Shown here piece after piece: positions 1-64,000 of a DNA stretch of 64,000 bases. Position 1 is the stretch's first letter. Each line of letters starts with the position of its first letter. Location: contig JABWCN010000008.1 of NCBI GenBank assembly GCA_013359135.1, positions 1-64,000 on the forward strand. Direction: 5' to 3'. Under the pieces are notes generated by a model, which was not told where the DNA came from, made no database searches, and was given only the letters and a program-made list of their open reading frames with translations. This stretch comes from Pseudobdellovibrionaceae bacterium (lineage in GTDB: Bacteria; Bdellovibrionota; Bdellovibrionia; Bdellovibrionales; Bdellovibrionaceae). The translations under genes were made by a program, and so were the position numbers.

Positions 1-717
1 AAAGTATCTCTGGATGTGCGTTTTCAAAAAGAGATTGCAGAGATAGACAAAGATTTTGAGGAACGAAGAACTCAGTATCTAGATAAGAAAAAAGAGCAGA
101 GTGTACTTAATGTGAACGATCCTAATGGATCTACTAATCCCGAAGTAGATCATCCATCTAAAGATTTGTCCCAGAATCATGGAAAAGAAAGTAAAAATAA
201 AAAACCAGAGGAGTTTTTCTTTTTTGATGACCCAGATCAACTGATTCGTCCACAGACAGCATACATTATGACTCATCTTTTAAGGGGAGTTGTGGAAGAT
301 CCTAATGGAACAGCCGCAAGAGCTAGAAGTTTAGGCAGAGAGGTTGCTGGAAAAACGGGAACAACAAATGGTTATGTTGACGCTTGGTTTGTAGGCTACA
401 CCCCGCAAATTGCGACAGGCGTTTGGGTTGGTTTTGATAAAGAAAAAACCATTGGAAAGGGTGAGGTAGGTGGTAGAGCGGCGTTGCCTTTATGGCTTGA
501 TTACATGAAAACAGCGCATGAAAAACTACCACAGATGTCTTTTTCAGTACCTCCTGGAATTGTTTTTGCGAATGTGGATAGTAAAACTGGAAATCTTGCT
601 AATGCCAGTTCTAAAGAAGTTATAAAACAAGCTTACGTGGAAGGAACTGAGCCAACGACCTCTAGTAGCAAAGCCGACGAAACTGTTGATTTTCTTAAGC
701 AAGAGGTGACAGAATAG
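1..717 (+). CDS. mrcA: Class A penicillin-binding protein (PBP1A-like), C-terminal part only
   Basis: The reading frame is open from the first base, so the gene starts outside the window; the internal GTG at 16 is not a credible start. PBP1A enzymes polymerise and cross-link peptidoglycan in the periplasm. The visible part holds the end of the transpeptidase domain, with the KTG box in VAGKTGTTNGYVDAWFVGYT (window residues about 115-135), followed by the usual GVWVGFD segment. The catalytic SxxK and SxN motifs must lie upstream. Between the SxN region and the KTG box is a charged low-complexity stretch of about 55 residues ending in EEFFFFDD, longer than in E. coli PBP1A. The tail is polar. 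uvrA follows closely on the same strand. Confidence 0.9.
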   Translation, partial: KVSLDVRFQKEIAEIDKDFEERRTQYLDKKKEQSVLNVNDPNGSTNPEVDHPSKDLSQNHGKESKNKKPEEFFFFDDPDQLIRPQTAYIMTHLLRGVVEDPNGTAARARSLGREVAGKTGTTNGYVDAWFVGYTPQIATGVWVGFDKEKTIGKGEVGGRAALPLWLDYMKTAHEKLPQMSFSVPPGIVFANVDSKTGNLANASSKEVIKQAYVEGTEPTTSSSKADETVDFLKQEVTE

Positions 718-745
718 CCTCCATGATTATATCATGGAACGCACA

Positions 746-3685
746 ATGAAATCGATACACATTTGGGGAATCAAACAAAACAATTTAAAAAACATTGAAG
801 TTAAGATTCCTCTTGGGAAGTTGACAGTCATATGTGGTCCTTCTGGGTCAGGAAAAAGTTCTTTGGCTTTTGAAACATTGTTTGCAGAGGGGCAACGACG
901 TTTCATTGAAAGCATGTCAAACTATACAAAGCAGTTTTTGAATAAAGCTCCAAAACCTGACATTGAGGGAATAAATAATATTCCTCCTGCAATTTCTATA
1001 GAACAGAAAAATACAGTTAAAAACAGCCGTTCTACGGTAGGAACAACCACAGAACTTGTAGATTATTTTCGATTAATTTTCGAGAAATTGGGAAAGGCAT
1101 ATTGTCCTGATCATCATATTCCTACTAGTAAGCAAAGCATTACTGAGGCTACGGATCTAGTTCTTGAAAAGTTTGAAAACCAAAGAGGTTATATTTTAAC
1201 AGAAGTAAGTGCTCAAAATAGAGCATTAGATAGCAAAAAATTGCATGCGCTTCTTTTAAAGGAAGGTTATCAGAGAATTTTTATTCCTCACTCTGAAGAG
1301 AAAACTGAGAAAAGTTCTGCAAAAAAAACAGCGAAAACCACCAAAAAAGCTAAAACCAAAAAGACAAGTACTGATAGCAAAGATCAAGATAAAGAAAATT
1401 TGTATCGTTATGAATTTAAGGAACCACTCAAAGGTGATGTGCTTGAGTTGACAGATGCTAAATTAATAAAATCCGGTTTACCAGAACAGACTTTTTTTGT
1501 GATAGTCGACCGAATGTCTTTTATAAAAGAAGAAAAAGGGAGGCTGGCAGATTCATTAACCCAAGCCTATGAAGCTTTTGGAAAGTTGAATCAATTTGTC
1601 CATTTAAAAAAAGCTAAGGTTATTACAACGGATGGAAAATTATTAAACCTAAACGAAGAAGAATGTTGTCATATTTGTGGTTACATACCGCCTGTTTTAC
1701 AATCACGATTATTTAGTTTTAATTCACCGCTTGGAGCTTGTCCTACCTGTAAAGGCTTTGGAAACATTTTGACTTTAGATATACATAAGGTGATTCCCAA
1801 TCCAAAGCTGACTTTGTTAGAAGGAGCTCTTCATCCTTACAATATGCCCAGCGCAGCGGCAGATCGTAGGGATTTATTAATGTACTGTAAAAAAAATAAG
1901 ATTCCTGTGGATACTGCCTGGGAAGATATGAGTCCTGAACATCAAAAAATTATTTGGAGTGGTAACTCCGAGTTTTTAGGTGTCGAGGGTTTGTTTCGCA
2001 TGTTAGAGGAAATGAAGTATAAAATGCATGTACGCATTTTTATTGCTCGTTATCGATCCCCTCATACTTGTCCTGACTGTCGAGGGGCGCGTTTGCGAAA
2101 AGAAGTTCAGTATATCTATTTTAAAGATAAAAATATTAATGATCTTTCCTTGCTAACCATTGAAAAACTTCAAGAGTTTTTTTCCACAGTAAAATTAACA
2201 AAGACAGAGTTGGAAGTTATCAATGAAGCCTTTAAACAGGTAAGTTCAAGGCTTGATTATTTAATGAGAGTGGGTGTTCATTATCTTAATTTAAGTCGTG
2301 AAACACGAACTCTTTCTGGTGGAGAATATCAAAGACTGATGCTTGCCAATCAATTGGGATCTGGTTTGTCACAAACTTTATATGTACTTGATGAGCCAAC
2401 CGTAGGTTTACACCCACGTGATAATGATAGATTAATTTCGATTCTAAAAGATTTAAAAAATTTAGGTAATACACTTGTTGTAGTGGAACATGATCATGAT
2501 GTCATACAGAATAGTGATGAGATTATTGAGATTGGACCAGGTTCAGGATATCTTGGTGGAACCGTTTTGTATGCTGGTTCTGTAGATCAATTTTACGATT
2601 TTTCTGGATCTGTGACAGCTCCATTTGTGAATCCTAAGATGAGTAAAAAAAATATGGTTGAAAAGCGTCCTGTACAGCCAGATTTATTCAAATACAAAGT
2701 GGACCTTTTGGGAGCTACTGGAAATAACCTAAAAAATGTTAATGTCACATTTCCTCTTAATCGCTTGGTGGTGGTGACTGGTGTCAGTGGTTCTGGAAAA
2801 TCCACCCTGGTGACTAAAACTTTGTATCCAGCTCTTGCCAGAAAATTAGATATAGAGTTTTTACAAGCTAAGCCGTATGATGAAATTCAAGGGGTTGAGA
2901 ATTTAAAAAATGTCATTTTGATAGACCAATCCTCCATAGGCAAGTCTGCTAGAAGCTCTCCTATCACTTATATCAAAGCTTTTGATGCCATCAGAAATAT
3001 ATTTTCGCAGATCCAAGAATCAAAATTTCGTGGATATACTCCTGGAACTTTCAGTTTGAATGTCGATGGTGGGCGTTGTCCGGCCTGCAAAGGAACTGGG
3101 TTTGAAGAGATTGATATGCAGTTTATGGATAATGTGATTATTCCTTGTGATGTGTGTGATGGAAAAAAATATCGAGACGAAATTTTAGAGGTAAATTACA
3201 AGGGCAAGAATATTCATCAAATTTTATCAATGACAGTGGCAGAAGCAATGGATTTTTTTGTCGCTCATCCCAATGTCAGGAAGCCCTTGAGTATTTTAAA
3301 AGAAGTTGGATTAGAGTATTTACAATTGGGCCAACCGGCCAGTAGTTTGAGCGGGGGAGAGTCTCAAAGGCTTAAAATTGCCAAGGAGTTAGCTGAGGTA
3401 AACCAAAAAGCCACTTTGTATATTTTGGATGAACCCACTACGGGCTTGCACTTTAAGGAAATTAATCTATTGATGAAGGTACTAAACAAGTTGATTGACT
3501 CGGGAGGAAGTGTTTTGGTTGTAGAGCATAATCTTGATGTCATACGTATGGCAGATCATATTATTGATATGGGGCCGGACGCTGGGGAAAAAGGTGGAGA
3601 AGTTGTTTTCCAAGGTCCTCCAGAACTTTTAATTAAAGAAAAAAACAGTTTAACAGGGCAATACTTAAAAAAGTATCTTCTGTAA
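746..3685 (+). CDS. uvrA: Excinuclease ABC subunit A
   Basis: UvrA is the damage-recognition ATPase of nucleotide excision repair and loads UvrB. Both ABC modules are intact: Walker A GPSGSGKSS near residue 33 and GVSGSGKST near residue 675, with signatures LSGGEYQR and LSGGESQR and Walker B LDEPT in each half. Zinc-finger cysteine pairs are visible (CHIC...CPTC, and CPAC...CDVC in the second half). The start at 746 (MKSIHIWG) aligns with the family N-terminus and has a weak GGA upstream; an ATG at 734 would add four residues. A lysine-rich insert (about residues 183-218) interrupts the signature/UvrB-binding region. The sequence departs from E. coli UvrA in places (SNYTKQFL for SAYARQFL), so it could be a second UvrA paralogue. 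Confidence 0.93.
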   Translation: MKSIHIWGIKQNNLKNIEVKIPLGKLTVICGPSGSGKSSLAFETLFAEGQRRFIESMSNYTKQFLNKAPKPDIEGINNIPPAISIEQKNTVKNSRSTVGTTTELVDYFRLIFEKLGKAYCPDHHIPTSKQSITEATDLVLEKFENQRGYILTEVSAQNRALDSKKLHALLLKEGYQRIFIPHSEEKTEKSSAKKTAKTTKKAKTKKTSTDSKDQDKENLYRYEFKEPLKGDVLELTDAKLIKSGLPEQTFFVIVDRMSFIKEEKGRLADSLTQAYEAFGKLNQFVHLKKAKVITTDGKLLNLNEEECCHICGYIPPVLQSRLFSFNSPLGACPTCKGFGNILTLDIHKVIPNPKLTLLEGALHPYNMPSAAADRRDLLMYCKKNKIPVDTAWEDMSPEHQKIIWSGNSEFLGVEGLFRMLEEMKYKMHVRIFIARYRSPHTCPDCRGARLRKEVQYIYFKDKNINDLSLLTIEKLQEFFSTVKLTKTELEVINEAFKQVSSRLDYLMRVGVHYLNLSRETRTLSGGEYQRLMLANQLGSGLSQTLYVLDEPTVGLHPRDNDRLISILKDLKNLGNTLVVVEHDHDVIQNSDEIIEIGPGSGYLGGTVLYAGSVDQFYDFSGSVTAPFVNPKMSKKNMVEKRPVQPDLFKYKVDLLGATGNNLKNVNVTFPLNRLVVVTGVSGSGKSTLVTKTLYPALARKLDIEFLQAKPYDEIQGVENLKNVILIDQSSIGKSARSSPITYIKAFDAIRNIFSQIQESKFRGYTPGTFSLNVDGGRCPACKGTGFEEIDMQFMDNVIIPCDVCDGKKYRDEILEVNYKGKNIHQILSMTVAEAMDFFVAHPNVRKPLSILKEVGLEYLQLGQPASSLSGGESQRLKIAKELAEVNQKATLYILDEPTTGLHFKEINLLMKVLNKLIDSGGSVLVVEHNLDVIRMADHIIDMGPDAGEKGGEVVFQGPPELLIKEKNSLTGQYLKKYLL

Positions 3686-3701
3686 ATTAAGTTGGTAAAA
3701 A

Positions 3702-5420
3702 ATGTATAAAACGTTAGTTAGAATTTTACAGGAAATTAAACCCTATAAGAAAAAATTAATTGTGATTGCCGCTACTGGAGTCTTGTATGCTGTCGTTTAT
3801 GCACGGCTAGCTCTGATTTTGAAGGATATCAACGATAGCTTTCAATCAGGAAATCAGGATAAAGTTGGTGAGATCGGTTTGATTGCTATCTCGATGGCTT
3901 TAATAGTCGCCGTAACCAGATACTTGCATATTTTTACCATGAATTATGTAGCAGAATTGATCACTAATGCCTATCGGTTGAAATTACAAAAAAAATTTAT
4001 GGAGTTAAATCTGTCTTTTCATGGTCAATACAGTTCTGGTTCTGGCGGACTTCTTAGTCGCATTATTAATGATATTAAAGTGATTCAAGATGGTCTTAGA
4101 ATGGTAGCAGATTTATTCCGTGAGCCTTTGTTAGCTGTACTTTTAATGGGAAATTTGTTTTATCTGAACTGGAAGTTGACCTCTTTTATTTTGGTGTTAT
4201 TGCCATTAGTTCTAGGATTTTTAAGACAAATCTCTAAGAGCCTTAGAAAATATGTGATTTTTGGTCAGGAAAATTTAGAGAAAATAACTTCAATTATTAA
4301 AGAATCAGTAGATGGAGTGAGAATTATTCAAAGTTTCAATCTTGAAAACGTTATGAGTCGAAAGCTCACAGAACAAACTAATGAGTATTTAGATATTAGA
4401 AAAAAAGTTCATTCGCGAATTGAAATTATGGGTCCTGTCACTGAGCTTATTGCTACAGCTTTAATTCTTTCTATCTTTTTTTATTTTAGTGTTGAGGTAG
4501 CTAAAGGCAACACAACTACGGGGTCTGTGCTTGCTTACATCACTTCTTTAATGATGATTAACCAGCCAATTAAAAAATTACAAGAGAGTTACGTTAGAAT
4601 TCAAGAAACTATTGTTGCTGCTGATAGAGTTTTTGAAATTTTGGATAACCAGCAGACGGTTCCAGAGGTCAAAAGTCCAATTGATTTTCCTGTTCATTGG
4701 CAAAAAATTTCTTATAAAAATGTTTCGTTCAAGTATGGTAGTGAGTGGATTCTGAAAAATATCAGTTTTGAAATTAAACGTGGTCAGTCTGTTGCTTTTG
4801 TTGGTCAGAGTGGAAGTGGAAAATCTACTATTGTGAATCTGCTGGAGCGATTTTACGATCCTATAGAGGGAGAAATTCTAGTAGATGGAATTAATTTACA
4901 GTCTTTTAAGTTGAAAGAGCTTAGGCAAAATATAGCTTTGGTTTCGCAGGATGTTTTTCTTTTTAGTGATAGTATTGAAAACAATATTCAGTCAGGTGAT
5001 TTTTCTAAAGATAAGAGCTTGGTTATTGAAAAGGCTAAACATGCTAATGCTCATGAATTCATTTTAAAAACTAAGGGTGGATATCAAAGCCAGGTTGGGG
5101 ATCGTGGCGCATTGCTATCTGGTGGTGAAAAACAAAGAATTAGTTTAGCTAGGGCTTTTTTTAAGAATGCATCGATATTGATTTTGGATGAAGCGACAAG
5201 TGCTCTGGATGCCACTAGTGAAAATGAAGTGCAAAAAGGCATAGACGAGCTTATGAAAGGGAGAACTAGTATTATTGTAGCTCACCGATTGTCTACGATT
5301 CAAAACTGTGATCGTATTTTTGTCTTACAAAAAGGACAGATTGTGGAGCAAGGTAATTTTGACGAGCTAGTTTCAGATAGAAATAGTATTTTTTCAGGTT
5401 TTTATAATTTACAAAGTTAA
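3702..5420 (+). CDS. msbA: ABC exporter, MsbA-like (fused membrane and ATPase domains)
   Basis: This is a half-transporter with an N-terminal six-helix membrane domain (about residues 15-310) and a C-terminal ATPase. The ATPase shows Walker A GQSGSGKST (about 369), signature LSGGEKQR, Walker B ILILDEATSALD and the switch histidine in AHRLST. All catalytic residues are present, so it should work as a homodimer. Length and architecture match MsbA, the inner-membrane flippase for lipid A-core, but drug or peptide exporters share the fold and the substrate cannot be read from sequence. It begins 16 bases after uvrA, suggesting co-transcription. Its stop codon lies inside a perfect hairpin. Confidence 0.85.
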   Translation: MYKTLVRILQEIKPYKKKLIVIAATGVLYAVVYARLALILKDINDSFQSGNQDKVGEIGLIAISMALIVAVTRYLHIFTMNYVAELITNAYRLKLQKKFMELNLSFHGQYSSGSGGLLSRIINDIKVIQDGLRMVADLFREPLLAVLLMGNLFYLNWKLTSFILVLLPLVLGFLRQISKSLRKYVIFGQENLEKITSIIKESVDGVRIIQSFNLENVMSRKLTEQTNEYLDIRKKVHSRIEIMGPVTELIATALILSIFFYFSVEVAKGNTTTGSVLAYITSLMMINQPIKKLQESYVRIQETIVAADRVFEILDNQQTVPEVKSPIDFPVHWQKISYKNVSFKYGSEWILKNISFEIKRGQSVAFVGQSGSGKSTIVNLLERFYDPIEGEILVDGINLQSFKLKELRQNIALVSQDVFLFSDSIENNIQSGDFSKDKSLVIEKAKHANAHEFILKTKGGYQSQVGDRGALLSGGEKQRISLARAFFKNASILILDEATSALDATSENEVQKGIDELMKGRTSIIVAHRLSTIQNCDRIFVLQKGQIVEQGNFDELVSDRNSIFSGFYNLQS

Positions 5421-5450
5421 AAATAACTTAGTAGTTAGTTATTTTTAACT
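5415..5450. terminator. Perfect 14-bp hairpin between convergent genes
   Basis: AGTTAAAAATAACT (5415-5428) pairs perfectly with 5437-5450 around an 8-base loop. The left arm contains the stop codon of the MsbA-like gene. The arms are A+T rich and a run of T lies inside the arm in either direction, so it may serve both the msbA transcript and the minus-strand mini-gene ending at 5468. Confidence 0.65.
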
Positions 5451-5467
5451 GATCAAAATTAACAAAA

Positions 5468-5596
5468 TTAAAAAGCCAAATGAAGTAAAGCAGCAACAAA
5501 ACTGATAGCTCCAGCACCGCCGACAATCATTATAATGAATTTGGTGATAATAGCTAAAGCAATTGAAGCAATAATAACAACGTCTTTTAGTCCCAT
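5468..5596 (-). CDS. Small hydrophobic membrane protein, 42 residues
   Basis: A short reading frame with ATG at 5596 and TAA at 5468, preceded by a strong ribosome site (GGAGGA, about six bases upstream). The product begins MGLKDVVIIASIALAI and is almost wholly hydrophobic. It forms one long or two short membrane helices (about residues 5-24 and 25-41) separated by GGAGA. It has one early acidic residue, two lysines and one histidine. It lies 84 bases downstream of motB on the same strand, so it may be the third gene of the motor transcript. I recognise no family. The ribosome site, composition and placement support a real gene; function is unknown. Confidence 0.6.
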   Translation of the reverse strand: MGLKDVVIIASIALAIITKFIIMIVGGAGAISFVAALLHLAF

Positions 5597-5680
5597 TTTT
5601 TCCTCCGAATTTAATTTCAAAAGTATATTTACAGCAGCCCCTATTATTAGCTTTTCCGGTTATTCAGGTCAAGAATGCTT

Positions 5681-6490
5681 TTAGTAACCTTCTTGATTGA
5701 GTTTTTTATCGGAAATGATTAGAAAATCAATACGGCGGTTTTTAGCTCGATTCTCTTCAGTGTTATTAGGAACAATTGGTTTTGTATCAGCGTAGGCTGC
5801 CGCAGTTATTTTACTTGGTTCCCAATGATGATATTTTATCAAGTAGCGCACGACGCTAGAGGCTCTCAGGCTGGAAAGCTCCCAATTACTTTCGATTGAA
5901 GCTGTTTTAATTGGAATATTATCAGTGTGTCCTTCAATGATAATTTTGCTTGAAGGGCCATCAAGTTGCGACACAATCTCATCTATTATTTTAAGTGATG
6001 ATAGTTTAAGCTTATAAGATCCAGGATCAAAAAAAGTAGAGGCAGCTAAACTCATTCTAACCCCATACCACTCATGTTTGATTTGGTTGAGATTACTTGT
6101 ATTTATTCCGTTAGGATTTTTCGCAAATCGCCGCATCAAATAGTCTTTGATCTCTCGTGGACTACCTTGTTTTGGATAACCTTCTTCTTGTTTAGGTGCT
6201 ATTTTATCGACGGGGTTTGACAGAGTGTTTTCAGATAATTCCGATTCAATACCTGTAGCAACGGTCGCTTCCTTACTGTCACCTCGACCGCCTTGGCCTA
6301 CGGAAACACTGACCAAATGTAGATTGGCTCTAACGGAGTTTTCAAATTCTTTTTGTTTCTCAACGTTGTTGGTAGATGTGGCATACATCACAACAAAAAA
6401 AGCAAATAGCAAAGTAATGAAGTCGGCATAGGAAACTAACCAACGCTCGTGATTTTCATGTTGCTGATGCTGTTTTTTTTTACGAATCAT
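5681..6490 (-). CDS. motB: Flagellar motor stator protein MotB
   Basis: MotB anchors the flagellar stator to peptidoglycan and contributes the proton-binding aspartate. The N-terminus is basic, followed by one membrane helix starting SYADFITLLFAFFVVMYA; Asp23 is the expected ion-binding residue. The C-terminal OmpA-like peptidoglycan-binding domain is present (IIIEGHTDNIP near residue 187, then NWELSSLRA and NRRIDFLI). The linker between them is polar and glycine/serine/glutamate rich. The ATG overlaps the motA stop by four bases (ATGA), giving translational coupling. At 269 residues the length is normal. Confidence 0.95.
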   Translation of the reverse strand: MIRKKKQHQQHENHERWLVSYADFITLLFAFFVVMYATSTNNVEKQKEFENSVRANLHLVSVSVGQGGRGDSKEATVATGIESELSENTLSNPVDKIAPKQEEGYPKQGSPREIKDYLMRRFAKNPNGINTSNLNQIKHEWYGVRMSLAASTFFDPGSYKLKLSSLKIIDEIVSQLDGPSSKIIIEGHTDNIPIKTASIESNWELSSLRASSVVRYLIKYHHWEPSKITAAAYADTKPIVPNNTEENRAKNRRIDFLIISDKKLNQEGY

Positions 6491-7254
6491 AATTTTATTT
6501 TTTTACCTTCGAGGTAAGCAGACAATCTTTGCTGAACGACTGCTGAGCTTAAACCTGAACTTATCAGTAAGGCACCTTCTAAAAGAATTTTTTTATTATT
6601 AATTCTATCTTCAATGTAGCTTTTTAACTTATTTGCAAAAGGAAGGCAGATCAAATTGGCAAGACCAACACCATATACGGTAGCAACAAAAGCCACGGCA
6701 ATTCCTTGCCCTAGTTTTGAAGTGTCAGAGAGATTTCCCATAACGTGAATGAGTCCAAGGACGGCCCCTAAAATACCTATCGTTGGAGCAAAACCACCAG
6801 CATCACTCCATATTTTGGCTCCAGCCATTAAAGTTTCTTCTTCAGAGTCAATCTCGGTATAAAAGGTATCTCGACTTATTTGAGGATCAATCCCATCAAT
6901 GACATTACGGATGATCTTTTGCAGAAAAATATCTTTGATTTTATTTAGCCTGGGCTCTAGCGCAACAACGGATTCGCGCTTAAAAATTTTGGTGCACTCA
7001 ACGATTTCTTTGAGGTTTTCTTGAAACTCGTTCTCTTTTTTTTGTGAGTCTTTGAAAATCTCCACAAGTAGCTCAAAACCTAATTTAAAATGGTGCTGTT
7101 TAGAGGAAACCATAGTGGCTCCAATGGTTCCTGTAATGACAATAAAGCCAGCAGTAAATTGCATTAAGGAGCTCGTGTGTCCGCCCTCAAGGAGGTTGCC
7201 GACAAAAATACCACCGATACCAACTAAGAGTCCAATAAGAGTCGTTAATTCCAT
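6487..7254 (-). CDS. motA: Flagellar motor stator protein MotA
   Basis: MotA forms the membrane ring of the stator around MotB and drives rotation. Four membrane segments are visible: two near the N-terminus (LIGLLVGIGGIFVGNLLEGG and the FTAGFIVITGTIGATMV region) and two after the cytoplasmic loop. The conserved proline segment GGFAPTIGILGAVLGLIHVM and the fourth helix around VAFVATVYGVGLANL are typical of the MotA/TolQ/ExbB family. The large cytoplasmic loop is charged, as needed for rotor contact. It is first in a motA-motB unit. A possible sigma-28-like promoter lies about 65 bases upstream. Confidence 0.94.
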   Translation of the reverse strand: MELTTLIGLLVGIGGIFVGNLLEGGHTSSLMQFTAGFIVITGTIGATMVSSKQHHFKLGFELLVEIFKDSQKKENEFQENLKEIVECTKIFKRESVVALEPRLNKIKDIFLQKIIRNVIDGIDPQISRDTFYTEIDSEEETLMAGAKIWSDAGGFAPTIGILGAVLGLIHVMGNLSDTSKLGQGIAVAFVATVYGVGLANLICLPFANKLKSYIEDRINNKKILLEGALLISSGLSSAVVQQRLSAYLEGKKIKL

Positions 7255-7318
7255 AGAATTATTGTGACATAGTCGAAATAGCTTATCATCTTCTAGTGAA
7301 AAAAAAGTCAGGATCTAA

Positions 7319-7344
7319 ACTTCGGCCGTGTTTGAAGCTATTTG
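7319..7344 (-). promoter_or_regulatory. Possible sigma-28-like promoter of motAB
   Basis: Read on the minus strand, CAAA (7344-7341), 14 bases, then GCCGAAGT (7326-7319). The known flagellar sigma-28 consensus is TAAA, 15 bases, GCCGATAA. The match is partial and the spacer one base short. It lies 65 bases before the motA start, which is a sensible distance. A small CAAGCC/GGCTTG hairpin lies just upstream (7346-7361). Confidence 0.28.
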
Positions 7345-7411
7345 CCAAGCCAATAGGCTTGAGAAATAATAAATATTCCATTATTGTGATAACTGAAATG
7401 GTAGAATTTAA

Positions 7412-7981
7412 ATGTTAAACTTTTTACAGCAAATAGACTTAAGTCTTTTTTATTTTGTTAATCATAATCTAAGTAATTCATTTTTTGATGTTGTACTTCC
7501 AATTATCACTGATCTGCATAAGACTTGGTATTTTAATATCGTCGCTTATCCACTAATGTTTTTTTTTCTGTTAAAAAAATTTTCAAAAAAAGGCATCGTT
7601 ATTTTTATTTTTTGTATCTTAGCTATAGGTACTACTGATTTAGTGGGAAATTGGGGCTTCAAGAAAACAGTCCAAAGAGCGAGGCCGGGAGATAATCCTT
7701 CAATTCAAGCTATAGTTCGTTCTCCTTATGGTGGATATAGTTTTGTTTCTAATCATGCCGCTAATATGTTTTGCTTTGCATTTTTTATGGGGTTCTTTTT
7801 TCCCAAAGCAAGGGTGGTACTTTACTCACTAGCCGCAGTTATTTCCTTCACTCGAGTGTATAATGGAGTTCATTATCCAAGCGATATTATTGTAGGAGCT
7901 ATGTTGGGTGCTATAATTGCATTTATTTATTTTCAAATTTTAAAAAGATTTATTCAAAAGTCAGAAAAGGAAATCACTTGA
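7412..7981 (+). CDS. PAP2-family membrane phosphatase
   Basis: An integral membrane acid phosphatase acting on lipid-linked phosphates; undecaprenyl pyrophosphate or lipid A phosphates are the usual bacterial substrates. Several hydrophobic helices surround the three PAP2 motifs. Motif 1 is K-x6-RP (KKTVQRARP, residues 84-92). Motif 2 is SNHA with His115, in place of the usual SGH. Motif 3 is R-x5-H-x3-D (Arg148, His154, Asp158). All catalytic residues are present. The stop overlaps the TTG start of the next gene, so this begins a coupled three-gene envelope operon. The exact substrate cannot be decided. Confidence 0.85.
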   Translation: MLNFLQQIDLSLFYFVNHNLSNSFFDVVLPIITDLHKTWYFNIVAYPLMFFFLLKKFSKKGIVIFIFCILAIGTTDLVGNWGFKKTVQRARPGDNPSIQAIVRSPYGGYSFVSNHAANMFCFAFFMGFFFPKARVVLYSLAAVISFTRVYNGVHYPSDIIVGAMLGAIIAFIYFQILKRFIQKSEKEIT

Positions 7982-8970
7982 AAGTCTTAATCACCGGAGC
8001 TAATGGGTTTTTAGGAAGTCATTTATGTCAAAAACTTCAAGCTAATGGGTTAGAGGTTTTTGCTCTTACCAGAAAAAATAGTGATATCAGCCAGCTAAAG
8101 TCGATAAAAAATCTTAATTTTTGCCATGGTGATGTGACTGAAAAAAACACATTGGATGAGGTCTTTCGAAAAGTCCAGCCTCAGGTAGTTTTTCATCTGG
8201 CAGGATATGTGGGTTACAAAAAATTTGAACGACAGCTTATGGAAAAAATTAATGTTCAGGGAACTGAAAATTTGTTGAATGTTATGATTGAAAATAAAGT
8301 CAAAAAAATAGTTCACGTTTCTTCTGTAGTAGCGATTGGAGCTAGTTTTGGCCCAGGTGAAATTCTGAATGAAGAGAGCGAGTACAAAATTCAGCATCTT
8401 GATCTAGGATACTTTGAAACTAAAAGACAAGCTGAGCTAGCTGTAAAGAAAAAAACAGCCGAGGGTCATATTGAAAGTGTCATACTGAATCCCTCCACAA
8501 TTTATGGACCAGCAGATGCTAAGAAGGGAAGCCGCAAAACACAGCTAAAAGTAGCACAAGGAAAGTTCAGATTTTATACTCATGGTGGAGTTAACGTTGT
8601 TTCTGTTGAGGATGTTATAGAGGGTATCTATCAGGGTTTTTTAAAGGGTCGAAACGGGCAGAGGTATATTTTATCAAGCGAAAATCTGACGATTAAAGAT
8701 CTCTTAACAAAGATTGCCATATTGGCTGAAGTAAAACCACCTGACATTTTAGTTCCTGATTTCATTTTACATGGAGTGGGGTTTATTGGGGACTTATTAT
8801 CAGGCGTTGGATTTAGAAAAGTGTTAAGCCGAGAAAATGCTTGGACCACGACAATGTATCACTGGTTTAGTAATGAAAAGGCAAAAAATGAGCTCGGCTT
8901 ATCTTTTAAATCAGCTGACTATAGTTTAAAGCAAAGTGTTGATTGGATGAAAGAGCAAAAGTGGATATGA
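7978..8970 (+). CDS. NAD(P)-dependent epimerase/reductase (extended SDR)
   Basis: A Rossmann-fold enzyme of the extended short-chain dehydrogenase family. The nucleotide-binding motif GANGFLG is at residues 7-13 and the catalytic Tyr145-x3-Lys149 pair is in GYFETK, with Ser in VHVSSVVAIG upstream. It resembles dihydroflavonol-reductase-like and nucleotide-sugar epimerases; the substrate is unknown. The start is TTG at 7978, supported by AAGGA seven bases upstream and by overlap with the previous stop (TTGA). It ends in ATGA, shared with the transglycosylase gene. Its position between a lipid phosphatase and a peptidoglycan enzyme suggests an envelope sugar or lipid role. Confidence 0.82.
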   Translation: MKVLITGANGFLGSHLCQKLQANGLEVFALTRKNSDISQLKSIKNLNFCHGDVTEKNTLDEVFRKVQPQVVFHLAGYVGYKKFERQLMEKINVQGTENLLNVMIENKVKKIVHVSSVVAIGASFGPGEILNEESEYKIQHLDLGYFETKRQAELAVKKKTAEGHIESVILNPSTIYGPADAKKGSRKTQLKVAQGKFRFYTHGGVNVVSVEDVIEGIYQGFLKGRNGQRYILSSENLTIKDLLTKIAILAEVKPPDILVPDFILHGVGFIGDLLSGVGFRKVLSRENAWTTTMYHWFSNEKAKNELGLSFKSADYSLKQSVDWMKEQKWI

Positions 8971-9803
8971 AAAAAAGTTTTAAAATCATTTTCATTGTTA
9001 CATTTATAATTGGATTATTTCTTTTTGGTGTATCAGTTTGGATTTATTCAATAATACCCGATCGAAAACAGTTAACCAGTTGTATGATAACTCGTATGTA
9101 TAAAGTCACTCTATGTCCTGGGACCTCTAGCTACATCCCATTGAATCAAATTTCTAAGTTTATGCAAAAAGCCGTGGTCTTAACTGAAGACTCTAGATTT
9201 TTTGAGCATAAAGGATTTGATTGGGAGTCCATTGAGAAATCTGCTAAAGAAAATTTAGCTAAAGGAAAAATTAAACGTGGTGGATCAACAATTACTCAAC
9301 AGTTAGCAAAAAATTTGTATTTGACCAAGGACAAATCTATGGTCAGGAAAATTGCCGAAGCCTTTATTACTATTCAAATTGAGAAATATTTAACAAAAAA
9401 AGAAATTTTAGAAAAATACCTTAATGTGATTGAGTTTGGTCAGAATATTTATGGAATCAAAGCAGCTGCAAGACATTACTTTGATAAAACTCCTGCACAA
9501 TTAGATGTTATCGAAAGCGCTTTTTTAGCTATGTTATTACCTAATCCAGTAAAATATTCTCGCTCTTTTAAGAGTAAACAGTTAACACCTTTTGCATATT
9601 CCAGGGTTAAAACTATTATTGAAAATTTGTACCAGTATAATCGAATTACTGAAGCAGATTATGTGAGTGCAGCACAAAGGTTAGAGTTTTTCTTGTCTAA
9701 AGATGAAAAGGAAAAATTAGAGGCTAAATCAGCAGAGCAAATGCAGGAAGAACTTCTTATGGATGAAGGCTCTCAAGGTGATGAAGACGAGGAAAACAAT
9801 TAA
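8967..9803 (+). CDS. mtgA: Monofunctional peptidoglycan glycosyltransferase (GT51)
   Basis: A membrane-anchored enzyme that polymerises lipid II into glycan strands without a transpeptidase domain. One N-terminal membrane helix (residues 5-30) precedes the GT51 domain. Catalytic Glu74 is in TEDSRFFEHKGFD, followed by KRGGSTITQQLAKNLYL and the second conserved Glu in EKYLNVIEFGQNIYG. About 278 residues is close to MtgA, with an added acidic C-terminal tail (DEGSQGDEDEENN). The ATG at 8967 overlaps the previous stop (ATGA) and removes eight residues that an upstream GTG would add. Third gene of the coupled operon starting at 7412, ended by a clear terminator. Confidence 0.9.
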   Translation: MKKSFKIIFIVTFIIGLFLFGVSVWIYSIIPDRKQLTSCMITRMYKVTLCPGTSSYIPLNQISKFMQKAVVLTEDSRFFEHKGFDWESIEKSAKENLAKGKIKRGGSTITQQLAKNLYLTKDKSMVRKIAEAFITIQIEKYLTKKEILEKYLNVIEFGQNIYGIKAAARHYFDKTPAQLDVIESAFLAMLLPNPVKYSRSFKSKQLTPFAYSRVKTIIENLYQYNRITEADYVSAAQRLEFFLSKDEKEKLEAKSAEQMQEELLMDEGSQGDEDEENN

Positions 9804-9914
9804 TTTTTTTAAGAGGTTGCAGACCTCAGTACCAAATATTTGTCTCTAGTGTAACTTTGATGTTTGACAACATATTGTAATTAAAGGGTATTTTTACTTT
9901 TTTGAGCTTACTAT

Positions 9915-9960
9915 ATATTATAGCTGTCTAAAAGATGACAGTTATAATATTGTTTTTTTT
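9915..9960 (+). terminator. Rho-independent terminator after mtgA
   Basis: ATATTATA-G-CTGTC (9915-9928) pairs with GACAG-T-TATAATAT (9937-9950), with a single mismatch, around an 8-base loop. It is followed by TGTTTTTTTT. It closes the PAP2-epimerase-mtgA operon. Confidence 0.75.
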
Positions 9961-10004
9961 ATAGTAGTATCTCCTGAATTCAACCAAAGTAAAAAGGAAA
10001 GTTT

Positions 10005-10460
10005 ATGATCAAAAAATTTTCAGTTTCAGCGAAAGTAGTTAAAAGTTTTTTAGTTTTATTAATGATTTCTATGAACACAATGGCACAAGCTAAAGTTGAA
10101 AAAGAAGTGCTTTATGGAGATGTGACATTTAAACAATTAAGCTCAGCTGATATTTATACTTCTGTGAAGAGAACTGATGTAGTTATTTATGGTTATAAGA
10201 TTGAAGACTTTCAAGAAATTATGAATATTTTTGCTGTAGCTTTGGCATTTAAGCAGGATAAATTGATGGACTTAACAGATTTAAAAACTCAACTTAAGGC
10301 ATTGAATGGTACTGATAAAAAATTTGAAGTCTCTTTTGGAAGTGCTGCATACTTAGATATTAATTCTAAGGTTGGTGCCGAAAAAATGAAAGATTTGCTA
10401 GAGGTTTTAAACCAAGCTCAAGCAGAAAACTTCAACATTCAAATTATTTATCTACAATAG
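10005..10460 (+). CDS. Small exported protein, unknown
   Basis: A 151-residue protein with a clear signal peptide (basic MIKKF, hydrophobic FLVLLMISM, cleavage probably after AQA near residue 28). The mature part is mixed alpha/beta, without cysteines or a recognised domain. It contains the segments VVIYGYKIEDFQEIMNIF and YLDINSKVGAEKMKDLLEVL. The ribosome site AAAAGGAAAG is good. It stands alone between a terminator and convergent genes. I do not recognise a family; a periplasmic location is the only supported inference. Confidence 0.75.
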   Translation: MIKKFSVSAKVVKSFLVLLMISMNTMAQAKVEKEVLYGDVTFKQLSSADIYTSVKRTDVVIYGYKIEDFQEIMNIFAVALAFKQDKLMDLTDLKTQLKALNGTDKKFEVSFGSAAYLDINSKVGAEKMKDLLEVLNQAQAENFNIQIIYLQ

Positions 10461-10475
10461 TTTGGTGTTTTAGAA

Positions 10476-11273
10476 TTATCTAATGAGTTTTTTAGTTATT
10501 TTGTATGAGCTTAAATTATAAAGAGCATAGCTCATAAACAATAAATAGCTGATGTGAAGGTAGAGCCTATAATCCATAAAATCATGTCGGAGGATGGCTC
10601 TACATAAGTCTATACTGTGCGAAAGTGGTAAAATATAGGCGATGATTTGTAAAAGAAGTGGTTGTTGTTCAATTGGAAAATACAATCCTGAAATAAGTGA
10701 CATAGGTATAATAAAACCACTTGTTGCATAAATAAAAGAATCGTAGTTTTTAGCCACTGATGTAATTAGCATGGCTAGGCAGCTAAACAGCCAACATGTA
10801 ATAAGTAAAACAATAAGTATAAGTATAAAATGCCAGTCTTGAATGAGCCCTAGAAAAAGTGCTATTAATGATAATCCGAGTACTCCAAAGTATCCTTTAC
10901 TAGTTGCCCAAAGCATTTCGCCAAAGACAATTTCTTGAGGCGTTATACGAGTTAAGAGTATGTGTTGATAAATTTTTTGAAAAGTGAGTTTGGTAAAGTT
11001 AGTGTAAGTACCTTCAAAGAAGGGAACCATCATAGCTGTAGAACACAGTAATCCAGGGAAAAAAAAATCTATATAGCTTTGCCCTTTGATGTTATTAATA
11101 TAGGAACCAACGCCAAATCCTATGGCACCCAAATACATTAGCGGCTCTAAAATAACCCAGAAAAGGCTGACAAAAAAAGTACGTCGAAATTGTAAAAAAT
11201 TTCTATACCAGATGTAGCGGTATCCATCGCCAATTTTTGCTAGAGTTAGAGTTGTTTTAAAAAAATTATTCAT
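10476..11273 (-). CDS. ABC-2 type permease, NodJ-like
   Basis: A six-helix inner-membrane permease of the ABC-2 family. Features shared with NodJ-type lipo-oligosaccharide exporters include FFPGLLCSTAMMVPFFEGTY, followed by FTKLTFQKIYQHILLTRITP. The C-terminal hydrophobic segment contains GLYFPIEQQP and LPLSHSIDLCRAILR, typical of this group. Its ATG overlaps the end of the upstream ATPase gene by eight bases, so the two are coupled and should form one transporter. The substrate is unknown: in rhizobia the homologues export Nod factors, but most bacterial homologues are uncharacterised lipid or glycan exporters. Confidence 0.85.
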   Translation of the reverse strand: MNNFFKTTLTLAKIGDGYRYIWYRNFLQFRRTFFVSLFWVILEPLMYLGAIGFGVGSYINNIKGQSYIDFFFPGLLCSTAMMVPFFEGTYTNFTKLTFQKIYQHILLTRITPQEIVFGEMLWATSKGYFGVLGLSLIALFLGLIQDWHFILILIVLLITCWLFSCLAMLITSVAKNYDSFIYATSGFIIPMSLISGLYFPIEQQPLLLQIIAYILPLSHSIDLCRAILRHDFMDYRLYLHISYLLFMSYALYNLSSYKITKKLIR

Positions 11274-12192
11274 CTCTTAAATTATAACCTGCAAGTTTTA
11301 AAAAGACATCATTTAAACTGGGTTTTCGTACAGTGACTTTTTCACTTTTAATAATATCAAATATTTTTTTTGAGTCTTGTCCTGATTTTAAAAAAACTAA
11401 AACCATATTATTATAGACCTGATATTCATAATTAAATTCTTTAAGGCGATTTAAATAGTAGTTCAAATCAACAGGATTAGAGAAAAATTCTATAATTTCA
11501 TCACCTATGTGTTGTTTAATTAAGATTCTTGGTTGATCAACACAAAGAATTTTTCCTCGATCCATGATGGCGACACGATCACATAATTCTTCAGCTTCTT
11601 CGATATAGTGTGTTGTTAAGAAAATAGTTCCATTCATTTCTTTCACTTGTTTCATGAAGTTCCATAGCCAAAGTCTAGACTGTGGGTCTAACCCCGTTGT
11701 TGGTTCATCTAAAAAAATAATTTCAGGGCTATTAATTAAGGCTCTAGCAATTGCTAGACGTCGTTGAGTTCCTCCACTAAGAGTTTCGATTTCACTATTA
11801 GCAAAGTCTTCAAGTTTCAATAGTTTCAGTAAAGAGCGAATAGTTTCAGCCGCAGTATAGTCGTCAATTTGTTGGTACTTGGCAAAAAGTCTAAGATTAT
11901 CAATTGCATTGAAATCACTATCAAGAAGATTATCTTGGGGTACAACCCCAATTTTGGATTTAATTTCTCGGAAGTTTTTCTTAGCATTAAGCCCCAAAAC
12001 AAAGAGCTCTCCTTCGGTAATTACAGAATGGCAATACATCATTTTCATTAATGAGGATTTACCAGCACCATTAGGTCCAAGTAAGCCAAAACACTCACCT
12101 TTAATTACTTTTAAATCCACTCCGTTAACAGCCACAAAATCATTATATTTTTTAATTATATGCTTGGTTTCTATGGCTGTATCTAAACTCAT
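11266..12192 (-). CDS. ABC transporter ATPase, NodI-like
   Basis: The ATP-hydrolysing partner of the adjacent NodJ-like permease. Walker A GPNGAGKSS (about residue 38), signature LSGGTQRRLAIARAL and Walker B IIFLDEPTTGLD are intact, and the switch histidine is in LTTHYIEEAE. A C-terminal extension of about 80 residues after the ATPase core is usual for NodI/DrrA-type proteins. ATP-bound dimers would drive export through the permease encoded next. The ATG at 12192 has AGGAT upstream. The gene begins just after the terminator of bipA. Confidence 0.88.
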   Translation of the reverse strand: MSLDTAIETKHIIKKYNDFVAVNGVDLKVIKGECFGLLGPNGAGKSSLMKMMYCHSVITEGELFVLGLNAKKNFREIKSKIGVVPQDNLLDSDFNAIDNLRLFAKYQQIDDYTAAETIRSLLKLLKLEDFANSEIETLSGGTQRRLAIARALINSPEIIFLDEPTTGLDPQSRLWLWNFMKQVKEMNGTIFLTTHYIEEAEELCDRVAIMDRGKILCVDQPRILIKQHIGDEIIEFFSNPVDLNYYLNRLKEFNYEYQVYNNMVLVFLKSGQDSKKIFDIIKSEKVTVRKPSLNDVFLKLAGYNLRDE

Positions 12193-12210
12193 GAGGATAT
12201 CCTTCAGTCA

Positions 12211-12248
12211 AAAAAAATAGATTTACAGATACTCTGTAAATCTATTTT
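12211..12248 (-). terminator. Rho-independent terminator of bipA
   Basis: A perfect 16-bp stem (12214-12229 with 12233-12248) around a 3-base TAC loop. Read on the minus strand it runs into eight consecutive T. It lies between the bipA stop (12286) and the start of the NodI-like gene (12192), so it separates two same-strand units. Confidence 0.85.
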
Positions 12249-12285
12249 AGGATGTACTGAAGATTTTAGAAAGTAAAATTAAAAG

Positions 12286-14097
12286 TTACTCTTTAGAAGA
12301 TCTAGCTCGTTTGTGTGGGTCAAGCTCGCGGCAACGGATACGGATATGCTTAGGAGTGACTTCAATTAATTCGTCATCATTAATCCACTCAATGGCCTTT
12401 TCTAATGTTAAAGGCTTTACAGGAACTAGACGAATAGCCTCATCAGAACCGCTGGCACGTACGTTAGTCAGTTTTTTCTCTCTTGTAATATTAACTTCAA
12501 GATTATTTTCTTTAGCATGCTCACCAACAATCATGCCCTCGTAAACTTCAGTTTGTGGAGTTACTAACATCACACCACGCTCTTGAAGATTCCAAATTGC
12601 ATAAGCTGTTGCAACACCACCACGATCAGAAATCATGGATCCATTCATACGAGCCCAGATATCACCTTTATAATCATCCCATCCATCAAATTGAGTGTTC
12701 AATAGACCAGTACCACGAGTATCAGTTAAGAACTCAGATCTGTAACCAATCAGACCTCTAGAAGGAATACGGAATTCCAAGCGAGTTCTTCCTGAACCTT
12801 TTTGAACCATGTTGGACATGACTCCTTTTCTGATACCCATTTTTTCTGTAACAACTCCAACATAAGAGTCTTCGACATCAATAACGGCGATTTCCATTGG
12901 TTCAAGTTTTCTTCCATTTTCATTCTTAAAAATAACTTGAGGTTTAGATACGCAAAGCTCAAAGTTCTCACGTCGCATTTGTTCAATCAAAACACCCAAT
13001 TGCAATTCTCCACGGCCAATTACCTTGAAGGCATCTGTATTTTCAGTTTTTTCAACCCTGATCGCCACATTATGTAGTAATTCTTTATCCAGTCTTTCAA
13101 GAATTTTTCTAGAAGTAACATTTTTCCCATCTCTACCAGCAAAAGGACCATTGTTTACAGAGAAAATCATGCCCACGGTAGGCTCTTCTACAGCAATTCT
13201 AGGAAGAGGTTTAGGATCGTTAGCAGAAGTAATTGTGTCACCAATAGTGAAGTCTTCCATACCGGCAACAATCGCGATATCTCCGGCTCCAATCTCTTGT
13301 ACAGGAATTTGATTATTCACGTGATATTGAAATAAAGCACTTACCTTAAGTTTTTTCTGAGCCTTCTCTTGAACAACTAGAACTTCATCATTTACCTTGA
13401 TAGAACCAGCTCTTACTCGGCCAATAGCAAGTCTTCCAACGTAATCATTGTATGAAATATTAGAGACCATCATTTGCAATGAGTTACCTTCGTTAATTTT
13501 AGGAGGTGGAACTAAATTTACGATAGCATCATACAAACAAATGAGATTACCAGTGTTTACTTTAGGGTCTAAAGTTGCCATACCCTCTCTAGCAATGGCA
13601 TAAACAGTGTGGAAGTCACATTGCTCTTCCGTCGCATCAAGATCGATAAAAAGATCAAAAATTTCATTATGAACTTCTTGAATACGAGCGTCAGAACGGT
13701 CAATTTTGTTAATACAAACAATAACTTTGATGTTTTGCTCTAATGCTTTTTTAAGAACGAAACGAGTTTGAGGTAAAGGGCCCTCTGAGGCATCACAAAG
13801 AAGAATAGCACCATCAACCATATTTAAAATACGCTCAACCTCACCACCAAAATCCGAGTGCCCGGGGGTGTCGACGATATTGATTTTGTAATCCTTATAC
13901 TGAAATGAAGCATTTTTTGCAGCAATAGTAATCCCACGTTCTTTTTCTAGATCCATAGAGTCCATAAGTCTTTCTGCGACTTGTTGGTTTTCCCTGAAGG
14001 TACCAGCTTGTTTGATTAAATGGTCAACAAGAGTGGTTTTCCCATGGTCGACGTGTGCAATAATAGCAATATTTCTGATGTGTTTGTTATCAATCAT
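12286..14097 (-). CDS. typA: Ribosome-associated GTPase TypA/BipA
   Basis: A translational GTPase related to EF-G that binds 70S ribosomes and aids assembly and stress adaptation. The G1 box AHVDHGKTT is at residues 14-22, with G3 [14 protein letters not shown] and G4 NKIDR following. Domain II, the EF-G-like domains and the BipA-specific C-terminus (LITPQ-like [19 protein letters not shown], then [12 protein letters not shown]) are all present. I place the start at ATG 14097 because AAGGA sits nine bases upstream and [18 protein letters not shown] matches the family N-terminus; an upstream frame extension to 14130 has no support. About 603 residues is the normal length. Confidence 0.96.
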
Positions 14098-14195
14098 AAT
14101 TTTCCTTATTCTTCTTATAGAGATTGGCAAGCTGATACTGCTTTATTTTTAATGATTTGTCCAGCTGACTTTCAATGAAAGCAGAATGAAAGCTA

Positions 14196-16442
14196 TTATT
14201 TTGCTGAACTTGGGGGCTGAACTTCAGAAGATCTATTTTCTTTCAGTCCATAAAGGTAAGATTTTCTATAAAAATCATAAACAGCACAGGCTTTTTCCGG
14301 GTAAGTTTTGCCCATAAGTTCATTAAAGTTCATCTTAATGCCTGATTTTTCATAAATGCTATTATAAGTTTTACCATTACAGTACTGTCTGATGTCCATA
14401 GTTTCGACTTCAGGAATTGCCAAGGACTGCATGCATAGAAGAGCTAAAGACTCTTGAGCATCTGGATCGTCTTTAGATTCTTGAAAAAGTTTTTGCATCC
14501 TAGCTTTTAAAGGCTCACGAAACACCCCAGCAAAAGCACTTAGATTGGATTTAGTTAACTCTTTAGCTGACCGAGATTGTGTTTTAGCGGCCTCGAGTCC
14601 AATGTAGTATTTAATTAGTTCGCTAAGGCTGTCATTGGATGAAAGGCGCATCAGAATTCCTAAATTTTGATCTAGTTCACCTTGTTTAATACGTTCATCA
14701 ATATCTTGATTAATAATTTCACCTAAAGCTTTTGGTAAAGCACTAGTATCATTATTAGGTATGAGTGCTCTGCTTATATCAGAGATTTTTTGTATTGAAT
14801 CATACTTGCTTTTTGTGATACTCGCTCCTGGAGTTTTTTCATTATGATCAGTTTCTGTATCTATGATTTCAAGTACTTTTGAAATTTGTTTTTGAGTTTT
14901 ATCAATTAATGATTTTTGTAGTGGCTTTTTGTAAATACTTTTTTGATCTTGAATGAGATTGTTTAGATACGATAACGCTGATTTAAGAAACTCACGTGCT
15001 GACCTTCTGTTTTTAAACTTGGTATCTATACTCGATAGAACTAAGTCAGGATTGGATTCACTCACATCGGAGATATTTTCATTCACATTGCTTCTCGCCT
15101 CGCTCAAAATATCACTGACCCTTCGTACTCCATCAGCTTGCAAATCAGGTAAGTTAGGGTATTTCTTTGCTACATAAGATACGCAAGACGTAGATCCATT
15201 GTCGTCTTTATCTCGGGTGCGATCTTTGCCATTAGAATAAAGGTAAATATAGGGTCCACAAGTTGGATCAGCGCTAAAAAAAGTCATGAAAGGTCCAGAA
15301 TAACTTGTGCTATTACTTGCTTGATCATAGATGACTTTTGGTTGCATTTTAGCTGCAATATCATTGAGAGATTTTCTGACAAAATTTTCTTTCTGAGTGG
15401 AATTAGCAAAAAGTCTTATAGCTGTATTTAAGATTCCTTCGATATCAATTTGTGCCATCCGAAGATCGTTTTGTAATCCAAAAGCAGTTTTTTTATCTAG
15501 TGCTCTACCTAGAGTTCCTGCCGGTGTTCCTGAGTCTATTTTTGAAGCCCAATTCAAGTAAGAGTCGACATCTTGCCCAAGCGACCCAATTCCATCCATC
15601 CAAGTTGGAAAACTTTCATTTTTTTCAGAATTGTTTTTATGAAAAGCTAAAATGACATCTACGTCTCTGGCTTGGCAGTAAGTATATGCTAACCCTTCAA
15701 AAGAGCATCCAACAGCTTCGCCAATGCGACTATTTGTAATGATTTTAAGTTTGTCGCCTATATTTTTATCTTGATAGAAGGATACAAAATTATCGATTAA
15801 GTTTCCTGTTGCAAGCATTAAAGACCCAACCATTCCAGATGCAAGTGTAGCCCCTAAGCCCAAAATTTGGGCCCCTACTTGAGCTGCTAGATTGGGCTTT
15901 TTCGTTAAGCATTGATTGCTCTCTTTTAATTTTGAAAACAGAAGATTAGTGTATTGATGAAAATTATCTATAGTTTCAAGACGTCTTCGTGTGTATTCTT
16001 GATTTGATAATTTTTTTGATTTTAAAATTCCAACCTTTGTTGATATAAGTTCTGATTTTAGTGCCTGAATATAGTCATCATCTTTATTTGAGGAAATACT
16101 TGCATTTCTCAAGGCAAGTTCTAGTTCATTAGCACGCATTGACATAAACTCTAAGTCATCTTTTGCATAGGGTTCTTTAAGTAAATTAGGAATGTTCAAT
16201 TTTTCAACATCATTAAGTGCACCAATAATACCTTTACAAGTACTATCGTCACGAATATCTTCAATAATTTGCTTAAGTCCTGAGCCATCGTTAAAAGCGG
16301 TATTATTGATAGGACCTTTTCCTTTGCATCTACTGCCAAAAGCATAGAACAAATCATTTGTAGGATCATAAGCTTCTGCATTGACAGTAATAGGTAGATT
16401 TAGGCTAAAAAAAATCAAAAAAAAGCTTACAACTTGAATCAT
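14196..16442 (-). CDS. Large exported protein, unknown
   Basis: A 748-residue protein with a signal peptide (hydrophobic VVSFFLIFFSLNLPITVNA, cleavage near residue 22). The mature part is mostly predicted helical. It has scattered cysteines, often in pairs that could form disulphides (SRCKGKG, DSTCKG, VGCSFEGLAYTYC, PTCGPY, ALLCMQ, RQYCNG). A glycine/alanine hydrophobic segment near residues 190-220 may be a membrane or membrane-lytic helix. No catalytic motif was recognised. Its ATG overlaps the preceding stop by four bases (ATGA), so it is coupled to the 175-residue gene upstream. It is probably periplasmic or outer-membrane associated; function is unknown. Confidence 0.8.
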   Translation of the reverse strand: MIQVVSFFLIFFSLNLPITVNAEAYDPTNDLFYAFGSRCKGKGPINNTAFNDGSGLKQIIEDIRDDSTCKGIIGALNDVEKLNIPNLLKEPYAKDDLEFMSMRANELELALRNASISSNKDDDYIQALKSELISTKVGILKSKKLSNQEYTRRRLETIDNFHQYTNLLFSKLKESNQCLTKKPNLAAQVGAQILGLGATLASGMVGSLMLATGNLIDNFVSFYQDKNIGDKLKIITNSRIGEAVGCSFEGLAYTYCQARDVDVILAFHKNNSEKNESFPTWMDGIGSLGQDVDSYLNWASKIDSGTPAGTLGRALDKKTAFGLQNDLRMAQIDIEGILNTAIRLFANSTQKENFVRKSLNDIAAKMQPKVIYDQASNSTSYSGPFMTFFSADPTCGPYIYLYSNGKDRTRDKDDNGSTSCVSYVAKKYPNLPDLQADGVRRVSDILSEARSNVNENISDVSESNPDLVLSSIDTKFKNRRSAREFLKSALSYLNNLIQDQKSIYKKPLQKSLIDKTQKQISKVLEIIDTETDHNEKTPGASITKSKYDSIQKISDISRALIPNNDTSALPKALGEIINQDIDERIKQGELDQNLGILMRLSSNDSLSELIKYYIGLEAAKTQSRSAKELTKSNLSAFAGVFREPLKARMQKLFQESKDDPDAQESLALLCMQSLAIPEVETMDIRQYCNGKTYNSIYEKSGIKMNFNELMGKTYPEKACAVYDFYRKSYLYGLKENRSSEVQPPSSAK

Positions 16443-16966
16443 TTTTTTGTCCCAGCTGGTAATCTTGAGACCATATTAATCTTTAAACTATCAATAATTT
16501 GCTTAGCCTCTTCGAAGGATGAGAGTGAAGAAGCGCGAAACAATATCAGATCATTTTTGAGGTTCCAATAAATAGCTTCTGAAAAAAACTTTCCATTTTG
16601 GCCTACATTCCTTGAACAGGTATAGCTTCTTGGATTCAATGCTCGGCAGCCAAAATTTTCTTCTTTTTTATCTATTAGTTTGGTTCTAGATCGAACTTGA
16701 TTCCAGTATCTTTCTACGCTGTACTTGTTGGCAATAGTCTCTGGAGATTCTTTTAGTACTAAGAGCGTTAGTGGCATATCAGTCTTTGGTGAGGTGAACT
16801 GAAACCATTTTGATTTTAGAGAAACTAGATCTAAATTTTTTACACCAGATTTTTTGATTGTGAATGAAAATGTTGGACTTAATTGGATTCTTTTATATGT
16901 TTCTGCACGCAGCAAAAAATTTAAAAAGAAGATAAAAAAGATAATAAAAGTGAGTCTCACATTCAT
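16439..16966 (-). CDS. Exported protein of 175 residues, unknown
   Basis: The N-terminus is strongly hydrophobic (LTFIIFFIFFLNFLLRAE), giving a signal peptide or anchor. The mature part has a beta-rich look (PTFSFTIKKSG, WFQFTSPKTDMPLTLLVLKES). It carries two cysteines in ENFGCRALNPRSYTCSRNVG that are placed to form a disulphide. No family recognised. It overlaps the large exported gene downstream by four bases. The pair lies 76 bases below dus and may be transcribed with it. The two products may act together in the periplasm, but that is inferred only from coupling. Confidence 0.78.
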   Translation of the reverse strand: MNVRLTFIIFFIFFLNFLLRAETYKRIQLSPTFSFTIKKSGVKNLDLVSLKSKWFQFTSPKTDMPLTLLVLKESPETIANKYSVERYWNQVRSRTKLIDKKEENFGCRALNPRSYTCSRNVGQNGKFFSEAIYWNLKNDLILFRASSLSSFEEAKQIIDSLKINMVSRLPAGTKK

Positions 16967-17042
16967 ATCTATTCTGTCGGTATTTACTTCGTTAAATTAA
17001 ATTTAACCCCTATTTTTAGACTAAAGAATAAATTTAGTCTAG

Positions 17043-18074
17043 TTAACCATGGCCACCCATTAAAAATTTCTCTTGGCTGGTATCTTCCTGAAGTGTCTTT
17101 TCAAGGAGGTTAAAATAATTGATAGAAGCTTCAAGAATGTGTTCTGGACCTTCGAGTTGGAAAATATCTTTTCTGAATTTAGCTGAACCAGGAAAGCCAG
17201 CAGAGAACCAAGCCGCAAATTTTTTAAGTTGAATCTCTCTGATTTGTTCCGAACTATGTCGAGAATAAAGACTATTAAGTTCTGTTAGTACCCATGTATA
17301 ATTTTTCTGTAAAGGAAAAGACTCAAGTGTGGAGTTCCCTTGCCACAGTTGTAATGCTTCTGAAAAAATGAATGGATTTTTTAGCGCTCCACGGCCTATT
17401 AAAACGCCATCACAACCGGATTGTTTTAACCTCTGGACAGCTTGCTCAGGAGTGTGAATATCGCCATTCCCAAGAACAGGAATTTTGACATGGCTTTTTA
17501 CCTCGGCAATGTAATTCCAGTCGGCAAGTCCTTCATAGTTCTGAGAGCGGGTGCGTCCGTGAATAGCTACCCAAGTAATTCCTTCGTTAAAAGCGATATT
17601 GCATACCTCAACAGAGTTTCTAGTGTTTTGATCCCAACCCGTGCGAATTTTTATTGTCACAGGAAGATTTACAGCTTTGACTACTGCACGAAGTACCTTT
17701 GCGAACATTTCTAGATCTTTAAGCATGGCAGAGCCAGCTCCTTTTTTGGTTACCTTAGGCACAGGACAACCAAAGTTAAGATCAATAAAATCAACGTTTT
17801 TTGATTCTACAAACTGAGCTGCTTTGGCAATCACTTCAGGATCATCACCAAATAATTGAATAGCAATAGGTCTTTGAATTTCGTCAAAGCCCATCATGTC
17901 TAAAGTTTTTTGATTTTCATACTCAATGCCATTAGCACTGATGAGTTCGGAGACAACGACACTACTATCAAGCTGTCTCATCAGAGTTCTGAAGGAGTGA
18001 TCAGTGATACCTGCCATTGGAGCAAGCACAAAGGGATTTTTTTTGAGATGTTCTAGTAATAACTTTGTATTCAT
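17043..18074 (-). CDS. dus: tRNA-dihydrouridine synthase
   Basis: A flavin enzyme that reduces uridine to dihydrouridine in the tRNA D-loop. A TIM-barrel N-terminus with FVLAPMAGITDHSFR is followed by the catalytic cysteine in DLNFGCPVPKVTKKGAGSAM. FMN-binding segments follow (GNGDIHTPEQA and CDGVLIGRGALKNPFIF), then a helical RNA-binding C-terminus. About 343 residues fits the DusB/NifR3 group, but the exact target uridine cannot be assigned. No ribosome site is evident. A small hairpin (GGGTAT/ATACCC, 18084-18101) ends ten bases before the ATG and might limit initiation. Confidence 0.92.
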   Translation of the reverse strand: MNTKLLLEHLKKNPFVLAPMAGITDHSFRTLMRQLDSSVVVSELISANGIEYENQKTLDMMGFDEIQRPIAIQLFGDDPEVIAKAAQFVESKNVDFIDLNFGCPVPKVTKKGAGSAMLKDLEMFAKVLRAVVKAVNLPVTIKIRTGWDQNTRNSVEVCNIAFNEGITWVAIHGRTRSQNYEGLADWNYIAEVKSHVKIPVLGNGDIHTPEQAVQRLKQSGCDGVLIGRGALKNPFIFSEALQLWQGNSTLESFPLQKNYTWVLTELNSLYSRHSSEQIREIQLKKFAAWFSAGFPGSAKFRKDIFQLEGPEHILEASINYFNLLEKTLQEDTSQEKFLMGGHG

Positions 18075-18102
18075 TTATTTAAAGGGTATAGACAAATACC
18101 CC

Positions 18103-18561
18103 TTATTTGTACAGAACACACTCAAAGTTTTTTACATCTGTCATGTCAAAGCCAGTCAATCGAACTCTTTCACCAGAGGCAGATGTGGCTAATTTTAAAG
18201 AAGTAAAAGGCTTAATTTCGCCAACTTTAGAAATTTTGTTCATTACATGGAAAGGCTCATAAATTACCTGAGTAAAAATAGGGATGTTTTTGTTATTTAC
18301 CACTAGGTTGGAGTAAGAAGGTTCTAGAGCAAAAACAATTACTTTTACAGGTAAATTTGATGTTTGTGAGTAAAACATAAATTTTAGAACATTTTTTCCG
18401 AACTGGTTAACGTAGCTAATGAAAGCAGATTTCGCATCAGGGACATTGCATTCGTTAGTACTAACTCGGTAATTCCCTGGTAAAGAAGTGACTTTAACTG
18501 CAGCAGAAGCAGAAGTAATAATAAATAAGCTTGCAACAAATGAAAAAAGTAAAGATTTCAT
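18103..18561 (-). CDS. Small exported protein, unknown
   Basis: A 152-residue protein with a signal peptide (MKSLLFSFVASLFIITSASA, cleavage near residue 20). The start at 18561 is preferred because AAGGAT lies upstream at the right distance; a longer frame to 18600 adds residues that would bury the signal peptide. The mature domain is beta-rich, with two cysteines (STNECNV near the start and NFECVLYK at the end) that may pair. The order suggests a compact periplasmic domain. It lies just upstream of dus on the same strand. No family recognised. Confidence 0.75.
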   Translation of the reverse strand: MKSLLFSFVASLFIITSASAAVKVTSLPGNYRVSTNECNVPDAKSAFISYVNQFGKNVLKFMFYSQTSNLPVKVIVFALEPSYSNLVVNNKNIPIFTQVIYEPFHVMNKISKVGEIKPFTSLKLATSASGERVRLTGFDMTDVKNFECVLYK

Positions 18562-18720
18562 TAGATAATCCTTTTTAGTTATGTCAGCTATACTTAACAT
18601 TTTTTTTACTTTTAAGAAATGTGGGTCAAGTTAAAATGAAATTTTTATATAAAGTGACCAAATTAGTCCAATTGAGAGAAATTTAATGAATTTAAGAGAA
18701 TAAAGATAAGTTAATTTTTA

Positions 18721-19332
18721 TTAAAAACCAAGCCAATGAATACGGTCTTCCATTTGCCTTTGGGCTTTAGGAGGCTGGTGATCTGGTTTTCCAATCACAA
18801 GTCCACAAAGAAGTTCTAATTCCCCAGAACGATATTCTTCTAACTCTGTGACTCCTAAAAACTGGTCAACTTCTTTTTTAATTTCTAAAGGAGCTCCCAT
18901 GGTACAACACCCAAGACCCTCAGCAACACAAGCTAAATTAATGTTTTCAACAGCCATATAAACGCTTCCAACGCTAGTTAAGTATTTTTCGTCTTTTGTA
19001 TTGTTTGAATAGCAAAAAATTAAAATTGGCGCTCCTCCAAGAGTATAAAAAAATCTTTCGGTAAAGTCATATAAAGAAGGTTTTAATCTTTCTTTGAGAA
19101 TGTCTTTAATATTTAGCCATGACTTTTGAGAAAGGGCCAAGTATTCGTCTTTTTTTTGTCCCTGAACGACATAAAAACGCCAATTTTGTCTATTTTTTCC
19201 CGAAGGTGCGTGGCAACCAGCAAGAAGAATTCTTTCAAGCTGAGCCTTATCAATCTGATCTGGCTTAAATTTTCGAATTGATTTTCTGGATTCAACTAAG
19301 CGGTAAAAATCGTCCTTGTTTAGTGTTTCCAT
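18721..19332 (-). CDS. Nitroreductase-family flavoprotein
   Basis: A cytoplasmic FMN-dependent NAD(P)H oxidoreductase. The N-terminal ESRKSIRKFKPDQID and the FMN-phosphate loop HAPSGKNRQNWRFYVV are family hallmarks. A second FMN-contacting region is AEGLGCCTMGA, and the C-terminus contains the expected VIGKPDHQPP segment. About 203 residues is normal. The start is supported by AAGGAGT eight bases before the ATG. Family members reduce nitro compounds, quinones or enoates; the natural substrate is unknown. It is a single-gene unit divergent from the ftsE cluster. Confidence 0.88.
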   Translation of the reverse strand: METLNKDDFYRLVESRKSIRKFKPDQIDKAQLERILLAGCHAPSGKNRQNWRFYVVQGQKKDEYLALSQKSWLNIKDILKERLKPSLYDFTERFFYTLGGAPILIFCYSNNTKDEKYLTSVGSVYMAVENINLACVAEGLGCCTMGAPLEIKKEVDQFLGVTELEEYRSGELELLCGLVIGKPDHQPPKAQRQMEDRIHWLGF

Positions 19333-19413
19333 GAGTGACTCCTTTATGGACCAGAAGATAGAATAAGTTTTAATTAGTTGTCAGAGGCCCTAATATGGCA
19401 TAATTTATTTTTA

Positions 19414-19866
19414 ATGAAATTTCAAAAGTTAATTATAGTCTTATTTGTACTTTCGTTGGCATCTATTGTTATAGTTTCTGTTCCAAAGCTGAAGAGAGCG
19501 GTAAAAGAATCTTTGCTTGATGATAAAAGGGTTATTTTGGGAAAGGTTCAGGGCAGTGTAATCGCAGATGGTCCAAGCTTTGTGATTTTAAAAATCAAAC
19601 AACGAGACGAAATTTTTGTCGAAATATATAGAGAGGAAGATAAAAGCGAAGCTCTTAATTTTTTACAAAAGCTTGAAGTTTCTGAAAAAAATGAAGGTTC
19701 TTTTACATTTCATGGTGAGCTGACAAATTTAGCTTTTGCAGATATCGATGAGGATGGTTACAAAGAAATTTTAGTTCCCGTATTTAATTCTGATATGACA
19801 GCTCGCCTTTACACCTTTAAATTTAACTCAGCTTCCAATTTGTTTGATGTTTTTAGCTCTAAATAA
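19414..19866 (+). CDS. Membrane-anchored protein with an FG-GAP-like motif
   Basis: A 150-residue protein with one N-terminal membrane helix (LIIVLFVLSLASIVIVSV). It ends with one calcium-loop-like segment, FADIDEDGYKEILVPVFNSD, resembling an FG-GAP/VCBS repeat unit. The ATG at 19414 is chosen because it starts the helix cleanly; an in-frame TTG at 19378 has no ribosome site. No catalytic motif seen. It lies about 100 bases upstream of ftsE on the same strand, so it could share that transcript. Function unknown; extracytoplasmic exposure is likely. Confidence 0.65.
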   Translation: MKFQKLIIVLFVLSLASIVIVSVPKLKRAVKESLLDDKRVILGKVQGSVIADGPSFVILKIKQRDEIFVEIYREEDKSEALNFLQKLEVSEKNEGSFTFHGELTNLAFADIDEDGYKEILVPVFNSDMTARLYTFKFNSASNLFDVFSSK

Positions 19867-19970
19867 GTATTACAAACACTAGATGTTAGTATTGCTGGAC
19901 TTTCATTTAGAAGATTTAATAATATCAATTCTGCATTCAAAATCTGTATAAAGAATTTTAGAATAAGAGA

Positions 19971-20618
19971 ATGATTGAAATTTCTCACTTATATAAGACT
20001 TATAATCAAAAATTTCATGCTCTCAAAAATATTTCTCTTGAAATCAACAGTGGAGAGTTTGTTTTTTTAACGGGACCAAGTGGTGCAGGGAAATCTACTA
20101 TTTTTAAAATGATTAGTGGTTATGAAGCCCCCACCTCAGGCAACATCAAGGTTGCAAATTATAATTTGGGAAAATTATCAAACAAGGATATTCCTTTCTT
20201 TCGTAGAAAGTTGGGTGTGGTTTTTCAAGACTTTAAACTGCTTTTAGATAAAAATGTATTTGATAATGTTTCGTTGCCTTTATTGGTTCAGGGATATCCG
20301 GATAATTTTATAAAGCGTAGAGTCCATGAAGTCTTGGATACTGTAGGATTATTACATAAAAAAGAACAACTTCCTGAATGTTTATCCGGAGGAGAACAAC
20401 AACGTGTCGCCATTGCTCGGGCTATTGTACATCAGCCAGGAGTCATAATAGCTGATGAGCCAACGGGAAATTTAGATCCAGATATGAGTCATCATATTAT
20501 AGATGTTTTTGAAAAAGTTTGTGCCCAAGGAACTACTGTTTTTATTGCGACTCATGATTTGGAAATGGTAAAAAAAAGAAATAAAAGGGTTATTGCCATC
20601 AAAGATGGTGCCATATGA
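19971..20618 (+). CDS. ftsE: Cell-division ABC ATPase FtsE
   Basis: FtsE hydrolyses ATP and, through FtsX, transmits a signal across the inner membrane to switch on peptidoglycan hydrolysis at the septum. The protein has Walker A GPSGAGKST (about residue 36), signature LSGGEQQRVAIARA, Walker B VIIADEPTGNLD and the switch histidine in ATHDLEMV. The YFQDFKLL-type Q-loop of FtsE is present as VVFQDFKLLLD. At 215 residues the length is typical. The stop overlaps the ftsX start (ATGA). First core gene of the ftsE-ftsX-envC-ctpA-msrB run. Confidence 0.93.
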   Translation: MIEISHLYKTYNQKFHALKNISLEINSGEFVFLTGPSGAGKSTIFKMISGYEAPTSGNIKVANYNLGKLSNKDIPFFRRKLGVVFQDFKLLLDKNVFDNVSLPLLVQGYPDNFIKRRVHEVLDTVGLLHKKEQLPECLSGGEQQRVAIARAIVHQPGVIIADEPTGNLDPDMSHHIIDVFEKVCAQGTTVFIATHDLEMVKKRNKRVIAIKDGAI

Positions 20619-21499
20619 ATTTTAATACACAAAAAGCTTTTCTTAAGTTTACAACAGTTTTGATTACAACAGCTGGATTATCATTGATATTGGGTTTTTT
20701 TGTATTTTTTAAAAATTTAAATAGAGTTATTACAGTCTGGGGTGATGTTGAAAAAGTGACAGCTTATCTGAATAGCGATGTCGCATTAGATGAAGTGCAA
20801 GAGGCAAGAAGAAAAATTGAAGCATTAGATCATGTGAAGAAAGTTACCTTTGTCACTAAAGAACAGGCTGTGGAAGAGTTTAAAACACAGGTAGCTGGCT
20901 TTTTACATGATGTGAAAGAAGAGGGAAGTTTAGTTCAACTTATGCCAAGTTATTTTGAAATTGAGGTTAAGGTAAATGGAACTTTTGATGAAACACTAGT
21001 CGCAATTAAGAAAATGGCTTCAACTTTAGAAGAAATGAAAGTAATTGAAGAAGTCAGTTATGGCTCTTTGTGGCTTGATAAGTACTCGCAGTTTATTGAA
21101 TACATCTATAGTTTTTCTGGCGTTATTGGAATGATATTGGTGGTGACAGTTTTTTTAGTTATTTCTAATTTGATCAAGTCTAATATTTATCAACGAGCAA
21201 GAGAAATTGAAATACTTGAAATTATTGGTGCTACCAAAAGTTACATCAGAAAACCCTTTCTAATAGAGGGGCTTTTTATTGGTTTAGTCAGTGGGATTAT
21301 TTCTTTGGTTTTAATTTTTTCACTTTTTAGATTTTTTAATGTTAAATTTGAAAAACAAATTAGTTTCTTTAGAATTCAAGATATTTTTTCTTTTTTATCT
21401 ACCTGGGAAATCATTGCTTTTATGCTTTTCACTAGCACGATAGGCTTGATTTCTTCTTATATCAATATTGTAAGATTTAAATGGAATTCTGGACAATGA
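20615..21499 (+). CDS. ftsX: Cell-division membrane protein FtsX
   Basis: FtsX is the membrane half of FtsEX and carries a periplasmic domain that contacts murein hydrolase activators. The order is one N-terminal helix (LITTAGLSLILGFFVFF), a periplasmic loop of about 130 residues, then three helices in the C-terminal half. The cytoplasmic coupling segment IYQRAREIEILEIIGATKSYIRKPF is characteristic of the family. At 294 residues the length is normal. It overlaps ftsE by four bases and its own stop overlaps the EnvC-like start, so three proteins are translationally coupled. Confidence 0.93.
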   Translation: MNFNTQKAFLKFTTVLITTAGLSLILGFFVFFKNLNRVITVWGDVEKVTAYLNSDVALDEVQEARRKIEALDHVKKVTFVTKEQAVEEFKTQVAGFLHDVKEEGSLVQLMPSYFEIEVKVNGTFDETLVAIKKMASTLEEMKVIEEVSYGSLWLDKYSQFIEYIYSFSGVIGMILVVTVFLVISNLIKSNIYQRAREIEILEIIGATKSYIRKPFLIEGLFIGLVSGIISLVLIFSLFRFFNVKFEKQISFFRIQDIFSFLSTWEIIAFMLFTSTIGLISSYINIVRFKWNSGQ

Positions 21500-22635
21500 G
21501 TAATAAACAGAATTCATTTATATTTATGGTTGGAGTTGTGCTACTTTTTCAAAACTTGTGTGCAGCTATTACAAAATTTTCAGATGAAGAAGATACTAGT
21601 AACTCTAAGTTTAGTAAGCACAATGAAGATACCTTAGAGGATCAGCAGCAAAAACTAATAGATGCTCTGCTTAGGATTAATATAAGACAAAAAAAAATGG
21701 TATTGAAGTTAGACAAACTATCAAAAGAAAAAGAAGTTCTTGAGTTCAATCAGGCCGAAAATATCAAAGAAATAAAAAAATTATCAGAGACTTTAATTCA
21801 AACTAGGAAAACTCTTTCCCAAAGAGTTAAGACGATTAGCAAATTTAAAGGTGAAAATTTATTTAAGACTATGTTGATGTTTCGCAATCTTTCACAGATT
21901 GAAAAAAATCTTAAAATTATGAGTATAATTACTGCTAATGATTTAATTATTATTCAGGAATATTTCAATGATCGAACTACTTTAAAAGAGAAGCTTAAAA
22001 TATCTCAGAGTAGACTAGAAGAACTAAAAAAATTAGAAGTAGCAATTGAACAAAATAAGATTCAGTCAGAAAAAGATTACCAATCAAAGGTTACTTTTTT
22101 AGAAAAAATTAAAAAAAGAAAGTGGATTAGAGATATGGCCAACAGCAAAGAAGTTTTGCTGGCAAAAAAGGTTCAAGACACAGGGGTTTTTGATTTCTTG
22201 AATTTAAAGTCGATCATTGCAGAAAAAGGAAAATTACCAGCTCCCTTGAGAGGAATAATGACAGAGAAATTTGGTTTTTTCTCTGAAGAGGAATTAGCTA
22301 CGATAAAAAACAATGGCGTTTTTATTGATAGTTCAGAAGATGAATCTATTATTTCTATATTTGATGGTAAGTTGATAGATGCTGGTGAAATAAAAGGGCT
22401 TGGTAAGTATGCTATTATTGATCATGGAGATAATTACTATTCACTCTATGGAAATATAAAAAACTTACTGATTTCTATTGGAAATGCAGTTAAAAAAGGT
22501 GAAAAAATTGCTGTTACAGGAAGTAAATATTTAGATAAACAAAGCGGTTTGTATTTTGAACTAAGACACTATTCAAAAGTTTTAAATCCACAATTGTGGA
22601 TTGGGGGATGGAATGAATCACAAAGGTTTAATTAA
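21496..22635 (+). CDS. envC: EnvC-like murein hydrolase activator (degenerate LytM domain)
   Basis: An exported coiled-coil protein with a C-terminal M23/LytM fold, likely recruited by FtsX to activate amidases. After a signal peptide (residues about 8-24), residues 50-230 are strongly helical with heptad-like K/E/L. The LytM region is about 245-375. The zinc ligands of active M23 peptidases are missing: NNGVFIDS replaces the HxxxD box and SLYGNI replaces the YxHL-type histidine. That pattern is known for EnvC, which activates rather than cuts. Start 21496 is used because it overlaps the ftsX stop (ATGA); an ATG at 21481 is possible. Confidence 0.87.
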   Translation: MSNKQNSFIFMVGVVLLFQNLCAAITKFSDEEDTSNSKFSKHNEDTLEDQQQKLIDALLRINIRQKKMVLKLDKLSKEKEVLEFNQAENIKEIKKLSETLIQTRKTLSQRVKTISKFKGENLFKTMLMFRNLSQIEKNLKIMSIITANDLIIIQEYFNDRTTLKEKLKISQSRLEELKKLEVAIEQNKIQSEKDYQSKVTFLEKIKKRKWIRDMANSKEVLLAKKVQDTGVFDFLNLKSIIAEKGKLPAPLRGIMTEKFGFFSEEELATIKNNGVFIDSSEDESIISIFDGKLIDAGEIKGLGKYAIIDHGDNYYSLYGNIKNLLISIGNAVKKGEKIAVTGSKYLDKQSGLYFELRHYSKVLNPQLWIGGWNESQRFN

Positions 22636-23974
22636 GACTATAAAACAATGGAAGTTGAGTATTTTCCTATTAGGAGTTTTTTCCATTCTTATGGTTGGGG
22701 CTCAAGAAAAGTATTCTGAATTACAAAACTTTAGCAAAGTATTAAACTTGATTCAACAATACTATGTTGAAGAGGTCGATGTTAAAAAATTGATTCAGGG
22801 TGCGATCAAAGGAATGTTAAAAGAACTTGATCCACATACCAGTTATATGACTGCTGATGTTTTTAAAGAATTTGAAAATGAAACAAGTGGAGAATTTGCT
22901 GGTCTTGGAATAGAGATGTCTATTCAAAATGGAATTTTAACTATTATTTCTCCAATCGAAGATACGCCTGCATGGATTGCGGGTGTTAAAGCTGGAGATA
23001 AAGTTATAGCTATTGATGGAAAATCAACAAGAGGTTTATCATTGATGGATGCCTCACAGTTGATTAGAGGAAAAAACGGAACCAAAGTTGTTTTGAAAAT
23101 AGTCAGGGAGAAAAATAATGATCCTATTGATATTTCCATAATCAGAGGACAAGTTAAAATAAAATCTGTTAAATATACGGATTTAGAAGATGGCTTTGGT
23201 TATGTTAGAATTACTAGTTTCATTGAAAATACAGCTAAAGACTTAGAAAAAGCTTTAGAGAAACATACTGAAAAGAATAAAAAAATTGAAGGATTAATTA
23301 TAGACTTAAGAAAAAATCCAGGTGGCTTATTGGATCAAGCTATTAAAATAAGTGATATGTTTTTAAATGAGGGCATTATTGTAAGTACAATAGGTAGAAA
23401 CAAAGCAGAAAAGGAAATCTCCTACGCTTCAAAAAAAGGAAAGTATAAAGATTTTCCATTAATTATTTTAGTTAATGAATATTCAGCAAGTGCTAGTGAA
23501 ATTGTGTCAGGAGCTCTTCAGGATAACAAAAGAGCTTTGATTGTTGGAGAGAGAACTTTTGGAAAAGGCTCAGTTCAGTCAATTGTCAAATTGCCAGATG
23601 GCAGTGGTTTAAAATTGACAGTTGCAAGATACTATACTCCCAAAGGTGTATCTATTCAAGCCGAAGGGATAAAACCTGATATTGAAATTGAAGATGTTGA
23701 AACAGAAACTTTTTCAAAATCATTAGTTAAACAAAAAGGTACAAGAGAGAAAGACATTCAAGGTCATCTAAAAGGAGAAAGAGAAAAAAATAACGTCAGT
23801 GTCGATGATGAAAAAGAAAGTTCAAATAGTCCGTTGGCTTGGTGGAATAATGTTGCCTCAAGCAAAGAAGACAACCTTTCTCCTAAACAAAAATTATTTA
23901 AAACTGATTATCAAGTTTATCAGGCTTTCAATTATTTAAAAACTTGGAAAGTTTTAAAATTTATGAATAAATAA
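22613..23974 (+). CDS. ctpA: Carboxyl-terminal processing protease (S41 family)
   Basis: A periplasmic serine protease with an N-terminal signal/anchor (LSIFLLGVFSILMVG), a PDZ domain (about residues 95-175) and an S41 catalytic domain. The nucleophile is Ser295 in NEYSASASEI and the general-base lysine is Lys318 in GERTFGKGSVQS. The substrate-binding block YYTPKGVSIQ follows. After residue 370 comes a charged C-terminal extension. Start 22613 has GGGGGATGG immediately upstream; it overlaps the envC end by 23 bases. In other bacteria such proteases trim cell-wall enzymes and lipoproteins; its placement suggests it acts with FtsEX-EnvC. Confidence 0.93.
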   Translation: MNHKGLIKTIKQWKLSIFLLGVFSILMVGAQEKYSELQNFSKVLNLIQQYYVEEVDVKKLIQGAIKGMLKELDPHTSYMTADVFKEFENETSGEFAGLGIEMSIQNGILTIISPIEDTPAWIAGVKAGDKVIAIDGKSTRGLSLMDASQLIRGKNGTKVVLKIVREKNNDPIDISIIRGQVKIKSVKYTDLEDGFGYVRITSFIENTAKDLEKALEKHTEKNKKIEGLIIDLRKNPGGLLDQAIKISDMFLNEGIIVSTIGRNKAEKEISYASKKGKYKDFPLIILVNEYSASASEIVSGALQDNKRALIVGERTFGKGSVQSIVKLPDGSGLKLTVARYYTPKGVSIQAEGIKPDIEIEDVETETFSKSLVKQKGTREKDIQGHLKGEREKNNVSVDDEKESSNSPLAWWNNVASSKEDNLSPKQKLFKTDYQVYQAFNYLKTWKVLKFMNK

Positions 23975-23977
23975 GAT

Positions 23978-24481
23978 ATGAAAGAAAAAGATGGTGAGGC
24001 TTGTACATTGCCTCAAAATGATGAGGAATTAAAAAAAATACTTTCACCCGAACAGTATCGAGTCACTAAAGAAAATGGCACAGAGCTTCCTTTTCGAAAT
24101 AAATACTGGGATAACAAACATCCAGGTATCTACGTAGATCTGATTTCTGGTGAAGCTCTATTTAGTTCAAAAGATAAGTTTGATTCTGGAAGTGGATGGC
24201 CAAGTTTTACAAAGCCTTTAACGGATGAAAGAATTATCGAGAAAAAAGATACTTCTCATGGAATGGAAAGAGTAGAAGTTCGAGCTAAAAAAGCTGACTC
24301 TCACTTGGGGCATGTTTTTAATGATGGGCCTGGTTCAAATGGCCTTCGCTATTGTATTAACTCGGCCTCGTTAAGGTTTATTCCCTTAGAAAAATTTGAA
24401 GAGTTAGGTTATAAAAAGTATCTAGAACTTTTTAGTAAAGCAGAACTACAGCAAGCAATACAAAAACCTTTCAATAAGTAA
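23978..24481 (+). CDS. msrB: Peptide methionine-R-sulfoxide reductase
   Basis: MsrB repairs the R-epimer of oxidised methionine in proteins. The core blocks are present: [31 protein letters not shown] and the catalytic cysteine in [14 protein letters not shown]. The usual structural-zinc CxxC pairs are absent (the first block reads [15 protein letters not shown]), so it belongs to the zinc-free type. There is no signal peptide, so it should be cytoplasmic. It begins three bases after ctpA and is the last gene of that run. About 30 residues follow the core at the C-terminus. Confidence 0.93.
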
Positions 24482-24855
24482 TTCAGAATATAATATTAGA
24501 ATATTCCAAATAAACAGAATTAGGTGGAGCTTTTTTCATTTTTGATAAGAGCAGACATCACCAATTATTTAAAAAAATAATCTCAACATCATCTAAGCCT
24601 AACATCTAGTCTAGCTAAGGTTTTCCTGGGAAAAAGTCCTGTGGTAAATATTCTTTAGTCTAGGAAAAATTTCACTTTGACTTCGGTTTGGGAAAAAAAA
24701 TCCATCTTTTTTTCAAAACTATACTCAAGTCCCGTTAATTCTAGATCAAAATCCCCCGTATAAAAGGGCACAGACGCGCACTAAGTCTGATCCAAATGAT
24801 AGGAGAAGGACTAAAGTGCACAAACAAAAACAATACCTTAACGGAGGGTACACAC
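24482..24855 (+). other. Long non-coding leader upstream of flagellin
   Basis: Some 370 bases without a standard gene. It is AT-rich with several short features: a direct repeat TAGTCTAG (24607-24614 and 24656-24663), a TTTTCC/GGAAAA mini-inverted repeat near 24620, and a promoter-like stretch near 24736-24764. A possible 25-codon GTG frame (24816-24893) has AAGGA upstream and overlaps the flagellin start. I see no tRNA and no recognised riboswitch. Confidence 0.5.
24736..24764 (+). promoter_or_regulatory. Possible flagellin promoter
   Basis: TAAT (24736-24739), 15 bases, then CCCGTATA (24755-24762) weakly resembles the sigma-28 form TAAA-N15-GCCGATAA. The overlapping TATAAA (24759-24764) could instead be a sigma-70 -10 box with TTAATT upstream. 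It sits about 90 bases before the flagellin ATG. Confidence 0.25.
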
Positions 24856-25689
24856 ATGGGAATGAGAATTTCAACAAACATAGCAGCTGTTAATGCACAA
24901 AGAAATTTGAACAGCAGCCAAAAAACAATCCAAAAGTCTATGCAACAATTGGCTTCTGGAAGTAGAATTAACATTGCTGCAGACGATGCTGCCGGGCTGG
25001 CAATTTCTGAGGGCTTGAAAGCGCAGTCAAGATCAGCGACCCAAGCAAAGCGTAATGCAAACGATGGTATTTCTTTAATTCAAACTGCAGAGGGTGGTTT
25101 AAACGAAATTTCAAATATTGTTGTTAGATTAAGAGAATTAGGTATGCAGTCTTCTTCAGATACAGTTTCTGATACAGAAAGAGGATTTTTAAATAAAGAG
25201 GTTGGGCAGCTTAAAAATGAAATCCAACGTATCTCTAATGTGACAACTTGGGGTAAAACAAAACTTCTAGATGGTTCAACGCCTACCTTTGACTTTCAAG
25301 TTGGTCTTTATAATGATCCTCAAAATAGTGTGATTTCTTTTGTCGCTTCAGAAAACGTGGCAACATTAGATGGTCTTGAGTTGGGTGATATTGATTTTGC
25401 TTCAAAAGATGGAGCGCAAAATGCTTTAGAAAGTTTAGATGCGGCTCTTACGCAAGTCAATGGTATGAGATCGAATCTTGGAGCTCTACAAAATAGATTG
25501 TATTCAACTTCTGATAATTTATCAGTTCAGGAAGAAAATATCATGTCTGCGAATAGTCGTATTCGTGATACTGATGTCGCTCAAGCTTCTTCTGAAATGG
25601 TTAAAAATAATATTTTACTACAAGCAAGTACTTCAACGTTAGCGCAAGCTAACCAAACAAATTCATTAGCTTTGAAACTTATTGGCTAA
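24856..25689 (+). CDS. fliC: Flagellin
   Basis: The filament subunit of the flagellum. The N-terminal D0/D1 region (MGMRISTNIAAVNAQRNL, then LASGSRINIAADDAAGLAIS) and the C-terminal region (VAQASSEMVKNNILLQAST...NSLALKLIG) are both complete. The middle is short, so the 277-residue protein lacks the variable D2/D3 domains and should make a slim filament. The ATG at 24856 is chosen because GGAGGG lies seven bases upstream and MxMRIxTN is the family start; the frame is open further upstream but without support. It is a single-gene unit with its own terminator. Other flagellin copies probably lie elsewhere. Confidence 0.95.
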   Translation: MGMRISTNIAAVNAQRNLNSSQKTIQKSMQQLASGSRINIAADDAAGLAISEGLKAQSRSATQAKRNANDGISLIQTAEGGLNEISNIVVRLRELGMQSSSDTVSDTERGFLNKEVGQLKNEIQRISNVTTWGKTKLLDGSTPTFDFQVGLYNDPQNSVISFVASENVATLDGLELGDIDFASKDGAQNALESLDAALTQVNGMRSNLGALQNRLYSTSDNLSVQEENIMSANSRIRDTDVAQASSEMVKNNILLQASTSTLAQANQTNSLALKLIG

Positions 25690-25719
25690 CCCATAGCTGA
25701 TAAGGTATTTACTCCGTTA

Positions 25720-25764
25720 CCAGCCCGAGTGAAGCAAGGATTTGATTTCCTTGGGTTGGTTTTT
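25720..25764 (+). terminator. Terminator after flagellin
   Basis: CAAGGA (25735-25740) pairs with TCCTTG (25748-25753) around TTTGATT. An outer imperfect CCAGCC/GGTTGG pairing extends the stem, and it is followed by TTTTT. It sits at the convergent end of the pirin gene, whose stop lies in the T run. Confidence 0.6.
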
Positions 25765-26470
25765 AAGAGTAAAACTCAAAGAGATAGAATTCTGTTTTTT
25801 GATCTGTTTCGAATTCTAGTTTGGTTTCTTGAGTAATGGCTAGACCATCACCAGGTACCAAGATAAGATCAGATAAAGTGTCTTTTAGTTGACCTTTAAA
25901 GAGTTGAATCCAGTATTTGCTCTCATTATTGAGGGCTAAGTTAATTTTCTCCTTAGGTAGATAAAGACCATGGCTGATCGTTGCATTCTGATATATACTA
26001 AGTTCTTCGCTGTTGTCATTACCACCGACGAGTGTTTTTAGGCCAGGTTGTTGGTGAGCCAAAGTGAAGTCTTTGCGATCATATCTAGGGTGAACGTCTA
26101 TTTGGTTTGGTTCTATCCAAACTTGTAGTAGTTTTAGATTTTCAGTCTTACTTGGATTAAATTCACTGTGGCGAATTCCACTGCCAGCACTCATACGTTG
26201 AATGTGGCCATAGGGAACAACCTCTTTATTTCCAAGAATATCTTTGTGCTCGATAGCACCTTCTAAAACCAGGGTAATGATCTCCATATTCTTGTGACCG
26301 TGTAAGGGAAAACCAGTTCCAGGTTCTAACTCATCTTCATTTATAACTCTTAATGGACCAAATCCCATAAAGTTAGAGTCATAATAATCAGCAAAACTAA
26401 AAGTATGATAACTTTTAAGCCAGCCGTGATCGGCATAGCCCCTTTCTTTAGATTTCCTTAGATATTTCAT
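25763..26470 (-). CDS. Pirin-family protein
   Basis: A bicupin metal-binding protein of the pirin/YhhW group. The N-terminal cupin has the diagnostic SYHTFSFADYYDSNFMGFG, followed by the metal ligands in FPLHGHKNMEII and the second pair in GIRHSEFN. Some bacterial pirins have quercetin dioxygenase activity and others bind regulators; the role here is unknown. At 235 residues the length is normal. It is four bases downstream of the DoxX gene, so the two form a unit divergent from a LysR regulator, which probably controls them. Confidence 0.92.
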   Translation of the reverse strand: MKYLRKSKERGYADHGWLKSYHTFSFADYYDSNFMGFGPLRVINEDELEPGTGFPLHGHKNMEIITLVLEGAIEHKDILGNKEVVPYGHIQRMSAGSGIRHSEFNPSKTENLKLLQVWIEPNQIDVHPRYDRKDFTLAHQQPGLKTLVGGNDNSEELSIYQNATISHGLYLPKEKINLALNNESKYWIQLFKGQLKDTLSDLILVPGDGLAITQETKLEFETDQKTEFYLFEFYS

Positions 26471-26474
26471 AGAA

Positions 26475-26867
26475 TCATCCTTTTGCTTTTAGTATAGAGC
26501 GATAACTGTCTTTGTATTGATAAGCTAAAGCCGCTTGAATAAAAATAATTACTGTTGGCATAATCATTCCACCATTTCCAGGTGCCAGGAAAGCGTGAAA
26601 TAGAAAAATATTAATTACTATAGGTGCAAGAACAACTAAAGCTAGTGGAACAAAAAATCCACTTAACAAAAGTAATCCAACAACCACTTCAGTTCCTTTG
26701 ATTAAAGTCATTAGATAACCACTCTCAACAAAAGCCATAGCAAGTTTTATAGCCCCTTCTGGCATTCCTTGTGGTTGAGGTAAAAAATTAAGAAAGCCAT
26801 TAAGTCCAAATATTGTGAAAATCAAACCTAATAAAATACGCAATCCTAGTGTTACTTTTTGATTCAT
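26475..26867 (-). CDS. DoxX-family membrane protein
   Basis: A 130-residue inner-membrane protein with four hydrophobic segments (LGLRILLGLIFTIFGLNGFL, then around residues 45-70, 72-92 and 100-120). The family motif region GLNGFLNFLPQP and LIKGTEVVVGLLLLSGFFVP is clear. DoxX-like proteins are linked to quinone or thiosulphate metabolism and to stress response; exact activity is not known. Start 26867 is preferred because AGGAGA lies six bases upstream; an extension to 26927 would run through the regulatory region. First gene of the doxX-pirin unit. Confidence 0.88.
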   Translation of the reverse strand: MNQKVTLGLRILLGLIFTIFGLNGFLNFLPQPQGMPEGAIKLAMAFVESGYLMTLIKGTEVVVGLLLLSGFFVPLALVVLAPIVINIFLFHAFLAPGNGGMIMPTVIIFIQAALAYQYKDSYRSILKAKG

Positions 26868-26953
26868 AAATTCTCCTGTTGTTAGGGGTGTATCCAAATG
26901 AGGATTTACCCAAGTTAAAAATATCATAAAGGAATAAAATTTATTTTACTAGA

Positions 26954-26979
26954 TGGGATAATTGAAATATATTATCCCA
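26954..26979. promoter_or_regulatory. Perfect 9+8+9 palindrome, probable LysR operator
   Basis: TGGGATAAT (26954-26962) and ATTATCCCA (26971-26979) are exact inverted copies with an 8-base spacer. The element lies in the short divergent promoter region, 17 bases before the lysR ATG and about 87 bases before the doxX ATG. LysR-type regulators usually bind interrupted palindromes in this position to control themselves and the divergent gene, so this is the probable operator. Confidence 0.65.
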
Positions 26980-26996
26980 AATATGGAACAATTCTT

Positions 26997-27884
26997 ATGG
27001 ATCTAAACGAAATTAAAAGTTTTATAGCGATTGCCGAGAGTCAGTCGCTAACTCTCGCTGCTCAAAAAGAACATATCCCGAAATCAACATTAAGTCGGCA
27101 TTTACTAAATCTAGAAAATCGCTTGGGAGTTAGTTTACTACAACGAACTACACGTAAAATAAGTCTTACAACATTTGGTAAAGAGTACTACAAAGAATGT
27201 TCGCATTATTTGAAGGCTCTTTACAATGTAGAAAAAGAGCTCATTGAGAACTTCAATGAACCCAAAGGGTTAATTAAATTTACGGCCCCTGTAGAGATTG
27301 GAAATTATGTTGTCTCTGAAACCATCGCAAAATTCTCTCAGCTATATCCTGAAATTCAGCTTCAAATTGAGTTTACCGATAGAGTTGTAGACCTCTTAAA
27401 TGAAGAGTTTGATTTGGCACTTCGAGCTGGTGGTGTCAATGATCAGAGTTTAGTTTGCAAAAAGCTGGGGGGTGATACATTTGTGTTAGTAGCTTCAGAA
27501 AATTATCTCAAGAACAGTGAGAATATTCAAATCCCAGAAGATTTAAAAAACCACAAATGTTGGATTTTTTCACAAATGAAAAAAGGACATGAGTGGAGAT
27601 TATCAAATTCTAGAACCACCAAAACGGTCGTTATAAATAAAAAACTTTTAAATAACTCGATGCAATCTATTAAAAGAATTATAATAGCTGATGGTGGTAT
27701 TGCTTATTTGCCATTAATTTTAGTTAAAGAGTCTATTCTTTCAGGTGAATTAGTTAGAGTGTTAGCAGAATGGAAAAATGAAGTAGGGTCTGTTAATTTG
27801 TGTTATTTCAAAAAGAAGAAAATGCCATTAAGGCTTAGGCTCTTCATTGATTTTATTTATACAGCGATGAGTCCCAAAAAATAA
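26997..27884 (+). CDS. LysR-family transcriptional regulator
   Basis: A 295-residue regulator. The N-terminal winged helix-turn-helix (DLNEIKSFIAIAESQSLTLAAQ through KSTLSRHLLNLENRLGVSLL) is typical, and the effector-binding domain follows from about residue 90. The sequence FTAPVEIGNYVVSETIAKF and the LRAGGVNDQSLVCKKLG segment place it near the AaeR/DmlR-like subgroup. No ligand can be predicted. It diverges from the doxX-pirin unit across a perfect palindrome, so those genes are the likely targets, together with itself. Confidence 0.93.
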   Translation: MDLNEIKSFIAIAESQSLTLAAQKEHIPKSTLSRHLLNLENRLGVSLLQRTTRKISLTTFGKEYYKECSHYLKALYNVEKELIENFNEPKGLIKFTAPVEIGNYVVSETIAKFSQLYPEIQLQIEFTDRVVDLLNEEFDLALRAGGVNDQSLVCKKLGGDTFVLVASENYLKNSENIQIPEDLKNHKCWIFSQMKKGHEWRLSNSRTTKTVVINKKLLNNSMQSIKRIIIADGGIAYLPLILVKESILSGELVRVLAEWKNEVGSVNLCYFKKKKMPLRLRLFIDFIYTAMSPKK

Positions 27885-27913
27885 AAAAGCAGGATAAGAG
27901 CTCCTGCTTTTTT
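27883..27913. terminator. Bidirectional terminator between lysR and tig
   Basis: A perfect 12-bp stem: AAAAAAGCAGGA (27883-27894) with TCCTGCTTTTTT (27902-27913), loop TAAGAGC. A T run ends the arm on both strands, so it can stop the lysR transcript and the convergent tig transcript. Confidence 0.88.
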
Positions 27914-27943
27914 AGATTGTATAAAATAATCCAATTGAAAAAT

Positions 27944-29260
27944 TTAGTTTTCTTCTTCTTTTAATTGTTCTTTGGTCACTTCTTTAATTTTTACAGTTTC
28001 CATAAGTTTTGAGATAACTTTTTCCTCTGTGATTTGGTAAGTAAGGCGACTCATAGTTTCTTCTTTAGAATAGAATTCTCTTATTCTTGATTCGTCAATG
28101 CCGGTTTGCGCTGCATATTCTTGAAACTTTTTATCAACGTCTTCCTGTTTGCAAATAAGGTCATATTTTTTTCCAATGGCATCAACTAGAAAACTAGATT
28201 GAATCATTTCTGTTGCTGTCTTTTCAAAATCTTTATCCCACTTTTCAATGTACTCCTTCAAAGAAACATCATCCATGCCTTGTTGAGCCATTCTTTTCTT
28301 GAAATCTTCAATTAAAGCTAATTTCTGATCTTTTAATAAAGAGCTAGGAACATCGACGGGATTTTCTTTGACAAGAGTTTTTAACAAACGGTTCTTGAAG
28401 GCATCTTCAACACGTTTTTTATCAGAAGCTTCAAGATCTTGTTTAACTACTTTTTTGAATTCCTCAACAGAGTTAACGCCAGTATTAGCAGCCTTAATGA
28501 ACTCATCATTTAATTCTGGAAGCTGTTTAGTTTTAATACCAGTTAATTTAACTTTAAACTCAACTGCTTTACCTTCAAGATCTTTAGAATGATAAGGAGT
28601 TGGGAAGCTTAGTTTTAAAGTTTTTTCTTCGCCAATGTTCATTCCAACAATACCTTCTTCAAAGCCTTCGATAAATTGTTTAGAACCAAGCTCTAAACGG
28701 TGATCTTTACCGCTGCCTCCTTCTAGAGGTTGACCATCAACAAAACCTTCAAAATCTATAACTGAAAGGTCGCCAAGCTGGGCCGGTCGCGTAGTTGCTA
28801 AATCTTCATAAGTGGCTTTAGAGTTTCTCAGATTTTCAACAACTTTATCTACTTGAGCATCGTCAAATTTAAGAATTTCTTTTTCTACAGATAAATTTTC
28901 ATATTTCTTTAGACTAATCTCAGGTCTAATGTCGAAAGTTGCAGAAAAACTAAAATTTTTCTCTTCGCTTAAATCATCAAATTCAAACTCAGGATAAGAG
29001 ATAGGATCAAGTTTGTGTTCAACAAGAGCTTTTACATAATGCATTTGGATAAGATCTTGAACCACATCTTGTTTAACTTTGCTATTGTACATACTTTTAA
29101 TTGCACTAAGAGGAGCTTTACCTTTTCTAAAACCTTTAATAGTGACTTCTTTTTGAATATCATTGAAAATGCGTTCATAGCTTGATTGAACAGTGGTTGA
29201 GGGAACTTCAACATTTAATTTTCTTTGTAATGAGGATAGTTTTTCAACATTAGACTTCAT
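27944..29260 (-). CDS. tig: Trigger factor (ribosome-bound chaperone)
   Basis: The chaperone that meets nascent chains at the ribosome exit. The N-terminal ribosome-binding domain carries the signature loop IKGFRKGKAPLSAIK (the GFRxGKxP motif). The central FKBP-like domain is seen in LGDLSVIDFEGFVDGQPLEGG and EGIVGMNIGEEKTLKLSFP, followed by the helical C-terminal arms. At 438 residues the length is normal. In many bacteria tig is next to clpP-clpX; here those genes lie 23 kb away. AGGAG precedes the ATG, and an inverted copy of CTAGGAG lies further upstream in the leader. Confidence 0.96.
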   Translation of the reverse strand: MKSNVEKLSSLQRKLNVEVPSTTVQSSYERIFNDIQKEVTIKGFRKGKAPLSAIKSMYNSKVKQDVVQDLIQMHYVKALVEHKLDPISYPEFEFDDLSEEKNFSFSATFDIRPEISLKKYENLSVEKEILKFDDAQVDKVVENLRNSKATYEDLATTRPAQLGDLSVIDFEGFVDGQPLEGGSGKDHRLELGSKQFIEGFEEGIVGMNIGEEKTLKLSFPTPYHSKDLEGKAVEFKVKLTGIKTKQLPELNDEFIKAANTGVNSVEEFKKVVKQDLEASDKKRVEDAFKNRLLKTLVKENPVDVPSSLLKDQKLALIEDFKKRMAQQGMDDVSLKEYIEKWDKDFEKTATEMIQSSFLVDAIGKKYDLICKQEDVDKKFQEYAAQTGIDESRIREFYSKEETMSRLTYQITEEKVISKLMETVKIKEVTKEQLKEEEN

Positions 29261-29268
29261 TCTTATAA

Positions 29269-29311
29269 CTCCTAGATTTTTCGGTTACTTTTAAGTCGTG
29301 CATACTAGGAG
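29269..29311 (-). promoter_or_regulatory. Inverted repeat that could mask the tig ribosome site
   Basis: In the tig leader CTCCTAG (29311-29305 on the minus strand) can pair with CTAGGAG (29275-29269), which contains the AGGAG ribosome site. The stem is 7 bp with a 29-base loop. Pairing would hide the ribosome site, so it could be a translation switch; the long loop makes this uncertain. Confidence 0.28.
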
Positions 29312-29355
29312 AGGGATGTTGGAAAATCAAGCATTTAAAGCGAAAAGAGAGGGAA

Positions 29356-30243
29356 ATGCAAAAAATTATCTTTGTGACCGGAAAAGGTGGAGTTGGGAAG
29401 TCAACTTATGCAGCCGTGTTGGCTCAAAAGTACGCCAAATCTGGAAAAAAAACCTTACTTGTTGAGTTGGGTGATCAGAGTTATTACCAAGAATTTTTTT
29501 CATTACCTCAAGGGAAAGTGAATTATAATCCATCGCCATTGGAGTCTAATTTGGATTTGGCACTTTGGTCTGGGGAAGAATGTCTTAAAGAATACGCACT
29601 TTACTTATTAAAATCACCAATGTTGTATAAATTATTTTTTGAAAACAAAGTTTCCAAAACCCTGATTCAAATTGCTCCAGCTCTTCAGGAGCTAGCTATT
29701 CTTGGTAAGATCACGGCTGGGCCTCGTCAGCACGGTCCTCCAGTAAAGCATGAGGTCATTGTAGTTGACTCCTATGCTACGGGTCATTTTCTTTCTTTAA
29801 TGAAAGCTCCTCAGGGGATGGCTGAAACAATTCAATTTGGGCCTATGGGTGAGCAAAGCCGTAGCATTTTAGCGACGCTGAAAAGAGAAGATCTTTGTGA
29901 GTATCATATTGTGACCTTGGCAGAAGAATTACCAATGGTCGAAACTGCAGAGTTGAAATTGAAAATAGAAGTTTTATTGGGCGTCACATGTCACCTTGTT
30001 TTTAATAAAATAGTTCTAACAGAGCTGAGTTCTTCGGAATTAAAATTAGCAGCAACTTCGGAAGTGAAAGCATTAGTTCAAAGTAGCCATTTTATTTCAT
30101 TTTTTAAAAATATTTTGCAGCAACAAGAAAAGTTTATTGGAGAGATTAAAGCTAAAGGACAAAGTTTTCAGATTTTGCCACTAGAAATTAATAAAGAGGT
30201 AGGTGCCTTTTTGCAAGCGCTTGGTGAAAAAGGATGGCAATAA
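29356..30243 (+). CDS. ArsA/GET3-like ATPase, first of a pair
   Basis: A P-loop ATPase of the deviant Walker A class: GKGGVGKST at the N-terminus (about residues 8-16), with the signature lysine near the start of the loop. The region VIVVDSYATGHFLSLMKAPQ matches the ArsA/GET3 switch block, and a methionine/proline-rich segment (GPRQHGPPVKH) precedes it. It is shorter than ArsA, without the duplicated half or clear metalloid-binding cysteines. It overlaps the second ATPase by one base (TAATG), so a heterodimer is plausible. There is no arsenic-resistance gene nearby; function unknown. Confidence 0.85.
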   Translation: MQKIIFVTGKGGVGKSTYAAVLAQKYAKSGKKTLLVELGDQSYYQEFFSLPQGKVNYNPSPLESNLDLALWSGEECLKEYALYLLKSPMLYKLFFENKVSKTLIQIAPALQELAILGKITAGPRQHGPPVKHEVIVVDSYATGHFLSLMKAPQGMAETIQFGPMGEQSRSILATLKREDLCEYHIVTLAEELPMVETAELKLKIEVLLGVTCHLVFNKIVLTELSSSELKLAATSEVKALVQSSHFISFFKNILQQQEKFIGEIKAKGQSFQILPLEINKEVGAFLQALGEKGWQ

Positions 30244-31325
30244 TGATTAAGACAAAAGTGATTGTTTCTATTGGAACGGGTGGTGTTGGGAAAACAACAG
30301 TTTCTGCTGCCCTCGGGTATCGTTTAGCGACCGAGGGTCTTAAGGTCTTAGTTTTGACGATTGATCCTTCTCAGCGCTTGGCTACGACCTTGGGAATTGG
30401 ACAATCTAAAGATATTGTACGTGTGAAGCCTTTTGAAGGAGAGGGGTTATTTAAGGGAGAGCTATACGCCTCTGTTGTTGATCATCAGTCGGTCTTTAAT
30501 GAATTTATTATGAGAGCTGCAAAAAAAGACTCTCAAATTCAAAAGATTATTAATAACAAACTATACAAACAGCTTTCCACAAGTCTAAGTGGTTCTCAAG
30601 AATTTACAGCCTTAGAGAAATTGTATTCTTGTTATGAAACTGGCATCTACGATTATATCATTTTAGATACACCTCCATCCAAACATGCTATTGATTTTTT
30701 GAATGCTCCAGAAAAATTAGCTTCTTTATTTAATGAGAATATTACAAAGTGGTTCAAAGATACTTCTCAAGGAGGTACTTGGCTAAGTTCGTTAATATCT
30801 TCAGGGACTAAACAGGTTCTAAGAGCTTTGGAAATGTTAACTGGTTCGGAATTTATAAAAGAGTTATCTCTATTTTTTACCTACATTAATGATTGGCAAG
30901 ATAAACTTCATGAAAGAACTATCGCTGTTCACTCTTTGTTAACTGGTATGCAGACCGAATTTTATTTGGTAACAGGTGTTGATGATGCTAAGCTAAAAGA
31001 AGCCAGCCAAATCTTACGTTTAATTCGTAAGCAAGGTTACCATCTGACTAAAGTCATAATGAATAAAGCTTTGCCAAGCTGGAATATTGAAGAACCATTA
31101 GATTTGGATCTAATAGTTATAGAGGAGAGTCGTGATGAACTCATCAAATGGCATCAAAAATTTGTCGAACTTTATCTACAAAGAATGACAACTTTAAAAC
31201 TATTTTTTGAACAATTTAAGAAAGAGATACAAGTCGTTACCTTAATTGAATATAATGAACCTATATCTGATATTGTGGGACTTCATCAGTTTGCTAAGAG
31301 TTTAAATCCCGAAATTCAGAATTAA
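30243..31325 (+). CDS. ArsA/GET3-like ATPase, second of a pair
   Basis: A second P-loop ATPase, with GTGGVGKTT near residue 12, followed by VLVLTIDPSQRLATTLGI, the classic ArsA/GET3 switch I. Switch II is in YIILDTPPSKHAIDFLNAPE. At about 360 residues it is the longer partner. I place the start at the ATG overlapping the previous stop (TAATG); an ATG nine bases upstream is also in frame. Such tandem single-domain ATPases could form the two halves of a pseudo-symmetrical dimer. A lipoprotein gene follows 23 bases downstream. Confidence 0.87.
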   Translation: MIKTKVIVSIGTGGVGKTTVSAALGYRLATEGLKVLVLTIDPSQRLATTLGIGQSKDIVRVKPFEGEGLFKGELYASVVDHQSVFNEFIMRAAKKDSQIQKIINNKLYKQLSTSLSGSQEFTALEKLYSCYETGIYDYIILDTPPSKHAIDFLNAPEKLASLFNENITKWFKDTSQGGTWLSSLISSGTKQVLRALEMLTGSEFIKELSLFFTYINDWQDKLHERTIAVHSLLTGMQTEFYLVTGVDDAKLKEASQILRLIRKQGYHLTKVIMNKALPSWNIEEPLDLDLIVIEESRDELIKWHQKFVELYLQRMTTLKLFFEQFKKEIQVVTLIEYNEPISDIVGLHQFAKSLNPEIQN

Positions 31326-31348
31326 CCAATTAAAAATGCGGTAAGATT

Positions 31349-32428
31349 ATGAAAAAAATAGTATATTTGTCAGCGACCATTATTACAGGTTCAGTTTTAT
31401 TTTTTCAAGGTTGTGCTCACAAGGCAGAAGTGTTGAGTTCGGTAAAGGAAGAGGTTCCAATATTAACTCAGGAAGAGCAAGAAATAATAGATATAGAGAA
31501 GTTATTTTATCTTAATGAAGTTGAAAAAATGGAAGTCTTAGTTCTTAACTTCGATAAAAATCATCCAAATTCTACTTTTAGAAATTACTTACAATTATTG
31601 TTAAGTCGTAATTTATATAAATCTAATAAGTTAAGTGACGCTTTGGTTGCAAACATGAAGGTTCAAAATGAAGCTTTTATTGCTAATAAAAAATTGTATT
31701 ACGAGGCTTTATTTTATAGCTCTGATATTTATGAATCACAGGGTAAATATGACAATGTTTTAGCGACTCTAGTTGAGTGTGAGAAAAATAAAGACCTTTT
31801 GAACGAAAAAATTAAATATTTTGAATTGCCTCTTAAGTTAGCAATTAGTTATGCTAGATTAAACCAGAACGATTTAAGCTTGAAGTATTTGAATGAAACG
31901 GAAATAGGGTTAAAAGATTTTCTATCTAAGGGAAATCACACAAGAAAAAGTATTTCACAGCTTTATTATGAAATTGGTTCAGGTACTAATCAGGTTGTAA
32001 GTAATGATTTTTTTATTGAGTTCAAAAAAATTTCTCTTACTTATAAATATTTGATTTATTCGTTAAATCTTCACGAAGATACATTTTCAGATAAAGCTAA
32101 GCAACAACTAATGGAGCAACTGAAATCTACTTGGAATTTAGTTAGTATGGAAGGTACTCAAGAAATTTCTAAGGCTGAAAAAGAGAATATCAAGTTTGTA
32201 AAGCTAACAGAGTTTAGTAAGATGCTCAATGCAATTCAGTTGATGGAACCTCTAGAAGATAAGCAGAAAACTAATTATCAAAAAGAATTTTTTTCATTTG
32301 TAGAGGATTTACAAAACAAAACTTATGAACAGATTTATTCTAATTATAATTATACGCCACCAACTGAGGAATCTTTTAGACATAATGTCTTCAGAGAAAA
32401 GTTACAGTTAGAAGAAGTTAAAAAATAA
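31349..32428 (+). CDS. Lipoprotein with helical repeats
   Basis: A lipid-anchored protein of 359 residues. The signal peptide ends in the lipobox FFQGC, with Cys22 as the modified residue. The mature part is helical, and spacing of segments such as YYEALFYSSDIYESQGKYDNVLATLVE and YARLNQNDLSLKYLNETE suggests TPR-like repeats. No catalytic motif. It follows the ArsA-like pair by 23 bases, so it is probably in the same operon. An outer-membrane-facing scaffold or assembly factor is a reasonable guess, no more. Confidence 0.8.
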   Translation: MKKIVYLSATIITGSVLFFQGCAHKAEVLSSVKEEVPILTQEEQEIIDIEKLFYLNEVEKMEVLVLNFDKNHPNSTFRNYLQLLLSRNLYKSNKLSDALVANMKVQNEAFIANKKLYYEALFYSSDIYESQGKYDNVLATLVECEKNKDLLNEKIKYFELPLKLAISYARLNQNDLSLKYLNETEIGLKDFLSKGNHTRKSISQLYYEIGSGTNQVVSNDFFIEFKKISLTYKYLIYSLNLHEDTFSDKAKQQLMEQLKSTWNLVSMEGTQEISKAEKENIKFVKLTEFSKMLNAIQLMEPLEDKQKTNYQKEFFSFVEDLQNKTYEQIYSNYNYTPPTEESFRHNVFREKLQLEEVKK

Positions 32429-32467
32429 TATACTAGCTAAAGAAGCTGGATTTTAAAGGAATATCAA

Positions 32468-33697
32468 ATGAATTGTTATACAAGAAATGAATTGCATAAA
32501 AAGATTTTAGGAAGAATAGAACCTATTTGTAAATGGTTCAAAGATAAGTCTGAAAACTCTAGATTTCCTATTTACTCAAGTTATGATGTACGGGATTCTG
32601 GTTATAAAGTAGCAAATGTAGATGCTAATATTTATCCTGCTGGTTTTAATAATATTTGTCCTACAGACAAAGAATCAGCTATTGAAATTATGGCTAGCTA
32701 TTTGAATAAAAACTATGGAAGTGGCTTAAAAAAAATTGCTTTGATTACTGAAGAGCACACTCATAATCCTTATTATTGGGATAATGTTCATACAATAAAA
32801 AAACTTTTGGAGGATTCTGGCAAAACGGTCAGAGTTGCTTTTCCTTCAAAATTACCAGATAACTTACTATTAAAAAGTGCGAATGGTTTTGAAGTTCAGG
32901 TAGAATCAGGAACCTATGAAGATTTAATTTTTAAAGACTTTAAACCTGATTTGATTATTAATAATAACGATTTTTCGGAAGCTCATGATGAGTGGGCTAG
33001 GAATATTCATACTCCGCAAAATCCACCTCGAGAATTGGGATGGTATCAAAGAAAGAAAAGCAATTATTTTAAATTTTATAATCAGTTGGTGCATGAGTTT
33101 GCTGATGTAGCACAAATCGACCCTATGCTTTTTGAAGTGAAAACAGAATTTTTTGAACACTTTGATATTGGTGACGAGAATAGTAAACAACATTTAGCAA
33201 TGAAGGTTGATACTTTGATAGAAGCTTTGAAGATTGATTATGAAAAACGCGGATGGAAACAAACTCCATTCGTTTTTGTTAAAAATAATTCTGGAACCTA
33301 TGGTTTAGCTGTAATTAAAGTAGAAAGTGGAAAAGAAGTTCTTGAGTGGTCTTATAAATCTAGAAAAAAAATGAAAGCTGCTAAAGGTGGTAAGGAAGTA
33401 GAAGAGGTTATTATTCAGGAAGGTATTCCTTCTATTGTTGAATCTGATGGTGTAGTTGCAGAGCCAGTTATTTACATGATTGGTTCTGATTTAGCTGGTG
33501 GTTTTTTAAGAACGCACGGAGAAAAATCTGCAACGGAAAGTTTAAACTCTCCAGGTGCTATTTATAAACGTCTTTGTGTTAGTGATCTTGCTATTAGACC
33601 AGAAGGTTGTCCTATGGAAAATGTTTATGGTTGGACGTCTAAGTTAGGTGCATTAGCTATAACGTATGAGGCTAAAGCTATGGGCGTTTCATTTTAA
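32468..33697 (+). CDS. gshA: Glutamate-cysteine ligase, GshA type
   Basis: It catalyses the first step of glutathione synthesis, joining glutamate to cysteine with ATP. The sequence SSYDVRDSGYKVANVDANIYPAGFNN at residues about 36-62 matches the proteobacterial GshA family (the one found in beta-proteobacteria), unlike the E. coli enzyme. Later blocks ITEEHTHNPYYWDNV, FVKNNSGTYGLAVIKV and the C-terminal ENVYGWTSKLGALAITYEA are consistent. About 409 residues is near the family length. No gshB gene follows; glutathione synthetase must be elsewhere or absent. ATG start with an AAAGGA ribosome site. Confidence 0.85.
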   Translation: MNCYTRNELHKKILGRIEPICKWFKDKSENSRFPIYSSYDVRDSGYKVANVDANIYPAGFNNICPTDKESAIEIMASYLNKNYGSGLKKIALITEEHTHNPYYWDNVHTIKKLLEDSGKTVRVAFPSKLPDNLLLKSANGFEVQVESGTYEDLIFKDFKPDLIINNNDFSEAHDEWARNIHTPQNPPRELGWYQRKKSNYFKFYNQLVHEFADVAQIDPMLFEVKTEFFEHFDIGDENSKQHLAMKVDTLIEALKIDYEKRGWKQTPFVFVKNNSGTYGLAVIKVESGKEVLEWSYKSRKKMKAAKGGKEVEEVIIQEGIPSIVESDGVVAEPVIYMIGSDLAGGFLRTHGEKSATESLNSPGAIYKRLCVSDLAIRPEGCPMENVYGWTSKLGALAITYEAKAMGVSF

Positions 33698-33762
33698 AAC
33701 TAGGTCTAAGGCGAGTGTTAATAAAATTAGTCCTAGGGTAGAATGTAAACATGGGGGGCTGA

Positions 33763-34401
33763 TTGAAAATTTATGTTATGATTTTTGCTTCATTTTTGGT
33801 TGGTATGTTTATTGTTAACCAATCCAATGAGAAATTTATGATTTCAAGAACTCCATCCGCGATAAGGCAGCAGTATGACTTTACTAATCTCCGTGGTTCC
33901 TCTCTGGAAGTAGCTATGAGAGAAAGAGTTATAAGCCAAATTGAAGTAATTAAATCTAACGAAGGTTTTGGGTTATCTTTAGGGCATTTTGCACTTCGAA
34001 ACTCTTTGGGAGATAGTCTTCTGGGGTGTCAATTTTATAACAAGGTGACATTAACTTTTGAAGCCGAGGGCGTTGCTATTAATGGTGTTAAGCCTACAAT
34101 GCAGGTGGATGGACCATGTGAAAACACAGAGGATTTAACTAAAATAAAAGCTGTTATGATTCCATTTAGGACGTTGATGAAAGAGAGCCCAGCCGATGGT
34201 GACTATAATTTTACCCAACCTAAACCAGTGAGTATCAAGCTCCTTAATTTGGCAGATAATTGGCCCGATATGTGGCATCTGGTTGGTGTGACATTACATT
34301 CTTCATTTTCAGATTCCGAGGCTCAGGGTGGTCAATTTATTATTGATAGAAGTGAAATTCAAAAGATCATTGGTCAGGCTTTGTTAATTAATTTTCAATA
34401 G
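33763..34401 (+). CDS. Membrane-anchored protein, unknown
   Basis: A 212-residue protein with an N-terminal hydrophobic segment (IYVMIFASFLVGMFIVN) followed by a polar extracytoplasmic domain. The start is taken as TTG at 33763, with a G-rich ribosome site eight bases upstream; an ATG at 33778 is the alternative. The domain contains LSLGHFALRNSLGDSLLGCQFYNKVTLTF and a second cysteine in QVDGPCENTED that could pair with it. The remainder is mostly beta-strand in pattern. No family recognised; probably periplasmic. Confidence 0.72.
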   Translation: MKIYVMIFASFLVGMFIVNQSNEKFMISRTPSAIRQQYDFTNLRGSSLEVAMRERVISQIEVIKSNEGFGLSLGHFALRNSLGDSLLGCQFYNKVTLTFEAEGVAINGVKPTMQVDGPCENTEDLTKIKAVMIPFRTLMKESPADGDYNFTQPKPVSIKLLNLADNWPDMWHLVGVTLHSSFSDSEAQGGQFIIDRSEIQKIIGQALLINFQ

Positions 34402-34433
34402 ACTAATTAATCTGAGTACAGATATAGATAGTT

Positions 34434-35414
34434 ATGAAAGAAAATATAAGCTCTTTTGGAAGGCCTTTTTGGGATTTACATCCACACTCTCAAACTCTTT
34501 TTGGACATTTAAAAAAAGAAAAGCCAATACGCGAAAATTTTGAAAAAATCATTCTTGATACACTTGATGGTGATAAGTTGCTTTTAAAAACTCATAGAAG
34601 AAACCCCAAAAAATGGGTGATTTTAGCTCACGGTTTGGCAGGAAGTAGTGAGTCTAGTTATATAAATAGATTTACAGCACAATTTTTGACAAAGCAAATT
34701 TCAGTTCTCAGGTTTAATCATAGAAATTGTGGTGACTCTATGGGGCTTTCCAGAAAACCTTATCATTCTGGACGTGGTGAAGATCTCTTGGTTGCTGTGA
34801 AATACCTTCAGGATCATTATCCGCAATGTGAAATTGTTCTTGTTGGGTTTTCACTTAGTGGTAATGTGGTTTTAGATGCCCTTTGCCGATTTGAAAATGA
34901 AATGAATATTAAGCTCGCTGTCTGCGTTAATGGTCCAATTGATTTGAAGGCCTCAGCAGCACGTCTATCTTTAAAAGAAAATAGTATCTACAACTTTTAT
35001 TTTCTTAACCTACTTCGGATATTTAATTTTAAACTTTATCAAAAAGGATTACTTAATTTGTCTTTCAAGGAGAGTGTGGCTAAGTTGCCTTTGGATGCTA
35101 AACTGATCGAGTACGATGATTTGTATACGGCACCGCTTTCGGGATACAAGAATGCTATGGATTATTATGAACAGTGTTCTACCATAAAAAAAATATCTAA
35201 GATAAATACTGCCACGGTTTTGATTACTGCCGAAGATGATCCTATCATACCAGTATCTAGTTACCAGGAATTGTTGCTTCCTAAAAATGTTGAAAGATTT
35301 ATACAGCCGTTCGGAGGTCATTTGGGTTACATGGTTAACTCATCTACTCCCTACGGTAATAAACGTTGGTTAGATTGGTTTTTAGGCGAAAAAATTTCTA
35401 ACGCTTTAAAATAG
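34434..35414 (+). CDS. Alpha/beta hydrolase, YheT-like
   Basis: A cytoplasmic serine hydrolase. The N-terminal HPHSQTLFGHL is the usual YheT/EMB8 opening. The oxyanion segment HGLAGSSESSYINRF precedes the nucleophile elbow GFSLSGNVVLDAL (Ser of G-F-S-L-S). The acid is in TAEDDPIIPVSSY and the histidine in PFGGHLGYM, so the triad is complete. Substrates of this family are esters or lipids but are mostly unknown. At 326 residues it has normal length. It follows the unknown gene at 33763 by 32 bases and may share its transcript. Confidence 0.9.
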   Translation: MKENISSFGRPFWDLHPHSQTLFGHLKKEKPIRENFEKIILDTLDGDKLLLKTHRRNPKKWVILAHGLAGSSESSYINRFTAQFLTKQISVLRFNHRNCGDSMGLSRKPYHSGRGEDLLVAVKYLQDHYPQCEIVLVGFSLSGNVVLDALCRFENEMNIKLAVCVNGPIDLKASAARLSLKENSIYNFYFLNLLRIFNFKLYQKGLLNLSFKESVAKLPLDAKLIEYDDLYTAPLSGYKNAMDYYEQCSTIKKISKINTATVLITAEDDPIIPVSSYQELLLPKNVERFIQPFGGHLGYMVNSSTPYGNKRWLDWFLGEKISNALK

Positions 35415-35436
35415 CTCACAAGATCTTAATGACGTA

Positions 35437-36309
35437 TTAATTATAGATTACTCCTGTGGGCTGATAAGCTGTTGCGGTTTCAATATCTTTGGCATCACTT
35501 AAAGGACCAAGAAAAATGTATTTTTGCCGGCGTTTCATTTCCTGTATAATTTCTTGATTTACCAAAGAACGATTTTTAAACTTTAACTGCGAAACAAAGG
35601 CATCGCCCTTAATAGAAATTGCGGGAGTTAAATGAATGGTCGAAAATATTTTGATTCTTGTAACTTCAGATATTGAAGTTGCAAAGTTAAGCATAGGAAG
35701 AGTCTCTTTGATAGTTTTCAATACAATATCGTAATCAGAGTAGATCATGATTTTCTTTTCAAGCTTAAATTCTTGAATTAGCTGAATAAATTTTTTATCA
35801 ATTTCAGGAGCATTGCTTTTGATGTTTATGATAAAGCGTTGCTGCGAGTATTTTGTAAAAACATCTTCAATTTTAATAAGGTCTGGCTTGAGTGTTTTCA
35901 TTTCATCTAAGCTGTATTCATGAAGATGACGACCTTTAAACTTTGGCATTGCCTTTTTTAGGTTTTCTTTTTCGTGCGTGTCTTGAGTTTTTTGTTTCAA
36001 TGTGAAGACCAATTCGTTTAGTTGATTGTCTGAATCCACAATAAAGAAACCGTCATTGGTCATATATGTGGAAATCCAAACAATTAAGTCTGGAGTCTGA
36101 GTAAGAGATTTGTCAGTCTCTTCAAAGGAATGAAAAACTTTTGCTTTTTCAATGTTTGAAAGGTGATCGTTAGAAGTTGATGCCTTGGTTTTAGAGTAAA
36201 ACTCATGTTCAAATTTGTAGGTTGGCATAGATAGCCCCCAAAAACGAACGATTATAAGTATCATAAATACGCAAATTAGGGTACCTACACTAATTAATAA
36301 AACTCTCAA
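35437..36309 (-). CDS. GDPD-like protein lacking catalytic residues
   Basis: An N-terminal membrane anchor (LLISVGTLICVFMILIIVRFW) is followed by a TIM-barrel-like domain. The later blocks LDEMKTLKPDLIKIEDVFTKY, QRFIINIKSNAP and KKIMIYSDYDIVLKTIKE recall glycerophosphodiester phosphodiesterases. The catalytic HRG and metal-binding acidic residues of active enzymes are not visible in the N-terminal part; the region corresponding to the metal loop reads YMTNDGFFIVDSD. It may be a non-enzymatic relative. Starts with TTG at 36309 behind a strong GAGGTGA ribosome site. Divergent from the suf operon. Confidence 0.65.
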   Translation of the reverse strand: MRVLLISVGTLICVFMILIIVRFWGLSMPTYKFEHEFYSKTKASTSNDHLSNIEKAKVFHSFEETDKSLTQTPDLIVWISTYMTNDGFFIVDSDNQLNELVFTLKQKTQDTHEKENLKKAMPKFKGRHLHEYSLDEMKTLKPDLIKIEDVFTKYSQQRFIINIKSNAPEIDKKFIQLIQEFKLEKKIMIYSDYDIVLKTIKETLPMLNFATSISEVTRIKIFSTIHLTPAISIKGDAFVSQLKFKNRSLVNQEIIQEMKRRQKYIFLGPLSDAKDIETATAYQPTGVIYN

Positions 36310-36327
36310 GATATCACCTCGGTATTT

Positions 36328-36350
36328 TATCTATATGAAATATATAGATA
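36328..36350. promoter_or_regulatory. Palindrome in the rrf2/GDPD divergent promoter
   Basis: TATCTATAT (36328-36336) and ATATAGATA (36342-36350) form an exact 9-bp inverted repeat around GAAAT. It is 18 bases upstream of the GDPD-like start and about 140 bases from the Rrf2 start. A second, weaker pair AAATAAG/CTTATTT lies at 36385-36409. Either could bind a regulator; AT-rich composition lowers confidence. Confidence 0.35.
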
Positions 36351-36488
36351 ATTAACAAACTGAATGATGTAGTAAATATCAATCAAATAAGTTAAAAATA
36401 GTCTTATTTAGCTTGAATTTCAATTCATTTTCATTTAATTTGCAGGCATCTTCTAACGTATGTTTTTAAATTTAACAAAGGATTTTAC

Positions 36489-36962
36489 TTGGTTCGACTC
36501 AACCGTAAAATAGAATATTCTCTGGTAGCCCTAAAATACATGACTGGAAAAATTCCAGGAGAACTGACGTCTGCCAAAGAAATTTCTGAAAAATTTAATA
36601 CTCCTTTTGATGTTACGGCAAGAGTGCTGCAAGTAATGGCTCAAAAGGGTCTCCTTAAATCAGAGCAGGGAGCAATGGGCGGTTACTATATTGCAAAAGA
36701 TCTTAGTCGTGTTTCACTACAAGATTTGTTGTCAATGGTTGAGGGACCTTCAGCGTTAGTTAAGTGTCTAGAAAAAAACGAAGCTTGTGATGTGCAACCA
36801 CATTGTAACATTATTTCTCCAGTAAATGTTTTGAATCAAAAGCTTAACGAGTTCTATGGTAATGTGAAGTTAAAAGATTTACTCGTTTCTCAACATCATC
36901 ATACTTCTACTCAGCAGATAGCTTCTCAACAGTCATCAATAGAGGTGATGCTTGGAAAATAA
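36489..36962 (+). CDS. Rrf2-family iron-sulphur regulator of the suf operon
   Basis: A small winged-helix regulator like IscR. The N-terminal helix-turn-helix ([48 protein letters not shown]) is typical. Three cysteines, Cys93, Cys100 and Cys106, sit where IscR binds its [2Fe-2S] cluster, with one extra residue in the first gap. The start is TTG, supported by AAAGGA eight bases upstream. As the first gene of the suf operon it probably represses the operon when clusters are plentiful and releases it under iron or oxidative stress. The C-terminal tail is Gln/Ser/His rich. Confidence 0.9.
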
Positions 36963-38409
36963 AACTAATAAAAACTTCCATCAGGACTATGAATATAAGT
37001 ACGGATTTGAAACCCAGATTGCTTCTGATCAAGTTCAAAAAGGTCTTTCTTCTGATATAATCAGATTAATCTCAAGAAAAAAAGAAGAGCCAGAGTGGAT
37101 GTTAGAATATCGTTTGAAAGCATTTGAATACTGGCAAAAACTAGAGGAGCCAACATGGGCTCATGTGCGCTATCCAAAAATTAATTTTCAAGATATCTCG
37201 TACTATTCTGCTCCAAAAACTGAAGCTGTTGGTAAAGAAGAAAAACCAAAATCTTTGCAAGATTTAGATCCAGAACTGATTAAGACTTTTGAAAGATTGG
37301 GCATTCCAGTTTCTGAGCAAAAAAGAATTTCTGGTGTGGCTGTCGATGTAGTTTTTGATTCAGTTTCTGTTGGAACTACTCATAAAGAAGAACTTGATAA
37401 AGTTGGTGTTATTTTTTGTTCTATCTCTGAAGCTATAAAAAAATATCCTGATCTTGTTAGAAAATATCTTGGTTCAATCGTACCTTTTTCAGATAACTAT
37501 TATGCCGCTTTAAATGCTGCCGTTTTTACTGACGGATCTTTTTGTTATATTCCAAAAGGAGTTAAGTGTCCCATTGATCTTTCTACGTATTTTCGCATTA
37601 ATGCTAAAGAAACGGGGCAATTTGAAAGAACACTACTTGTCGCTGATGAGGGTTCTTTTGTTAATTATCTTGAAGGTTGCACAGCACCTCAACGTGATGA
37701 AAATCAGCTTCATGCAGCTGTGGTAGAGTTGATAGCCTTGGACAATGCTGAAATTAAATACTCAACCGTACAAAATTGGTATACGGGGGATAAAGAGGGT
37801 AAGGGTGGAATCTACAATTTTGTAACTAAGAGAGGTAAATGTGCGGGAGTCAATTCTAAGATTTCATGGACTCAAGTCGAATCAGGTTCTGCCATTACTT
37901 GGAAGTACCCCTCTGTCATTCTTCAAGGTGATCATTCAGAAGGTTATTTTTATTCCGTTGCATTAACCCATGATTATATGCAAGCAGATACGGGAACAAA
38001 GATGATTCATATAGGCAAAAATACTAAAAGCACGATTATTTCCAAAGGTATTTCTGCGGATCATTCAAGTAATGCTTATCGTGGACAAGTTAAAATCATG
38101 CCTTCAGCAAGTAATGCAAGAAATTACTCTCAATGTGATTCGATGCTTGTAGGCAAAGATTCTTCCGCGCACACGTTTCCGTATTTGGATGTAAAAAATA
38201 ATACAGCTCAAATTGAACACGAAGCGACCACTTCAAGGATTAGTGAAGATCAGATTTTTTATCTTCAATCCCGAGGGCTTAATATGGAACAAACCATTTC
38301 CATGTTAGTGAATGGTTTTTGTAAAGAAGTATTTAAGCAGCTGCCATTGGAATTTTCAGTAGAGGCAGTGAAGTTGATAGAAATGAAGTTAGAAAACTCA
38401 GTTGGTTAA
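36952..38409 (+). CDS. sufB: Fe-S assembly scaffold protein SufB
   Basis: SufB forms the SufBC2D scaffold on which Fe-S clusters are built. The beta-helical core is complete. Diagnostic blocks include [54 protein letters not shown] and [16 protein letters not shown], ending with the [16 protein letters not shown] region. The start is TTG at 36952, overlapping the regulator gene by 11 bases with GAGGTGA immediately upstream. At 485 residues the length is normal. Cytoplasmic; works with SufC, SufD and SufS encoded next. Confidence 0.96.
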
Positions 38410-38422
38410 AAGGAATAATAAC

Positions 38423-39190
38423 ATGTTAGAAATTAAAAATCTTAAAGCGGAAGTTGACGGAAAACCAGTTCTTAAAGGTTTGAATTTAAAAGTGAATGCT
38501 GGTGAAGTCCATGCCATCATGGGACCAAATGGTTCTGGAAAAAGTACTTTGTCAAAAATTCTCTCAGGTCATCCTAACTACGTAGTAACTGGTGGTGAAA
38601 TTAATTTTGAAATTAATTTTCAACAAAAATCTATTATTGATATGGAGGCGGATGAACGAGCAAAAGAAGGAATATTTTTAGCTTTTCAGTATCCTGTAGA
38701 GGTTCCTGGGGTTAATAATCTTACATTTTTGATGAATTCTTTTAATGCCGTTTTGGAACATCAAGGCTCATTACCTCTTTCAGAAGAGGAATTTAAAATT
38801 TACTTAGATAAAAAAATGGAACTTATGGGTTTAAGGGAAGATTTTTTAAAAAAAGGTTTTATGGACCGAGGAGTTAACTCTGGGTTTTCTGGTGGGGAAA
38901 AGAAAAAAAATGAAATTTTACAAATGGCAGTATTAGCTCCTAGATTAGCGATTCTCGATGAAACAGACTCAGGTTTAGATATCGATGCTTTAAGAATTGT
39001 TTCTGAAGGAGTCAATAAACTACGTTCTTCTAAAAATGCAGTGATTTTGATTACTCACTATCAGCGTTTGCTAGATTATATAAAACCCGACTTTGTGCAT
39101 GTTTTATCTCAAGGTAGAATTGTCAAAACTGGTGGTCCAGAATTAGCTCATGAGCTAGAGAAAAATGGGTATGATGGGATCCTTTCATGA
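38423..39190 (+). CDS. sufC: Fe-S assembly ATPase SufC
   Basis: The ABC-type ATPase of the SufBCD scaffold; it is not a membrane transporter. Walker [10 protein letters not shown] is at residue 34, the signature is [15 protein letters not shown] and Walker B is [16 protein letters not shown], the last two being SufC-specific forms. The start at 38423 ([10 protein letters not shown]) has AAAAGGAAT upstream, and the extra seven codons of a GTG at 38402 are not needed. About 255 residues is normal. Ends overlapping sufD by four bases. Confidence 0.96.
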
Positions 39191-40584
39191 GTATTTTAAA
39201 TTCTTTTGATTCTCTAATTCAATCCACTCAAGCCTATTTAAAAAAAATAGGAATTGAAGAATCAAAAATTAATCAGTTGTTAGATGAAAAAAAAGCTCTA
39301 AAAGAGCAGCTTTTAGAAATGGGATTGCCTAAAAGAACTAATGAATTTTGGAAGTACACCTCGTTGAAGTTTTTAAATGATACTCCTTTTTATTCCGAAT
39401 TTATTAGTGATAATGTCAGTTCTGATTTAGAAAAAAAAATTGAAGCTCACAAAACAGATGATTTCTTTTCTTTAGTTTTTATCAATGGATTTTTTTCACC
39501 TGCTCTTTCTGATAATTTACCTGTAGATCAAGTTTATATAAAAAAGAACTTCTATTCCTCGTGTTTCAAAAAAGATTTTTCCAGAAGGAATGGAGTTGAG
39601 TCTTCATTAGATACGCCAATTAAAATTCCTATGCATAAGTCAGAGTTCTACTTCAGTGATTTTTTTCTTGGGTTAGGGCAGGTTTATAATTCAGAAGAAG
39701 TCGTTATAGAAATTAAAAAAGGGATCGAGTTAAGTAAACCGTTGAAGATTATTCTATTCTCATACTCTGAACAGCAAAAAGCGATTTTATCTTCATCAAG
39801 AATTAGTATTAAACTTGAGGAACAAGCAAAAGCAAGTGTAGTTGTAAAATCGGTAGGGGAAGATGGTGTAAAATATTTTTCTCAGATTCAGCTAGAAGTT
39901 TTGCTTAATAAAAAATCCAACTTAGAATTGATTAATAGTATAGAGCAAAGTTACCAAGCATATCATATAGATCAGTTTAAAATTGATCTTCATGCTGATA
40001 GTCAATGCCATTACTTAGAGAACAATATAGGATCTTTACTGACTCGTCATGAGTTGGAAGTAAATTTATTGCAACCCGGAGCTAATGCAAAAGTTATGGG
40101 AGTTGCTTATTTACAAAAAAAAGAACAATGCGACAGTCATACAAAAATTAAATTTCATGCTAGTCACACTCAAGCTGAGCAATTGTATAAAAATATATTA
40201 GATGATGAAGCCATCTCTGTGTTTTGTGGTAATGTGATCATTGATGAGCATATTAACGATGTTAACTCTGCTCAATTAAATAATAATTTACTTATGTCTA
40301 ATCAATGTGAGTCTCATAGTAAACCAGTATTGATGATTTATTCGGACGATGTTAAGGCCTCTCATGGATCTACTGTGGGTCAATTAAATGAGGAAGAACT
40401 TTTTTACTTAAGGAGTCGGGCTTTATCAAAAGAAAAGGCTAAAGAATTATTAAGTTCAGGTTTTCTGTTACAAGTGTACGAACTAATTGATTCTCAGGTG
40501 CTAAGGTCCTATTTAAAAAAGTCTATTTCATTAAAGATAGATAAAAAGCAAGCTAGGCCAGAGCTAAAGATGCTTAAAGTTTAG
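39187..40584 (+). CDS. sufD: Fe-S assembly scaffold protein SufD
   Basis: The SufB paralogue that partners it in the SufBC2D complex. The N-terminal helical segment with [14 protein letters not shown] is typical of SufD. The C-terminal part contains [50 protein letters not shown] and the conserved [11 protein letters not shown]. The central beta-helix is more divergent than in SufB, which is usual. At 465 residues it is in the normal range. The ATG overlaps the sufC stop (ATGA), indicating coupling. Confidence 0.93.
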
Positions 40585-40611
40585 GATACGTTAGCAAAGG
40601 AATTTAAAAGT

Positions 40612-41823
40612 ATGCAAATAGAAGAAGTAAGATCTCATTTTCCGGCATTGACACAGAAAATTTATGATAAAGAATTAATTTATTTGGATAGCGCTGCTAC
40701 GACTTTGAAACCAAAGGAAGTTATAGATCGTATTAATCATTATTATTCCTACGAAAATTCTAATGTTCATAGAGGAGCGCATTATTTAAGTCAAAAGGCT
40801 ACAGATCTTTTTGAAGAAGCTCGTGAAGAGGTAAGCCATTTTATTAATGCTGAATCTTCAGCTGAAGTAGTTTTTGTAAAGGGTACTACGGAAGGTATAA
40901 ATCTTATTGCCGCAAGTTTTGGATCATTTCTTTCGGAGGGAGATGAGATCATTGTTACAGTACTTGAGCATCATGCTAATATTGTTCCTTGGCATATGCT
41001 GGCTGAACAAAAAAAAATCAAAGTTAACTTTGTTCATTTAGATGAGTCTTTAGATTTGAGCTTAAATGAGTATCAAACTCTGTTGTCAGAAAAAGTGAAG
41101 TTAGTTGCTTTGACGGGGTGTTCAAATACTTTGGGTATTAAACCAAAAATTAAAGACTTAATAAGTATGGCGCATCAACATGGAAGTAAAGTTTTGATTG
41201 ATGCTGCTCAGTTAGTTTCTCAAGATAAGATAGATGTTAGAGCATTAGATTGTGATTTTTTAGTTTTTTCAGGACATAAATTATTTGGGCCAACGGGTAT
41301 AGGAGTTCTTTACGGAAAGAAAAAGCTTCTTGATCAGATGCCACCGTATCAAGGCGGTGGGGCTATGATTAGTGATGTTTCTGAAGAGAGGACTTTATTT
41401 AATCAAGTGCCATTTAAATTTGAAGCTGGAACCCCACATATTGGTGGAGTTTTAGGAATGGCTGCCGCGATCTCATTTTTTAAAAAAATAGATATAAACG
41501 AAGTAAAGAAGCATGAAAGAAAATTAGTCCAATATTTTATAAACTTTTTTGAAAAAGAACAAGATGTGGTGATTTATGGAGCTAAAGAAAAGCTTAATTC
41601 GATTGTCTCATTCAATATTAAGAATTGTCATCATTCCGATGTAGCTCAGTTGCTTGATCAGCAAGGTATTGCTGTTAGAGCTGGCCATCATTGCACACAG
41701 CCATTAATGAAATATTTAAAAATTCCTGGAACAATTAGAGTCTCATTCTCGATATATAATCAAGAGAGTGATGTTGAGAAACTTGCGAAAGCTATTCAAA
41801 AAGCAAAGGAACTACTGTTATGA
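40612..41823 (+). CDS. sufS: Cysteine desulfurase SufS
   Basis: A pyridoxal-phosphate enzyme that takes sulphur from cysteine for Fe-S assembly. The PLP lysine is Lys223 in FSGHKLFGPTGIG and the persulphide cysteine is Cys361 in RAGHHCTQP, in the short-loop setting of group II enzymes. N-terminal LDSAATTLKPKEVI and VFVKGTTEGINLIA are also diagnostic. At 403 residues it has normal length. There is no sufE or sufU in the operon, so its sulphur acceptor must be encoded elsewhere or be one of the Suf proteins. Overlaps the nfu gene. Confidence 0.95.
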   Translation: MQIEEVRSHFPALTQKIYDKELIYLDSAATTLKPKEVIDRINHYYSYENSNVHRGAHYLSQKATDLFEEAREEVSHFINAESSAEVVFVKGTTEGINLIAASFGSFLSEGDEIIVTVLEHHANIVPWHMLAEQKKIKVNFVHLDESLDLSLNEYQTLLSEKVKLVALTGCSNTLGIKPKIKDLISMAHQHGSKVLIDAAQLVSQDKIDVRALDCDFLVFSGHKLFGPTGIGVLYGKKKLLDQMPPYQGGGAMISDVSEERTLFNQVPFKFEAGTPHIGGVLGMAAAISFFKKIDINEVKKHERKLVQYFINFFEKEQDVVIYGAKEKLNSIVSFNIKNCHHSDVAQLLDQQGIAVRAGHHCTQPLMKYLKIPGTIRVSFSIYNQESDVEKLAKAIQKAKELLL

Positions 41824-42380
41824 CTTCATCAGATGTATTAATCAGAATTCAAGAAACGCCCAATCCTAATGCCTGGAAGTTTATTTTAGATAGAACGGTT
41901 TTAACTGAAGGAAAGGCGACTTATTCATCTCTTGGTGAAGCTGAAAATAATTTGTTGGCACGAAGTATATTTGAAATTCCAGGAATAAAGCAGGTACATT
42001 TTTTTCAAAATGTAATAACAATAACACACGTATTTGATGCTGAACCTGAAGAAATTCATGCTGCAGTTTCAAGTGTGATTCAAACAAGAATGCCGATTCA
42101 TAATCCCAACCAAACGATTAAAGACGAGAAAAAAATAGCTAGAGAGAAGCTTTCTCCAGAATTACAACAAATTGAAAGTATTTTGGATGATACTATCCGA
42201 CCCGGATTACAAGGAGATGGTGGTGATTTGACGGTAGTTAATTTGGATGGCAACCAGTTGTATGTTCATTATGAAGGTGCCTGTGGAACTTGTCCTAGTT
42301 CAACGACTGGAACTCTTATGGCGATTGAAGGAATTCTTAAGGATCATTTAAATAGAGATATTGAAGTTATTCCTGTCTAA
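41820..42380 (+). CDS. NfuA/NifU-like Fe-S carrier
   Basis: A two-domain carrier that hands on clusters. The N-terminal Nfu_N domain starts IRIQETPNPNAWKFILDR. The C-terminal NifU-type domain has ILDDTIRPGLQGDGGDLTVV and the cluster-binding CxxC in GACGTCPSSTTG (Cys155 and Cys158), then LMAIEGILKDHL. This is the Nfu arrangement common in alpha- and delta-type proteobacteria and in mitochondria, unlike E. coli NfuA, which has an A-type N-domain. The ATG overlaps the sufS stop (ATGA). Last gene of the suf operon. Confidence 0.92.
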   Translation: MTSSDVLIRIQETPNPNAWKFILDRTVLTEGKATYSSLGEAENNLLARSIFEIPGIKQVHFFQNVITITHVFDAEPEEIHAAVSSVIQTRMPIHNPNQTIKDEKKIAREKLSPELQQIESILDDTIRPGLQGDGGDLTVVNLDGNQLYVHYEGACGTCPSSTTGTLMAIEGILKDHLNRDIEVIPV

Positions 42381-42418
42381 AATGAGATAAGCCTCAGTCA
42401 TTTTTAATGATCAAGTAA

Positions 42419-43096
42419 CTATCTTTGAATCCTAATTTTATTTCTTGGAGAAACCAAACCTCTTTCCACATTATCAGCTGAATCTTTACTGTAAGAATTA
42501 ATTTGATCTTTAGAAGGTTGTGGGCTTTCACTTGAAAGATCAGTTTGGTTGTAGTTCTCATTAAAATTTTTGTTAGCAATGAACTCAAAAGAATCTTCAG
42601 GTCTAGATGATAATAATCCAACATTAGAAAAAGTTGTATTTCCAATTCTGGTGTGAGCTGACAATGAGATAAGCTTTTTTTCTTCTTTAGAAAAGCCACT
42701 CACTTTAATCTTCACTTCTTGAGGAGTTTCTGTAGGAACATTATTTAAAACTTGTTGCTGAGCTCCTTCAATGAGGAATACTCCCTCTGGAAGAACCCAT
42801 TCATAATTTACTATGTTATCACTGCTTTTAAGAAGTGTAATGTAGCCTTTTATCTCAGTTATATCTGCGTTTAAATCTGCTAATTCTGAGAATTCAAGTT
42901 GTACACTGACAAAAGAAAGTTGTTTGCCAAGTTTAGATTTAAAAAGAATCTTTGAAATTTTTTGTCGTTCATTTAAAGAAAAACTATCAGAGTTCGCTTC
43001 TAGAAAGTATTTTTCGTAGATCAATGAAGAGCCAAAACTAAAAGTTAAAAAGATAAAAACTACAAAGATTTTTTTTAAAGTTAATTTGCTGGGCAT
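42419..43096 (-). CDS. Exported protein of 225 residues, unknown
   Basis: An N-terminal signal or anchor (LKKIFVVFIFLTFSFGSSL) is followed by a beta-rich domain. The domain has LSFVSVQLEFSELADLNADITEIKGYITLL and a KVSGFSKEEKKLISLSAHTRIGNTTFSN segment. The C-terminal 50 residues are low-complexity (Ser, Asn, Gln, Asp). There are no cysteines. The start lies 16 bases inside the end of the metalloprotease-like gene upstream, so the two are co-translated. It may be a partner or chaperone of that lipoprotein; no family recognised. Confidence 0.75.
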   Translation of the reverse strand: MPSKLTLKKIFVVFIFLTFSFGSSLIYEKYFLEANSDSFSLNERQKISKILFKSKLGKQLSFVSVQLEFSELADLNADITEIKGYITLLKSSDNIVNYEWVLPEGVFLIEGAQQQVLNNVPTETPQEVKIKVSGFSKEEKKLISLSAHTRIGNTTFSNVGLLSSRPEDSFEFIANKNFNENYNQTDLSSESPQPSKDQINSYSKDSADNVERGLVSPRNKIRIQR

Positions 43097-44967
43097 AGAT
43101 CCCTCTGTGAGGAGTTAATTGTTTTAGTTAGCCTGTACCTTGCTTCGACGCCAACACCGCTTGAGGTTTTTCCGTAAGTATTTGCTTTAACAACTAACAT
43201 ATAAGTGCCAGGAGTTAGTTGGCTAAGTGTTAGACTTTCAGAACCATTTTCAATTGAGCCATAAGCGCGATTGCTAGTTTTGACAATGCTATCTGACTGT
43301 TCACCATACTCTTTGGCTTCATACTCTTCAAAATAAGTATAATCTTCCCTGTAAAGATAAAGATCTAAGTCAACTGGTTGGTTAGCATCGCTTTGAGCAT
43401 AAGAAAGATTTATGATGGCATTGGCAGCTATATCATCGTTTGTAATCGTAATTTTATAAAAATCATTAGATTTGAATTGATTTGATTTTTTATAAAAAGG
43501 ACAGGATGTTCCCGCGCATAAAGTGAGATCTGCTACAGGACTAATATAGGTATTTGAACACGTATTAATGGTTTGTTCATTAAGAGGGTTAGCATAATTT
43601 TTAAAAACTTTACTTTGTTTCTCTTGAGAAAGGATGTTCAGCCAATAAGAATTGTTCGAGGAATAGGTAGAAGAAATTATTGAATCTAGCCCCTTGTTCA
43701 TTAGAATACTTGACCGAAAAGCTTGCGAAGGAGAATGAAATCCATAAAAAGGATTACTAAAAACATTCCAAATCTCTTTGAATGGAATCCCCGCACCAAT
43801 AGGATATGTTAATGAAGTTGGTGATATCACTTTATATAAAGTTCGTGTAATTGATATTTCTCTAAAATTACCTTCACCGCTGGGTGTATTCGTTGGCATA
43901 TTATCTAAATTCGTTGAATTTGCATCATCATCGATAGTGATATACACGTTTTGTGAACAGGTTCCTTTGGTTTCTGTTGTGTCATTGCAGTACCCGGAAG
44001 TATCTAAGTAATAATTCTTACCTAGTATTGCAGCTTGGACAAAATTTGCAAAGCCTTCACTCCATGCTAGTCTAGGGTCAATAACAGCATCGCCATTATG
44101 ATAGCCTCCTGGGGAATCTGTTTTTCCATAGACATCTTCTAGGAAGTGTCCATATTCATGAAGTATAACAGATTTGTCAAAATGGTCTGTATCAGACTTT
44201 GCGACATCACCATTGTAGCCGCCTAAGATAAAAAGCTTATGCTCTCCTGGTTTGTAAAAAGATATAAGGCTGTCTGGATAGCCATAATAAGAATAGGGGT
44301 TGAAACCAGCTTTCCAGTAGACAGAAACTTTATCGCTAACCCAAGAGTTATCGGATAATTGAGTTTTTAAGTATTCATTTGCATAGTAAATGGTTTTTAG
44401 AATATGGAAAGCGGCTCCCTCCATTTTGGAGCTTTCGCTTTGTCTTGCCATAGCTTGGATCTCACCAGCATTGACATTAACCGAAGCTATATTGAAACTT
44501 TTTTCTATGAAATAAGGTTTATTGCTGGTGGGATCTTCAAGGATACTAGTTTTTATACGCGCATTATAAGCGCGCGAATAGATTCTAAGTGTTAACGTTC
44601 CAGAGTCCTTAGGAATATCAATACTAAAACTACCATCGAGGTTAGTTGTACCGCATTGAATTATATTAGAATTTGAGTCTAACAAATTGATCTCAGCATA
44701 AGAAATGGCATCGGAAACAGGATTACCTGAAAGTACTTTAATATAGCCATGAGAAGTATAGACAGAGTTTACTGGGCGATAAAAGTAAACAGCTGAACCA
44801 GTTAATGTTACATGGTTAGGAAAACTTTTACTTTCATGGCAAACAGAAGATTCTGGAATTTCAGTAGTTGCATTGCTAGAGCTAGAACCGCCATTCTTTT
44901 GGCAATTCACGATAACGAAAAGCAACGAAAGCAGAGATAATGCTTTGAAAGTAGATTTAATCAACAT
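43081..44967 (-). CDS. Zinc-metalloprotease-like lipoprotein with a PPC-like domain
   Basis: A predicted surface or periplasmic lipoprotein. The start at 44967 (MLIKSTFKAL) puts the lipobox VIVNC at Cys22; an upstream start at 45048 would hide it. The order is a carboxypeptidase-regulatory-like beta domain (about 50-140), then a catalytic region with HEYGH (His270-His274) and a possible third ligand Glu304 in AWSEGFANF. The last 130 residues look like a bacterial pre-peptidase C-terminal (PPC) domain (VDLDLYLYRED, LTPGTYMLVVKA). The zinc-binding set suggests an active gluzincin-like protease. Substrate unknown. Confidence 0.8.
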   Translation of the reverse strand: MLIKSTFKALSLLSLLFVIVNCQKNGGSSSSNATTEIPESSVCHESKSFPNHVTLTGSAVYFYRPVNSVYTSHGYIKVLSGNPVSDAISYAEINLLDSNSNIIQCGTTNLDGSFSIDIPKDSGTLTLRIYSRAYNARIKTSILEDPTSNKPYFIEKSFNIASVNVNAGEIQAMARQSESSKMEGAAFHILKTIYYANEYLKTQLSDNSWVSDKVSVYWKAGFNPYSYYGYPDSLISFYKPGEHKLFILGGYNGDVAKSDTDHFDKSVILHEYGHFLEDVYGKTDSPGGYHNGDAVIDPRLAWSEGFANFVQAAILGKNYYLDTSGYCNDTTETKGTCSQNVYITIDDDANSTNLDNMPTNTPSGEGNFREISITRTLYKVISPTSLTYPIGAGIPFKEIWNVFSNPFYGFHSPSQAFRSSILMNKGLDSIISSTYSSNNSYWLNILSQEKQSKVFKNYANPLNEQTINTCSNTYISPVADLTLCAGTSCPFYKKSNQFKSNDFYKITITNDDIAANAIINLSYAQSDANQPVDLDLYLYREDYTYFEEYEAKEYGEQSDSIVKTSNRAYGSIENGSESLTLSQLTPGTYMLVVKANTYGKTSSGVGVEARYRLTKTINSSQRDLCPAN

Positions 44968-45100
44968 GAATCTCTTTCGGCAAATTTTTCTGGTGACCTG
45001 AGCAATTAGTTGATTGAAACTATGGATTAAAATGAGATTTTTTAACAAAATTAAAGTTGAATAAAGTGTGTATCTATTTTAAACGAGTTAGCAGTAAAAT

Positions 45101-46780
45101 ATGAATAATAAATCGCCATTTTATAGAGAAATTTTAAGCGAATTAAAAAATAGATCATTTATTGGAGTTATTAATAATGTCCTTTTAAGTTTGTTGCTAC
45201 TGATTTCATTTCAATCTTTATATAAATTCAACTATACTTTTTTTAACCTAACTTATGCTATTGTTTTGTTTAGTTTGATAAGGTTAGTTCACGTTCATGC
45301 GTTTAATTTTATTAGCGATAGATTATGGCATGCAATTTTTAGTTTAATTAATGTTGTGACCGCGGTATCGTGGTCATTACTCTTGTATTATTCTTTAATA
45401 GAATATCACGTAGATTTTAGAATTGTTTCCTTGATTCATATTGTTTATGCAGGAGTGATTGCCTCTGCATCTTACAATCTTGGTCTTTCCTTCAGAGACT
45501 TTTTTTTATTTTCATTAATTATATTAATGGCACCAATTTTATTTTATAGTGTTAATTTTAAAGATTCATTTAATTCATTCTATATTTTAGCTATTCTTGT
45601 CATTTTTTTTATTTTTATTGCCTTACAAAGACGAGATTATTCAATTCAGTGGAGAAGAATTTTAACACAACAAAAAGAAATGGAAGTTTTGATTAATTCA
45701 TTTCCAGCTGGCATTACCTTAATTAAAAATAGAAAGTATATTTATGTAAATAATAAGGCTTTAAAAGTATCTGGTTTAGAAAAATCTTTATTTATAGGCA
45801 AACAGGTTGGGTTTTTAGATAATCACGATGAGTTTAATTTCTACTTTGAAAAGTTTTCTGAATCTGAAAGTGAAAACTCAACTCATGAAATTAATCTTCG
45901 AATTAATAATGAAAGTAGGCTGCATTTATTGATTCTGCAAAAAATGGCTGATGATAAGTCTCTTATTATTGCAATTACAATTGATATCCATGAGCAGAGA
46001 CAAAATGAAGTAGCACTTCAAGCAGCATCCAAAATGGCAGCGCTTGGGGAAATGTCTAGTGGTCTTGCACATGAAATTAACAATCCATTAGCTGTAATTT
46101 CTGGTCAGGCGGGGCAGTTAATGCGAATGATTGAAAATTTATGTGAAAGTAAAATAACAAATGAGGAAAGCTTGAACTTGTCTGGAGTATCGGTAAATAA
46201 AATATTAGATGGCTTACAGAGAATATATAAAACTTCATTTCGAATAGCTTCTATTATTAAGGGACTCAGGCAAATAGCTAGAAATGATGTTGCTGATTCT
46301 AGAGAGATAGTGAGTTTTAAGAATATACTCACGGATACTCTTAGTTTGTGTGAAACAAGGATGCAAAACAAAGGAATTTTATTTAAATTTAATTTAGAAA
46401 ATGAAGAAGTCTTAGTAGATTGTCACCAGGCGCAAATTGGGCAAGTTATACTCAACTTACTTAATAACTCTATAGATGCCATCGAAGGCATAAAAGAAAA
46501 GTGGATTCAAGTTAACGCAAAAGTTTTGGATCAGGAAAAAAAACTAAGAGTTGAAATAATAGACAGTGGTAAAGGTATACCTCTTGAAGTGGTAAGAAAA
46601 ATTATGAATCTATTTTTTACAACGAAACCTACAGGAAAAGGCACAGGTTTAGGTTTGAGTATTTCCAAATCTATTGTAGAGCAACACCAAGGGACTTTAT
46701 ATTATGAAAATAGGTCTCTTAATACAACCTTTGTTATTGAACTTCCCATAGCTTCTGAAGAGAATACTTTAATTAGCTAG
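45101..46780 (+). CDS. Membrane histidine kinase with PAS domain
   Basis: A sensor kinase of 559 residues. About six membrane helices span residues 20-185. A PAS-like domain follows (about 195-300, from INSFPAGITLIKNRKYIYVN). The HisKA domain has the phosphorylated His324 in LGEMSSGLAHEINNPLAVISG. The ATP-binding domain has the N box LNLLNNSIDAI, DSGKGIP and TGKGTGLGLSISKSIVEQH. All catalytic boxes are intact. There is no receiver domain and no response-regulator gene next to it, so its partner is unknown. The membrane domain may sense a signal directly. Confidence 0.92.
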   Translation: MNNKSPFYREILSELKNRSFIGVINNVLLSLLLLISFQSLYKFNYTFFNLTYAIVLFSLIRLVHVHAFNFISDRLWHAIFSLINVVTAVSWSLLLYYSLIEYHVDFRIVSLIHIVYAGVIASASYNLGLSFRDFFLFSLIILMAPILFYSVNFKDSFNSFYILAILVIFFIFIALQRRDYSIQWRRILTQQKEMEVLINSFPAGITLIKNRKYIYVNNKALKVSGLEKSLFIGKQVGFLDNHDEFNFYFEKFSESESENSTHEINLRINNESRLHLLILQKMADDKSLIIAITIDIHEQRQNEVALQAASKMAALGEMSSGLAHEINNPLAVISGQAGQLMRMIENLCESKITNEESLNLSGVSVNKILDGLQRIYKTSFRIASIIKGLRQIARNDVADSREIVSFKNILTDTLSLCETRMQNKGILFKFNLENEEVLVDCHQAQIGQVILNLLNNSIDAIEGIKEKWIQVNAKVLDQEKKLRVEIIDSGKGIPLEVVRKIMNLFFTTKPTGKGTGLGLSISKSIVEQHQGTLYYENRSLNTTFVIELPIASEENTLIS

Positions 46781-46799
46781 GCTAATAAGCAGGGCGTGT

Positions 46800-48497
46800 C
46801 TATTTTTTTTTATCTTTATCATTAACAATTTGTTTACTTGAAAATTCATTTATCAAAAACACTGCAACTGAATTACCACCAACTGATTTTTTTCCTTGGG
46901 ACGTTACCCACAAATATTCACCGTTAGGGCTGATTCCAAGACCAACCGGATAAGAATCAACTGGAATTCTACCAATAACCTTGAGGGTATTAGTTTCTAG
47001 AAAAATAACTTCACTTCCGTTATTTGATGTTGTAAATAAATAATTCCACTTTGGATGAAGTTTAAAACTTCTTACACCAAGGCCCACAAAAGTTTTAACA
47101 ATTTCAATATTTTTTAAATCAACATCTTTTAGGAAAACCTCTGGTTCTTTTTTAGAATTAAGAAATGTAATTAGTTTTTCAAAAGGAATTTTAGCGATTG
47201 TGCCAGTGGCATTGCAACCAGTATAAAGAAAACTGCCTTGACTATCGAAATGAATATCTCTAGTTCCAGGTTGAATCGAAAAAACTGTCTTAAAAAATAG
47301 GAATTTGTCGTTTTCCTTTTTAAAAATAGTAATTCCTCCACCTTTCATTCTTGAAACCAATAAAAACTTATTATCTTTACTGAATGCAAGTCCTCTGACG
47401 CAAAGACCACAATCCTTATCTCTATCAGACTTTAGGTTTGTTAAAGGATGCTTTTTGTTAATTACTAAAAGTTGATGGTACTTGAATTTTTTGTAGTCTT
47501 TATCTCGGATATCATAGATTCCAACGGTGTTGTCCCCCCAATTAGAAATGGCTATGAACTGATTATCATGAGAGACTTCTACATATTTTGATATTGGTCC
47601 GGTAAACATTACTCTGATAATTTTTAAAGTTTTGGTATCCACAATGGCAACTGCCGATGAATCTTGTCCAAGATTATCGTAGTCTCTTCTGTAATAAGTA
47701 ATCCATAAATACTTTCCATCGTGTGAAAGAACACTTTCAACTGGTTTTCCAAGAAAATGCAAAGCCTGTTTGTGCTTGGGGGTGGGAAATAGATTTGATT
47801 TGCGATCAATAATAACTTTGCTATCTACACTTAGATTTTTTAAGGATCTAAAATCATGTTTGATAATATCTATTTTTTGGCTACCATCTTTATTAAAGAC
47901 AATGGTTTTAAATCCCTCTAATGAGTGAATATAAGTTTGCTCTCCTGATTTACTAAATTGCACTGACTTTGGTGAGAAAATATCTTCATCATAGTGATCT
48001 AAACTAACTTCGGTTTTTTTATTGTAGGATTGCCACCTAGAAATAAGAGTTAATTGAATTGGAGAATCTTTTGGAAGACTTTGGCTAAAAAGTGGAGTTT
48101 CTTGTCTGAAAGTATTTACTTTTTTTCCTGAGTTAATGATTGTTAAATTTTCTTTTGCTGAATCAATATACAGTTTGACTCTGTCGTGGTCGGGATTTAA
48201 TGAAATTACCTTGGACCAGAGTTTAACAACTTCTTTCCAATCACTCAATTTCCAATAAGACCATCCTAATTCGTAGTAAGCATCAGCGCAGTTAGGTTCT
48301 TTGATTAAAGCTTTTTTATACTCTTCAATGGCCAAGAGGGTATTGTTATTGGCTTGTAGTTGCATTCCATCGGTTAATAAAGAATTAGCTTCATTTGTCG
48401 TACAGCTAGAAATACTGCTTTTTTCTTCACTTTTTAATAAAGTGCTTTGTGTAAATATGATTAAAAATAATATTAAAAAATTATTTGCAAAGATCAT
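46800..48497 (-). CDS. Exported TPR and beta-propeller protein
   Basis: A 565-residue protein with a signal peptide (LILFLIIFTQSTLLKSE). TPR repeats are seen at about 35-115 (TLLAIEEYKKALIKEPNCADAYYELGWSYWK, then VVKLWSKVISLNPDHDRVKLY). From about residue 190 it has propeller blades of the YVTN/WD-like type, for example HDNQFIAISNWGDNTVGIYDI, DKFLLVSRMKGGGITIF and PNGEYLWVTSQGK. No catalytic residue is apparent; such propellers are usually binding platforms. Its start overlaps the end of the upstream unknown gene by 17 bases. Confidence 0.85.
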   Translation of the reverse strand: MIFANNFLILFLIIFTQSTLLKSEEKSSISSCTTNEANSLLTDGMQLQANNNTLLAIEEYKKALIKEPNCADAYYELGWSYWKLSDWKEVVKLWSKVISLNPDHDRVKLYIDSAKENLTIINSGKKVNTFRQETPLFSQSLPKDSPIQLTLISRWQSYNKKTEVSLDHYDEDIFSPKSVQFSKSGEQTYIHSLEGFKTIVFNKDGSQKIDIIKHDFRSLKNLSVDSKVIIDRKSNLFPTPKHKQALHFLGKPVESVLSHDGKYLWITYYRRDYDNLGQDSSAVAIVDTKTLKIIRVMFTGPISKYVEVSHDNQFIAISNWGDNTVGIYDIRDKDYKKFKYHQLLVINKKHPLTNLKSDRDKDCGLCVRGLAFSKDNKFLLVSRMKGGGITIFKKENDKFLFFKTVFSIQPGTRDIHFDSQGSFLYTGCNATGTIAKIPFEKLITFLNSKKEPEVFLKDVDLKNIEIVKTFVGLGVRSFKLHPKWNYLFTTSNNGSEVIFLETNTLKVIGRIPVDSYPVGLGISPNGEYLWVTSQGKKSVGGNSVAVFLINEFSSKQIVNDKDKKK

Positions 48498-49182
48498 ATT
48501 TATATTTTTCTTTCCAGAGGTGAAGCCATTTTTTAGCCATTAATAAAGAATTATTTTCTATGTTTTTATCAATAGTATAAAAAATATCTTTTTGTTTGTT
48601 TTTACCATTAAAACAGAGGTCTTTGTTATTAACGTTTGATGGTGAGCGACAAGTATTAACTGAAAAGTAGTGAAAAAGTTTCTCTTTTTCTGATAGGAGA
48701 GAACAGTAATTAACTAGATCTTTTTTCCAATTCTCTTCAGTTTTTTTTGCTGAAGGAATTTTTTTTATTAAAGTCAAAGTCTTCTTTAATATATCATATA
48801 TTTGATTGGTTGTAAAATTAGCGATGTTTAAAGGCTCTTCAAAAAAAATGATTTTCTTGTTTAATTCAAGCATGTATGTGAATAAAAAATTCTTACTTTG
48901 GTTGCAATATTTTTTTTGAAAATTAATCGTGTCATTTATCTTGTTATTCAAAGAAATTATCGCATCTCTTGAAATGAAATATTTGACTTCATTACTTTGA
49001 CTATTGATAAAGTCGATATTTTTTTTAATTTTTAAGAGCTGTAAATTTTCAATGATTTCACATTTTGAGATTGTAGGGTATATAATGACTAAGTTTCTCA
49101 TCAATAAAAAAGTAAATATCAAAACACTAATTAAAATTAGAGTATAAAGAAAAATAGTCGCAAATCTCTTTCTAGAAAGCAT
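48481..49182 (-). CDS. Membrane-anchored protein, unknown
   Basis: A 233-residue protein with an N-terminal helix (ATIFLYTLILISVLIFTFLL) and a helical extracytoplasmic part. Many lysines, asparagines and several cysteines (SKCEII, KKYCNQS, NYCSLL, NTCRSP, DLCFNG, DLCK) are scattered through it, so disulphides are likely. No family recognised. It overlaps the propeller gene by 17 bases, and the two probably act together in the envelope. It lies divergent from a PAS histidine kinase across a 157-base intergenic region. Confidence 0.72.
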   Translation of the reverse strand: MLSRKRFATIFLYTLILISVLIFTFLLMRNLVIIYPTISKCEIIENLQLLKIKKNIDFINSQSNEVKYFISRDAIISLNNKINDTINFQKKYCNQSKNFLFTYMLELNKKIIFFEEPLNIANFTTNQIYDILKKTLTLIKKIPSAKKTEENWKKDLVNYCSLLSEKEKLFHYFSVNTCRSPSNVNNKDLCFNGKNKQKDIFYTIDKNIENNSLLMAKKWLHLWKEKYKYDLCK

Positions 49183-49339
49183 AACTAAATTTCGACATTT
49201 AATTGGTTTACTGAAGAATTAGTACTGATTTTAGATATTATTTGATTAGTCTAAGGTCTATATAGCCAATGAGAACAAAGTATGAGTTGTATAATTCCTA
49301 GACTGTTCTTATGTAAAACAAAAACCGATAGTTCTGTGT

Positions 49340-50845
49340 ATGAGTGTTAAGATTATTGAAGTTAAATCATTAATAGATTTATTATCTTTACCCGTCATTA
49401 TTTTTGATTTAAAGACTGAGGTCTTAATTCATGTAAATGCGGCTGCTGCTGAACTTTTTGGATATGATGAAATAGCCATGACAGAGTTCACTTTAACAAA
49501 AATTTTTGCTTCTCAAAATCGAAAAAATATTGAAGCTCTTAGAGAGATTTGTTTTTTACATAGTGATGGATTTAAAATTAAAGAAAGTGATCTTTATATA
49601 AGAAGAAAAACTGGAAGACGATGTCCTGTCGAAGTGTCTTGCTCTGTTTTTACAGATGAAAACAATAAGTATGGTCTATTGAATATTATAGATCTAACAG
49701 AACTATATTCGAAACAATTGGAAAAAGAGAACTTACTTCAGGATAATATTCGAATTTCTAAATTAGCTGACTTATCTCGACTGGCTACGGGAATGGCTCA
49801 CGAACTTAATAATCCGCTTGCTATTATCTCTGGATATTCTGAGCACATTGTAGACCAAATAGAAAAAGGTGTCACCGAGAAGGAAGTCTTTATTAAAAGT
49901 ATTAAGCCAATCAAAGCAAATATTGTGCGGATGAATAATATTATATCAAAATTGATGAAGATGTTCAGATCTGAAGAGATTAAATTTACAGATGTTAACG
50001 TTAGGAGTTTGATTAATATTGCACTAAATACAATTAAAAGTCAGATTGAAAATACAAACATCATTATAAATTTAGATGTGCAGGAGTTTCATGTCAGTTG
50101 TGATTTACTCTATACTGAGCAAGTTATCATAAATATACTTAATAATGCTATTACTGCAGTAAGTAAATATTCTGATCTTCGTATGATTAATATTACAACA
50201 ACGGAAACATTGTCTGATATTTGTATCTCAATAAATAATAACGGCGATCCTATCTCAGAAGAGATTAAAGATAAAATTTTTTCGCCTTTTTTTACTACAA
50301 AGCAGGTTGGTGCTGGTGTGGGGCTTGGTTTATATTTAGCACAGAATATCATGCGTATTCATGAAGGAAAAATTACTTTCGAAACTAATCCAAAACTTGG
50401 AACTACATTTAATTTATATTTTCCTAAGCGAAGTTCTGTTTTGGGTAACCTAATTAAAGAAAAGAAGTCGATTTTGCTTGTTAGTGAGGACATTAATTTT
50501 GTTAAAAAATTCCATGATTCTTTTTTTCCTCTAGGGTTTAAGGTTGTTGAGGCTCGAGATATCAGTGAAGCTAGCTCCTTATTGCATGTTAATAAATTTG
50601 ACTCTATTGTTTGTGACTTTGCGTTTGATAAGAGCAGCAGTGAAAACTATATAAAAATTATAAATGAAAATTATTCTACTCCAGTTGTTATCTTATCCAA
50701 AGATGTGCATAATAAAGATTTAAAAACTATTGAAAGATTAAAGAATGTATACTTATTTTCAAATGAATTAATTGAGGAAGAAGTTAAAGATATTTCTTTA
50801 GTTATAGATCAATACCAATCAATTAAAGACCTAAAAGCTGCTTAA
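49340..50845 (+). CDS. PAS histidine kinase with a degenerate receiver domain
   Basis: A cytoplasmic sensor kinase of 501 residues without membrane helices. A PAS domain (about 10-125) is followed by HisKA with His154 in LATGMAHELNNPLAIISGYS, and an ATPase domain with NILNNAITAV, the FSPFFTTKQVGAGVGLG region and TTFNLYFPK. The C-terminal 130 residues fold like a receiver: the phosphate-accepting aspartate is probably in SIVCDFAF, preceded by the acidic VSEDIN, but the conserved lysine is missing (VYLFSNEL). It may receive phosphate poorly or act as a docking domain. PAS suggests a soluble or redox signal. Confidence 0.88.
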   Translation: MSVKIIEVKSLIDLLSLPVIIFDLKTEVLIHVNAAAAELFGYDEIAMTEFTLTKIFASQNRKNIEALREICFLHSDGFKIKESDLYIRRKTGRRCPVEVSCSVFTDENNKYGLLNIIDLTELYSKQLEKENLLQDNIRISKLADLSRLATGMAHELNNPLAIISGYSEHIVDQIEKGVTEKEVFIKSIKPIKANIVRMNNIISKLMKMFRSEEIKFTDVNVRSLINIALNTIKSQIENTNIIINLDVQEFHVSCDLLYTEQVIINILNNAITAVSKYSDLRMINITTTETLSDICISINNNGDPISEEIKDKIFSPFFTTKQVGAGVGLGLYLAQNIMRIHEGKITFETNPKLGTTFNLYFPKRSSVLGNLIKEKKSILLVSEDINFVKKFHDSFFPLGFKVVEARDISEASSLLHVNKFDSIVCDFAFDKSSSENYIKIINENYSTPVVILSKDVHNKDLKTIERLKNVYLFSNELIEEEVKDISLVIDQYQSIKDLKAA

Positions 50846-50931
50846 TTTGTAAACTTAAAATTTGTGCAAATTGTTTCCTTAGAAAGATAGACTTTTCTTT
50901 GTTATCACTTTTATATTTTTAGTAAAATAAA

Positions 50932-50962
50932 AAACAGGGTTAACCATAGGGTAACCCTGTTT
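50932..50962 (-). terminator. Terminator of the clpP-clpX unit
   Basis: AAACAGGGTTA (50932-50942) pairs perfectly with TAACCCTGTTT (50952-50962). The inner bases add a CC/GG pairing after one mismatch. Read on the minus strand the stem is followed by TTTATTTTACT. It is 26 bases past the clpX stop. Confidence 0.85.
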
Positions 50963-50987
50963 CATAAATCAATTTATTGGACAGCTA

Positions 50988-52286
50988 TTAGGCACTTTCT
51001 GCAGGACCTGATGAGTTATTCGATTTGCTATTCTTGATTTCTTCCTCTGACTTGAAAACTAAAAGAGGCTGAGATCTCATGTTAATAACATTATCATCAA
51101 TTAGAACTTCTTTAACATTTTCTTTTGAGGGCACATCGAACATAATATCTAACATAGAAGTTTCTAGGACTGCTCTTAAGCCCCTAGCACCTGTTCTTCT
51201 TTTTATAGCAGTTTGGGCTATCGCTTTTAAAGCTGTTTCTGTGAATTTCAGATCAATACCTTCATAGTTAAACAATTTCTGATATTGTTTGGTGATGGCA
51301 TTTTTTGGTCTGACCAAAATGTCTATCAAAGCAGATTCGTTCAAAGGATCTAGAACAGCCATGACTGGAAGACGACCAATAAACTCAGGAATGATTCCAA
51401 ATTTAACTAAATCATCGGGCTCTACACTTTGTAGAATATTTTCTCCAGTATCTTTTTCTTGATCGGTTCTTATATCTGCTGCAATACCCATAGTTTTGTT
51501 TGTAGTTCTATTCTCAATAATCTTGTCAAGACCAACAAAAGCTCCCCCGCAAATAAACAATATATTTGAGGTATCAATTTGAATAAATTCTTGTTGTGGA
51601 TGTTTTCTGCCACCTTTAGGAGGAAGATTAGCTACAGTACCTTCAAGAATTTTTAAAAGAGCCTGCTGAACTCCTTCTCCACTGACATCTCTAGTGATAG
51701 AAGGATTTTCAGATTTTCTAGAAATTTTATCAATTTCATCGATATAGATCACACCTTTCTGACATTTTTCAACATCATAATCAGCTGCTTGAAGAAGATT
51801 GAGAACAACGTTTTCCACATCTTCGCCCACATATCCGGCCTCGGTCAGAGTTGTGGCATCTGCCATAGCAAAAGGAACGTTTAGAATTTTTGCAATGGTT
51901 TGAGCTAGCAAAGTTTTACCAGAACCAGTTGGTCCTATGAGTAAAATATTTGATTTTTGTAATTCAACATCAGAGTTTTTCTTGCCTGAGGAAATATTAT
52001 TTATCCTTTTGTAGTGATTATGAACAGCCACAGCTAATGACTTTTTAGCTTGGGTTTGGCCAATCACATACTCATCAAGGTGTAATTTAATATCTAATGG
52101 CTTTGGAACTTTGAAAGTGCCTTTTACCGACGTTTCTCGTTCTTTTTCCTCGTCAATGATGTCGTTGCAAAGATCAATACATTCGTCACAGATATAAACT
52201 CCTGGACCAGCGATCAATTTTTTAACTTCTTTTTGGCCTTTGCCACAAAAGCTACAGCGTAAATTATTTTGTGCGGGTGTAGACAT
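50988..52286 (-). CDS. clpX: ATP-dependent Clp protease ATPase subunit ClpX
   Basis: ClpX unfolds tagged or damaged proteins and feeds them to ClpP. The N-terminal zinc finger CSFC...CDEC (Cys11, Cys14, Cys33, Cys36) recognises substrates. Then come Walker [13 protein letters not shown], Walker [11 protein letters not shown] and the pore-loop region [18 protein letters not shown]. The sensor-2 motif [13 protein letters not shown] and the C-terminal IMFDVPS are standard, and the ClpP-binding loop is in the IGF-like [14 protein letters not shown] segment. Start 52286 is used because AAGGA precedes it; a TTG at 52292 is less likely. Runs after clpP. Confidence 0.96.
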
Positions 52287-52292
52287 CTTCAA

Positions 52293-52904
52293 TTATCCTT
52301 TTTTAAGGCTTGTTTTTCTTGTTTCAACAATGTGATCAATGATTCCAAATTCTTTGGCATCTGTAGGGCTCATAAAGTTATCCCTTTCCATAGCACTAAA
52401 TAATTTGTCATAAGCTTGACCCGTATGCTTTTCGTAAATTCTCGTTAACTTTTCTTTAGTTTTCACAAGCTCTCTGGCGTGTATTTCAATATCTGTAACT
52501 TGACCGCCAATTCCGCCACCACCCAGATGTGGTTGGTGGATCATGATACGTGTATTGGGAAGAGAGTAACGTTTCCCTGCTGTTCCACCAGCCAACAAAA
52601 GTGAACCCATGCTAGCTGCCATTCCCATGCAGTAGGTAGCTATGTCACATTTTACAAATTGCATAAAATCATAAATAGCCATACCTGCTGAAACACTTCC
52701 ACCAGGAGAATTAATGTAAAGGTGAATATCTTTTTCGGGGTTATCTACCTCAAGAAACAACATTTGTGCAATTAAAGAGTTTGCAACTTCATCAGTCACG
52801 GCACTCCCTAGCATAATGATGCGGTCCTTGAGTAGGCGAGAATAAATGTCATAAGATCTTTCGCCTTTAGAGGTTTGTTCAATTACATAAGGTATTAAAG
52901 CCAC
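52293..52904 (-). CDS. clpP: ATP-dependent Clp protease proteolytic subunit ClpP
   Basis: ClpP is the barrel-shaped serine protease partnered with ClpX. The catalytic triad is Ser98 in GMAASMGS, His123 in [11 protein letters not shown] and Asp175 in [32 protein letters not shown] is the classic N-terminus. I place the start at GTG 52904, because AGGAG is seven bases upstream and [11 protein letters not shown] aligns with other ClpP proteins; an ATG at 52934 adds ten unsupported residues. 203 residues is the normal length. clpX follows, and the pair is a single transcription unit. Confidence 0.95.
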
Positions 52905-53085
52905 TTCCGTACTCCTGGTTCTGAAGATTAACATGGTTTTTCTTCTATGCTATCATCTTCGTGGTTATTTGAGAAACATATCGGTTACATCTTACTATAC
53001 TTTATTTAAAAAGACCTTGAAGAATCAAATATCTGTGATAGACCTTTACAATTAACATAAGTAGCTAATAACTCACGGAGTCAGT

Positions 53086-54636
53086 ATGATTATAAACCTT
53101 TTGTCTCAGGACTTAAAAACAGTCACAAAAAACCAAAAAGATGGAATTTATGTTACATTTTCTTTTTCCGGTGAGGATAAAGAAAAAACAACTAACATTG
53201 TAAATAAAGAGCTGCATGGAAGACTTGAAAAGTCATTGAGTTCTAAGTTGATTACAGGAAAGACTTATGAGACTGCAATTTATCGTGAGTTTAACTTTTC
53301 TCTTTTTTCTCATGTGGTTGTTATTGGTTTAGGGAAAAAGAGTGAGTTTAGTCACGAAGTTTTTCGTCAAGCTTTGTCTTGTGTTTATGATGCGAGCAAG
53401 TCTTTAAAAGCTGAGGATGTTTTTGTAGATTTAAATGATTTGCATTTAAAAAAACATGCTCCTGAGTTTGTTAAAGCTGCTGTTGAAGGCCTTGAATTGA
53501 CCTCCTATGATTTTACAGAGTTAAAGTCAAAAAAAGCAAAACCTGGATCAATAAAATCAGCAAAAAAAGTAACTTCAGAAGAAGATCAAGAACTACAAAT
53601 TCATTTATTATTAAATGAAGCTAAAAGTAATGAAGTGAAGTTGGCTTTTGAGGAAGGATTGATTTTAGCTCAAGCAGTTAATTTTTCTAAATATTTAGGT
53701 GATATGCCAGGTAATTTGATGACACCTACAATTTTGGCAGAAAAAACTCTAGAGGCTATTAAGGGAACAAAAATTAAAGCCACAGTTTGGGATAAGGCAA
53801 GAATTGCAAAGGAAAAAATGGGTGGCTTGCTTGGTGTTTCTATGGGCTCAACACAAGAACCTAGATTTATTATCTTGGAATATACAGGAGCAGCTAAGTC
53901 TCAGAAACCTATTGTATATGTAGGTAAAGGATTAACCTTTGATTCTGGTGGTATTTCTATTAAACCTTCTGCAGGCATGGAAGAAATGAAGTATGACATG
54001 TGTGGTGGAGCTAACGTTATTGGAACTATCATTGCGATCGCTAAAATGAAGCTAAAGGTGAACGCTATAGCCTTGATTCCCTCAACTGAAAATATGCCAG
54101 GTCCAAGCGCTACTAAGCCAGGCGATGTGCATACTAGCCGTAATGGAAAAACTTTTGAAATCAACAATACAGATGCTGAAGGAAGATTAATTTTAAGTGA
54201 TGCTTTAGTTTATGCTTCAGAGCAAAAACCAGAATTAATAATAGATGCGGCAACTTTAACTGGTGCCATGGTGGTTGCTCTTGGAAATATTCATACAGGT
54301 TATTTCACAAGAAATAAAAACTTGAAAGCTCAAATCGAAAAAGCTGCGGAAGCTTCTGGTGAGTGGGTATGGAACATGCCTCTATGTGATTATCATGTGC
54401 AAGATATGAAGGGAACATTTGCCGACCTTTCGAATATGTCATCTGGTAAAGGGGCAGGATCAGCAACGGCTGCGGCTTTTCTAGAGCAATTTGTTGACGA
54501 AGGAATTCCTTGGGCACATTTTGATATTGCAGGAACAGGATGGGCTGCTGGTAATAGATTAAAATACTGTACGAAAAAAGGAGCAACAGGAGCTATGGTT
54601 AGGACTTTTGTAGAGCTCGCAAAAAGCTATCAATAA
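53086..54636 (+). CDS. pepA: Leucyl aminopeptidase (M17), PepA
   Basis: A cytoplasmic dinuclear-metal aminopeptidase that removes N-terminal residues from peptides. In the catalytic C-domain are the metal-binding and catalytic blocks KGLTFDSGGISIKPSAGMEEMKYDMCGGA and NTDAEGRLILSDAL, plus IIDAATLTGAMVVALG. The N-terminal domain (residues 1-165) is more variable. At 516 residues it has typical length. PepA proteins in some bacteria also bind DNA, but nothing here tests that. A CGGAG ribosome site precedes the ATG; a strong hairpin terminator follows. Confidence 0.95.
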   Translation: MIINLLSQDLKTVTKNQKDGIYVTFSFSGEDKEKTTNIVNKELHGRLEKSLSSKLITGKTYETAIYREFNFSLFSHVVVIGLGKKSEFSHEVFRQALSCVYDASKSLKAEDVFVDLNDLHLKKHAPEFVKAAVEGLELTSYDFTELKSKKAKPGSIKSAKKVTSEEDQELQIHLLLNEAKSNEVKLAFEEGLILAQAVNFSKYLGDMPGNLMTPTILAEKTLEAIKGTKIKATVWDKARIAKEKMGGLLGVSMGSTQEPRFIILEYTGAAKSQKPIVYVGKGLTFDSGGISIKPSAGMEEMKYDMCGGANVIGTIIAIAKMKLKVNAIALIPSTENMPGPSATKPGDVHTSRNGKTFEINNTDAEGRLILSDALVYASEQKPELIIDAATLTGAMVVALGNIHTGYFTRNKNLKAQIEKAAEASGEWVWNMPLCDYHVQDMKGTFADLSNMSSGKGAGSATAAAFLEQFVDEGIPWAHFDIAGTGWAAGNRLKYCTKKGATGAMVRTFVELAKSYQ

Positions 54637-54660
54637 AATTGACCTAAAGATTAAAAAATG

Positions 54661-54709
54661 AAAATGCCGGTAAAGTGCTGATGATATTACTTTACCGGCA
54701 TTTTTTTTT
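54661..54709 (+). terminator. Strong terminator after pepA
   Basis: A perfect 16-bp stem (54661-54676 with 54689-54704; core ATGCCGGTAAAGT) with a 12-base loop. It continues into a run of T to 54709. It separates pepA from the ABC exporter genes that start 20 bases later. Confidence 0.92.
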
Positions 54710-54728
54710 GTAACATGATTGAATTTCC

Positions 54729-56486
54729 ATGGATAGTGAAAATCAGTTATTACTCAAAAGCCCTTTGTGGTTTTACATTTCCCAAAATAAAAGACCTTTT
54801 TTTGTAGGTTTGACTTTGCTTGTTTTTAACAATTTTGTGGATTGCTTGACTCCCCTAGTTTTGAAAATTGCCATCGACTATTTAACTGTAGGAATATATG
54901 ATCTAGCAGAAATTGTCAGAATATCTGCTATGTTTTTTGGAGTGATAGGAACTTTGGCTCTAACTCGTTATGGGTGGAGAGTTATTTGGGGGCGTTTCCA
55001 TACTCTTTCTGCTGAGGATCTAAGAAATCGAATCTTTAATCACTATACAGTTCTTGGTCCAAAGTTTTTTACTCAGAGTTCTATTGGACAAATGATGAGT
55101 TTAATTACCAATGATGTTCAATCTTTTAGGAATGGAATTGGACCTGGATTATTGACCCTTGTTGATGGAACTAGCTTATTATTTATCTTAATTCCGATGA
55201 TGATCTTTATCGATTGGAGTTGGACTTGGAAATGTTTGTTATTTATGCCAATTGTTCCTTTTTTAATTAATTTTATCATGAAGCAAATTTGGAAAAATTT
55301 TAAAGCTCAACAAGATCGTTTATCTGAAATGACTGGGTACACACAAGAGTTAATTTCAGGAATTCGAACGATAAAAACTTTTGCTCAAGAAGAAAATAAG
55401 AAAAACATATTTAATCAGTATAGCAAAAGATATGAAATCGCGACAAACAAAATGAATTTAATTGATGCTTTTTTTGAGCCAGTAATGAAGTTGTCAGTAG
55501 CCTCTGGAACTTTGATATTATTTTATTTTGGAGGTATGGAGGTAATTACTGGAGTGAAAACGGTAGGATCCTTTATTGCTTTTCAAAGATATATTCAAAA
55601 AATTATATGGCCAATGTCAGCACTTGGATTTGGTTTTTCACAATGGCAAAAAGGGATGGCAGCATTTTCTAGAATTAAAGAGCAATTAGAAAACACACCC
55701 GACTTTGCTGATGATGAGGGTTTAGATTTAAACAAAGTAGAGAGCCTTGAATTAAAAGACGTGGAATTTTATTATCAACAGAATGGATTTGGGCTAGAAA
55801 AAATAAGTCTAAAGATTAATCAAGGTGATTTTGTTGGAATTGTTGGCCCTGTAGGAGCTGGGAAATCAACTTTAGTTCAAATTTTAACTCGTTATTTAGT
55901 TCCTCAAAAAGGTGATTTTTTGATAAATGGAATTTCTTATTCTAAATTTAAATTTTCTCAGATTTGGAAAAAAATCAAACTTGTACCTCAGGAGGCTTTC
56001 TTATTTAGTGAGACAGTAAAAAACAACGTTATTTTTGGTGTTTCAGAAAACGTAATTAATCAGGAATACCAAGATCTGAAAATTGATAAAATTGTCGAGC
56101 AAGTAGGTATTAAAGATGAGATAATGTCTTTGCCTCATCAATTTGAATCTCAACTTGGTGAAAAAGGAGTGAATCTTTCTGGTGGACAAAAACAAAGATT
56201 AACTCTAGCTCGAGGAATTATTGCAGATGCTGATGTGATTTTACTAGATGATACATTGAGTGCTGTTGATGGAGAGACTGAGGAATTGATTCAAAATGAA
56301 CTTTATTTGGCAAATCCTCAGCAGATAAGAGTTGTCATCACTCACAGGATTAAAACTATTATAAAAGCTAGTAAAATTGTGGTTATGAATAAAGGGCGGA
56401 TTGAAGCGATTGGAACCCACAAAGAATTACTTATGACTTCAGCTATTTATCGTGAGATGGCACAAATCCAGGGGGCTGAATTATGA
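54729..56486 (+). CDS. Heterodimeric ABC exporter, subunit with degenerate Walker B
   Basis: The first half of a two-subunit exporter related to MdlAB/LmrCD/TM287-288. Residues 20-320 form the membrane domain; the ATPase has Walker A GPVGAGKST, signature LSGGQKQR and Walker B VILLDDTLSAVD. The usual catalytic glutamate is Asp, so this Walker site should hydrolyse ATP poorly. Its own signature is canonical and should complete the partner's active site. The switch histidine is in ITHRIKTI. At 585 residues the length is normal. It overlaps the second gene by four bases (ATGA). Substrate unknown; drugs, lipids or peptides are typical. Confidence 0.92.
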   Translation: MDSENQLLLKSPLWFYISQNKRPFFVGLTLLVFNNFVDCLTPLVLKIAIDYLTVGIYDLAEIVRISAMFFGVIGTLALTRYGWRVIWGRFHTLSAEDLRNRIFNHYTVLGPKFFTQSSIGQMMSLITNDVQSFRNGIGPGLLTLVDGTSLLFILIPMMIFIDWSWTWKCLLFMPIVPFLINFIMKQIWKNFKAQQDRLSEMTGYTQELISGIRTIKTFAQEENKKNIFNQYSKRYEIATNKMNLIDAFFEPVMKLSVASGTLILFYFGGMEVITGVKTVGSFIAFQRYIQKIIWPMSALGFGFSQWQKGMAAFSRIKEQLENTPDFADDEGLDLNKVESLELKDVEFYYQQNGFGLEKISLKINQGDFVGIVGPVGAGKSTLVQILTRYLVPQKGDFLINGISYSKFKFSQIWKKIKLVPQEAFLFSETVKNNVIFGVSENVINQEYQDLKIDKIVEQVGIKDEIMSLPHQFESQLGEKGVNLSGGQKQRLTLARGIIADADVILLDDTLSAVDGETEELIQNELYLANPQQIRVVITHRIKTIIKASKIVVMNKGRIEAIGTHKELLMTSAIYREMAQIQGAEL

Positions 56487-58282
56487 GCCACAATGAATTT
56501 CTTCATGAAGACCAGGTCAAGTCACAATTGAGCTACAAAGATTTGTATGTAAGGATAAAGCCCTATCTTAAAAGGCATGCATTAACATTAACTATTTTAA
56601 TTTTTATTGTGGTATTGATGGCAGTTGTTTCCAGACTGGTACCGACCTTAATAGGATATACTGTAGATCATGCGTTGATCAAAAAAGACAAAGAACTTTT
56701 AACTAGTTTACTTATTGGATATGTTCTCTTAGAGGTATTAACAGCAATTTTAAGTTTGGTACAAATTTTTTATTTTCAAAAATTAGGAGCGCGAATTTTA
56801 TTTGAACTAAGAGATGATTTAATTACCAAAATACAAACTTATCCTATTGATTATTTTAATAAGAATCCCATTGGTCGAATCGTCACTAGGGCTACTAATG
56901 ATGTGGCTCAAATAGGTGAGCTTTTTTCCAATGGAGTAATAAATATATTTGTTCAAGGAGTTATCCTTGTTTCTATCTTAGTCTCATTATTTTTGATTTC
57001 TTTTAAAATAGCTATTATGACTCTTGTAAGCTTTCCAATTTTTTATTATTTAGCAATTAATTTGAGTGAAAAAACCAAGGAAACTTTACGTGAGTCAAAG
57101 AAGAAGCTTTCTCAGTTAAACTCTTTTGTTGCAGAAAATTTAAATGGAATTAGAATTGTTCAGCTGTATAATAGAATCAATGTTAATAGAAATTTGTTTC
57201 AAACTCAGTCGGCTGCATATAAAGAGTTAAGTTTACAGTCGACAAAAAATTATGCTTTGATGATGCCTGTAATGAATTTATTTAATGCATTTATCATTAC
57301 TTCGGCTTTTTATTTTTGTGGTTTTTGGGGACAAAAAGAAGGTTTAGCTGTTGGATCTATGGTTGCATTTTTTTTGCATGCGTTAGATATAGTACATCCT
57401 TTTAGAGAAATCTTGGAAAAGTACCAACAATTCCAGAATAGCTTAACAAGTGCAGAGCGTGTTTTCACTATGCTTGATGAGCCTAGCGAGATATCAATTT
57501 CCGAGAAAGAAAGTAATCTTTCATTAAAAATTTTTCCTAGTATAGAATTTAGAAATTTATCTTTTAAATACCAAAATGACTTGAATTGGGTTTTAAAAAA
57601 AATTAGTTTAATAATTACTCCAGGTGAATCTATTGCAATTATTGGTAGAACTGGAAGTGGTAAGTCTACGATGATTAATTTACTTCAGGGTTTCTATCCA
57701 GCACCAAAGCAGAGTTTGTTCATTGGCTCTTTACCAATTGAAACTATTCCTAAAAAATGGTTAAGATCTAAACTTTCAGTAGTTCAGCAAGATAATTTTT
57801 TATTTAAAGGAACAATTTTGCAGAACATTACTCTTGAATCTCCAGATATTTCCGAGGTTAAAATTAAATCGATTGCTGAAGAGTTAGGATTAACAGAACA
57901 TCTAATACAGACTCAGAGGAATCTTTATTCTGAAGTAGAAGAAAGAGGGGCTAATCTGAGTGCTGGAGAAAGACAATTAATCGCCTTTGCCAGAATTTTA
58001 GCTTTTGAACCAGAAATTATTGTTTTAGATGAGGCAACATCAAACATTGATTCCAAAACCGAACAACTTATTCAAGCAGCAACTGAACGCATCACTAAAA
58101 ATCGTACAAGTATTATTATTGCTCATCGTTTATCTACAATAAGAAACTGTAAAAGGATTTTATTACTTGATCAAGGTGAAATTAAAGCTCAAGGATCCCA
58201 TCAAGAATTACTTTCCGAGTCTTCACATTATAGGGACCTTATTGAGAAGTACAATTCCTTGGATGGGGTCAGTTCCAATTAA
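56483..58282 (+). CDS. Heterodimeric ABC exporter, second subunit
   Basis: The partner of the preceding subunit. The membrane domain covers residues 35-320, and the ATPase has Walker A GRTGSGKST, Walker B IIVLDEATSNID with the catalytic glutamate, and AHRLST. Its signature is LSAGERQL instead of LSGGQ. In heterodimeric exporters of this family the altered signature faces the Walker B with Asp, so both defects would fall in the same degenerate site while the other site stays active. At 599 residues the length is normal. A likely hairpin terminator follows the gene. Confidence 0.92.
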   Translation: MSHNEFLHEDQVKSQLSYKDLYVRIKPYLKRHALTLTILIFIVVLMAVVSRLVPTLIGYTVDHALIKKDKELLTSLLIGYVLLEVLTAILSLVQIFYFQKLGARILFELRDDLITKIQTYPIDYFNKNPIGRIVTRATNDVAQIGELFSNGVINIFVQGVILVSILVSLFLISFKIAIMTLVSFPIFYYLAINLSEKTKETLRESKKKLSQLNSFVAENLNGIRIVQLYNRINVNRNLFQTQSAAYKELSLQSTKNYALMMPVMNLFNAFIITSAFYFCGFWGQKEGLAVGSMVAFFLHALDIVHPFREILEKYQQFQNSLTSAERVFTMLDEPSEISISEKESNLSLKIFPSIEFRNLSFKYQNDLNWVLKKISLIITPGESIAIIGRTGSGKSTMINLLQGFYPAPKQSLFIGSLPIETIPKKWLRSKLSVVQQDNFLFKGTILQNITLESPDISEVKIKSIAEELGLTEHLIQTQRNLYSEVEERGANLSAGERQLIAFARILAFEPEIIVLDEATSNIDSKTEQLIQAATERITKNRTSIIIAHRLSTIRNCKRILLLDQGEIKAQGSHQELLSESSHYRDLIEKYNSLDGVSSN

Positions 58283-58313
58283 AAAGACTTCCATAGAGTG
58301 GATTCTTTTAATT
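58278..58313 (+). terminator. Probable terminator after the ABC exporter
   Basis: ATTAAAAAGA pairs with TCTTTTAAT around an inner TCCA/TGGA stem and a TAGAG loop. The stem is AT-rich and slightly bulged, ending in T-rich sequence. Confidence 0.5.
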
Positions 58314-58591
58314 TATAGTTTGATATTTTAGTGATTAAATTGTCGAAGCGCTTTGTTGGTCAAAGTCCATGTGTAATTAGAACCGTACAGAATCGCTGTG
58401 TAGTTACATAGGTGTCTTTATTTTAAACAGCTGTAAACTCGTTTGCGTAATTTAATTTTTTTATTTTATTGATATTTAGCAACTCTAAACATTGCCGTTT
58501 GAGGTGATTTTTTAGAATGAAAATATGTAATTTAAATGGCATCCTTTCTGCATTTCGTAATTTTGTATATTAAATTTAAATAGGAGAAATT
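58314..58591 (+). other. AT-rich intergenic leader of the exported-protein operon
   Basis: About 280 bases without a gene. It contains a small CTTTG/CAAAG inverted repeat near 58350 and, close to the gene, AGGAGA six bases before the ATG at 58592. No promoter could be assigned with confidence. Nothing else recognised. Confidence 0.4.
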
Positions 58592-60187
58592 ATGAAATCT
58601 AGAATTTTCAAGGGTAATCTTTCAGGTGTATTGGCGTTATCATTTTTAATGCAGTTGTCTCAACCTCTGTTAGCGGCTCCGGTCGGAACAAATACAAAAG
58701 TTAGTGTGAGTCAAATGGGATATCCTGGAGTTATTAGTCAAGGGCCTGGAGTTTATAGTTATCAGCATACAGATGAAACAAGATTAAATGAAATGTATTT
58801 AAATGTACTCAAAGAATTTTCGTTAAAAGATAGAGACTACATGCTTTCAACTGTAAAAAGCTTAGATGCTTTAATGGAAGCTTTTGTTGTCGATAATGTT
58901 AAGGAAGGATTAACCGCTTTATCTGACAACAGTCAAATTCCAGGAAAAGCTGTAGATTTAGCTGAATTTGTCGGAAAAAGAAGAGAATTTTATGCCGCTT
59001 TGGAAATCATTAAATTGAAAATAAGAAGTTTAACTGCTCTTCCAGAAGTTGGTTCAGTTAATCAAAGAAATATAGAAGTAAAGGGAACTCAAGTTTTGGT
59101 TGATGGAAAAATAAAGGCTGATTTTTCTCCTTTAATTAAGTCCTACAATGAAGTGATCAGTAAAGTGGAATCTGGAATGGAGTCCAAAAAATTTAATATT
59201 AAAGATCCAAATGGTGGTGGCGTAGTTATTTCTCAACAAGGTATTGCCACATTGAATGAAAAACTAACTAATCCTTACACTTTAGAAGCTATAAGTAAAA
59301 TGAGACAAGAAGCTCTGGGATTAAGAATGGTTGGCTTTCAGGAAAAGAAGGCGATTAATGATTCAGTAAATGCTTATACAGTCAGAAAAATAAGAATGGC
59401 TATTGAAACATTTGGGAAATCTGAGAAATACAGATTACAAGCTCAGGACAACACTGTTCTTCAAAAAGAAGTACTAAAAACGGTTGAGGACATTATGTTT
59501 ACCAGAAGTTTAATGAGGCTGTTATATGGGGTTAAGCTAGGAACTCCAGCCGTAGTCACTTATAACAAACAAGCTTTCAATTGGGATTTTTTCTCTTCTA
59601 ATAATGAAGTTCAATTTTATAAAGACAGTGTTATCGATGGAAATCAGCAAACAGCTATGTTGAATAAAATCAATGAAGCCATAAGAACTCAAGAAGCAAG
59701 GACAAAGAATGTGTTTTCGCTTGATTCTAATATTTTAGCGAAAGTGACTTCTGCAATAACCTTTCTAAAAGGAGAAAGAGCTTTGGCTGTTATGAATACC
59801 ATCATGTTAAAAGTATTAGCAGCTGATATTGCTGAAGATATTGCACTAGATAACGTTGGAGGCTTAAGGAAATTGAAAGACATGTTTAAAGGGCGTTATT
59901 ACACTAGCGATGAAAATAGAAAGTATTATAAGCAGAAAAAAGATGAAGTGGTCGCAATGCTTGAACCTAGTATGTCTAACAATACAAGCGATGATGGTTT
60001 TGGGGATGTGAATGTTGCATCAAATGCAGGAGTTGCTGCTTTTACTTTTCCAAGTTCCATCCTAAAAAATATTAGGGCTCGCGTTGATAGAGCCAATCAA
60101 CTTGATGCTGTTATTGCTCAATATGATTCTAACTCTAAAGCGACACAAGATACCCAAAAAAGAGTTAATGCTTTAGATAATTTATAA
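58592..60187 (+). CDS. Exported helical protein, first gene of a three-gene operon
   Basis: A 531-residue protein with a signal peptide (LSGVLALSFLMQLSQPLLAA, cleavage near residue 29). The mature protein is cysteine-free and mostly predicted helical. Charged amphipathic stretches include IKDPNGGGVVISQQGIATLNEKL and RTKNVFSLDSNILAKVTSAI. The C-terminal region holds a low-complexity SNNTSDDGFGD linker and ends in a helical RVDRANQLDAVIAQYDSNSKATQDTQKRVNAL segment. There is a good AGGAGA ribosome site. No family recognised. Periplasmic or outer-membrane location is likely; it is probably co-transcribed with the two genes that follow. Confidence 0.82.
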   Translation: MKSRIFKGNLSGVLALSFLMQLSQPLLAAPVGTNTKVSVSQMGYPGVISQGPGVYSYQHTDETRLNEMYLNVLKEFSLKDRDYMLSTVKSLDALMEAFVVDNVKEGLTALSDNSQIPGKAVDLAEFVGKRREFYAALEIIKLKIRSLTALPEVGSVNQRNIEVKGTQVLVDGKIKADFSPLIKSYNEVISKVESGMESKKFNIKDPNGGGVVISQQGIATLNEKLTNPYTLEAISKMRQEALGLRMVGFQEKKAINDSVNAYTVRKIRMAIETFGKSEKYRLQAQDNTVLQKEVLKTVEDIMFTRSLMRLLYGVKLGTPAVVTYNKQAFNWDFFSSNNEVQFYKDSVIDGNQQTAMLNKINEAIRTQEARTKNVFSLDSNILAKVTSAITFLKGERALAVMNTIMLKVLAADIAEDIALDNVGGLRKLKDMFKGRYYTSDENRKYYKQKKDEVVAMLEPSMSNNTSDDGFGDVNVASNAGVAAFTFPSSILKNIRARVDRANQLDAVIAQYDSNSKATQDTQKRVNALDNL

Positions 60188-60216
60188 TCTTTCTAAAATC
60201 TTTCAGTGGAGTGTTT

Positions 60217-61875
60217 ATGGACTATAAATTTAAATCGTTTCGGATTTTAGGGTTTTTAGTAACAGTTATGATGACTAGCATCTCCACTGCAAATTTTAGT
60301 GGAAATCGTTGTAGTACACACAGAACAGGACCAGCGCCAAGTGTTTGTGAGGGAAGAACTATTCCAGCATCAAAAGCTAGGAATTTGAGAGTTAATACAC
60401 AAATGCTAAATTGCTCTGCAAATGTTGATCACTACATACGAAGGCCGCAAAAATTTGATTTTAATACTTGGGCTACGCTAGTACAAAATGGAAAAAAGCA
60501 GGAAGCCTACAATTTAAGGCGTGAACAGCAGAAAGAGATAGCTTGGAGTGGAAGTGTTCCTTTTGTCACAGTTGAAACATGGGTTTGGGAAAGTTGTGAT
60601 TTAATAACAAGTTCTTCTGAGTGTGGGACAACAACAAAGACTCGTATTTATGATTGCAGTTATACAACGTCTCGATCCTGCGATTCTAAAGGTCGTTGCA
60701 CTGGTGGAAATAGAGTTTCAAAAACTTGTACTGAATCATACCAAGACCCTAATACTTGTTATGCTGATGTATCTCATAGAGAAAATTGGGAATGTAGTAA
60801 TGAGATTATGACTTACTCGGCTAAGTTTGATAGACCAAAAGATTGGACACCACAAACTCCAGGATACAAAGATCCAATTCCTAATAAGTATGATCTACTT
60901 CCGGGTGAAGTTGAGGATATTCAAGTTTTAAATAACCAAAGCATGGCCTCTTCGGTGAGCCCTTTTACTAAGGTTGGGGATGCATGGAATGAGTATAAAA
61001 TATCTAATACAATTAATGGATCTACTAAGGCAAGTTGTATTCAAAATGGTAAGTACCATGCTAATATAACTATTTATACAGATAAACGAATTCCAAGTAA
61101 AAAGACGCCAAATGCGTTTAGACTACCTCACGATTCTAAAGGTAATAAAATCTTAGCTTTATCTTCTGATACTGTTAAATTAGAAGATGGAAAAGATTTT
61201 GAAATTCAATCAGAATCAAAAAATTCATTTATAGCTGGGCATCCCTCAGCTGTATATTTAGATGATACATCTTCTTCTATGATTACATTAATTGCAGAGC
61301 AATCACGAAAAAATGAAGAAAGAGAAGTGCAGAAAGAAAAACTTAGTCTTGGTAAAAACAATGATTCAGCTGAGGCTTTAAAAAAAGATCCAGCTTTTTT
61401 TAAGAATACAAAAGTTAAAATTGAGTTGCTGGCAGATAATAAGTATTGGTGGAAAACAAGTTCAACCGATCCCATTGTTGTAGATGATATTGATGCTGTG
61501 GAAATGGATTTTAGATCATTCTCAACAAATCAAGACATTGCTAGTTCTGATCTTTGGAAAATTATTTTAAATAGCAAAGTGAAAAAGAATAATAATATTT
61601 ACATGGTTAGTGACAGTAGTGAAAGAACTCTGCGACCAGATCAAAAATATTTATTAAAAATTTCTATGTATCAAAAAGGTGTCAAAGGTTTTTACAAGCA
61701 AGACTGCGAAGAGGATTCAGAGGCTTGGGATTGTAAATGGTGGTCTTTATTTATGAAAAGAAATGAAAAAGATTACTATTCTGATCCAATAGAAATTTAC
61801 TTTAAAACTCCAGAAAAAATGCAAGATGAACGAGGATTTGGTCGTAAAGTTTTAGATATATTAGATTTATTCTAA
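60217..61875 (+). CDS. Cysteine-rich exported protein, second gene of the operon
   Basis: A 552-residue protein with a signal peptide (FRILGFLVTVMMTSISTA) and a cysteine-rich N-terminal half. Cysteines occur at short intervals in RCSTHRTG, SVCEGR, ESCDLITSSSECGTTTK, YDCSYTTSRSCDSKGRCTGGN, KTCTESY, NTCYAD and WECSNE; two more pairs lie in ASCIQNG and DCEEDSEAWDCKWW. This resembles a disulphide-stabilised, possibly adhesive or surface fold. The start is ATG 60217, with GGAG six bases upstream; an in-frame GTG at 60211 is less likely. No known domain was recognised. It starts 29 bases after the first gene. Confidence 0.82.
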   Translation: MDYKFKSFRILGFLVTVMMTSISTANFSGNRCSTHRTGPAPSVCEGRTIPASKARNLRVNTQMLNCSANVDHYIRRPQKFDFNTWATLVQNGKKQEAYNLRREQQKEIAWSGSVPFVTVETWVWESCDLITSSSECGTTTKTRIYDCSYTTSRSCDSKGRCTGGNRVSKTCTESYQDPNTCYADVSHRENWECSNEIMTYSAKFDRPKDWTPQTPGYKDPIPNKYDLLPGEVEDIQVLNNQSMASSVSPFTKVGDAWNEYKISNTINGSTKASCIQNGKYHANITIYTDKRIPSKKTPNAFRLPHDSKGNKILALSSDTVKLEDGKDFEIQSESKNSFIAGHPSAVYLDDTSSSMITLIAEQSRKNEEREVQKEKLSLGKNNDSAEALKKDPAFFKNTKVKIELLADNKYWWKTSSTDPIVVDDIDAVEMDFRSFSTNQDIASSDLWKIILNSKVKKNNNIYMVSDSSERTLRPDQKYLLKISMYQKGVKGFYKQDCEEDSEAWDCKWWSLFMKRNEKDYYSDPIEIYFKTPEKMQDERGFGRKVLDILDLF

Positions 61876-61885
61876 GAGGTTAGGT

Positions 61886-63232
61886 ATGAAAAAAATAATT
61901 TGTGTGACGCTTATTGGAATTCAGTTTGCTAATGCTATGAATTTAGCTGTATTAAGAAAAAATAGTGAACTTTATTCTGTTGAAAAAGCAACTGCATCTT
62001 CTGAAGAAGTCAAACTACAGATACAAAGCCTTCGAAAAAAATTATTTTCAAGCAGTGGTAATTATTCTTCTTTGCAAGATTTAGCTAAAATTAAAACAGA
62101 TGTGAAGTCTGATAATGCAATGAATTTACTTAGTTTTTCTTCTTTGATTAAGGGGGAGCTAAAGTTAACCGCAGACAGAATTTCATCTATGGAAAAATAT
62201 CAGGCTCCGGTTTTGATTACGAGTACTGCTTCAGTGGAAAAGCTAAGAATAGATAAAAGAAATTATGAATCAGAAGTCTGCAATGTAGATATGAATCGAA
62301 CAGCAGAGGGGCTTTCTATTAAGCTTTTGACTATGGCAATTGATAGTAAAAATAAAGCTAATGAAATCAATTCTCAATCAATGGATTTAGGAAATAAACT
62401 ATTAGAAGTTATAAGGAAGGCGCCGACATTTCAAGGTAAAGATTTAACACATCTTTTTGGAGATTTAAAAAAAGTTGAGATTTTTGATGGCATAATCAGA
62501 GAGTTGCATTTTAGCCGTGCTGATTTGACCGTAGAAATATCTCTACCCATGTTAATAACACTAAGAACTGGAATGGATAACTATTATCTGAAAGCGCTAA
62601 ATTGTTTATTAGACTACTTTAAGGAACAAGAGTTTTTATTTCAAAAAAAGTTAGATTTTATGGGAAATTCACCAAACAGTGTTGTTAATTTTATGCTTGA
62701 ATATGATAAAATAGCTAAAGCCTCACAGGGGCAGTCTATTAATAAGGAGGATCTAAAAGAAAAATTAAATTCTTTGGACATTCCTGAGCTTACTTATAAT
62801 AAAAGAATTAAGAAATTCTATGAAGGTAAGAAATTTTCTAGTTTGTCTGAAGAGAAGAGTTTTTTAAGTTTACGTTTAGATCGTATAAGAGGTTTTATTG
62901 GATATCTTGAAAGTAAAGTTAAAAACTCAGAGAAAGTTCACCAAAGAATTTCAAAAATGACAAAAGAGCAGCAAAATTATTTGATTGATCTTTTTATTCA
63001 ACTGCAAGGTGAAAATATTATGAGTAGTATCGATAAAGAGGTTATCATTAATGAACTTAAATCTAATAAAACAACAATTGATAAAAATTCACTAAATGTA
63101 ACTTTTGCCTACCAAACGCTAATTAGTGATCAAATTGCTAGCTTGTCTCAGTTTTTAGATAATGAAAAAAACCAAGAGAGTTTGACTCTGAAAGATAGGA
63201 ATATCTTGATGCAGATTAAAGCGAACAATTGA
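61886..63232 (+). CDS. Exported helical protein, third gene of the operon
   Basis: A 448-residue protein with a signal peptide (MKKIICVTLIGIQFANA). The mature part is helical and lysine/glutamate rich, with possible coiled-coil stretches such as VKLQIQSLRKKLF and FKEQEFLFQKKLDFMG. It has only two cysteines in the mature part (SEVCNVDMN and LNCLLDYF). No domain recognised. It starts 10 bases after the second gene, behind AGAGGTTAGG. With the two preceding genes it forms a compact operon whose products are all exported and all unrelated to each other. Confidence 0.82.
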   Translation: MKKIICVTLIGIQFANAMNLAVLRKNSELYSVEKATASSEEVKLQIQSLRKKLFSSSGNYSSLQDLAKIKTDVKSDNAMNLLSFSSLIKGELKLTADRISSMEKYQAPVLITSTASVEKLRIDKRNYESEVCNVDMNRTAEGLSIKLLTMAIDSKNKANEINSQSMDLGNKLLEVIRKAPTFQGKDLTHLFGDLKKVEIFDGIIRELHFSRADLTVEISLPMLITLRTGMDNYYLKALNCLLDYFKEQEFLFQKKLDFMGNSPNSVVNFMLEYDKIAKASQGQSINKEDLKEKLNSLDIPELTYNKRIKKFYEGKKFSSLSEEKSFLSLRLDRIRGFIGYLESKVKNSEKVHQRISKMTKEQQNYLIDLFIQLQGENIMSSIDKEVIINELKSNKTTIDKNSLNVTFAYQTLISDQIASLSQFLDNEKNQESLTLKDRNILMQIKANN

Positions 63233-63236
63233 TAAA

Positions 63237-63253
63237 GTTCATTTTAAATGAAC
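63237..63253. terminator. Small palindrome between convergent genes
   Basis: GTTCATTT (63237-63244) and AAATGAAC (63246-63253) are exact inverted copies around a single T. The minus-strand phosphatase stop codon lies inside. It could be a weak bidirectional terminator; it lacks a clear T run. Confidence 0.3.
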
Positions 63254-64000
63254 CTGTGATGTAACCAATTATTTTGTTCGGCAATTTGTTGTAGTCGGAA
63301 TTCAGTTTTAAATAATTTATCATCTCTGTTTGCGGCACTCACTGCTAGTTTCAGGTGAGTGCTTGACTCTAGTAGATTCAAATCTCCTTCACTATTGCCT
63401 GAAGCAAAAAATGCCGAATGTCCTGTTGTTTGTTTAAGAGCTTCTGATTTGCCTTCTTTATAAGTTATGGTTCCATCAACTTCATCGGAAATAATTAGAT
63501 TATTAACTTTAGTTTTTACTCCAAGAACTTGTGACTGGCTTAATCCAAGAAGCTTGGCTCCAGGTTCAACAGCCCACTTGATGGAGGCTGTAATAATATA
63601 GATTGAGATGCCTTCATCTTTAAAAAAAGAAATAAGATCTTGTTGTTCTTGAAACAAAGGCAGTGGTTGAATGGATTCAATTGCTTCTTGAGACCATTTT
63701 TTGACCAAGTCAATATTCAAGCCTTTGTAAATTTGTGCTAGCCAAAGGTAAGCGGGGCGAGGATCGTTGTTCAGTTTTTTCATTTCTAAATAGTGTTCCC
63801 AAGGCGATGGAGGAAGATCAACTAGACGTTGGTTTATAGTATATTGAAAAAAATTTTCTCCAAGATCTGTGTCCCACAGAGTGCCATCAGCATCAAATGC
63901 TGCAACAAGTGGAGAGGAATTCGCATTTTCTATGTTTTTGGCTTTTAATTCTTTAGTAGTATTTTTAATCTGCGACCATATTTCAGGAGAAAATTTTTTG
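63244..64000 (-). CDS. HAD-superfamily phosphatase (SerB-like), 5' end beyond the window
   Basis: A phosphoserine-phosphatase-like hydrolase of the HAD class. The frame stays open from the internal ATG at 63783 back to the window edge, and that upstream part encodes motif I, VAAFDADGTLWDTD. The gene is therefore longer than the 179 residues after the ATG, and its start is not visible. Motif II is ITASIKWAV, motif III is the lysine in YKEGKSEAL and motif IV is SGNSEGDLNLL. All catalytic residues are present. SerB and related HAD-IB enzymes share this pattern, so the substrate is uncertain. It converges on the exported-protein operon. Confidence 0.88.
   Translation of the reverse strand, partial: KKFSPEIWSQIKNTTKELKAKNIENANSSPLVAAFDADGTLWDTDLGENFFQYTINQRLVDLPPSPWEHYLEMKKLNNDPRPAYLWLAQIYKGLNIDLVKKWSQEAIESIQPLPLFQEQQDLISFFKDEGISIYIITASIKWAVEPGAKLLGLSQSQVLGVKTKVNNLIISDEVDGTITYKEGKSEALKQTTGHSAFFASGNSEGDLNLLESSTHLKLAVSAANRDDKLFKTEFRLQQIAEQNNWLHHRFI

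Follow-up and report, generated by a model that had tools for sequence, protein, structure and literature searches.

Genes A, B and C, which fill positions 58592 to 63232 of the window (the whole 64-kb stretch of DNA that was analysed), very probably represent one co-inherited exported unit, and we put the chance that they form a horizontally exchanged cassette encoding an exported multi-protein envelope complex at about one in two. Gene order and strand are kept in very diverged versions and the parts evolve together, in line with the multi-component exported unit that the original prediction had proposed. A physical complex of the three proteins in the envelope or at the cell surface, for which we infer mutual contact, is rather probable; that it faces other cells is a tentative proposal.

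In the open reading frame list of the 64-kb window all three genes are complete and lie on the + strand: A (58592..60187, +; 531 aa), B (60217..61875, +; 552 aa) and C (61886..63232, +; 448 aa), each opening with ATG and encoding an exported-looking protein. The compact run described earlier, with 29 bases between A and B and 10 between B and C, is confirmed at these places. The start of A is immediately preceded by a ribosome-binding-like AGGAG and the ATG of B at 60217, which yields the 552-aa protein and the 29-base A-B gap, by a ribosome-binding-like GTGGAG; a GTG at 60211 is an alternative B start that would give 554 aa. Signal-peptide-like stretches occupy 58592-58678 (+) in A, 60217-60291 (+) in B and 61886-61936 (+) in C. 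Judged by eye, all three N-termini read as Sec signal peptides without a lipobox, as had been claimed for each protein. Among the homologues, a home-made pattern detected such starts in 22 of 23 A, 20 of 23 B and 14 of 16 C proteins, as well as in all seven C2 and all six D proteins (for these two, see below); the single A failing the pattern is the window's own, which was accepted by eye. The 309 bases upstream of A (58283..58591, +) are presumed to hold the operon promoter; a promoter scan of the region returned 19 sites versus 20.3 in shuffles, i.e. nothing beyond chance, and no promoter was assigned. C and a HAD-like gene are convergent, and a perfect 7-bp hairpin between their ends (63237..63253), possibly a shared terminator, is at -4.7 kcal/mol (z -0.71) no better than shuffles. 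Scanning the locus for terminators, repeats and Rfam families gave nothing above chance. As judged from sequence comparison, A, B and C are genuine genes rather than chance reading frames, because many genomes carry homologues of all three in that order.

The earlier description of a cysteine-rich middle protein between nearly cysteine-free neighbours holds (0, 14 and 3 cysteines in A, B and C, respectively), and so does that of mutually unrelated proteins, a profile comparison of A with C having revealed no sequence relationship (E 0.54). The helical nature claimed for the neighbours was found for A, whose AlphaFold2 model of moderate confidence (pLDDT 72.8, pTM 0.51) is mostly helical. The most conserved stretch of A in two alignments has the consensus RSYLRxxYGxxLGA and lies at 59498..59569 (+), the letters of the window being FTRSLMRLLYGVKLGTPAVVTYNK. 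The AlphaFold2 model of B, built on a 15-row alignment (pLDDT 80.5, pTM 0.71), is beta-rich and consists of long beta-hairpins, the signature of the family and then a further beta region. DSSP on the model delimits four long strands of 13-26 residues each (60541..60831, +; mature residues 84-180), a region into which 8 of the 14 cysteines of the window's B fall; invariant cysteines are present in the alignment of B homologues. The signature PNKYDLLPGE (60880..60909, +; mature residues 197-206) is almost invariant across the 15 aligned B sequences. In the second half, a region split by insertions (61099..61821, +) aligned weakly to Fn3/Ig-like sandwiches, with VIA-align Z values of 5.4-6.7 over 91-126 residues (model range about 270-510), below the level of Z 8 set for this tool. 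Foldseek and VIA-align comparisons of A and B with the PDB, and of B with BFVD by Foldseek, produced no outstanding match, so that the structure predictions for A and B offer no convincing match to a known fold.

The statement that the proteins carry no recognisable domain was likewise upheld, since Pfam, NCBIfam, PHROGs and the PDB gave no accepted match for the trio and no member could be placed in a well-known family. At E<=5, the A, B and C of the window hit 0, 1 and 0 Pfam families, the single one being PF25376, below its cut-off. PF25376 (NSUN2 pre-PUA) was rejected as an identity for B, being seen in only one of 15 B homologues. NCBIfam matches of the trio were far under the cut-offs, PHROGs yielded nothing better than E 0.03, a PDB sequence search with the single B protein found no match, and PDB searches with profiles of A, B and C found nothing credible; the best profile match, an engrailed construct for A (E 0.0093), was not judged a credible relative. 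No match of A, B or C to the PADLOC models of anti-phage defence was seen at E<=0.5; one D protein matches the PADLOC model 'chat' weakly (E 0.018). Overall, the Pfam, NCBIfam, PHROGs and PADLOC scans returned scattered single-member matches only, and the absence of a family from these and the fold lists excludes nothing. Peptidase S74 was absent from the Pfam matches of 15 B members. Profile comparison showed no relation of C to C2, and for C2 versus D it gave E 0.006 with a probability of only 6%. No plasmid, phage or viral-contig relatives of B were found, the viral scan being made with one short pattern. In the open-licence literature we found no paper on such a trio, and the words hypothetical, signal peptide and horizontal are absent from the main text of PMC11656739. 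By sequence, then, no known family was found to hold the trio; very remote kinship would still be possible.

The original prediction had turned on whether the three genes stay together in Bdellovibrionota genomes. Profiles run on the open reading frames of the loci show that A and B are adjacent, co-directional and in the same order wherever they share a contig, and the arrangement A-B-(C or C2)-(D) is retained in order and strand at all of these loci. Intergenic distances range from -86 to +134 bases; many genes overlap, overlaps of 1 or 4 bases being common between B and C or C and D. By profile, B is followed by C in 16 loci; for L112 the same was read from the open reading frame. In seven loci, which form one branch, a different exported-looking protein, C2, replaces C, and in six loci a fourth gene, D, follows C; the window has neither. 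Among the 26 carriers, C2 and D are confined to the operon loci, barring two weak partial matches (G133 and G338). A hydrophobic pair near the C-terminus reaches the threshold in four of seven C2 and three of six D proteins, and weak hydrophobic segments occur in 12 of 22 A and 8 of 16 C proteins. As to the completeness of the loci, L118, L119, L010, L036 and L042 are cut by a contig end or broken before the set is complete, the operon is divided over two contigs in G009, G092 and G225, the A genes of G225 and G307 are broken across frames or contigs, and G359 has the end of B only; L053, L056, L059 and L060 duplicate L121, L039, L116 and L117 and were dropped from the counts. A very diverged third A-B-C branch comprises G217 (L112:6847-11000, +) and G151 (L120:8699-13007, -), which belong to different families and whose B proteins are 47% identical.

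When 61 genomes sampled from the family were searched with the single A sequence, 5 matched, and a five-row A profile found homologues in 18 of 290 genomes of the phylum. With a 15-row B profile, 25 of 368 phylum genomes were matched, or 26 once G151 is added, which was reached via the C profile and its B via a pair profile (A7). A 12-row C profile found homologues in 16 of the 368, the C of G217 being added by reading the frame. The carriers are spread over many families, and each has the trio in one copy. All five other genomes of the same genus (G005, G024, G030, G033 and G036) lack it, and g6, the genus with the best sampling in the family, has no carrier (19 g6 genomes in the A search; the B profile also found none). 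The trio is an accessory trait, because it is absent from the five congeners and from all g6 genomes. All 14 named records retrieved by a pattern scan of genome contigs are uncultured MAGs labelled Bdellovibrionales, Bdellovibrionaceae, Bdellovibrio sp., Bacteriovoracaceae, Bacteriovoracia or Oligoflexia, two being named only Proteobacteria or bacterium; this contig scan rests on one pattern, by which members outside the phylum with an altered signature would be missed.

The trees of A, B and C are concordant in their main outline. Tree distances correlate strongly in Mantel tests between A and B (0.77, 23 genomes), B and C (0.83, 17) and A and C (0.76, 17; each p 2e-4), versus 0.19, 0.08 and 0.18 for the three genes with ClpX. 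When the two most diverged genomes are removed, the values are 0.68, 0.75 and 0.55 for A-B, B-C and A-C versus 0.29, 0.16 and 0.24 with ClpX. The trees comprise 24 rows for B, 23 for A, 17 for C and 22 for ClpX, rows of 200 aa or less being omitted. In the A and B trees the C2 branch has a support of 100/100; besides, the trees show the pair G151 and G217 and a mixed branch that unites the window with members of other classes. ClpX groups the window with its own family, with a support of 85/84 that is below the starred level. Forcing the five carriers of the window's family into one clade is rejected both for B (lnL 260 worse, p-AU 9e-39) and for A (lnL 167 worse, p-AU 8e-40), a rejection that is strong but not absolute, because long branches contribute. 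The B protein of the window shares only 22% identity with the relatives from its own family, in L007 and L008, versus 30-41% with 11 homologues outside the C2 branch. For ClpX, the identity of the window's protein is 78-80% with genomes of its own family and 59-69% with those whose relationship is at phylum level only. Our reading of the history leans on A and B, because the C tree has long branches and the window's row in it is odd in composition. The genes of the trio move as a group and for the most part independently of the species, and they constitute a conserved accessory cassette that is probably transferred as a unit. Several ancient copies followed by heavy loss, rather than transfer, could also have left such a patchy pattern.

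The site of the cassette can be compared within the genus. Past the 309 bases upstream of A lie two ABC-transporter genes and downstream, convergent with C, the HAD-like gene (all named by eye); each of the five congeners has an orthologue of the HAD-like gene and one of the upstream ABC gene. Three of these have empty sites, with gaps of 76 (G024), 23 (G033) and 36 (G030) bases between the ABC and HAD genes and no trio. G005 carries at this position an 1188-aa gene (L141:4463-8029, -) that by eye has two Walker-A-like motifs (GTSGVGKS and GTTGTGKT), a HEAGH zinc-peptidase-like motif and a signal- or membrane-like start, and G036 an unrelated exported-looking 409-aa gene (L139:4315-5544, -). 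The ABC/HAD gap therefore looks like a variable spot in the genus, three congeners being empty there and two holding unrelated genes. A gain in the lineage of the window is the simplest reading of the site, and repeated loss is the alternative. The GC content of A (34.2%), B (33.8%) and C (30.0%) is like that of the window (33.7%), so that a transfer, if any, either is not of recent date or had a similar genome as its donor. At the locus we saw neither a mobility gene nor flanking repeats. Elsewhere in the window, an exported-looking gene (43081-45048, -) with a HEYGH zinc-peptidase-like motif (by eye) is followed by a small exported-looking gene, and an exported-looking 748-aa gene (14196-16442, -) adjoins an exported-looking gene of 175 aa.

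The trio may form an exported, disulphide-rich complex in the envelope or at the surface, perhaps one that faces other cells. We propose that Sec would export A, B and C, that B might serve as a disulphide-held, extended beta-rich scaffold or binder through its long hairpins and the Fn3/Ig-like region, and that A and C would be partners assembling on it. In other branches, C2 or D may tether the assembly to a membrane; the anchoring of the window's operon is not explained in this way, since it has neither gene. Still more cautiously, the complex might meet a variable outside partner (prey, competitor, phage or surface) instead of doing housekeeping work, because the genes diverge fast, are exchanged as a set, occur in one copy per genome and are dispensable within the genus. 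The meeting with other cells is the weakest step of our reading, and prey contact, which is one form of it, is a conjecture without support of its own. In its full form, a horizontally exchanged surface machine of the Bdellovibrionota, not described before, built from three to five families without known relatives, anchored by C2 or D and binding or acting against other cells, the proposal is speculative.

Among other explanations, a periplasmic complex for envelope maintenance or assembly, ordinary in role and exchanged without any antagonistic reason, would agree with the single copy, the fixed set of exported-looking proteins and the absence of dedicated export machinery near the operon. 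We regard it as unlikely, given that the trio is missing from most of the phylum and from all five congeners, and that housekeeping genes do not usually diverge so fast or pass between classes. More striking as a rival would be a pore-forming role, the plain periplasmic role being at least as likely. Here the operon would encode a secreted multi-component toxin with the helical A, C, C2 and D as ClyA-type or other pore formers and B as receptor-binding part or scaffold. Several exported-looking proteins in a single operon and the hydrophobic pairs of C2 and D would fit, as would alignments of the A model with ClyA (6mrt_A; Z 6.9, rmsd 5.8, 144 aligned) and AhlB (6grj_H; Z 6.3, 5.6 A, 148 aligned), yet these stand among many helical bundles (up to Z 8.6) and below the helical-bundle background of Z 13. 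The top Foldseek match of B in the PDB is the lysenin pore (5gaq_A; E 2e-3, prob 0.54), but with TM-scores of 0.09 and 0.13. Moreover, PF05791 (HBL-type) was absent at E<=0.5 from the Pfam matches listed for 17 A proteins (25 of 26 families shown), 12 C proteins and 9 C2, D or C proteins, the window's A has no segment above the hydrophobicity threshold, and B is beta-rich and cysteine-rich, as opposed to the helical Ahl components in the excerpted text of PMC6602965; a toxin appears quite improbable. That three unrelated exported genes are neighbours by chance, as the lack of a shared domain and of homology between A and C might suggest, is refuted for the gene order by its conservation across very diverged loci and by the concordant trees, and hardly deserves consideration.

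Bdellovibrio is a predatory bacterium, and its phylum is known for bacterial predators. Should the exported multi-protein complex that we favour prove to be a secreted or surface machine, close relatives in this phylum would differ by a trait that can be swapped, which would provide a direct handle on differences between lineages in the cells they meet. In any case, the locus yields new protein families, three to five in number, that bear clear signatures, and the carriers, the congeners with empty sites and the two variants of the third gene offer a natural test set.

Among known systems, the tripartite alpha-pore-forming toxins of Gram-negative bacteria (AhlABC, SmhABC and MakABE), in which several neighbouring genes encode helical proteins acting outside the cell, resemble the trio as we read it. 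A patchy distribution is a further likeness, the Mak toxin lying on a genomic island according to a published abstract. The trio differs by its beta-rich, cysteine-rich middle protein, by signal-peptide-like starts on all members, and by the lack of an HBL or ClyA Pfam match among the matches listed and of any significant fold match. Aerolysin/lysenin-type and binary-toxin beta-pore formers are raised in the Foldseek ranking by the long beta-hairpins of the B model, but E 2e-3 is the best value, the TM-scores are about 0.1, and the hairpins of B bear cysteines and charges. The C-terminal half of B recalls Fn3/Ig-like adhesin domains, e.g. the ester-bond domains of clostridial adhesins (Z <=6.7, rmsd 2.4, 92 residues; 9blo_A with Z 6.5, 3.3 A, 122 residues), although this fold is very common, Z stays below 8 and no sequence match was found. 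The mosaic adhesive trimer (MAT) fibres of Bdellovibrio bacteriovorus are, in the excerpted text of PMC10769870, a single family with 21 members in one genome, in which the signal peptide is followed by a conserved beta domain. Although B occurs in single copy, in an operon and in no g6 genome, it resembles the MATs, which have a binding role, in being an exported beta-rich protein of the same phylum.
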